Source: a virus
Length of the DNA stretch: 30,695 nt
Virus record (IMG/VR): IMGVR_UViG_3300042507_004035
Coordinates: 1-30,695 of that record
Strand: one strand, 5' to 3'
The notes below the pieces were generated by a model, which saw only the letters and a program-made list of their open reading frames with translations, did no database searches and was not told the DNA's origin. Position numbers and translations under genes: made by a program. Of the stretch, positions 1-30,695 are shown in pieces; position 1 is the stretch's first letter; every line of letters starts with the position of its first letter.

Positions 1-5
1 TATTT

Positions 6-24
6 TAATAATTACCGTTCTTTT
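6..24. repeat. Inverted repeat, left arm
   Basis: This 19-base arm (TAATAATTACCGTTCTTTT) is the reverse complement of bases 327-345, with 18 of 19 positions matching. The two arms lie in the intergenic DNA on either side of the 92-residue membrane-protein gene at 31-309. The central ACCGTTC is not low-complexity AT sequence, so chance pairing is unlikely. What lies to the left is outside the window. Confidence 0.75.
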
Positions 25-30
25 GTTAAT

Positions 31-309
31 TTATCCTTTTAAAGTTTCTTTTGTTGTAATCTTTGATTCTAATTTATCTACTCTTGAATCTGTATGTTTG
101 ATACAGTCATTAGCGATTCGATTTACTCGATCAATTTCTTGATCAATTCTACGATTAACCATTTCATCGTTTCTTGAAATCCATTGTCCTAGATTTCGAA
201 TGCTTTCTTCATTCTGTTTTGCTAACTTTGCTGTTCTAAACGCAACCACAACTCCCCATATAAGGACACCTGCACCAGCACCTAAAACAAATGCTAAAAT
301 TTGTTCCAT
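31..309 (-). CDS. Small membrane protein with coiled-coil tail
   Basis: I do not recognise a family for this 92-residue protein. Residues 4-24 form one hydrophobic helix rich in Gly, Val and Ala. The rest is charged and has heptad-like spacing (residues about 30-88), so it should be a membrane-anchored coiled coil. With only a short N-terminal leader, either orientation is possible. It starts with ATG at 309. It is the last gene visible in the direction of transcription and is enclosed by the inverted repeat at 6-24 and 327-345. An accessory lysis protein (spanin-like) or a superinfection-exclusion protein would fit the shape, but nothing in the sequence decides this. Confidence 0.6.
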   Translation of the reverse strand: MEQILAFVLGAGAGVLIWGVVVAFRTAKLAKQNEESIRNLGQWISRNDEMVNRRIDQEIDRVNRIANDCIKHTDSRVDKLESKITTKETLKG

Positions 310-326
310 AATTTATAATTGTATTT

Positions 327-345
327 AAAAGAACGGTAGTTATTA
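327..345. repeat. Inverted repeat, right arm
   Basis: Right arm of the 19-base inverted repeat whose left arm is at 6-24. One mismatch (G at 339 against A at 12). It lies between the 3' end of the tRNA and the start of the small membrane-protein gene. Confidence 0.75.
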
Positions 346-350
346 TTTTG

Positions 351-439
351 AAGTCAGGACAGGACTCGAACCTGTATGAATGATTGGTATCGCTTCCACC
401 CAATCTCCACGCATTGACGACCAATTCAGCCACCTGACT
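351..439 (-). tRNA. tRNA of unusual shape, anticodon unresolved
   Basis: On the minus strand the ends fold as a tRNA. The acceptor stem AGTCAGG/CCTGACT has seven perfect pairs. The T arm is ACAGG-TTCGAGT-CCTGT, with a perfect five-pair stem and a canonical seven-base loop. The D region begins TGGCTGAATTGG with the usual GG. The CCA end is not encoded. The 89-base length suggests a class II (Ser/Leu-like) tRNA, but I cannot form a standard anticodon arm. The best internal helix is GATTGG/CCAATC, which encloses twelve bases instead of seven; an alternative is a five-pair helix with an eight-base loop. It lies 8 bases downstream of the lipoprotein stop. It may be a working non-canonical tRNA, a tRNA with a small insertion, or a decaying copy. 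Confidence 0.7.
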
Positions 440-447
440 GCTGTAAA

Positions 448-606
448 TTACTTTACTTGTGTTGTGTCTACTGCTGTAGTATCTACTTTTACTGAATCTA
501 CTTTTACTGCTGTTGAATCTACTGCTGTTGTTGTAGTTGTTTCTACTTTTTTACAACTTACTGTTGCTAAAGCCATAATGGCTAATGCTAAAAATACTTT
601 TTTCAT
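448..606 (-). CDS. Small Thr/Val-rich lipoprotein
   Basis: A 52-residue reading frame starts with ATG at 606 (MKKVFLALAIMALATVSCKK) and ends with TAA at 448-450. It has a charged N-terminus, a hydrophobic core and a lipobox ending at Cys18, so signal peptidase II should release a lipidated peptide of about 35 residues. The mature part is a degenerate repeat of Val, Asp, Ser and Thr (VDSTAV, KVDSV, VDTTAV, VDTTQV), and the DNA repeats accordingly. The Cys-Lys-Lys after the lipobox is typical of Bacteroidota. Phages use short outer-membrane lipoproteins as o-spanins, which is one possibility; a surface-modifying lipoprotein is another. It sits between a tiny membrane protein and the tRNA. Confidence 0.7.
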   Translation of the reverse strand: MKKVFLALAIMALATVSCKKVETTTTTAVDSTAVKVDSVKVDTTAVDTTQVK

Positions 607-663
607 TTTTTTAATTTTTTATTTGATTTAATATACGAAACTAATTTTTATTTTCCAAATTTT

Positions 664-792
664 TTATGTATTTTTCCAAATACTATATGTTACTAGTATT
701 GCTGCTAATACTTGCCAGAATAGCATTTGTCTGTCAACTTGTTGCCACCACTTAATTAGGTAGTTGCTAATATTGTCTAATAATTTTCTCAT
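664..792 (-). CDS. 42-residue membrane protein
   Basis: This short frame starts with ATG at 792, one base after the stop of the upstream gene (794), and ends with TAA at 664. The N-terminal half is amphipathic and tryptophan-rich (IKWWQQVDRQ). It is followed by a hydrophobic helix (about residues 23-39) and a short polar tail. The tight spacing and clean membrane-protein composition argue that it is real. Size and shape are compatible with a small holin or membrane-modifying peptide. I recognise no family. The 57 bases between its stop and the lipoprotein start are AT-rich and hold nothing else I can name. Confidence 0.55.
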   Translation of the reverse strand: MRKLLDNISNYLIKWWQQVDRQMLFWQVLAAILVTYSIWKNT

Positions 793-793
793 A

Positions 794-1165
794 TTAGAAC
801 GTAACTGAATAGATTTCTTTTACTACTGTAGTACTTGGATCAAAGTCTTTATCTAATTCTTTAGCTACTGCTAAATCCAATGATGTTCCATTTTTAACTT
901 CTATCCATACTTCTTTTAATAATTTTGCTGAAACTACTTTGTTGTCTTCGTTTCTCGTTACTGCAAATACAGCTGCTTTTACTTGTTTTACCATGTTATT
1001 TTGATTTGTTATTATTGTTGATATTGAATTATAATCACTTCCGTTACTAAAAATGGTGGCACTTGACCCATTTAAAGGTGTTGCAAATCCTCCTCTACCT
1101 CTATAAGTTCCTGAATAGTCTACTGTTGTTCCTGTTGTTCCTAGGAATGTTGTTGTTTCGTTCAT
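794..1165 (-). CDS. Hypothetical protein, 123 residues
   Basis: The protein has two parts. Residues 1-55 are rich in Gly, Thr and Ser with no predicted helix. Residues 56-123 look like a compact alpha/beta domain (KQVKAAVFAVTRNEDNK, then KLLKEVWIEVKNG). There is no signal peptide or membrane helix. ATG at 1165 is the only sensible start. The gene lies 4 bases downstream of queC and directly upstream of the 42-residue membrane-protein gene, so it probably shares the queC transcript. I do not recognise the family. Confidence 0.6.
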   Translation of the reverse strand: MNETTTFLGTTGTTVDYSGTYRGRGGFATPLNGSSATIFSNGSDYNSISTIITNQNNMVKQVKAAVFAVTRNEDNKVVSAKLLKEVWIEVKNGTSLDLAVAKELDKDFDPSTTVVKEIYSVTF

Positions 1166-1169
1166 AATA

Positions 1170-2021
1170 CTATTTGTTATGATTATCTAATACTTTTGTT
1201 ACTTCTGCTACTACATGTTCCCATGTTACTACACCAGTTTCATCCTCATAAATTACAGGATCAGGACGACCTAATTTAATAAACGCTTCTACTCTTTCAA
1301 CTGATGAAGCACTCTTGTAATCTGAATTCCCACTTGGGTATGGTTTATAACTTGTGTTAGTTCTACTATATACTTCGTTAAAGTCTAAACATAATTCATT
1401 ACAAAGAATTTGACCATCTACTAAAATATCATACTTCATACCTTCAAGATATGGTGTAAAATATCCTACTTTTTCAGACCCCCAATTACCTACTCTAAAA
1501 GCATGGTCATCAGCATCTCTAAACTCTTGTCTACAATCCGGATAAACTCCAAAATCCCCTGCATGAATACCTAGAGCAATATCACAAGTCTCTCCTGTTC
1601 TATTAGCAACAGATAAAGCTACTGCTTGTACAATTGAAGCAAACATTTTGTTTCTGTTAGGAACAACAGTTTCTTTTTGATTTGATTGCTCATAGTGCCC
1701 TTCCGGTACTTCTTCTCCTCCTGTTACTAGGGCCGAATCTAATAGATCAACTAATCCATTTAATTGGATTTGACGATAGTTAATAGGGTTGTAATTAAAA
1801 CTATAATTACTTCTAGTATTGGAATCTAAATTATACCCATCATTTAAGTAATCTACTAATGATTGAGCTCTCTCTAGCTCTACTCTGTGTTTTTGACCGT
1901 AGTCAAAGCTAATAGCAGTAACTGTATCATACTCTTTTAAACAACGTAACAATAATGTGCTTGAATCCATACCACCTGAAAGAGATACTACAACGTGTTT
2001 CTTATTTTTGTTCTCCTTCAT
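1170..2021 (-). CDS. queC: QueC-like 7-cyano-7-deazaguanine synthase
   Basis: QueC makes preQ0 from 7-carboxy-7-deazaguanine, ammonia and ATP. In phages, preQ0 feeds modification of genomic guanine. The ATP-pyrophosphatase loop SGGMDS lies near the N-terminus, followed by the FDYGQKH motif, VPNRNKMF, and the signature GIHAGDFGVYPDCRQEF. The C-terminal region has the usual frame (TNTSY...SSVERVEAF...GRPDP), but the four zinc cysteines of standard QueC (SCY and CxxC-type positions) are all replaced. I chose ATG at 2021; an upstream ATG at 2045 is in frame and would overlap the preceding gene by 44 bases instead of 20. The first codons overlap the end of the 74-residue upstream gene. Close linkage to a DpdA-like gene supports a role in DNA modification rather than tRNA queuosine. 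Confidence 0.88.
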   Translation of the reverse strand: MKENKNKKHVVVSLSGGMDSSTLLLRCLKEYDTVTAISFDYGQKHRVELERAQSLVDYLNDGYNLDSNTRSNYSFNYNPINYRQIQLNGLVDLLDSALVTGGEEVPEGHYEQSNQKETVVPNRNKMFASIVQAVALSVANRTGETCDIALGIHAGDFGVYPDCRQEFRDADDHAFRVGNWGSEKVGYFTPYLEGMKYDILVDGQILCNELCLDFNEVYSRTNTSYKPYPSGNSDYKSASSVERVEAFIKLGRPDPVIYEDETGVVTWEHVVAEVTKVLDNHNK

Positions 2022-2226
2022 ATACTTTTTTTTCAAAATATTCATCTAAAAATTCTCTACGATAAAGTAAAATTTCACCTGTATAACTAGGATTACTTAC
2101 ATATCTTTTATGTACAGTTTCTTGCAATCTTTTAGCAGTTTCTGCTACTTGTTTCCCTAATTCAGGCCCTGCTGCTCTACCTAGATACTCATAAAGAGAC
2201 ATCATGTACGGTTTTTGTGCTTCCAT
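2002..2226 (-). CDS. Hypothetical 74-residue protein in the deazaguanine cluster
   Basis: ATG at 2226 is preferred. A longer frame to 2262 would need a TTG start and would overlap the preceding small gene. The product is soluble, helical and charged, with no cysteine and no known motif that I can see. It starts 2 bases after the stop of the 48-residue gene, and its end overlaps the start of queC by 20 bases, so its translation should be coupled to both. Being locked between dpdA and queC suggests a helper function in the modification pathway, but this is inference from position only. Confidence 0.6.
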   Translation of the reverse strand: MEAQKPYMMSLYEYLGRAAGPELGKQVAETAKRLQETVHKRYVSNPSYTGEILLYRREFLDEYFEKKVYEGEQK

Positions 2227-2228
2227 AA

Positions 2229-2375
2229 CTATAATTTGTGTTTTAATTTTTCTATTTTCCAAGGATGATAGATTATCTCAAAGGTTTCAGGATCAAACTC
2301 AGCCATCCTTTGATAACTATACCCAAACCACCTAAGTGGATAATTTATTAATTGTATTAAATAAAACTTTATCAT
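2229..2375 (-). CDS. 48-residue protein coupled to dpdA by ATGA
   Basis: This short gene starts with ATG at 2375. Its first four bases (ATGA) overlap the TGA stop of the DpdA-like gene, a classic coupling arrangement. It ends with TAG at 2229-2231, 2 bases before the next ATG. The product begins MIKFYLIQLINYPLRWFGYS, hydrophobic and aromatic for about 20 residues, followed by an acidic then basic tail. It may attach to the membrane or to a partner protein. The precise overlap at both ends is the main reason to call it. No family recognised. Confidence 0.55.
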   Translation of the reverse strand: MIKFYLIQLINYPLRWFGYSYQRMAEFDPETFEIIYHPWKIEKLKHKL

Positions 2376-3157
2376 TTATTGCAAAATTCTTTAAATTTGT
2401 TTACGTTAAATATAATATCTTCTAATTGAGAATCCAAATTTTCTTCCATAAATTCTTCAATTTTTTCTTTAGGTTTTTCTAATAAACCAAATTCAGTATA
2501 TTTAATACCTAAAGCTCCACAAATAATTGGATTTGAAGTATCAACTGAATTAATTAATGTAGGTAAGGCATCTCTATAGAATGTAAATTCTTGTGGAGTT
2601 GATGCTCCTAATAAGTGGATATAGTGATGCTCTTTAATTACATTTTGCTGTAATAAGTATTGTATTAATAGTACTCTTCCAACAGATTGATTAGCTAAGG
2701 TATTTTCAGATCCACCTAATTCTTGATAAACAACTGATGAATGATTAAAAGCAAAATGTGTATAACCTAAATCTATACATTGTTTATACAATAAATGTAT
2801 ATCACTTACGGTTTTTCCTTGCAGTACTACCATTAATTTGGTACGCATCGGCATCTTGTATTGAAGCCAATGTTTAGCGTTTTTAGCCGTAATTGCTGAA
2901 TCATTCCATTCATCAGGAACAATAAAAATGTCGGGTTTAATTAAATCGATTTTTTCAAGTAGATCTTGAGTTGTGTGAGTTACTCCCTCAAAGAGGCCAT
3001 TATCCATGATAATGAATCTGTCTCTTTCTCTTGAATCTAAAAAATATTGTCTGTAATCAGGATGTTTGTCTAATAGATGTGGTAAACAATATTCAAAATC
3101 GTTCCAGTCTAAACTATGTTCTAATAGACTTAAAGGTAATTCATGTGAAATTTTCAT
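2372..3157 (-). CDS. dpdA: DpdA-like DNA-guanine transglycosylase
   Basis: The 261-residue protein follows the motif order of the tRNA-guanine transglycosylase (TGT) barrel. It has DNGLFE at 52-57 (DSGGFQ in TGT), PDE at 81-83, LQG at 112-114, HLLG at 181-184, and SVDTSNP at 204-210 at the position of the TGT nucleophile aspartate. I therefore propose Asp52 and Asp206 as the catalytic pair. Phage members of this family (DpdA) exchange guanine in DNA for preQ0 or a derivative, protecting the genome from host restriction. No RNA-binding PUA domain is present, which fits a DNA substrate. The gene has its own hairpin-and-motif junction upstream, and the operon runs on through two small genes into queC. 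The DpdA subfamily and the final modified base cannot be read from the window. Confidence 0.75.
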   Translation of the reverse strand: MKISHELPLSLLEHSLDWNDFEYCLPHLLDKHPDYRQYFLDSRERDRFIIMDNGLFEGVTHTTQDLLEKIDLIKPDIFIVPDEWNDSAITAKNAKHWLQYKMPMRTKLMVVLQGKTVSDIHLLYKQCIDLGYTHFAFNHSSVVYQELGGSENTLANQSVGRVLLIQYLLQQNVIKEHHYIHLLGASTPQEFTFYRDALPTLINSVDTSNPIICGALGIKYTEFGLLEKPKEKIEEFMEENLDSQLEDIIFNVNKFKEFCNK

Positions 3158-3177
3158 AACTTAAATAATTTATATAA

Positions 3178-3185
3178 CTAAATAT
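3178..3185 (-). promoter_or_regulatory. ATATTTAG motif before dpdA
   Basis: A variant of the recurring intergenic motif on the gene strand, 5 bases past the hairpin at 3191-3207 and 21 bases before the dpdA start. Read as a promoter, it would drive the dpdA-queC operon. Confidence 0.35.
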
Positions 3186-3190
3186 AATAA

Positions 3191-3207
3191 GGCTCCCTTA
3201 GGGAGCC
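3191..3207 (-). terminator. Hairpin terminator after the spanin-like gene
   Basis: GGCTCCC-TTA-GGGAGCC forms a perfect seven-pair stem with a three-base loop, followed on the minus strand by a T-rich run. It sits 9 bases after the stop at 3217. Its stem is identical to that at 16934-16950. Confidence 0.75.
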
Positions 3208-3216
3208 AAACTTATT

Positions 3217-3651
3217 TTACTTTAATACTAAAAATACACTGAGAAAAGTTGCAGCTCCTGTTGTTATTTTCCAAAACAAAGTACTTCTTCTTTTACTTTT
3301 AACTTCTTTAGTTAAATCATTTGTAAGCTTTTCGTATTGGTTAATTTGTAAATCTTTTTGCTGGATGATGAATTGAGAGTTTGTATCTTTTTCTTCGTAT
3401 AAGTCAAGCATAACTGCTTTAACTTTACTTATATCTTCAAGTTTATCTATTTTTGCATATAGTAATTTTATCTCTTCAACACATCCATCATAGCGTAATA
3501 AGTCTTTTGCAACTTGTCTTGCTACTGGTGCTGGTAAGCATACTTGAGTAGTATCAGTCTTTACTACTGCTAAGGTCTTTGTTGTATCTGTTTGTGAAAA
3601 AGTATTCCAGCTCAGGGTTAGAAAACTTATTAATAGAATTAGTTTTTTCAT
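3217..3651 (-). CDS. Exported spanin-like protein with C-terminal anchor
   Basis: The 144-residue product starts MKKLILLISFLTLSWNTFSQ, a Sec signal probably cut before Gln20, as is common in Flavobacteriia. There is no lipobox cysteine. The mature part has a Thr/Asp-rich start, two cysteines (about 38 and 57), a long coiled coil (about 58-120) and a C-terminal membrane helix after a basic patch (KSKRRS). The first 98 bases of the gene overlap the end of the upstream coiled-coil gene in another frame, recalling overlapping Rz/Rz1 spanin genes. A protein with a signal at one end and a membrane anchor at the other could bridge the envelope at lysis. The assignment rests on architecture and on position after endolysin and holin. 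Confidence 0.6.
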   Translation of the reverse strand: MKKLILLISFLTLSWNTFSQTDTTKTLAVVKTDTTQVCLPAPVARQVAKDLLRYDGCVEEIKLLYAKIDKLEDISKVKAVMLDLYEEKDTNSQFIIQQKDLQINQYEKLTNDLTKEVKSKRRSTLFWKITTGAATFLSVFLVLK

Positions 3652-3916
3652 TTGTTTTTTCTTTTACTATAGTTATTGTTTTGTCAATGTGGTGAATATC
3701 GTTATTGATTGTAATTACTTTTTGTTTTACTGAATCAATCTTATGTACGATTTTAGTATCGACAGCTTTAGCTGAATCTACTTTAGTTTGTATATTCTCG
3801 ATATTCTGTTTGTAACCTTTTATGTCTGTTTTAATTCCGTTAGTAGTAAAAATTAAGTAAACAAGCAAAGCTGCAACTACATACAAAACTATATTATGAT
3901 CATTATTCTTTAACAT
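3554..3916 (-). CDS. i-spanin-like coiled-coil membrane protein
   Basis: This 120-residue protein has an N-terminal membrane helix (about residues 9-26), then a long Lys/Asp/Ile-rich coiled coil (30-90) and a short globular end (NPELEYFFTNRYNKD). That is the layout of an inner-membrane spanin whose coiled coil spans the periplasm. The ATG at 3916 overlaps the end of the holin gene by 14 bases, and its last 98 bases overlap the next gene. The expected o-spanin partner would be a lipoprotein; the overlapping gene is not one, although a separate small lipoprotein lies at 448-606. Confidence 0.6.
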   Translation of the reverse strand: MLKNNDHNIVLYVVAALLVYLIFTTNGIKTDIKGYKQNIENIQTKVDSAKAVDTKIVHKIDSVKQKVITINNDIHHIDKTITIVKEKTNEKTNSINKFSNPELEYFFTNRYNKDLSSSKD

Positions 3917-4328
3917 CTCTTTCTCCTTTATGTTTATCTAGTTTATCTAATATCTGAGTAAGTAATTCATTTGTTACAACTCCTACCATTGAAGCATTTT
4001 TTAGTACAGAGATTAGTTGGAATACTAGGAATGGTGCCATTATTGTTTCACTTAACCATCCTGTTCCTGTAAACCCTTTTTCAATTGAAAGAATACAAGC
4101 AAGCATTATATTCCAAAAGATATAAGTTTTTAATACTTTTAATGCTTTAAATGTTTGAAATCCTTCTCTTTTAATTCCAGCCCATACTCCAAAGAATCCA
4201 TCAGCAAAGACAACCAATCCTACTGCTAGAAATTGCTCAGCATTATCAGCAGTTAAATTAAAGAAATAAGTGCCTATAAAGGCTAGTAGTGTTGACATTG
4301 ATAATGTAATTAGTAGGCCTGTTTTCAT
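3903..4328 (-). CDS. Phage holin (phage_holin_4-like)
   Basis: The 141-residue protein has about three to four hydrophobic segments: residues 4-24, 31-52 (LAVGLVVFADGFFGVWAG), 68-84 and 95-112. A charged C-terminal tail follows (about 118-141). The central FADGFFGVWAGIKR resembles the D-x-x-x-G-x-x-A-x-x-x-R segment of the phage_holin_4 family. It would open the inner membrane to release the endolysin. It lies 5 bases after the endolysin gene and overlaps the spanin-like gene, so all three should be translated from one transcript. Confidence 0.7.
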   Translation of the reverse strand: MKTGLLITLSMSTLLAFIGTYFFNLTADNAEQFLAVGLVVFADGFFGVWAGIKREGFQTFKALKVLKTYIFWNIMLACILSIEKGFTGTGWLSETIMAPFLVFQLISVLKNASMVGVVTNELLTQILDKLDKHKGERDVKE

Positions 4329-4333
4329 GGTAA

Positions 4334-4945
4334 CTATTTTACGTATTCGTAATATTTTTTAGTTTTTTGATTTCTATCATCTAATCCATGAGTACCACCA
4401 TTAATTCTTTTTGTAAGAGCTAAGATAGCTGCATCGTTTACTCCTTGATCACAAATTGACCATAATTTATTTTTATCGAAGAAGAACATTGCTGATTCAA
4501 AAGAGTAAGTAGTTGCTACTAGATCTGGAGTAGTCATAATCTCTGGCTTCTTTAGATAATCAGAAAATGCTTTGTAATTATCTTTTCCTGTTAATTGAAG
4601 AGCTCCTCTTCCTCTGAATTTCCACCCATCTCCTGAAGCTTCTGCCCCATTACCCATTCTAGATGCATAAACTCTGTTTGCAATTTTTTCAGGATTTCTT
4701 GAATAAGATTCTTCTAAGTTACCTGGAAAATATTTTCCAAAGATCTTTTGAAGACCGTCTGCTGAGTAATTTAGATTCTCTGTAAATAATTTGAAACCTC
4801 CTGTTTCGTGTGCTGTTTGAGCAAAGAAGTGTGCTGCTCTAATTGGAGTAAATTTATAAAACTCCATTGCTTTTTTCATAGTACCAGGACCAAATACTCC
4901 GTCTGCTGTTACCCCTATTTTTTCTTGTAAACTTTTCAAGCTCAT
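4334..4945 (-). CDS. GH19 endolysin with peptidoglycan-binding domain
   Basis: Residues 1-30 are a short peptidoglycan-binding helix bundle (LQEKIGVTADGVFGPGTM). Residues 35-203 are a glycoside hydrolase family 19 domain, the chitinase-like fold used by many phage endolysins. Catalytic glutamates are likely Glu47 (TAHETGGF) and Glu56 (FTENLNYS). The family signature GRGALQLTGKDNY lies around residues 111-123. It should hydrolyse the glycan strands of host peptidoglycan. There is no signal peptide, so release depends on a holin. At 203 residues it is a normal length for a two-domain phage enzyme. It sits between the PAS membrane protein and the holin. Confidence 0.88.
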   Translation of the reverse strand: MSLKSLQEKIGVTADGVFGPGTMKKAMEFYKFTPIRAAHFFAQTAHETGGFKLFTENLNYSADGLQKIFGKYFPGNLEESYSRNPEKIANRVYASRMGNGAEASGDGWKFRGRGALQLTGKDNYKAFSDYLKKPEIMTTPDLVATTYSFESAMFFFDKNKLWSICDQGVNDAAILALTKRINGGTHGLDDRNQKTKKYYEYVK

Positions 4946-4955
4946 ATCCTAATTT

Positions 4956-6065
4956 TTATTTGTTATTATTTTCTTGTGTGGCGTATTTAATTCCCATAAT
5001 TGTACCAACTATTGAAAATGCATTAGTTAATAAAACACTAAACATATTTGACCAAGTTGAACCAATTATTTGTGTGTCCTTACCTGTAAGCATCGCTAAC
5101 CAATATAATATAGTTGTTACAACACCTACTCCAACTATAACTGCTAAAGCACATTTAACAATTATTTTTATTAACTCATTTTGACTCTTTTTTAATACTA
5201 CATCTAAATCATTTAAAGCAGTATCCTTTTCTAATTCTATTGAATTTTTAAGTTTTTCAGAGTTTTCTAATTCAATTGTTAAATTCTGTGTAAGCTCATC
5301 TATCTTCTTCTTATCATTTACAGCTTCAGTAACATCAGTAGCGATTTTAACTACATCAGTGATATTGCCTTTACTGTCAAGCACAGGATTATATGTTGCT
5401 TGTAAATAAACAATAGAGTTATCTACTTTTCTTCTTTCAAATATTCCATCAAAGAATGTACCTTTTTTTAAATTTTCCCAAAACTTAGCATATTCATCAG
5501 ACTTTGAATATTCATAGCTTACAAAAATGCTATGATGTTTTCCAATGACTTTATCTTTTTCATTGGATTTATACCCCATAGTTTCTAAGAATATAGGATT
5601 TGCATCTGTTATAAATCCATCAGTATTAAAACTAATAAGAGCTGTACTTCTATTGATAGCATCTATCTGTTTTTTACTACTAACAATAGCACTAATGTCA
5701 GTAGCAATTTTCATTATTTTAGTAATCTTACCACTATCATCAAAAATAGGATTGTAAGTTGCTTGAAGATTAATAAGACTTTTATCTTTTCGTCTTCTTT
5801 CAAATTCTCCCTGATAGTACTTACCGCTTCTTAGTATGTCCCAAAATTTTTCATATTCAAGTGATCTTGCATACTCTTCACATACAAAAGTGCTATGATG
5901 TTTACCTATAAGTTCTTCATGGTTACCCACTCCATACCCCATTGCTTCCAAGAAGATATCATTAACCCCTAGTATAATACCGCTAAGGTCAAAGTAGATA
6001 ATAGCATTACTTCTATTGATTGCCTCAAGTCTACTCAGCAATTCTTCTTTTGATAAGTTTTTCAT
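4956..6065 (-). CDS. Tandem-PAS sensor with two C-terminal membrane helices
   Basis: The 369-residue protein carries two closely related PAS domains (about 15-132 and 137-255). Both contain the block FLE(A/T)MGY...GKHHS(T/I)FV...EY..FW and end with QATYNP...KIATD(I/V), as in the cytoplasmic PAS pairs of bacterial chemoreceptors. A coiled coil follows (255-300), then two hydrophobic helices (306-328 and 345-361) and a short tail. No kinase, cyclase, HAMP or receptor signalling domain is present. The predicted topology puts both PAS domains in the cytoplasm. The gene lies 10 bases upstream of the endolysin and 2 bases downstream of another two-helix protein. The PAS ligand (heme, flavin or small molecule) cannot be told from the sequence. 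A sensor-gated holin, antiholin or lysis timer is a reasonable hypothesis. Confidence 0.8.
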   Translation of the reverse strand: MKNLSKEELLSRLEAINRSNAIIYFDLSGIILGVNDIFLEAMGYGVGNHEELIGKHHSTFVCEEYARSLEYEKFWDILRSGKYYQGEFERRRKDKSLINLQATYNPIFDDSGKITKIMKIATDISAIVSSKKQIDAINRSTALISFNTDGFITDANPIFLETMGYKSNEKDKVIGKHHSIFVSYEYSKSDEYAKFWENLKKGTFFDGIFERRKVDNSIVYLQATYNPVLDSKGNITDVVKIATDVTEAVNDKKKIDELTQNLTIELENSEKLKNSIELEKDTALNDLDVVLKKSQNELIKIIVKCALAVIVGVGVVTTILYWLAMLTGKDTQIIGSTWSNMFSVLLTNAFSIVGTIMGIKYATQENNNK

Positions 6066-6067
6066 TT

Positions 6068-6316
6068 TTACTCGTTACTAGACTTGTTTCCTCCTCTAAA
6101 ACCAGCAAACTTTTCAATTACATCAGGAAGAAAACTACCTAATGTAATGTACATGAACGCATCAAAAATATATTCATTCAGTTCTAATGCTTTACCCATG
6201 TAACCTGTAACAAGGTCAACTACAATGGCAGCTACCATTACTGCAAAAGATAAAAACCCAATTATAACTTTTTCGTTATAATCATTTGATTTCTTGAAAA
6301 TACTAAAAAATCCCAT
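6068..6316 (-). CDS. Two-helix holin-like membrane protein
   Basis: The 82-residue protein has a basic N-terminus, a strong membrane helix at about 18-38 (VIIGFLSFAVMVAAIVVDLV), a short loop, a second helix at about 48-66 and a charged tail. This is the size and shape of a class II holin. It is the first gene of the lysis module and ends 2 bases before the PAS gene, so the two are probably co-translated. With the holin at 3903-4328, this makes two holin-type genes around the endolysin; one may act as antiholin. Confidence 0.6.
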   Translation of the reverse strand: MGFFSIFKKSNDYNEKVIIGFLSFAVMVAAIVVDLVTGYMGKALELNEYIFDAFMYITLGSFLPDVIEKFAGFRGGNKSSNE

Positions 6317-6389
6317 ACGTAAATATTTAATTAAGTTAATAAAACTTAAAACCTATTAACGACAACTATTTCTAAGAACATAATTTACA

Positions 6390-6397
6390 ATAAATAT
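6390..6397 (-). promoter_or_regulatory. ATATTTAT motif before the lysis module
   Basis: Exact copy of the motif, 3 bases past the nrdA hairpin. The start codon it would serve is 74 bases away, the longest leader in the set. The 73 bases in between hold no gene that I can support. Confidence 0.35.
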
Positions 6398-6400
6398 GAA

Positions 6401-6423
6401 AAGCCCTGGAGTATCCAGGACTT
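6401..6423 (-). terminator. Hairpin terminator after nrdA
   Basis: AAGCCCTGGA-GTA-TCCAGGACTT is a ten-position stem with one mismatch and a three-base loop. T-rich sequence follows on the minus strand, and a T run also follows on the plus strand. It lies 26 bases after the nrdA stop and separates nucleotide metabolism from the lysis genes. Confidence 0.75.
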
Positions 6424-6448
6424 CTTTTTAAGAATTTTATATTATTAT

Positions 6449-8176
6449 TTAACCTTCACAGCTTACACAACTTTCAGCGGTACGTTGTAAATTATCTCCT
6501 CTTAACACTGATTCTGTTCTTAAGTAATATAAAGTTTTAATTCCTAAAGCATGTGCTTCTTTATGTACTGTGCTAATCCATTTAGGAGTATCATTAGGAT
6601 CAAATGATAAGTTTAAGGAAATTGCTTGATCAACATATTTTTGTCTAAGAGCATTTTGTCTTACAATTTCTAACTGATTAATTTCTTTAAAAGTTAAGAA
6701 TACTTCTTTTTCTTCATCTGATAAGATGTAATCAGGTAATCCTAATACTGAACCTTGATCCTTTAATATTTGATCCCAAACACTATCAATATTAAATCCT
6801 TTACTTTCTAATAATTTTTCTAATATTGGGTTTTTCTTAATAAATACTCCTTTAGCTGTTTTTAAATTAAAAACATTAGCAGGAATTGGTTCAATTGAAG
6901 GTGAAACACCTCCTGAGATATGAGCATTTGATACTGTTGGAGCTATAGCCATTAAATGTGTGTGACGTAATCCAGTTCCTTTACACCATTCAGGTTCACC
7001 ATATTCTAATGCTTGTGCTTTAGATGCTTTAATAGATTCTTGTTCAATAAAATCAAACATCATTCTAGTGTAAGTATCAGCTTGTATTCCAATAAATGGT
7101 AAATCTTTAGATTGTAAAAATGTATGCCATCCCAATACTCCTAAACCAATTGCTCTTCCTTTAGAGGCTGAACGTACTGTATTTTCAAAGAATTTAATAT
7201 GTTTTGCTCTATCAATAAATTCTTGTAATGCTCCTTCTAAAAACCAAGTAGATAACTCAGGTAATGTCATACCATTTTCAAACTTATAATCTTTCCATTC
7301 ATCCCATCTTGCTAAGTTTAATGAAGATAAGCAACAAATAAATGAGTGTAATTCATCTGTATAAAGTGCAATTTCAGAACAAATGTTCGTCATTGTTACT
7401 TTTAAATTATTGTTTTTGTAAGGTTGAGGATTAGTATTATTAATATTATCCTCAAACATAATATAAGGTTCACCAGTTTCTAAACGAGTTTTAAGAATTT
7501 CACCCCATAATTTTAATGCTTTAGGATCTCTTTCTTCAAGTCTATTCATAAATGCATCATCAACTACAACACATTGATGAAGATTTAAACATTGCCTATT
7601 GACATCACCTTTTGGTCTACGAATACTCATAAACTCTTCAATATCAGGATGATTAATACTTAAATTAACAGATGCTGCTCCTCTACGTACTGAGCCTTGA
7701 TTTGTTGCAAGAATTGTTGAATCAAATATTTTAGCCCAAGGTACTACACCTTCACTTACTCCATTATCTTTGATAGCTTTACCTCTACCTCTAATACGAG
7801 ATAAACCTACTCCTACTCCACCACCTTGTGAAGATAATCTCATTAATTCTGAATTAGAATGAGCGATTCCTTCAATAGAATCATCTACATCAATTCCGAA
7901 ACATGAAATTGGCATTCCTCTTTCAGTTCCCATATTTGAGAATACAGGTGATGCTAAACATAACCAATTTTTAACCATCGCTTCATAAAAGAATGGTTGT
8001 AAGTCTTTACGTTTTAATCTTCTTGCTGATGCTTTACTTACTCTTAAAAATGCTTTAAACATATCTTCTTCAGGTAGTAAATACCCTTTAGAGATAATAC
8101 TTAATGAAATTTCATCAGCCCATATTGGGTATTGTTTTCCTTTAACCCATGTACTTGTATCTACTTGTATACTCAT
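6449..8176 (-). CDS. nrdA: Class I ribonucleotide reductase large subunit
   Basis: NrdA reduces ribonucleoside diphosphates to deoxy forms for phage DNA synthesis. The active-site set is complete. Cys92 (PISCFG) and Cys281/282 are the candidate redox partners. N-x-C-x-E at 264-268 (NICSE) carries the thiyl-radical Cys266. A Tyr-Tyr pair near the end (TLYYLRTES) serves radical transfer, and the C-terminal shuttle pair is CVSC. At 575 residues it is well below the usual 700-800: it starts close to the catalytic barrel and lacks the N-terminal ATP-cone, so it should escape dATP shut-off. It follows nrdB by 13 bases and ends at a hairpin. Confidence 0.95.
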   Translation of the reverse strand: MSIQVDTSTWVKGKQYPIWADEISLSIISKGYLLPEEDMFKAFLRVSKASARRLKRKDLQPFFYEAMVKNWLCLASPVFSNMGTERGMPISCFGIDVDDSIEGIAHSNSELMRLSSQGGGVGVGLSRIRGRGKAIKDNGVSEGVVPWAKIFDSTILATNQGSVRRGAASVNLSINHPDIEEFMSIRRPKGDVNRQCLNLHQCVVVDDAFMNRLEERDPKALKLWGEILKTRLETGEPYIMFEDNINNTNPQPYKNNNLKVTMTNICSEIALYTDELHSFICCLSSLNLARWDEWKDYKFENGMTLPELSTWFLEGALQEFIDRAKHIKFFENTVRSASKGRAIGLGVLGWHTFLQSKDLPFIGIQADTYTRMMFDFIEQESIKASKAQALEYGEPEWCKGTGLRHTHLMAIAPTVSNAHISGGVSPSIEPIPANVFNLKTAKGVFIKKNPILEKLLESKGFNIDSVWDQILKDQGSVLGLPDYILSDEEKEVFLTFKEINQLEIVRQNALRQKYVDQAISLNLSFDPNDTPKWISTVHKEAHALGIKTLYYLRTESVLRGDNLQRTAESCVSCEG

Positions 8177-8189
8177 TTTAATTATTTAT

Positions 8190-9140
8190 TTATAAATTGT
8201 CCCAATCGGCTGTTGATTTTGCATAACTTGTTACTCTACCTGCGAAGAAATCTTGATGTGTTTTACCTGATGTTAAATGACCAAACCATTCCATTTGTTT
8301 TAATAAATTTGGATCAATATCATTATAAACTGCATGATAACCTAATTCAACTATTTTTTCATTTGCTCTAGCTTTAATAAAGTTTTTTAGTTGATCTTTA
8401 TTTAAACCTTCAATATCACCCATTTCAAAAGCCTTATCAATAAAATCAAATTCTAATTTTACAGATAAATGACAAGCTTCAGTTATTTTATTCCTTAAAT
8501 CATCTGTGTCTAATTCAGGATTTTCATTTAGTAATGTTCTAAATAACCAACATCCAGCTTTTGAATGTAATGATTCGTCTCTTACACTCCATTCTACAAT
8601 TTGTCCTGTACCTTTCATTAGGTTTCTTAGTTGAAAAGACATTAGTATAGCGAATGAAGAAAATAAGTTAACACCCTCTGTGAATGCTGAAAATATTGCT
8701 AAAGATTGCGCTTTTTCTTCTAATGTTTCATTAGGAGTATTTAACAATCTATCAATTTTAGCTGCTGATGCTTCGTCTTCTAAAAATGCTGCGAAATCTT
8801 CTAATCCTAATTCTTCATTTAAACGAGCATATGCTTGGGCATGTATGGCTTCAAAAGAACCAAATGTAGAAGTCATTGCTACTATTTCAGGTTTTGGAAA
8901 CCATTTAGATACATTTGATGACCAATAATCATTTACATGCACTTCAGTTTGAGCAAATGATTTTAAGATATTACCTATTAGGTTTTTTTCTTCTTCCGTT
9001 AGTTTTAATTTCCAATCATTTAAATCGGATGCTAATGGAACTTCATCTGCTAACCAATGTGCTCTTTGTTGATTTAAATAGAAATCAAATGCTTCTTGGT
9101 ATTCAAATGGTTTGTAATAATGACGAGGTGTTGTTAACAT
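8190..9140 (-). CDS. nrdB: Class I ribonucleotide reductase small subunit
   Basis: NrdB houses the di-iron centre and radical needed by NrdA. Metal ligands can be placed at Glu66 (AQTEVH), Glu97 and His100 (SFEAIH), Glu155 (TEGVNLF), and Glu189 and His192 (RDESLH). Tyr104, seven residues after Glu97, matches the radical tyrosine of class Ia enzymes. At 316 residues the length is typical of phage NrdB. It lies upstream of nrdA with a 13-base gap, so the two subunits are made from one message. The motif at 9169-9176 gives the pair its own possible promoter. Confidence 0.95.
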   Translation of the reverse strand: MLTTPRHYYKPFEYQEAFDFYLNQQRAHWLADEVPLASDLNDWKLKLTEEEKNLIGNILKSFAQTEVHVNDYWSSNVSKWFPKPEIVAMTSTFGSFEAIHAQAYARLNEELGLEDFAAFLEDEASAAKIDRLLNTPNETLEEKAQSLAIFSAFTEGVNLFSSFAILMSFQLRNLMKGTGQIVEWSVRDESLHSKAGCWLFRTLLNENPELDTDDLRNKITEACHLSVKLEFDFIDKAFEMGDIEGLNKDQLKNFIKARANEKIVELGYHAVYNDIDPNLLKQMEWFGHLTSGKTHQDFFAGRVTSYAKSTADWDNL

Positions 9141-9168
9141 AAATTTTTAAAATTTAAAAGACGTGGTT

Positions 9169-9176
9169 ATAAATAT
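9169..9176 (-). promoter_or_regulatory. ATATTTAT motif before nrdB
   Basis: Exact copy touching the last base of the helicase stop codon and ending 29 bases before the nrdB start. There is no hairpin here, so readthrough from the helicase gene is likely. Confidence 0.35.
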
Positions 9177-10558
9177 TATTCAGTATCAGTGTTTAAAGTA
9201 AAATTTTTAAATAAATTACTCATTGTGTTTTTCTCATTAGAAGTAATTCCTCCAAATTTAGATGCAGGAGCTTGTGGTTGGTTTTTGTAATCTTCAGTAT
9301 CATCATACTCTCCTAATACTTCAATATGACCACAAGAAGTATCAATATTAACATTGTAAGTCATACCATCAGGACCGTAACGATTCTTTTGAATATGCCA
9401 TCTTCCTGTACCTTCTGTTTTATCTTTCTTCAATCTTGATTGAGACATACCAAAATCTACAATGGCTTGTTTTTCATATGAACCTGCTGATTTATCACCT
9501 TCAACAATTTCATCTTTAGCACCTGCTCTATTTACTTGTGATACTGACCAAATAGGTAAGTTTAATTCTTTGGCTAAACCTTTAGTTCCATAATGTAAAT
9601 CATCAATTTCTTCCTTCTTTTCTTTACGGCGTGAAGGTGGTTTTAATAAATCAACATAATCAATTAAAATTAAATCAGGTGTAAAACCTAAATCCATTGT
9701 TTTCTGAATATGTGATTTGATAGTAGTTAAAGATGCTCCTTTAGACGGATATTCTTTAATGATAATATTATCATCATACTCTTCTAACATTTCTTTAATC
9801 TTATCTTGGTAATTGTGAACATCACTTACAGATATTCCTGTGTAATATGCATCATATCTTTTACCAACATAATCTTCACCTAATTCTAAAGTATAGTGAA
9901 TTACTTTATAACCTAATGAACCTGCAAATGCACCTAATGCTACTAAATCCCATGATTTACCACCACCAGGACCACCATAAATTAAACCATAATCACCACC
10001 ACCTAATCCACCTTGAAGTAATGTATTTAATACAGCCCAAGGCGTAGGCACTACTTTTCTACTTGATTCTCTATAACGAGATTCAACATCTTTTTTATAC
10101 TCGTGACCTAAATTTTTATCAGCACCTGCTTTTAAAGCATTATCAATTAATAATCGAATATCATCATAATGACCATTTTTTAATAAATCTACTGAGTCTA
10201 ATAAAGCATTTTTTAATAATTGGTTTTTACAGAAATTAGCAAATTCCTCTTCAACATATTCTTGATCATCATATTGAGTAGTGTAAATTAATTTTAATTG
10301 TTCTTTTACAGCTGTTTGTAAAATATCATTGTCTATCTTCTTAACTTCAATTTTTAGAGTGTCTAAGGTAGTTGTACAGTGATATGAATCAAAAAATCTT
10401 AAGAGCTCAGTTAGAATCCATTTATGGCCGGGGTGTGGAAAGTATTCTTCATCTATGATATCTCTCACGTTCAATAAAAATACTTTATTTTTTAATAAAG
10501 CACTAATTACTTTTAATTGGAAAGTAGGTCCATACTCTTCGAGTTTTTGTAATGTCAT
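9176..10558 (-). CDS. Replicative DnaB-type helicase
   Basis: This is a 460-residue hexameric 5'-3' helicase of the DnaB/T4 gp41 group. The N-terminal helical domain (1-150) is followed by a RecA-like motor. The Walker A loop GGPGGGKS is at 195-202, the motif HYTLELGE at about 221-228 holds the catalytic glutamate, and Walker B is LILID, ending at Asp300. The region after SAGSYEKQAIVDFG fits DnaB motif 4. It would unwind the fork for the family A polymerase. The gene lies downstream of the HNH endonuclease gene, 30 bases away. No primase is visible in the window. Confidence 0.92.
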   Translation of the reverse strand: MTLQKLEEYGPTFQLKVISALLKNKVFLLNVRDIIDEEYFPHPGHKWILTELLRFFDSYHCTTTLDTLKIEVKKIDNDILQTAVKEQLKLIYTTQYDDQEYVEEEFANFCKNQLLKNALLDSVDLLKNGHYDDIRLLIDNALKAGADKNLGHEYKKDVESRYRESSRKVVPTPWAVLNTLLQGGLGGGDYGLIYGGPGGGKSWDLVALGAFAGSLGYKVIHYTLELGEDYVGKRYDAYYTGISVSDVHNYQDKIKEMLEEYDDNIIIKEYPSKGASLTTIKSHIQKTMDLGFTPDLILIDYVDLLKPPSRRKEKKEEIDDLHYGTKGLAKELNLPIWSVSQVNRAGAKDEIVEGDKSAGSYEKQAIVDFGMSQSRLKKDKTEGTGRWHIQKNRYGPDGMTYNVNIDTSCGHIEVLGEYDDTEDYKNQPQAPASKFGGITSNEKNTMSNLFKNFTLNTDTE

Positions 10559-10588
10559 AACTTATTTTTATTTTATGTAATATATAAA

Positions 10589-11275
10589 CTATTCTTGGTA
10601 TCTCCAAATAAAACCTCCACTAGTTTTACAGTCCCCGCATAATACACTTGCTATACTTTTAGCTCCTGTAATTTTTTTAGCTTCATTTATTGATATAAAA
10701 GAATTTAATATTTGGAAGGTTTTAGGGCATATCTGTTCAACATGACGGGTATTATAGGATTTACCAATTTTACCTTTACTAATTTTATCTCCCCAAGTAA
10801 TTTTTCTAGGTATCCCAGTTTTACTTTTACTAATTTTATCACCCCAGGTTACTACTCTTCCCAATTTACTTTCCTTCATTTTATCTTTAGATTCTTGAGA
10901 ATAATTAAATCCTAATTTCATCCCAGTTTTGGATCTCATTTCATCTGTAAATTTAAATCCAGTATGAATCTTAATAAAATTTAATCTAGTTCTTTCATAT
11001 AAACGTGAACTAGGAGTAAAATCACTATTTATAGACTTATGTTTACCATTAGCCATACACCATAAAGCATATTTTAATTTACTTTCTTTAGGATAAATTT
11101 CACAAAGTAATATATGACATAAAAAATGTTCTCTTGCTGTTAATTCTACTAGGTTTTCTTTATTATTACTTCCTCCTAAACATTTAGGAATAATATGATG
11201 TTTTTCTTTATAACCTTCTAAAATTCTATTTTGTGCTCTTTTTACTAATTGGTTGTAAATTCTTTGATAATCCAT
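10589..11275 (-). CDS. HNH homing endonuclease
   Basis: I place the start at ATG 11275; the in-frame TTG at 11281 is less likely. The HNH core is at the N-terminus (EKHHIIPKCLGGSN...NLVELTAREHFLCHIL), with the two histidines and the Asn/His metal site. Then come NUMOD3-type DNA-binding repeats (SQESKDKMKESKLG, and GDKISKSKTG and GDKISKGKIG), and a C-terminal NUMOD1-like helix-turn-helix (about 185-228). This selfish, free-standing gene sits between the exonuclease and helicase genes with its own upstream motif, the usual niche for such elements in T4-like phages. Its target is probably in or near a replication gene of related phages lacking it. Confidence 0.88.
   Translation of the reverse strand: MDYQRIYNQLVKRAQNRILEGYKEKHHIIPKCLGGSNNKENLVELTAREHFLCHILLCEIYPKESKLKYALWCMANGKHKSINSDFTPSSRLYERTRLNFIKIHTGFKFTDEMRSKTGMKLGFNYSQESKDKMKESKLGRVVTWGDKISKSKTGIPRKITWGDKISKGKIGKSYNTRHVEQICPKTFQILNSFISINEAKKITGAKSIASVLCGDCKTSGGFIWRYQE
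10764..10851. repeat. Imperfect direct repeat within the HNH gene
   Basis: Two copies of about 37 bases (10764-10800 and 10814-10851) encode the duplicated NUMOD3 unit TWGDKISK(S/G)K(T/I)G. Differences are mainly at silent or conservative positions. It looks like a recent in-frame duplication that lengthens the DNA-binding tail. Confidence 0.6.
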
Positions 11276-11295
11276 AATCAAGTTTTTATTCGATT

Positions 11296-11303
11296 ATAAA
11301 TAT
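11296..11303 (-). promoter_or_regulatory. ATATTTAT motif before the HNH gene
   Basis: Exact copy 21 bases before the HNH ATG and 28 bases after the exonuclease stop, with no hairpin. It suggests the homing gene can be expressed separately from its neighbours. Confidence 0.35.
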
Positions 11304-11330
11304 TATGGTATGGTATTTATCAATGAAAAC

Positions 11331-12359
11331 TTATTTTTTATGTTTATACTTAGTAAGATATGAAAAATTATTTGAGATCCAAAACTCTATATTAGGAGAG
11401 ATTTGAATTTCTAGCAAATCTGATTGATGTAACTGTAAGAATCTTGTTTGATTTAAGACATAAGGTTCTTCTTCAATTAAATTTTCAAGTACTTTAGTAT
11501 CATAGTCAGGCATATTGGGATTTGCTAGTGACATTAGTTTCTCGTTGATTTCTAACTGTTTTCTAAACAAGTAAACATTGCCATAAAGCCCATTTACTTC
11601 ACTATTATCATATCCTTTTTGAATAATTTCATTTAAAGGTACTTGTCTATCCTCTGTAATTTCAGGAAATAATTTATATAACTTTTTAGGACCTAAACCT
11701 TTAACACCAGGTAAATTATCTGATGTATCTCCCATCAATACTTTATAATTAATAAAATTTTGAGGCCATAATCCGTACTCATCAAACACTTCTTTAGGAC
11801 CATAGAATTTTTTCTTAATTGGTGAGTATACTTGTACTGTGTCACTACATAATTGTAAAAAATCCTGATCTGCAGACATTATAATTGATGAATCAAATTT
11901 AGGAGCTAGATAACCTATAATATCATCTGCTTCTAATTTATCCCTTGTTATAATGTTTATAGGTAATGTTTTTAAATAATCAACTAATCTTAACATTTGT
12001 TGAGATAATGAAGCTGATTCTTCCTCTAAATTATCAAATGAAGACCAATTTGTTACTCTTTTTAACTTACGATTGGCTTTATAATCAGAGTATAAATTTT
12101 TTCTACTTGTAGTATTTCCTTCACCATCAAAAACACATATTACTCTTGTAGGTTGTACTAGATTAACTACATAAGCTAATGATCTTAAAAATCCAACCAT
12201 ACCCCCTATTTGAGTTCCTTGGGTATTTGTACTGTTTATAACAGCGAATGATCTTAAAAAAGTATTCATACTATCGACAAGTAAGACCCTACTATTTAAA
12301 TGCAGGGCCTCGCTAGTTGAATCTTCTTTTATATTATCTAAAAGATCTTTATAATTCAT
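11331..12359 (-). CDS. 5'-3' exonuclease / RNase H (FEN-like)
   Basis: This 342-residue protein belongs to the PIN/FEN nuclease group that includes T4 RNase H and the Pol I 5' nuclease. Metal-binding acidic residues are in place: Asp29 (LLVDSMN), Asp78 (VFDGEG), Glu143/Asp145/Asp146 (EADD), Asp164/Asp166 (ADQD) and Asp211/Asp214 (DTSD). A helix-hairpin-helix follows (LPGVKGLGPKK). It would remove RNA primers and 5' flaps at the fork. Its presence as a separate gene fits the short polymerase, which has no 5' nuclease domain. The start is 2 bases after the uvsX stop. Confidence 0.92.
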   Translation of the reverse strand: MNYKDLLDNIKEDSTSEALHLNSRVLLVDSMNTFLRSFAVINSTNTQGTQIGGMVGFLRSLAYVVNLVQPTRVICVFDGEGNTTSRKNLYSDYKANRKLKRVTNWSSFDNLEEESASLSQQMLRLVDYLKTLPINIITRDKLEADDIIGYLAPKFDSSIIMSADQDFLQLCSDTVQVYSPIKKKFYGPKEVFDEYGLWPQNFINYKVLMGDTSDNLPGVKGLGPKKLYKLFPEITEDRQVPLNEIIQKGYDNSEVNGLYGNVYLFRKQLEINEKLMSLANPNMPDYDTKVLENLIEEEPYVLNQTRFLQLHQSDLLEIQISPNIEFWISNNFSYLTKYKHKK

Positions 12360-12361
12360 AA

Positions 12362-13432
12362 TTAAATTTCTGATGTATCTATTCCAACAAAATCTGTATT
12401 TTCTTCTTCAACAATATCAAAATCATCACTACCTAAAATGCTAGCCCAATTTTTAGAATGTTCTTTTTTATACTTGTTTATCTCGTTAGGTGAATTTTTA
12501 ATAAACCCATGAGCTGTACTTATAATAGTACCTTTAGCTGTTACTCCAGTTACGTGATTTTTATCACAAGATATTTTAGTTTTTAATGCAAACTCAATTT
12601 CCTTACCATTTTTAGTAGCTTTAACTTTTTGAGTACCAGGACTAGTTACATTACCAAAAGTAATAATGAATGAAGCATCAAAAAACATACTATCACCGTT
12701 TTTATTACGTAATTTAGGCTGAGCCATTGGCATTAAAGCGGGTTCAACCCATACTTTATTTACACAAAGCATTGTATTAGTATAAGGTTGTGATTCCTTA
12801 CGAGACATTACAATTCTTTGATTAATAAAATTACTAAACTGTTGAGACATTGCTCCAGCATTCCACATAGGACTGTTTGAATTCTTTTCTAATGACATTT
12901 GACAAGGAATAGAACCAATTGAATCCCATAAGAATAATAAGTCATAAGGTAAATTTCCTTTTTTCTGTTCATCTAATAAATCTGCAATAAATGCAGCTAC
13001 ATCTTCAATTGATTGAAGTTGTTCTCTATCAGCGTATAGAAAAAATCCAGCATATTCTTTATTACCATCTGCATCAGTAGTTTCACCTAAATCAAATCCC
13101 ATTGCAGACCAATGTTCCCAACTGTGTTTCATCTCAGTAATTATAATAACTGGGAGTATGCCTGTTTTTTGTGCTTCAATAGCAGCCTCAATTAATAAGG
13201 TTGTTTTACCTGTATTACTATGACCTCTTACTAATGAAATGTGTCCTTTAGGAATACCAGGCATTTCTAAAGTTTCAGCAACAGGTTCAGTAAATTTAAT
13301 CCACGCTTGTGGTTTAAAATTAGATGCACCTTGCCCTAAATTTTTACCTTTTTTGAACTTATCAAGTGAGAAAGTTCCAGTAACGGCCTTTCCGACTTTG
13401 CCGGAAAGGCTTTCTTCTTTTTTACTGGCCAT
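12362..13432 (-). CDS. uvsX: UvsX-like RecA recombinase
   Basis: A 356-residue RecA-fold ATPase with Walker A GHSNTGKT at 70-77 and Walker B LLFLWD ending at Asp170. Catalytic Glu100 is in IIITE, and the basic N-terminal 30 residues could serve in filament contacts or DNA binding. It should pair homologous strands for recombination-dependent replication and repair, working with the gp32-like protein encoded just upstream. The gap to the ssb gene is 7 bases and to the exonuclease gene 2 bases, so the three form one operon. No UvsY or UvsW is visible in the window. Confidence 0.9.
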   Translation of the reverse strand: MASKKEESLSGKVGKAVTGTFSLDKFKKGKNLGQGASNFKPQAWIKFTEPVAETLEMPGIPKGHISLVRGHSNTGKTTLLIEAAIEAQKTGILPVIIITEMKHSWEHWSAMGFDLGETTDADGNKEYAGFFLYADREQLQSIEDVAAFIADLLDEQKKGNLPYDLLFLWDSIGSIPCQMSLEKNSNSPMWNAGAMSQQFSNFINQRIVMSRKESQPYTNTMLCVNKVWVEPALMPMAQPKLRNKNGDSMFFDASFIITFGNVTSPGTQKVKATKNGKEIEFALKTKISCDKNHVTGVTAKGTIISTAHGFIKNSPNEINKYKKEHSKNWASILGSDDFDIVEEENTDFVGIDTSEI

Positions 13433-13439
13433 AAATTAA

Positions 13440-14285
13440 TTATTCTTTGTTAAATAAATCCTCAAACTCATCTACTGTTGGAATTTCCTTTTTAGGAGCA
13501 AATGCCTTATTTGATTGTGATTTAGTATCTAATTCAAATTTAGATTCTATAGGACCTGGTGAGTCAAATTCAGTAGCAGGACCATCCATGATACTTCCTT
13601 CTTCTTTAACTTCTTCTTCAGGATTTAACCATTCAGCTAGGAATTGTTTAATCTCATCAAAAGTATATTTTTTAGAGAATGAAGTTGGGTCTGGTTGAGT
13701 TCCTAAATACTTAGTTAATTCATCATTATCATTACATAATGGTGAAGTTTTAAGAGCAGGCATAATACGTGATTTGTTGTAATCAGTTCCTGTAGTTTCA
13801 GGGCCTACTGTTTCAACTTTCATGTCTCTACCTTCCATTACATCTGTAAAGTCTCCAATATCTTCATCAGCAGCTAATGATAGTAATGATTGGTAAATTT
13901 CTTTACCAAATTCCCATAAACGAACTCCTTTGTCTTCTTCACCTCTAACAACAACAGGCGCGAAAACTCTCATTTTTGGTTCAAGTTTTTTAGCTAATTT
14001 CCAGTTTTCAGGTTCTTTAGTTTTACGAAGTTCTTTCGCAAATTCGATAATTGGATCTTTTTCACCAAAGTTTGAAGGTGAAATAATTGTTCTTTTACCA
14101 ATACCATAATGGAAATATAATTCTCTAAATGGATTTTCTTGGTTAAATTTTGAAGGTACAAACCTTACTAAGGCTTTCCCAACAGGTGGTTTCCAAAAGC
14201 TAAGTGCTTTATCGTTTGTTTTTTGTCCTCCTCCTTTAGGGGCAGACAATTCATTAAGCTTGTTTTGAATCAAGTCTAAATTCAT
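13440..14285 (-). CDS. gp32-like single-stranded DNA-binding protein
   Basis: The 281-residue protein has the layout of T4 gp32: an N-terminal segment for cooperative binding, a central OB core starting near FWKPPVGKALVRFVP, and an acidic C-terminal tail (VDEFEDLFNKE) for binding replication partners. The zinc-binding His/Cys cluster of T4 gp32 is absent; the matching region (YFHYGIGKRTIISPSNFG) has no cysteine. It coats unwound strands and loads onto the recombinase and helicase pathways. It is the first gene of the ssb-uvsX-exonuclease operon, downstream of a hairpin and motif. Confidence 0.85.
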   Translation of the reverse strand: MNLDLIQNKLNELSAPKGGGQKTNDKALSFWKPPVGKALVRFVPSKFNQENPFRELYFHYGIGKRTIISPSNFGEKDPIIEFAKELRKTKEPENWKLAKKLEPKMRVFAPVVVRGEEDKGVRLWEFGKEIYQSLLSLAADEDIGDFTDVMEGRDMKVETVGPETTGTDYNKSRIMPALKTSPLCNDNDELTKYLGTQPDPTSFSKKYTFDEIKQFLAEWLNPEEEVKEEGSIMDGPATEFDSPGPIESKFELDTKSQSNKAFAPKKEIPTVDEFEDLFNKE

Positions 14286-14325
14286 AACTTTTTTAAATTT
14301 AAAATGTTAAAACTAATTTGTATTC

Positions 14326-14333
14326 GTAAATAT
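14326..14333 (-). promoter_or_regulatory. ATATTTAC motif before the ssb operon
   Basis: One-base variant of the motif, 5 bases past the hairpin at 14339-14355 and 41 bases before the ssb start. Confidence 0.35.
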
Positions 14334-14338
14334 AATAA

Positions 14339-14355
14339 GGCTTCTTAAAGAAGCC
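14339..14355 (-). terminator. Hairpin terminator before the ssb operon
   Basis: GGCTTC-TTAAA-GAAGCC, extendable by two A-T pairs, lies 8 bases after the stop of the 156-residue gene. It separates that gene from the ssb-uvsX operon. Confidence 0.7.
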
Positions 14356-14363
14356 AAATGTTT

Positions 14364-14834
14364 TTATAAAGTAATTATTCTATAGATTTTTGTATCTAAT
14401 TTTTTCAAATCACCTGAATGTGTTAATAGTATACAGTTTTGGTAATCTTTCCAATTAATCATAAAAGTATTATCTAATACTCCTCCATTTAACGATTTAA
14501 TTAAATCATTTAAAGCATTTATAGTATATAATGTATTAGATTCTTTCTTTCTATGTAATAAAATTGTATTATATAATAAACCACTAGTCATATTGTTATG
14601 ATCTATATTATAAGTACAAACATACTCTTCTGTAGATTCTATATAAAGTACAAATATTTTATTAAATAAAATCTTGTATTGGGATTGTATTTTTGAAAGA
14701 GTCTCCTCCAAGTCATTTTTGCTAGAAAATGTGCAAAATAATTTATTACTCATATTATTATAATCTAGACATGTGACATCCATGTCATACTGGAAATAAA
14801 TATATGAGGGGTCTATAACTTGTGTATTTATCAT
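14364..14834 (-). CDS. Hypothetical 156-residue protein
   Basis: A soluble alpha/beta protein with no signal peptide or membrane helix. The C-terminal half has a regular pattern (NTLYTINALNDLIKSLNGG, then a Trp-Lys-Asp-Tyr strand, then a Gly-Asp-Leu-Lys-Lys-Leu turn) that looks like a conserved domain, but I cannot name it. It lies between the GIY-YIG gene and the ssb operon and ends in a hairpin. The ATG at 14834 is 9 bases after the GIY-YIG stop. Position in the replication block suggests a link to DNA synthesis, by inference only. Confidence 0.65.
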   Translation of the reverse strand: MINTQVIDPSYIYFQYDMDVTCLDYNNMSNKLFCTFSSKNDLEETLSKIQSQYKILFNKIFVLYIESTEEYVCTYNIDHNNMTSGLLYNTILLHRKKESNTLYTINALNDLIKSLNGGVLDNTFMINWKDYQNCILLTHSGDLKKLDTKIYRIITL

Positions 14835-14843
14835 AACTTTTAT

Positions 14844-15509
14844 TTATATTTTATATTGAAATTTATATTTTCTAGTGGATTTATGTTTTCCTGTAACACA
14901 GGCACTTATAGAACCTAAATTTATATTTAATTCTTGGGAAGCTTTTGTTATACTTTTCCACTCTTTAATAAAATTACCTTCTAAATCATATTGTAATATG
15001 GGTTTATATAGGGTTTTAGCTCTATTTAATTTTTCTTGTTCAGTTTGTTTTCTTCCTTTTAAACTATTACTAGTTTTATCTCTAGTAGATTGAAGAATGG
15101 TTTTATTCTTATGTGCTAATCCTATTTTATCTTTATGGGATTGTGATTTAGGTACTCCTTTATTAATGGATCTACCTTTATTGGCTATACTTATTCTTAA
15201 TTTACTTTCTTCAGATATTACAACCGCTCCTCCTCCTCCAGGATTTTTATTTAAAACTTCAAATCCCCAACATTTAAACTGGCTTATCCAGTATTGTTCT
15301 AAACTTTTCCAATCTTTAGATTCCCAACTGTTTACATAATCTATGTAACTAAATGTAATACCATTACCATAAGTTCTTTTATGTTGATTTATCCTTTTAT
15401 CCTGTTTATGAGAACGTTCCTTACCTATATAAACACTATTGGGTTTATTAAAGCAATTAGTAATTAAATAAATTTGGGTGAATTTTAAAGAAGAGTCAAT
15501 ATGTATCAT
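14844..15509 (-). CDS. GIY-YIG homing endonuclease
   Basis: The N-terminal domain (about 10-95) is a GIY-YIG nuclease: IYLI and VYIGK give the two strands of the motif, followed by an Arg (RI..HKR) and the catalytic Glu71 (SLEQYWI). Next come NUMOD3 repeats (SEESKLRISIANKGR; SQSHKDKIGLAHKNK; a third, weaker copy), then a NUMOD1 helix-turn-helix (about 170-218). It is a free-standing selfish gene between the polymerase and the 156-residue gene, with a motif 27 bases before its start. The likely cleavage target is the polymerase region of related phages. Both homing genes in this window share NUMOD-type tails but have different nucleases. Confidence 0.88.
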   Translation of the reverse strand: MIHIDSSLKFTQIYLITNCFNKPNSVYIGKERSHKQDKRINQHKRTYGNGITFSYIDYVNSWESKDWKSLEQYWISQFKCWGFEVLNKNPGGGGAVVISEESKLRISIANKGRSINKGVPKSQSHKDKIGLAHKNKTILQSTRDKTSNSLKGRKQTEQEKLNRAKTLYKPILQYDLEGNFIKEWKSITKASQELNINLGSISACVTGKHKSTRKYKFQYKI

Positions 15510-15535
15510 CGTTGTAACATTATGGTTTGGCGACG

Positions 15536-15543
15536 ATAAATAT
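15536..15543 (-). promoter_or_regulatory. ATATTTAT motif before the GIY-YIG gene
   Basis: Exact copy, 9 bases past the polymerase hairpin and 27 bases before the GIY-YIG start. Confidence 0.35.
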
Positions 15544-15552
15544 TACTTCTTT

Positions 15553-15572
15553 AAGCCTCTATTCAGAGGCTT
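15553..15572 (-). terminator. Hairpin terminator overlapping the polymerase stop
   Basis: AAGCCTCT-ATTC-AGAGGCTT is an eight-pair perfect stem that includes the last codons and TAG stop of the polymerase gene (15559-15561). Only a weak T run follows, so termination may be partial. Confidence 0.65.
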
Positions 15573-16902
15573 TTACCTTTTTTAAACAGTTATAATTTTT
15601 CCCATATGAAACATTTACTTTAAAACCACTTTCTTCCATTAATCTTTTAATTTTAACTAAAGTATCTCTCCCATCTTCTTCACTATAATCTAATAAAATA
15701 CTGTCATAAGTATAAAGTAATATACAACTCTTTTTCCCTATCTCCAAATATTCTAATACTTTCTTTATAGAAATTACATTATAAAAAGTCTCCCCTGATT
15801 GTATAATATAGTTTAGCAGTTTTTGTGGAGTTACATTTTCTATATTGTATAGTTTCCTCCCTCCTATTAATTTTATGTATCCCAGGGAATTATAATCTTG
15901 ATATATTTTATCTGTATATTCTTTCACCTTAGCAAAAAACGGTATATCTTTGTATTGGTCAAACACTCCTCCATACAATTGTTTGAATGTTAACTCTTTG
16001 GATTGCTGATATTGTTCTTCTGTTAAAGTATCTGTTTTAAAGTACATTTTTCCTAAATGAGTGTGAACAGAAGCCTCTTCAAATTCATATCCAATCAATT
16101 TAGCTAAAATACGAGGATGATATGAATCGTAATCAAATTCAAATAAGTAATCATTTTGTGGTATAATAGCGGATCTTGTTTCTCCATGTTTTGGTAAGGC
16201 CGCAAAATTTATATTATTAAATGAATTTGTAGGTCTTGATGTGAAATTATACAAGTTATATTGAGTGTAAATTACATTATCTTTTATATTAAATTTAGCA
16301 TTTTTAGGCTTGAAATTCATGGCAAAAACAGGTAAATTTAATGTTATCCCTTGTTTCTCGATATCGTAGAACACTCTAACATATTCATGGTTATAATAGC
16401 TGTTATAATAATTTAAACTTAAAAATCCTACTACCTTTTCATATATCTTTTCTTGAGTCTCATAATGTTTACAAATCGGGATAATAGAGTTTAAATAAGG
16501 TTTATCTCCATAAAGTCTTTCAAAATGAGTGTGTATACTTGTTTCTAAATCTTGTATATACGGAGTGGTTTGGGATGTGGATAATGAAAGCAAATTTACA
16601 TCTAAAACATGTTCACCTAAAAATTCTTCCCCTATTAAATGTGCTGTTGTTTTTTTATCTAAAACGTAGATTAATTTGTGTTTTAGAAGAAATTCTTTTA
16701 CTTTGTCTAAACTTAAATAAAATCCTTCACTATGGTTTATAGTAAAGATTAATCCCTTACCATGTTTTGGTTTATAATAAATTAAGGATACTTCAGTTAG
16801 TACTGGGTGATAATTTGATGATAGAGGAATTACATTAATGTAGCAACTCTCTTGGATATGGAGTTGTGATAATTGATCTTGTGTCTCTACTAAGTAAAAC
16901 AT
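15559..16902 (-). CDS. Short family A DNA polymerase
   Basis: The protein carries the palm and fingers motifs of Pol I-type enzymes. There is a template-binding stretch (TSRPTNSFNNINFAALP, 221-237). Motif A is DYDSYHPRIL (257-266, catalytic Asp257), motif B SKELTFKQLYGG (301-312), and motif C YTYDSILLD (397-405, catalytic Asp400). Against E. coli Pol I, the positions matching Glu710, Arg754 and Glu883 appear to be His262, Tyr298 and Ser401, while Lys758 and Phe762 are kept (Lys302, Phe306). At 447 residues it is much shorter than Klenow-type enzymes. Residues 1-170 look like a reduced 3'-5' exonuclease fold without clear catalytic acids. It is presumably the phage replicase. Confidence 0.88.
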   Translation of the reverse strand: MFYLVETQDQLSQLHIQESCYINVIPLSSNYHPVLTEVSLIYYKPKHGKGLIFTINHSEGFYLSLDKVKEFLLKHKLIYVLDKKTTAHLIGEEFLGEHVLDVNLLSLSTSQTTPYIQDLETSIHTHFERLYGDKPYLNSIIPICKHYETQEKIYEKVVGFLSLNYYNSYYNHEYVRVFYDIEKQGITLNLPVFAMNFKPKNAKFNIKDNVIYTQYNLYNFTSRPTNSFNNINFAALPKHGETRSAIIPQNDYLFEFDYDSYHPRILAKLIGYEFEEASVHTHLGKMYFKTDTLTEEQYQQSKELTFKQLYGGVFDQYKDIPFFAKVKEYTDKIYQDYNSLGYIKLIGGRKLYNIENVTPQKLLNYIIQSGETFYNVISIKKVLEYLEIGKKSCILLYTYDSILLDYSEEDGRDTLVKIKRLMEESGFKVNVSYGKNYNCLKKVKASE

Positions 16903-16920
16903 ATTATAACCTTTATTTAA

Positions 16921-16928
16921 TTAAATAT
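16921..16928 (-). promoter_or_regulatory. ATATTTAA motif before the polymerase
   Basis: One-base variant, 5 bases past the hairpin at 16934-16950 and 19 bases before the polymerase ATG. It marks the switch from the tail module to DNA metabolism. Confidence 0.35.
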
Positions 16929-16933
16929 AAAAA

Positions 16934-16950
16934 GGCTCCCTATGGGAGCC
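16934..16950 (-). terminator. Hairpin terminator at the tail/replication boundary
   Basis: GGCTCCC-TAT-GGGAGCC, a perfect seven-pair stem with a TTTTT run on the minus strand. The stem is identical to that at 3191-3207. Confidence 0.8.
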
Positions 16951-16971
16951 TAATATTTTATATGAAATTTT

Positions 16972-17439
16972 TTATTCTTTAAATTGGTCTAATGGAAATA
17001 CAAAACTACCATCTTCTTTAACTTTACCTTCTCCATCCCATACTTTAAATTCTTTACCATTTACAACAGCCGAATCTAATCTACCTACTAATCCTTTTTT
17101 GAATGCTGATAAATCACTAGTAGTATCTGCAGGGCCTATGTTAAGATTTGCTTTTTCTCTTTTCATAGCAAAAGCTTGTTGTATTTTACCTACTAATTCT
17201 TTATAGTTAGTTGCTCCACCTCTACCTCTTTGAATAGAAGTCATAGCAATAATTGCATCAGGAGATACTAATACTCTGCTTCCTCTTAATTTAAAATGAT
17301 CAGGTAAACTTGTGAATACTTTACTAGGTACTTTTCCTTCTGAAGGAATAAATCTTTTACCACCTCCGCCGGAGATTGTTTTAGAGTTAATTCTCCAATC
17401 GATCTCATTAAGAAGATCTTTTAATTTAATATGAGACAT
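16972..17439 (-). CDS. Hypothetical protein, 155 residues
   Basis: Basic soluble protein. Residues 18-34 are glycine-rich and basic (SGGGGKRF), the middle holds a hydrophobic strand-helix segment (VLVSPDAIIAMTSIQRGRGG), and the C-terminus is acidic. No signal or membrane helix. It is the last gene of the tail transcript before the hairpin at 16934-16950. Its start is 8 bases after the stop of the 24-codon frame. I do not recognise it; a virion or DNA-binding protein are both possible. Confidence 0.6.
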   Translation of the reverse strand: MSHIKLKDLLNEIDWRINSKTISGGGGKRFIPSEGKVPSKVFTSLPDHFKLRGSRVLVSPDAIIAMTSIQRGRGGATNYKELVGKIQQAFAMKREKANLNIGPADTTSDLSAFKKGLVGRLDSAVVNGKEFKVWDGEGKVKEDGSFVFPLDQFKE

Positions 17440-17447
17440 ATTTTTAA

Positions 17448-17522
17448 TTATTTACGTTTAAATTCCACTACAAAAAGAATACAACCAAATGTTGCTATTC
17501 CAATCATGAGACCTTCGGCCAT
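17448..17522 (-). CDS. Possible 24-residue membrane peptide
   Basis: This frame runs from ATG at 17522 to TAA at 17448-17450 (MAEGLMIGIATFGCILFVVE, then a basic end). It is a single hydrophobic helix with a basic C-terminus, like phage micro-peptides. Two things support it: it fills an otherwise empty 121-base gap, and the motif at 17541-17548 lies 19 bases before its ATG, the normal spacing, whereas the next gene is over 100 bases from that motif. The short length keeps confidence moderate. Confidence 0.4.
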   Translation of the reverse strand: MAEGLMIGIATFGCILFVVEFKRK

Positions 17523-17540
17523 TTTAAAAATTAGTTTATT

Positions 17541-17548
17541 ATAAATAT
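17541..17548 (-). promoter_or_regulatory. ATATTTAT motif before the micro-gene
   Basis: Exact copy, 12 bases after the stop of the 197-residue gene and 19 bases before the micro-gene ATG. No hairpin here. Confidence 0.35.
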
Positions 17549-17560
17549 TTGACTTTTTAA

Positions 17561-18154
17561 TTACTTTGAAAATTGTTTTAAATCAGTTAAATATTGTTTT
17601 ATACCAATAAAATTAGGCTCAGTTTTATCTAATATTCTTTGATTGGTATCTATTATACCTGCTCTAGTTGTTATATTGTTAACTTTTTCATTATAAAGAG
17701 GACCTGATATTTGCCAAAATATTGAAACTACTTTCCATAATGAAGTATTGGCATCACCTACACCACTTGTAAAGGCATTATAAGTTGCTTTATTGATTTC
17801 CATTAATCTAAATGTGGTTCCATTTCTTTGTCGGGCAAAATATCTTGTTATTTTACCTGCTCTATAATCTACTTCTGTAGGGCGTGGGGTAAAAGGAGTA
17901 GGGTCAACTAAATTAACTTCAACAGGTTTTAATTGTTTATAATTTTCAACTACAAGATCACTAAAACCAATATTTGATGGTACATAATCTGTTAATAAAA
18001 TAGAAGAACCCTCACTAGGGTTAGCTCCAGTAAATGACTCACCTTTAAAAGTAGTATAATATAAACCAACATAATCCTTACCATCTGGAGTTGTAAATTG
18101 GCCAGGGTTTGCTTTTTGATTAGTTATTACTCGTGATTTAGGAAAATATTTCAT
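17561..18154 (-). CDS. Putative baseplate-associated protein, 197 residues
   Basis: The N-terminus (MKYFPKSRVITNQKANPGQF) is followed by a beta-rich segment with many Tyr, Gly and Thr (about 28-60) and a proline-rich linker (about 80-95). A C-terminal half contains a readable strand pattern (ITRYFARQRNGTTFRLMEIN). No enzyme motif is visible. It lies 14 bases downstream of the tail-lysozyme gene in the baseplate cluster, so a structural baseplate role is the best guess. I do not recognise a named family. Confidence 0.55.
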   Translation of the reverse strand: MKYFPKSRVITNQKANPGQFTTPDGKDYVGLYYTTFKGESFTGANPSEGSSILLTDYVPSNIGFSDLVVENYKQLKPVEVNLVDPTPFTPRPTEVDYRAGKITRYFARQRNGTTFRLMEINKATYNAFTSGVGDANTSLWKVVSIFWQISGPLYNEKVNNITTRAGIIDTNQRILDKTEPNFIGIKQYLTDLKQFSK

Positions 18155-18168
18155 TTTAATTTAGCATT

Positions 18169-19107
18169 TTAACCCCAATATAATTCATCTTGAGAGTTAT
18201 TAAATCTATTATAGAAATTAGTTGCAAATTTACTTCTTTCAGCTGCTCCATATTTAGGTTCATTAAAGTATACATCAGGACCTCTATTACAACCATAACA
18301 AACTTCTACAGTTTTAGCAAATAAGTAAGCAGCATCACTAGCATTTGGTGAATTTCTAACTTCACTTAACCATTTTTTATAAGTTGGGTATCTATTTAAT
18401 AAATAATTAATTTGAGTTTCAATAGTATTACCTATAATGCTAAAAACAGTATTAGCATCTTGAGTGCCACCATTTATAAATTTACCATTCCATTGAATTA
18501 ATCCTAATGAAGGGTATCCATTTGTATCTTTTTTATTTATAGCTTTAGGATTAAATCTACTTTCTTTCTGAATGTTACCCATAATACCTGCCACTGCTAT
18601 TTTACTTAATCCTGATTGTTTTAATAGGTTTTTTACTAATAATTGGTTAGTTGTAGTTTGGGCGTCTGATATAGTATTTGATTCTCCTCCTATTGTTTTA
18701 TATTGTGATAAAGAAGGTTGTTTATCTTTAGCGGCTTGTATAGCTTTTCTATCTGCTTCAGTTAAGGGTTCAAATCTGATATTAAGAGTTTGCCCCGTAA
18801 TTTTAGTTGTCCATTTATTATTATTAAAATTTTGATCAATTGTATGAAGGATGAAAGCAACTTTTTGTTTACCTGCTTCAGAACCTGATTGAATCAAATA
18901 CGATTGGGGCAATGAATCTGAAGGAATTATAAAAGCCGAGTGAGGTATTATTCCACTTAATCCGTCCATTTCTAAACTAAAATCTAATGGTAAAATTACT
19001 CCAGAGTTAAATGCATTATCATCTCCTGATTTATAAGGATCAGAAAATATTTCTCTATATGTATTTAAACATGAATCTATTTGATCTGAATTGAATATTA
19101 AAGCCAT
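18169..19107 (-). CDS. Baseplate hub protein with tail lysozyme domain
   Basis: Residues 155-308 match the phage tail lysozyme fold: a helical start, then GIMGNIQKESRFNP with candidate catalytic Glu182, then LGLIQWNG (about 201-208) and a tail with conserved Asn/Arg near AERSKFATNFYNRF. Residues 1-125 are a beta-rich segment (SLEMDGLSGIIPHSAF; WTTKITGQTLNIRFEPL) that looks like the end of a hub protein. A linker rich in Gln, Ser and Thr joins the two. It would sit at the tail tip and open the peptidoglycan during DNA entry. It follows the 844-residue hub-like gene by 16 bases. Confidence 0.72.
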   Translation of the reverse strand: MALIFNSDQIDSCLNTYREIFSDPYKSGDDNAFNSGVILPLDFSLEMDGLSGIIPHSAFIIPSDSLPQSYLIQSGSEAGKQKVAFILHTIDQNFNNNKWTTKITGQTLNIRFEPLTEADRKAIQAAKDKQPSLSQYKTIGGESNTISDAQTTTNQLLVKNLLKQSGLSKIAVAGIMGNIQKESRFNPKAINKKDTNGYPSLGLIQWNGKFINGGTQDANTVFSIIGNTIETQINYLLNRYPTYKKWLSEVRNSPNASDAAYLFAKTVEVCYGCNRGPDVYFNEPKYGAAERSKFATNFYNRFNNSQDELYWG

Positions 19108-19123
19108 AAATTTATAATTTTAT

Positions 19124-21658
19124 TTAAAACCAAGATCTAGTATTTATACCAGTTTGTTTAATAGCTAACTGAGTCCATACTTTTTCAATTTCTGTATCTC
19201 TAATATTATATATAGATTTATATCCAGTTTCTAATTCATCATATACATAATTGTACAATCCTGAATCTAGATATTCTACTTTTTGATCGGCCTCACCAAA
19301 CCCGTTATAATCTAAACTATCAGCTATAGAATTATTAGATTCAGCATTAATTTTATTTTTAACTTCTTCATATGAACGTTGTAAAGCAGTAAGTTCACCT
19401 TTATCTTCTAAATTTCTAGCAGCTTCTCTTAAAGTTTCATAAACAGCATTTAATCTAAGTAAAACTAATGATTTTACTTGACTTAAAGGAACTGTAGTAA
19501 TTAAATTATTAACTTGAGTAACTCCTAATTCTCTTTCTTGTTGAGCATTTTCTGCTGGAGTGTTAGAGCTAGCTCCTGTTCCTTGTCCACTATATATATT
19601 TTCTACATATGTTCGCAATTCAATATATCTTTCAACAACATTACTATTAGCCCCAGCTTCTTTATTACTTTCAGTTCCTGAATCTACTACTACTGTATCT
19701 AATCTATTGTATAATCCTTTATTTAAGTGAGAAAAAGCTAAAGCATTCTCAGCTCCTTGAACTCCATAAGGTTGAGCTTGAGCAGCTACTACAATCATAG
19801 CGGCAGTGTTAGGTGCTATTTTAGAAGTATAATTAAAATCATAAACTATACTTTTTTTACCTAACACTGGTATTTCAGTATAATCAGGAACTGGAAATCC
19901 AGGACCTGTCATTCTTCTATCATCTAATATTCTTACGCATCTTGAATCATCATCAGGTACAATTCTAAATTCATTATATCCCCCACAAGCTTTAGAGATT
20001 CCATCTAAAATATCTTTAACTAAATCTACAAAATATACATTTCCTTTAGCATCATTAGCTCTCCATTTTTTTATTAAACTAGCTACCCAATTTACATTTA
20101 CTAAAGTCCACATAAATCTACCACCAGTACCATCATTATCAAAAAAGGGAAAATTAGTTTGTATATCTTCAAAAACTCGTGAAGTTATTCCAAAAGGTAA
20201 TTGATTTGAACCAATTAAACATACTGATGGATCAAGTGAACAATGTCTTTGAAAAGTAAAGCATCTATTAGTGTAAGGATTAACATCTATGTAAATGTAA
20301 GGACGTTGTTTATCTTGCTCTTCACCCTCATTTCTCTGAAATAACATTCCTGTAGATTTTATTAATAATAATAAATTACCTAAAGTTATATATACTTGAG
20401 CTAAACCGGGTTTAGTGATGTCTGTAGTATTGGCTTCTTCTTCTCCAGATACTTCATAATCCATTATTAATCTTCCAAAGTAATTAGAAACTGTAATAGC
20501 GGGTACTTTAGTATCTATAAATCCACCATCATAATTAGTAGATATACCAGGTTCATTAATTAATCTATAATTGTATCCTTTTTTTTGTAATTCAGAATTA
20601 AGATTCCAAGCTAATAAATCAAGATTTATATTATTATAAAAAGGTTGAATATAATTTAAATAACCAACATTGGTTTCTATAGTATAATTATCTCTTACAA
20701 TATTATCTCCAAATAAAAAATCCGCTGCAGCATTAGCTAATCCTTCTAAGTAACCTGTATCATCTGGAGCATTAATTACATCTTTAGAATATATTTTATA
20801 TAAAGCACCATTTAGTAATGATTTATTAGAGTCTGAGACTACTGGATAGACTGAGCCTGATAATTCATTATCTGTAGGAGTACTACCTGAATAATCTCCC
20901 GATATATTAATTTTTAATGATTCTAAGATATCCCCTGCTCCTACTAATTGAACTTGGCAATTGAATGTACCATTTTTAGATAAAGAATAAGTAAAATTTT
21001 TAATGGTACCCCAAGAAGCATCATAATTACCACTATGTAATTTTCTATGAGTAGTAATAGCTCCCATCAATTCCTCTTTAGTAGTAATATTATAAAAAGG
21101 AAGTGGTTGAGGAACGTTTTCTATTTTTTCTGTCTTATTATCTATATAGTAAGTATGTCCCCATTCTACTAATAAACCAAAACCTAGTTTCATATACAGA
21201 GCTTCCATTATATTAAGTTGCTCCATATTATGACAAACAAAGTCAATAGTTGTTTCTTTTAAAGTACCTAATTTACCACCAGTTTTAATAGAAATATTAG
21301 TCATACCGGGCATAGGGGTTAAACCAAAATCTGTTCCACCTATACCATAAGCCCCATCAGGGCTTATTCCTGATCGTAATAAATAAGTTTTTTCATTTGT
21401 AAGATTATCTGCTAATCCTCCTTGTAAAATATATTTTCTAGATAATTCATTATCTTGTAATCCTTGATAATTCATATTACCCTCTCTAACATTAGCTCCA
21501 GAACTTACTCTAATCCAAACATTTTTATTAGATAACCAATTTAATTCAGATGAAGATCTGTAATCATTATTAACAAGAGCTTTACGTTTTTCTATTTGAG
21601 TAGCAACATAAGGTTGAAAGGCAGAACCAGCGATATTAGTGTAATCTAAATCGGCCAT
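19124..21658 (-). CDS. Large baseplate hub-like structural protein
   Basis: At 844 residues this is the longest gene in the window. Residues about 120-250 hold a beta-domain signature with SIKTGGKLGTLKETTIDF and LYMKLGFGLLVEWGH (154-168), seen in hub-like virion proteins of marine myoviruses. A second beta region lies at about 440-640, and the C-terminal 200 residues are helical and charged (about 700-800). No enzymatic motif. Gene order (LysM-like wedge protein upstream, lysozyme protein downstream) supports a hub or hub-adjacent role comparable to T4 gp27. The family identity is from memory of similar proteins and is not certain. Confidence 0.6.
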   Translation of the reverse strand: MADLDYTNIAGSAFQPYVATQIEKRKALVNNDYRSSSELNWLSNKNVWIRVSSGANVREGNMNYQGLQDNELSRKYILQGGLADNLTNEKTYLLRSGISPDGAYGIGGTDFGLTPMPGMTNISIKTGGKLGTLKETTIDFVCHNMEQLNIMEALYMKLGFGLLVEWGHTYYIDNKTEKIENVPQPLPFYNITTKEELMGAITTHRKLHSGNYDASWGTIKNFTYSLSKNGTFNCQVQLVGAGDILESLKINISGDYSGSTPTDNELSGSVYPVVSDSNKSLLNGALYKIYSKDVINAPDDTGYLEGLANAAADFLFGDNIVRDNYTIETNVGYLNYIQPFYNNINLDLLAWNLNSELQKKGYNYRLINEPGISTNYDGGFIDTKVPAITVSNYFGRLIMDYEVSGEEEANTTDITKPGLAQVYITLGNLLLLIKSTGMLFQRNEGEEQDKQRPYIYIDVNPYTNRCFTFQRHCSLDPSVCLIGSNQLPFGITSRVFEDIQTNFPFFDNDGTGGRFMWTLVNVNWVASLIKKWRANDAKGNVYFVDLVKDILDGISKACGGYNEFRIVPDDDSRCVRILDDRRMTGPGFPVPDYTEIPVLGKKSIVYDFNYTSKIAPNTAAMIVVAAQAQPYGVQGAENALAFSHLNKGLYNRLDTVVVDSGTESNKEAGANSNVVERYIELRTYVENIYSGQGTGASSNTPAENAQQERELGVTQVNNLITTVPLSQVKSLVLLRLNAVYETLREAARNLEDKGELTALQRSYEEVKNKINAESNNSIADSLDYNGFGEADQKVEYLDSGLYNYVYDELETGYKSIYNIRDTEIEKVWTQLAIKQTGINTRSWF

Positions 21659-21664
21659 AACTTA

Positions 21665-21985
21665 TTATATATTATTTAATTGATTATATTTAGATATAAG
21701 ACTTGATAAATCTTTAGGTATTCTTAAATACATTCCTGTTGGTGGATAAATTGAGCCTCCTTCTAGATTATTAACCATAGCTATAACCCACCATAAAGTA
21801 GCATCTCCATAAAAATCAAAAGCTATATTATCTAATCTATCAGTTACTCCTGTTAAAATATAATTATCATCAGGTTGGGCTTCAATATTAGGATAATAAG
21901 TTGGTTTATACATAGTTTTACCTGAAGTTGAGGCAATACCTGTATCAGATTTCATTGTAGAGATTATTTGATATCTACTTGGCAT
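21665..21985 (-). CDS. gp53-like baseplate wedge protein with LysM fold
   Basis: The 106-residue protein has a LysM-type core: TDRLDNIAFDFYGDATLWW (about 48-66) followed by VIAMVNN and the closing PPTGMYLRIP (about 81-90). This pattern occurs in small baseplate proteins related to T4 gp53, where the fold serves protein contacts rather than sugar binding. It has its own junction upstream (motif 22002-22009, hairpin 22023-22038) and ends 6 bases before the large hub-like gene. Length matches the single-domain version of the family. Confidence 0.7.
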   Translation of the reverse strand: MPSRYQIISTMKSDTGIASTSGKTMYKPTYYPNIEAQPDDNYILTGVTDRLDNIAFDFYGDATLWWVIAMVNNLEGGSIYPPTGMYLRIPKDLSSLISKYNQLNNI

Positions 21986-22001
21986 AGTTTTATATTTTAA
22001 T

Positions 22002-22009
22002 ATAAATAT
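22002..22009 (-). promoter_or_regulatory. ATATTTAT motif before the wedge/hub operon
   Basis: Exact copy, 13 bases past the hairpin at 22023-22038 and 17 bases before the ATG at 21985. Confidence 0.35.
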
Positions 22010-22022
22010 GTAAAATACAAAA

Positions 22023-22038
22023 GGCTCCTAATGGAGCC
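22023..22038 (-). terminator. Hairpin terminator after the 655-residue tail gene
   Basis: GGCTCC-TAAT-GGAGCC, six perfect pairs and a TTTT run on the minus strand, 4 bases after the stop at 22043. Same GGCTCC core as the hairpins at 3191 and 16934. Confidence 0.72.
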
Positions 22039-22042
22039 TAAT

Positions 22043-24010
22043 TTAATTTAATTCTGAAGGGATTTCTTCAGGGTTTACAGGATCAGGTGGTGGAGGAACT
22101 TTAGCTAATTTATATCTATAATCAAAATCTTTTCTTATTAAATAATTATTAGCTATGGTTTCTGAAACTATAACAGGTTCTTTAAGACCTTTTTGAGGTA
22201 ATTTATCCATTATAGGTTTGAAATTCATTTGTATTTTTAATATTTGAGGAACTTCCATTTGTAATTGATCCAGTGCTACACCTTCATCATTATTTATTTT
22301 TCGTAATTCAGGTTGTTTCATTTTAATTTCCCAAGCATAATTATCCTCTACACTTATATTCATAGATGTAATAATTCCTGGTACTCTATAAAAATATTCT
22401 CCTATAGTTAATTTATGAAGGTTACCTCTCATAAATCCTGAACCTAGTTGATAATCAGGTAGTAATGTAGATGCTAGATAATTTGTTTTTTGATAGATTT
22501 TCTCCATTTCTTGAACAGATTGAGCTGCTACTATAAAAGTAAATCCTACTTCTCTTGTAAATCCTTGGTAAGTATAAAAGTTTTCACCTCTACCCATGTA
22601 TTTTTTAGAATCCCATTCAGCACCTATATTATCAGAAAAATTAGTTATAAATGCTCTAAAATGCATTCTATCTGTTACACTTGGACTATCATTATCTATA
22701 ACTTCTATACAAAATTTAATTAAATCTCTTACATCATCACTATCCTTTTCAATTCTATTATCAATACTACTTCTGTAAATAGGAGACATATTAACTTTAT
22801 CTTGACCTCCAAGAAAAGGATCATAATAATTACTTCTTGAAACATAAGGTCGAGCTCCAGGGCTCCCTATTCCGATTCTAGTAATCATTGGAATATAAAA
22901 ATCAGTATAATCTTCAGCTAAAGGATTATTATCTATAGTATATTTTCTAAAATCTTGTAATTTTGGTGGAGCAGATATATCATTATCTTTCCTTGATGCC
23001 AATAAAGCACTATATCCCATAGTATTACCAAAATAATTTATAAAAGAAGTACCTATAGGGACAAATTCAGGTCTTATATAATCTGGAGATGATTGTTGAT
23101 AACTTGTATTATCTTCAGAATTAAATTCATCTCTTACAAGATTTACTATTTGTGCATTACTAGGAATACCAAATGGTTGTGCTACTATAGATGATTGTAT
23201 AAAAGCATCTACATTAGAGGTATTATATAGGGATGCTATATAACTTGAATTGTAAGGAGTATCTTGAGATAATGTTTTGAAAAGAGGATTATAACCAGTT
23301 TTAATAAATCCATTAGAGATATATCCTTCAAAAGCTGTAGTAGTATTTGTAGTTCTAAATATAGTTGTGTTACCATCCCCATACAATGAATCAGGTCCCA
23401 TTTCATAATCAAATAAAATATTATCATCAGTAGAGATTCCTAATTTAGTTACAGCAGAATCAAGAGATAATCCAGTTGAATTTTGTTGAATTTTAGAACC
23501 ATAAAGTGCTACTAATCTATTTTGATCAGTATTTTTATGAGATACAATATACTCATATTTAGCTTGGGGATTGTCAGGTCCTAATTCATTAGCATTAGCA
23601 CCAGGTCTTGGAATATGAATGCCAGTACCTTGTTCAAAAACTTGTGCTAATAAATTAGCATTTAAATTATAAGTTTGAGTATTTAATCTAGAAGATAACC
23701 CTCCTGTCTCAATTTTAGGATTGGATTTTTGTAATTGAACTTGTTTAGAGGTAAATACATATCCTCTAGGAAGATCAGTTAAAAAACGCGATATTCTAAC
23801 CGAGTCTGTAGTAGATGCTATAGTTGAGTAAGCCCCACCTCTAAGCGGCCAATCCATGCTATCTCGCGCGATTCCTGCTAAGTACTCACCCGCAGGTGAG
23901 TCTTCAGGTAAACCGTTTTGAATATATGGAAGACCACTAGAGCCACCTCCAGGAGTATCATTACCAAACTGGAGAGACTTTAAACTAGTTCTGAGGTCTC
24001 TTAAAGCCAT
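22043..24010 (-). CDS. Putative tail-tube/baseplate junction protein
   Basis: The 655-residue protein has a long N-terminal region with low pattern, then a conserved-looking block at about 455-610: RAFITNFSDNIGAEWDSKKY, MGRGENFYTYQGFTREVGF, then NYLASTLLPDYQLGSGFMRG and VPGIITSMNISVEDNYAWEI. Such blocks occur in phage proteins that start or cap the tail tube on the baseplate, like T4 gp48/gp54. The gene order (tape measure, small protein, this gene, LysM wedge) agrees with that. The C-terminus is proline-rich. Function is inferred; no enzyme motif is seen. Confidence 0.58.
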   Translation of the reverse strand: MALRDLRTSLKSLQFGNDTPGGGSSGLPYIQNGLPEDSPAGEYLAGIARDSMDWPLRGGAYSTIASTTDSVRISRFLTDLPRGYVFTSKQVQLQKSNPKIETGGLSSRLNTQTYNLNANLLAQVFEQGTGIHIPRPGANANELGPDNPQAKYEYIVSHKNTDQNRLVALYGSKIQQNSTGLSLDSAVTKLGISTDDNILFDYEMGPDSLYGDGNTTIFRTTNTTTAFEGYISNGFIKTGYNPLFKTLSQDTPYNSSYIASLYNTSNVDAFIQSSIVAQPFGIPSNAQIVNLVRDEFNSEDNTSYQQSSPDYIRPEFVPIGTSFINYFGNTMGYSALLASRKDNDISAPPKLQDFRKYTIDNNPLAEDYTDFYIPMITRIGIGSPGARPYVSRSNYYDPFLGGQDKVNMSPIYRSSIDNRIEKDSDDVRDLIKFCIEVIDNDSPSVTDRMHFRAFITNFSDNIGAEWDSKKYMGRGENFYTYQGFTREVGFTFIVAAQSVQEMEKIYQKTNYLASTLLPDYQLGSGFMRGNLHKLTIGEYFYRVPGIITSMNISVEDNYAWEIKMKQPELRKINNDEGVALDQLQMEVPQILKIQMNFKPIMDKLPQKGLKEPVIVSETIANNYLIRKDFDYRYKLAKVPPPPDPVNPEEIPSELN

Positions 24011-24014
24011 TTAA

Positions 24015-24302
24015 TTATCCTGGTAAGTTATCTAAGTATCCTTGTCCTGGATTACTTCTGAAAATAGCAGTATTAAGTGGGTCTTTTTCTTCTAAACTTG
24101 AAGGAACGTAAGTTACCGCAGGTGCTTGTAATCCTGTTACTCCACCAACTATAATATTATTAGCTACGTTAGGTGTTCCATCAGTAGAGAATAAATTGTG
24201 ACGAGTAAATCCTGGAGGGTTATTATTTACAGTTGAAGGAACAGGTGCTCCATCATATCCTAAATTACTTACTCCTGAGTTTAATAATGTTAATAATCCC
24301 AT
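24015..24302 (-). CDS. Small tail-module protein, 95 residues
   Basis: Gly, Pro, Asn and Val-rich and without predicted helices (SNLGYDGAPVPSTVNNNPPG). It is likely an extended virion peptide. The start is 38 bases after the tape-measure stop, with the motif in between, and the stop is 4 bases before the next gene. I do not recognise the family. Location suggests a small baseplate or tube-end component. Confidence 0.55.
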   Translation of the reverse strand: MGLLTLLNSGVSNLGYDGAPVPSTVNNNPPGFTRHNLFSTDGTPNVANNIIVGGVTGLQAPAVTYVPSSLEEKDPLNTAIFRSNPGQGYLDNLPG

Positions 24303-24325
24303 TGTGTTGTGTTTTATTGTTTATA

Positions 24326-24333
24326 ATAAATAT
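24326..24333 (-). promoter_or_regulatory. ATATTTAT motif after the tape measure
   Basis: Exact copy, 7 bases after the tape-measure stop and 24 bases before the ATG at 24302. No hairpin. Confidence 0.35.
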
Positions 24334-24340
24334 TGTAAAA

Positions 24341-26662
24341 TTATATTTTGCGTGTAGTTATTCCCATTGGGGTTTGTATTTCTCTTGTTATACTAACTCC
24401 ATCTATATTAGCTACAGCTTGAATAGGATTAGCTGTTACAGCTTTAGCTATATGAGCTCCTAATTTTTCATAATCAATCATAGGAGATTGAGAACTATTA
24501 ACTACTACAGTTTTAGGTTGTCTCATCATTTGAGCGGCACCAGGAGCTGCTATTAAATCATCATTTTTACTTAATTCAAATAATCCTCCTTCTTTAGTAG
24601 AAACTTGTGTTTTACCATTAGCAGGTGAATTAATATCTCCTGCGGGTTCTAAATAATTTTGGTATAGAGCCATACCCCCTCCAATAGCAGCTAATATCCC
24701 TGCTGCTGCTAATCCACCAGTTAATGATGTAGTTAACATGAATGCCGCAATTGCAGCGGCTGATAGGAATTTTACTATGCCTCCTAATACTGGTCCTAGT
24801 GCTGACATTTTTTCAAATAACCATCCTATAGGTTTCATTATTAAACCTACTATTGATAAGATGCTAGCAAATACATCTAGTATAGGCATTAAAGGTTCAG
24901 CTATAGTTACAAATATTTCTTTTAATTTTTCAATAGAAGCATTAAATCTATCTTGTATTGAAGCAGATTTCATTTGTCTATCTAATTCATCTTGACCTAA
25001 TTCAGCAATAGCTTGAGTACTAAATCCTTGTTCTTTTAATAACGCTAGTTTTTTTCTATTTTCTTCAGTATCCCCTCCTGTTAATTTAGATAAAGCCTCT
25101 TGTTCTATTAACATTCCTCCTAATTGATCACGAGACAATCCCATAGCTTTAGCTACTGATTCTTGTTGGAGAATGTTCATTTTGCTAAATGTAGCTTGAG
25201 TAACGTTTTGTTTTGTTAACTCTTGTGCTAATCCAGCTATATTATTAGTTAAAGCATAATATCTTGCTCTTTCTAAATTTAATTGTTTACCAGTTATTAC
25301 TTCAGCCTCAAATTCAGCTGCAATTGAAGATTCAATATTAAGTAATGAATCTTGAATACCTTGTATAGATTCTAGTTCTAAACCTATTTTTTTAGCGGCG
25401 TAAGCTGATTCTATTAATTTTTTAGGTTGTGCAGCAAAAGTTGCTAAAAGACCTTTAGAGGTTTTTGATATACTTTCTATTAAAGTTTTTTCATTAATAG
25501 CAGTATTATTAATTAAATTTAAAGCTTTGGCTTGCCCCAAAAATTCAGTAGTAATTTCTTTAGCAGGTTTTCCAGTAGCTAAGGATAATTTAGAAATTTG
25601 AGTAGCAGCTTCTACACTATAAAATGCCTGTTTGGTAAGTTGAGTTTGAGTTAATAATAATTCCTCACTTAAATTAGCATTAGTACCTAAAGCAGCATTT
25701 ATTTGTAAAAACGACTCATTAATACCTTTAGTAGTAACAAAAATACTACCACTTTTATTAGCTATATTATTAAACTGTTGACTTAAACCCGCAGCTTCAT
25801 TATAAGAAACACCTAATTGTTTAGCAGTATCTCCTATAATTTTATCTAAATCCAAGAAAGATTTAAAAGCTTCTACTAATAAAAACATAGGTCCCAAAGA
25901 CTTAGTAAGAGCTGGCCCTAGTGATTTAGCACCTGCTAAAAATGTATTTTGGGATTTAATTTCAATACCTAAAGATTTAGCTTTAACGGCCGCTGCTGTA
26001 CCTGCTAATCCTCCTAATTCTTTTTCTAAACCTAATTGTTTAATTTTCTCTTTAGTAAGACCAGTACCAGTTTTTAAAGCAAAAGCATCTTGATTTTGTA
26101 AAGCTTGTTTTCGAGCGGCTTCTGAGGCTTTTTCAAAAGGTTCTGAGAATCTTTTTAATCCTGGTATTGCTTTTGTTATATCATTAAGGGCTCCGAAAGT
26201 TTTAACTCCGAAATTTTTAGCTATCTCATTAGAGGTGTTTTCAATTCTATTTAATTCTTGAGATAATTTAGTAGCACTTTTGATTTGTTCTTCTATGGCT
26301 TGATTTATCTCGAATTGCATTCGAGCATCACCCTCATAAACTTTATTTTTTAAAGTAGTTAAAGTTAAAATATTTTGTTCTAAAGCTAATCTTTGTTTAG
26401 CTAAATCTTTTAAACCTTTAGTAGTACCTAATTCTTTATCCTGTATATTAAAAGCTTGTGTTGCTATCTTTACTATATCTCTAGAAACTGAACGAATAGA
26501 AGTCTTTTCAGCAATTTGAAATTTAAGTTCTCTAGTTTGAGCTTGTAAAAAATTAGCTAAATCCCTAGCATCATCAAGACTTGCTTCTTCAATCCCCCTA
26601 CGACGATTTAATAACTCGATTAAGTCTTGTTCTAGTGAATTTTGATTAGGTGTTGTAGCCAT
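24341..26662 (-). CDS. Tail tape measure protein
   Basis: The 773-residue protein is mostly helical with long coiled-coil stretches (1-230 and 380-590). A hydrophobic block near the C-terminus (about 590-670, with several Ala/Gly/Leu-rich helices) is the usual membrane-inserting part of tape measures. At about 0.15 nm per residue it would set a tail near 115 nm. It follows the tail-tube and chaperone genes, the standard order in contractile-tailed phages. The C-terminal tail ends in a beta-like segment (AVANIDGVSITREIQTP) that may contact the baseplate. Confidence 0.85.
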   Translation of the reverse strand: MATTPNQNSLEQDLIELLNRRRGIEEASLDDARDLANFLQAQTRELKFQIAEKTSIRSVSRDIVKIATQAFNIQDKELGTTKGLKDLAKQRLALEQNILTLTTLKNKVYEGDARMQFEINQAIEEQIKSATKLSQELNRIENTSNEIAKNFGVKTFGALNDITKAIPGLKRFSEPFEKASEAARKQALQNQDAFALKTGTGLTKEKIKQLGLEKELGGLAGTAAAVKAKSLGIEIKSQNTFLAGAKSLGPALTKSLGPMFLLVEAFKSFLDLDKIIGDTAKQLGVSYNEAAGLSQQFNNIANKSGSIFVTTKGINESFLQINAALGTNANLSEELLLTQTQLTKQAFYSVEAATQISKLSLATGKPAKEITTEFLGQAKALNLINNTAINEKTLIESISKTSKGLLATFAAQPKKLIESAYAAKKIGLELESIQGIQDSLLNIESSIAAEFEAEVITGKQLNLERARYYALTNNIAGLAQELTKQNVTQATFSKMNILQQESVAKAMGLSRDQLGGMLIEQEALSKLTGGDTEENRKKLALLKEQGFSTQAIAELGQDELDRQMKSASIQDRFNASIEKLKEIFVTIAEPLMPILDVFASILSIVGLIMKPIGWLFEKMSALGPVLGGIVKFLSAAAIAAFMLTTSLTGGLAAAGILAAIGGGMALYQNYLEPAGDINSPANGKTQVSTKEGGLFELSKNDDLIAAPGAAQMMRQPKTVVVNSSQSPMIDYEKLGAHIAKAVTANPIQAVANIDGVSITREIQTPMGITTRKI

Positions 26663-26680
26663 AATAACTTAGTATATAAT

Positions 26681-26688
26681 ATAAATAT
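26681..26688 (-). promoter_or_regulatory. ATATTTAT motif before the tape measure
   Basis: Exact copy, 10 bases past the hairpin at 26699-26720 and 19 bases before the tape-measure start. Confidence 0.35.
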
Positions 26689-26698
26689 GAAACAAAAA

Positions 26699-26720
26699 AT
26701 CCCTTCTACTTAGAAGGGAT
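26699..26720 (-). terminator. Hairpin terminator after the chaperone pair
   Basis: ATCCCTTCTA-CT-TAGAAGGGAT: a ten-position stem drawn with a two-base loop (in practice nine or eight pairs close it), with a TTTTTTG run on the minus strand. It overlaps the last codons of the chaperone T-frame (stop 26706-26708). Confidence 0.72.
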
Positions 26721-26936
26721 ATTTGCATTATATGTGTTAGTAGGTGGAATATTGGGTCTAGCTACTTCAGCTGCATTTTTATTTGTTAGCTGATTATTTT
26801 GAGCTTCTGCTTGTTCCTGTTCTTTATCATACCATTCTTTTAGTTTTTTAAAGGTAAAATTTCGAAGCCAAATAGGCCAATCATAAACAGTATCCCAAGT
26901 ATATCCTCCCTTACCATGAAATACTATTTCATTCAT
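26706..26936 (-). CDS. Tail chaperone second frame (T-like), also a possible free 76-residue protein
   Basis: If translated alone it starts at ATG 26936 (MNEIVFHGKGGYTWDTVYDW), 19 bases after the stop of the gp26-like gene. The first half is an aromatic-rich compact segment (PIWLRNFTFKKLKEWYDKE) and the second half is polar and proline-rich. The same frame stays open upstream through the end of the gp26-like gene as far as 27023, crossing a run of seven T. A +1 (or -2) slip there would make a 331-332 residue fusion, like G/GT tail chaperones. The position between tail tube and tape measure is exactly where that system sits. Free T4 gp51-like protein is the alternative. Confidence 0.6.
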   Translation of the reverse strand: MNEIVFHGKGGYTWDTVYDWPIWLRNFTFKKLKEWYDKEQEQAEAQNNQLTNKNAAEVARPNIPPTNTYNANIPSK

Positions 26937-26955
26937 TTGGGAGAATAAGTTTATT

Positions 26956-27702
26956 CTATAACTCGTAGTCAGGCCAAAAAAAGTTAAGACTAATAGGTAC
27001 GGTAATGTCCTCCCCGCCATCACCTTGCATAGTTAAATTAATATCTGGAGATACTCTTTTTATTTCTTGACGTAATGCCCTTGCATCTCTTGCTAATAAT
27101 TCATTATCAATAAATTCTCTAACTACTTTTCTATCAGTGTTACCATTAATAGCATTAACAACGTATTTTAAACGAGTAGAAACTTCAGGTAAACCACCAT
27201 TAGGATAAATTTTCTTTAATCCTTTTAATTCGGCTTCTATAGCTAGTTCATCACCATGAGTTAAAATTTTATAACCTACTTCAACACCTGATGCTGGTAA
27301 TGTAAAATAGAATTGATTACCTTTAGTATAATCTACATCTTCAGGTAATTCTTTATCTTTTAGAGTTGTTAAATCTATTTTATAATGTTTACCTCCAGAT
27401 TCAAATTCATATTCCTGCCCATATCCTAAGATACGAGAAGCAATTAAAATAGCATTCTTATCTCCAATAATAATGTCTTTTAAATCTACTTTAGAAACAA
27501 TAAGTGATTCTAATAGCTTATCTAAAACAGTACCTTGTTGGATATAATTTGAGTTAGTTAGGATATCTTCTTCTCGGGCGGTCATATATTTCATTTCTAT
27601 TTGACCACTTGAAAGAGGATTGTCTTTATCATATAAAAGACCCTTTGAAGGAAGTTCTACAATTTCTGTAGGGAATTTTGGTTTTGTAACTTGATTTTCC
27701 AT
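26956..27702 (-). CDS. gp26-like baseplate/tail assembly chaperone
   Basis: The 248-residue protein begins with the family pattern (about residues 14-35): PTEIVELPSKGLLYDKDNPL, then MKYMTAREEDILTN at 38-51. Next come a helical middle (60-100), a beta segment (YEFESGGKHYKIDL), and helices to the end. This matches the T4 gp26-type baseplate hub family (T4_baseplate). In T4 the product is needed for hub assembly and is not clearly part of the virion. The gene lies between tail tube and tape measure, like lambda G. Near its 3' end, codons 241-242 are TTT TTT followed by TGG, a slippery run that may shift some ribosomes into the next frame. Upstream are a hairpin (27746-27767) and motif. Confidence 0.72.
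   Translation of the reverse strand: MENQVTKPKFPTEIVELPSKGLLYDKDNPLSSGQIEMKYMTAREEDILTNSNYIQQGTVLDKLLESLIVSKVDLKDIIIGDKNAILIASRILGYGQEYEFESGGKHYKIDLTTLKDKELPEDVDYTKGNQFYFTLPASGVEVGYKILTHGDELAIEAELKGLKKIYPNGGLPEVSTRLKYVVNAINGNTDRKVVREFIDNELLARDARALRQEIKRVSPDINLTMQGDGGEDITVPISLNFFWPDYEL
26976..26982 (-). promoter_or_regulatory. Candidate programmed frameshift site, T7 run
   Basis: The gene-strand sequence is AAC TTT TTT TGG in the gp26-like frame (Asn240, Phe241, Phe242, Trp243). Seven T in a row allow re-pairing in the +1 or -2 frame, which continues as Gly-Leu-Thr-Thr and stays open to 26706. The zero-frame stop follows six codons after the slip. I see no strong downstream hairpin close to the site. 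Confidence 0.5.
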
Positions 27703-27723
27703 AAATTATTTTAATGTTTATAT

Positions 27724-27731
27724 ATAAATAT
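27724..27731 (-). promoter_or_regulatory. ATATTTAT motif before the chaperone gene
   Basis: Exact copy, 14 bases past the tail-tube hairpin and 22 bases before the start at 27702. Confidence 0.35.
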
Positions 27732-27745
27732 AGTGAAATAAAAAA

Positions 27746-27767
27746 AGCTCACAAATAAATGTGAGCT
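27746..27767 (-). terminator. Hairpin terminator after the tail tube gene
   Basis: AGCTCAC-AAATAAAT-GTGAGCT: seven perfect pairs with an eight-base loop, followed by TTTTT on the minus strand, and a T-rich stretch on the other side as well. It lies 22 bases after the tail-tube stop. Confidence 0.78.
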
Positions 27768-27789
27768 CTTTTCTTTTTATTTTTCTTAA

Positions 27790-28278
27790 TCAGAAATTCA
27801 AAATGCAATAATCCATTGCTAAAGTACAGTTAATTTCAATAGCAGATTCTCCTTGTGACCAATCATAGTCTCCAAATGTTGCTGATTTAACAAATGCACC
27901 TTTTATAATCCATTCACCTACTACATCACCTACAGGACCTAAAACATTAAATGTTAAGTCTTTTTTATAGAAATCTGAGTATCCATCTCTACCTGTTACC
28001 GATTCGTGAGATAAACGCATCCATTCCATTACAGCTTGTGATCCAGCTGGAGCAATTGGGTCATATAATGATATTGTAACATCATTCCATCTAATTTTAC
28101 CTTTTATTTTACGGTAAACATTAATGTGGTCTAGTGTGATTTCACCTGCATCAAATCCTGGAGCTGAAGCTTTTTTAATCATATAAGCTGGGATCCCATC
28201 AATATACATTATGAATCTATTTGATACTTTAGGTTCAAATGCAGTGAACATTATTTCGTTAGGGTTTAATACTGCCAT
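27790..28278 (-). CDS. Tail tube protein (gp19-like)
   Basis: A 162-residue beta-rich protein of the contractile-tail tube family. Typical features are the N-terminal EPKVSNRFIMYIDGIPAYMI, then KIRWNDVTISLYDPIAPAG (about 60-78) and a C-terminal strand pair ending in Cys and Phe (INCTLAMDYCILNF). The monomer stacks in hexameric rings around the tape measure. Length is close to T4 gp19 (163). It lies directly downstream of the sheath gene with the motif between, and ends at its own strong hairpin, as expected for a highly expressed structural gene. Confidence 0.88.
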   Translation of the reverse strand: MAVLNPNEIMFTAFEPKVSNRFIMYIDGIPAYMIKKASAPGFDAGEITLDHINVYRKIKGKIRWNDVTISLYDPIAPAGSQAVMEWMRLSHESVTGRDGYSDFYKKDLTFNVLGPVGDVVGEWIIKGAFVKSATFGDYDWSQGESAIEINCTLAMDYCILNF

Positions 28279-28294
28279 GTCGTTTTATTTTATT

Positions 28295-28302
28295 ATAAAT
28301 AT
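28295..28302 (-). promoter_or_regulatory. ATATTTAT motif before the tail tube
   Basis: Exact copy, 15 bases after the sheath stop and 17 bases before the tube ATG. No hairpin, so sheath and tube may be transcribed together with an extra start for the tube. Confidence 0.35.
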
Positions 28303-28317
28303 TAAACTAATTTATCC

Positions 28318-30396
28318 TTATGCAAAAGTTGCACCTGTTGGTGTAACATTAAAGTCTAGTATAATAAACTCAGCAGTTCTAGTAGGTTGGATGAAAATTT
28401 GACCTAACAATTGATTTCTATCAATTACCTCAGCAGTATTATTTGATTCATCCATTACTACTTTGTAAGCGTACACACCTTGTCTTTGTTGAATTGATTC
28501 AAGGTATGGATTTACTTGTCTTAAGAATCTATTTCTAGTAGCAGCTGTATTTTGTTCGAATACTAATCCATTAGCTATTTGACCAATGTATGATTTCAAT
28601 TCAATTAATAATCTTCTAACATTTACTCTATCTAAAGCTGATGCTTTTTTCTGTAATGTTTTCTGACCATATGCTACTACACCTTGTCCTGGGAATGTAG
28701 CTAATGAATTAACTTTACCAGCATATAGTGAGTCTCTATCAGATGGAGTTAATTTTCTTTCAGCTTGAATTACACTTAATCCACCTCTTTGAAAACCAGC
28801 AGGAGCAAACCATGGAGCACCTACTCTATCATTGTAAGCATAAACACTTGGAATAATTGTTGATGGTGGAACCCATGTTAATTTTCCAGTATTAGGAGCA
28901 CTAATTTGAATCCATGGATAATAAGTTGCAGCATATGAACTATCAACTGATGTTGCATTGTTAATTACTGTAGCTATATTATTTCCAAAAGCCGACATAT
29001 CTACTATTGCAATGCAATCACCTCTATCAGAAGCCATATTAGTTAATGAAGTAATAACTGCATTTCCTGTTGTAGCTGTAATACCTGGAACTGTAATTAA
29101 GTTAAATTTAAATTCATCTGGATTGCTTAATAAAGTAATTGATGAAGTATAGTCTGAATTTGATAATCCGTAAACAGCACAATTAATTCCTAAAGCTCCA
29201 CCAAATGAGCCACTTTGAGCAGTTGGTAAAGATGCTGTATAAGAAGATACTGGTGTGCCATTATTATCAAAATAATTTGGAGTAGTGTAAGTTACTGATT
29301 TTACTCTCACATATTTTGATTTGTTAGTGTAATCACCTGTTGTTTGAACATATCCGTTATCTGTAGTAGTAGATTGATTACCAATTACTGCTTCAATATA
29401 GTTAGGTTGATTAGGATCTAATGATAAACCTGTCCATTGTTCTAATACTACTTTAGAATTAATATTATCATCTCCTCTTCTAATTAGTAAATCAAATGTA
29501 CCACTTCCTGAACTAACATTTAATAATTCATATCTAATATTACTAGTTGAGCCTGATGGTAAAGTGTTATTAGTTCCCTCAGTACTAGTACTATTATTAA
29601 TAGCACCTTGTGATAAAGTTTCTAATACAAATACAGTATTTGGAGTGCCATCTGTACCTCCTACAAATGATCGAGTCACTGGAGTTCCTATACCGAAGCT
29701 ACTAGTAAGTGTAAAGGCATTTTGTGAAGTACCTGTAGCATCTGTAAAGAAAGTTAATACTCCTCCTACAAATGAAGCAGAGAAATAATTAGATACTCCA
29801 CCTGTTCCTCCATTAACAGCACTTACTACATTAGCGGCCCAACTACCAGTTGAATTTACAACGTTAACACCATTGTTGGAACCATCACCTACACCTAAGT
29901 AGATATAATTAGAACCTTCAAAATAAGATCCAGTAGCAGTATAAGGATAGTTATAAATAATATAACTAACATTACCTACAGCAGTTGTAGCGTTAATTTG
30001 AATTTGATTCCACGAACCTGTACTAGAGTTTAATACAGTAAATGAAGCAGAAGCGACAGATCCTGTTATTAAAGATATGTTGTTAGTAGCACTAGAAGTT
30101 GCGGGTAAGAATGTACCACTTACTGCTCTAGTTACTAATAAAGTAGTACCTCCTTGTTGGAAATAATTATAAGTAGAGATTGATGTTAGGTATTCGTAAG
30201 ATGTTCCCCCACTGATGAAAGACCCACCGAACTTATTTAAATAGTCACTATATGAAGTAACTAAAGTTGGAATTCTAACAGGACCTGATACTGTAGGTCC
30301 TATTATAGCCGCACCGGCAGTAATAGGGCCTTGAGTAATTTGGGATTGGTCATTTTCTCTAGTTAGAACACCTGGAGATAATAAGGTTTCAGCCAT
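28318..30396 (-). CDS. Contractile tail sheath protein
   Basis: The N-terminus (SPGVLTRENDQSQITQGPI, then AAIIGPTVSGP) and the last 150 residues (AERKLTPSDRDSLYAGKVNS, NVRRLLIELKSYIGQIANG, then FIQPTRTAEFIILDFNVTP) match gp18-type sheath proteins. The C-terminal domain forms the conserved inner layer that joins subunits and grips the tube. Between about 105 and 300 is a large Ser/Thr/Gly/Asn-rich, beta-type insertion that would face outward. At 692 residues it is slightly longer than T4 gp18 (659). It is the first complete gene in the direction of transcription, with a motif 37 bases before the ATG. Confidence 0.92.
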   Translation of the reverse strand: MAETLLSPGVLTRENDQSQITQGPITAGAAIIGPTVSGPVRIPTLVTSYSDYLNKFGGSFISGGTSYEYLTSISTYNYFQQGGTTLLVTRAVSGTFLPATSSATNNISLITGSVASASFTVLNSSTGSWNQIQINATTAVGNVSYIIYNYPYTATGSYFEGSNYIYLGVGDGSNNGVNVVNSTGSWAANVVSAVNGGTGGVSNYFSASFVGGVLTFFTDATGTSQNAFTLTSSFGIGTPVTRSFVGGTDGTPNTVFVLETLSQGAINNSTSTEGTNNTLPSGSTSNIRYELLNVSSGSGTFDLLIRRGDDNINSKVVLEQWTGLSLDPNQPNYIEAVIGNQSTTTDNGYVQTTGDYTNKSKYVRVKSVTYTTPNYFDNNGTPVSSYTASLPTAQSGSFGGALGINCAVYGLSNSDYTSSITLLSNPDEFKFNLITVPGITATTGNAVITSLTNMASDRGDCIAIVDMSAFGNNIATVINNATSVDSSYAATYYPWIQISAPNTGKLTWVPPSTIIPSVYAYNDRVGAPWFAPAGFQRGGLSVIQAERKLTPSDRDSLYAGKVNSLATFPGQGVVAYGQKTLQKKASALDRVNVRRLLIELKSYIGQIANGLVFEQNTAATRNRFLRQVNPYLESIQQRQGVYAYKVVMDESNNTAEVIDRNQLLGQIFIQPTRTAEFIILDFNVTPTGATFA

Positions 30397-30432
30397 TTTT
30401 ATTGTTATTTAATTAGTTTAATTGGTTTGATA

Positions 30433-30440
30433 ATAAATAT
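30433..30440 (-). promoter_or_regulatory. ATATTTAT motif before the tail sheath
   Basis: Exact copy, 25 bases after the stop of the partial gene and 37 bases before the sheath start. A weak C/T-rich feature precedes it (GAGCCCTTTTTT) but no convincing hairpin. Confidence 0.35.
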
Positions 30441-30465
30441 TAAAAAAGGGCTCAAAACCTATATT

Positions 30466-30695
30466 TTAGGGATATGTTATCTTACCTGTTTTTAAATCTA
30501 TTGAAATATCACCATAAGCTTCTTTAAGTTTATTACTTAATTCGGCTTCAGATGTTATAATTTGGATATATTGTTGTTTTAAAAATTGTTCTTCTCTTTC
30601 AATTTGAAGCTTTTTAAATCCTAATTGACCTAATTGGGCTATTAATGTTTCAGATTGAGTTTGAAAGTCTTGTAATTCTTGTAACTCTGTTTCTT
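30466..30695 (-). CDS. C-terminal part of a coiled-coil phage protein
   Basis: This frame enters from the right edge and ends with TAA at 30466-30468. The 75 visible residues are a Glu/Gln/Leu-rich coiled coil (TELQELQDFQTQSETLIAQL, then ERE and a second heptad run) that ends in AYGDISIDLKTGKITYP. A coiled coil closed by a Gly-Asp-x-x-Ile-Asp-x-x-Thr-Gly turn is common in small phage proteins near structural genes. The start and full length are outside the window. No function assigned. Confidence 0.7.
   Translation of the reverse strand, partial: ETELQELQDFQTQSETLIAQLGQLGFKKLQIEREEQFLKQQYIQIITSEAELSNKLKEAYGDISIDLKTGKITYP

Follow-up and report, generated by a model that had tools for sequence, protein, structure and literature searches.

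The window analysed here is the whole stretch of DNA under study, a 30,695-base virus record from a contractile-tailed phage, with a tail sheath gene at 28318-30396 and all of its main genes on the minus strand. Its lysis operon runs in the order h82, sensor gene, GH19 endolysin, PF05105 holin and two overlapping spanin-like genes. The features of the operon and its borders are as follows.

6399..6425, minus strand: terminator-like hairpin separating the RNR genes from the lysis operon
6068..6316, minus strand: h82, an 82-aa two-helix membrane protein and candidate holin, of a kind that occurs beside endolysins; no family match
4956..6065, minus strand: sensor gene, PAS-PAS-coiled coil-2TM, 369 aa (ORF list, Pfam, AlphaFold)
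5685..6020, minus strand: PAS1, residues 16-127, with His57, Trp75 and Cys62 invariant among aligned homologues
5322..5651, minus strand: PAS2, residues 139-248, with His178 and Trp196 invariant
5082..5321, minus strand: coiled coil continuous with TM1, predicted as a single helix, residues 249-328 (AlphaFold)
4974..5081, minus strand: loop and TM2, residues 329-364, of which 331-363 are invariant (pN/pS 0.035)
4334..4945, minus strand: GH19 endolysin, 203 aa (Pfam, 29 bits against a cut-off of 25.5)
3903..4328, minus strand: Phage_holin_4_1 (PF05105) holin (Pfam)
3554..3916, minus strand: i-spanin-like gene, TM plus coiled coil (assigned from layout)
3217..3651, minus strand: tentative second spanin-like gene, overlapping the first, with a signal peptide, coiled coil and C-terminal TM and no lipobox
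3191..3207, minus strand: terminator-like hairpin closing the lysis operon

The sensor ORF starts 2 bases after the h82 ORF and the GH19 ORF lies 10 bases further on, coordinates that bear out the tight packing between a two-helix gene and an endolysin claimed in a preliminary description of this DNA. That description treated 4956-6316 as a single feature; the layout it gave stands, and the interval divides into two genes, the sensor at 4956-6065 and the 82-aa gene at 6068-6316. For the latter, the term holin-like suits its two helices and its position, and no Pfam or PHROGs family matched it. The region contains five terminator-like hairpins where 1.1 are expected. Because those at 6425-6399 and 3207-3191 frame the operon (6316-3217), the sensor gene is very probably part of the lysis transcript. 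Elsewhere in the window, a QueC-like gene downstream of the lysis operon (1170-2045) suggests 7-deazaguanine chemistry, in DNA modification or tRNA, and two homing-endonuclease-type genes (10589-11281 and 14844-15509) lie among the replication genes.

The protein was described as two PAS domains, a coiled coil and two membrane helices with no output domain, and both Pfam and AlphaFold agree with this layout. Pfam finds two PAS stretches (PAS_3 at 3e-24 and PAS_9 at 4e-21) and nothing beyond PAS families, and the predicted structure places PAS folds at residues 21-123 and 142-244, one helix at 246-327 and a second at 331-363. No MA signalling or HisKA/HATPase output domain was found in the Pfam scan, the two-TM tail being the end of the protein, and no PHROGs family matched. 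Comparison of the hairpin with neighbouring holin-like families by hhalign gave less than 7%, with a shallow profile (Neff 1.4). A chance arrangement is excluded because dozens of other phage contigs encode full-length homologues with 80-100% identity.

Several lines of evidence relate the PAS pair to FAD-binding redox sensors. The best PDB matches by sequence are MmoS, NifL and Aer, with MmoS also at the top by fold, and all of them are FAD redox sensors; the PAS fold that characterizes this family is recovered by Pfam, AlphaFold and fold search. A conserved F-alpha Trp is the primary FAD determinant in clusters 4, 9 and 14 of the FAD-binding redox PAS domains (PMC10468136), and Trp75 and Trp196, which align with the Trp of Aer, MmoS and NifL, are invariant. 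A pocket His (Aer H53, MmoS H132) is a determinant in clusters 9 and 14 (PMC9668731, PMC10468136), and its counterparts His57 and His178 are likewise invariant in both domains. The pocket Asn (Aer N85) is listed for clusters 4 and 14 and not for cluster 9, that of AerC (PMC10468136); here the equivalents of Asn85 are Arg90 and Arg211, and those of Aer Arg115 are Ala121 and Ala242. Judged from these residues, the determinant pattern fits the AerC type and the domains probably bind FAD, in keeping with the earlier proposal of a sensor of the host's metabolic state. Since the Asn85 and Arg115 equivalents are replaced, the cofactor could differ, and heme or another ligand could occupy the pocket instead. 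LOV structures also rank high by fold; no LOV Cys was recognised by eye, the GxNCRF-type site reading GKHHS and Cys62 lying elsewhere.

A scan of IMG/VR with the single sensor protein returned 269 relatives (the best 80 of 269 were kept), and a scan with the C-terminal tail returned about 370 loci (the best 80 of 370 were kept), with a PAS domain upstream of the tail in every kept tail-scan locus that was checked and had sufficient sequence. Single-PAS forms of about 247-255 aa carry the same tail and again adjoin lysis genes; versions with the same coiled coil and hairpin are found in L272, L284, L291, L298-L300, L324 and L266, most of them beside lysis genes. Among 50,697 records of named phages there is no family member; the few matches there are chemoreceptors in mislabelled or bacterial records, those to the PAS pair (MT836939 and the Listeria phage LM 4-14-1 contigs) being bacterial proteins with MA domains that sit in wrongly labelled contigs. 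No tail-bearing protein was found in 84,980 cellular species genomes using two short peptide patterns, a search that may miss distant homologues and that covered the two-PAS forms, in which the pattern EYEKFWD is invariant. The nearest cellular proteins are PAS pairs within Bacteroidota hybrid histidine kinases (41-49% identity), and a relative at E<1e-40 is present in only 2 of the 299 genomes from the same family.

Because prophage copies are lacking, most carriers are probably lytic. The likeness of their lysis genes to those of Flavobacterium phage immuto points to Flavobacterium-like hosts, and the carriers are probably viruses of aquatic bacteria with flavobacterial hosts. A terminase was recognised in 7 of 30 carrier contigs and a tail sheath in 6 of 30, numbers too small to class the carriers. 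Four carriers (L021, L029, L039 and L152) encode small C-terminally anchored membrane proteins, show no recognised tail genes within the part that was read, and are possibly tailless phages; L021 and L029 additionally encode a HerA/packaging-type ATPase. If these carriers are indeed tailless, the family is spread across unrelated virus groups.

Dereplication left a non-redundant set of 71 loci, of which 46 had full flanks and were testable. An endolysin (GH19, PG_binding type, GH24 or M15) lies within four genes of the sensor in 39 of these 46, compared with 0 of 139 control genes located more than eight genes away in the same loci. A relative of h82 is the commonest neighbour (34/46). The 71 loci represent 51 local gene orders, with endolysins of four families either upstream or downstream. 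When loci were grouped by shared non-lysis genes, an endolysin was nearby in 15 of 16 groups at two shared genes and in 21 of 27 at three. The expectation that homologues would adjoin lysis genes is therefore upheld in at least 15 gene-content groups, and together with the terminator-bounded operon these counts place the sensor in the lysis cassette and show that it is conserved there. Homologues away from lysis genes, put forward beforehand as evidence against such a role, do occur, and this objection applies in part: four of the 46 loci have no recognised lysis gene nearby (L039, L128, L142 and L144), and in two of them, L142 and L144, the sensor gene lies among replication genes. Two isolated Cellulophaga phages have TM proteins that correspond, in length and position, to BFVD entries whose fold is weakly PAS-like: gp090 of phi18:3 (L346:39102-39620, 172 aa), two genes before an endolysin/lysozyme, and gp108 of phi19:1 (L347:5703-6425, 240 aa), five genes before one. 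The likeness of gp090 is one of fold only, with no match in Pfam.

The same operon also occurs with the sensor missing. Anchoring on h82, 42 of 54 non-redundant close relatives have no PAS gene and 12 have one. The empty arrangement h82-GH19-holin is also found in the isolated Flavobacterium phage vB_FspM_immuto, whose h82 (79% identity), GH19 endolysin (82%) and holin (80%) share the order seen here and which, lacking the PAS gene, represents a natural empty allele. Clean junctions are seen: ahead of GH19 stands the TAAAAATTAG..ATGAG stretch, preceded by h82 where the site is empty and by the PAS gene where it is occupied. The sensor gene is thus optional in the lysis block and has been repeatedly acquired by phages with different endolysins, and because it is absent from 42 of the 54 relatives it is not the main holin. 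In immuto (L095), a 67-aa two-helix protein annotated as YneF directly follows the holin (gp189, 7310-7513) and is a plausible extra lysis protein. A resemblance between gp189 and the two-TM tail of the sensor, tempting by eye, gave nothing in hhalign; this comparison is weak, given two bad rows in the gp189 alignment and a shallow profile for the PAS tail.

In other relatives the slot is taken by a different set of genes: a 131-aa three-helix membrane protein, then a TM-4HB_MCP_1-TM protein, then a 146-aa secreted protein. The 4HB protein matches PF12729 at 35.3 bits (cut-off 27), has no output domain, and its model ranks chemoreceptor ligand-binding domains first in Foldseek, with weak E-values and a pLDDT of 66. 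We found 33 such loci (for example L158:733-1449, and also L165, L169, L179, L181, L220, L230, L247, L249, L255 and L260) and none among named phages. PAS and 4HB_MCP sensors occur together in no locus or tested contig, the contigs often being fragments.

Comparison of the sensor gene between carriers reveals strong and uneven constraint. Median pS is 0.58 (dS about 1.1) and pN 0.10, giving a pN/pS of 0.17, compared with 0.40 for GH19, 0.42 for the holin and 0.65 for h82. Within the protein the ratio is 0.28 for TM1, 0.14-0.15 for the PAS domains and 0.035 for TM2, and residues 331-363 are invariant despite near-saturated synonymous change; this pattern therefore reflects constraint and not recent spread alone. 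TM2 is only moderately hydrophobic, and tests of its polar face and moment are borderline (p 0.01-0.12). Holin families differ between carriers while TM2 stays the same, which argues that its partner is constant: most likely TM2 itself, or an unvarying component of the host, against which it packs.

Position, optionality, the alternative sensor and selection together make a tie between the sensor and lysis well supported from the genomic side. We consider it rather likely that the sensor regulates lysis timing, and give slightly better than even chances to its being an accessory, redox- or energy-responsive lysis regulator built as a sensor-gated hairpin. Each PAS domain would bind FAD and, like AerC, Aer, NifL and MmoS, monitor the host respiratory chain for its redox or energy state, which the coiled coil would relay to the two-helix hairpin. 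By way of its invariant TM2 the hairpin would then self-assemble in the inner membrane or bind one constant host target and perturb the membrane potential, to which the phage's own holins, of whatever family, would respond with a shift in lysis timing. The sensor would in this way be a gated trigger of the pinholin type and not an antiholin tailored to a particular holin. Loss of proton motive force elicits a response from holins of different families (PMC9636201), and action through the membrane potential would suit any holin. The step of self-assembly and depolarisation is the more tentative part of the scheme, and we rate it below even. More doubtful still is a generalisation in which lytic phages, probably infecting Flavobacteria, equip their lysis operons with interchangeable output-less sensors of the chemoreceptor type, either cytoplasmic FAD-PAS or periplasmic 4HB_MCP, the PAS type being a redox-gated depolarising hairpin compatible with any holin.

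The preliminary description had proposed a sensor-gated holin or antiholin; the tie to lysis is well supported, and the protein, an accessory without detectable homology to the holin-like families compared, may be a holin, an antiholin or neither. An antiholin proper, whose hairpin would hold back lysis by direct binding to the phage's holin or h82 until a change in the PAS signal, has a precedent in the sensory antiholins RI and RIII of T4 (PMC11413866) and would be in line with the predicted membrane hairpin and with the frequency of h82 relatives beside the sensor. It nevertheless appears unlikely: TM2 is invariant while h82 and the holin diverge, the holin families vary, and the sensor gene does not always adjoin h82. 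The lack of co-variation between TM2 and the phage holins speaks against a classical antiholin for one specific holin, and a constant partner favours a self-assembling or host-directed hairpin over one fitted to a single holin.

Unrelated passenger genes do at times occur near lysis cassettes, a consideration that counts against the link to lysis. A passenger (moron) serving superinfection exclusion or membrane defence from a permissive insertion site in late operons would explain the optional presence, the clean insertion and the copies located elsewhere; the varied positions in unrelated lysis cassettes, in 51 gene orders, fit poorly with one permissive site, and to our knowledge exclusion proteins rarely carry redox-type sensors, which makes this reading distinctly unlikely. 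It is improbable, too, that the protein is a decoy in which a tandem PAS taken from a Bacteroidota hybrid histidine kinase is anchored in the membrane and titrates or mis-sets host kinases, the lysis operon being only a site of late expression. Such kinases do contain its closest cellular relatives, but with a relative in only 2 of 299 same-family genomes the supposed target would be rare, and a decoy accounts neither for the recurring lysis position nor for the constraint on TM2 nor for the use of the slot by 4HB_MCP in other relatives. Bacterial contamination or mis-binned host DNA might be suspected, as PAS chemoreceptors are common in bacteria and the named-phage matches are contaminants of just this sort; however, phage lysis genes flank the sensor gene in contigs of up to 272 kb, its 2TM-tailed form is in no bacterial genome scanned, and synteny with immuto rules this origin out, leaving it a negligible probability.

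If the accessory-regulator reading is correct, uncultured aquatic phages by the hundred sense the redox or energy state of their hosts, and others a periplasmic signal, using sensor domains borrowed from bacterial signalling, and host physiology in lakes and seas is linked to burst timing. The natural presence and absence alleles at one precise site make the system directly testable.

Detailed knowledge of environment-sensing lysis control is limited to lysis inhibition of the T4 type and few other cases. Searches for papers on PAS domains with holins or endolysins, and on 4HB_MCP_1 with phage lysis, found no relevant work, and neither the papers nor the named phages contained a described system with this layout, as had been supposed; the composition of the sensor has no described counterpart that we found, and its function would be a variant of signal-responsive lysis control. 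With AerC, Aer, NifL and MmoS the sensor shares the PAS fold, the F-alpha Trp and the pocket His, and its tandem layout is that of MmoS and AerC. It differs from them in ending in a C-terminal membrane hairpin in place of a kinase, chemoreceptor or transcription-factor output, in the changed equivalents of Asn85 and Arg115, and in being encoded by a phage within a lysis operon. The phage-borne PAS receptor VqmA of vibriophage VP882 also influences lytic outcome, but as a DNA-binding quorum-sensing regulator of the lysis-lysogeny choice and not as a membrane protein of the lysis operon (PMC8284805). Pinholin S21 of phage 21 is likewise a two-helix membrane hairpin, for which the proposed self-assembly and depolarisation provide a parallel, although no homology was found, the 369-aa sensor has a large cytoplasmic sensor region and is accessory to a PF05105 holin, and the endolysin here is not known to be of the SAR type. 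Lysis inhibition in T4 (holin T, antiholins RI and RIII) and in ICP1 (PMC7182436) is similar in that lysis is regulated in response to conditions; no sequence relation to these systems was found, conservation of TM2 in the sensor does not track the holin, and where T4 RI senses superinfection in the periplasm, the sensor described here would sense in the cytoplasm.
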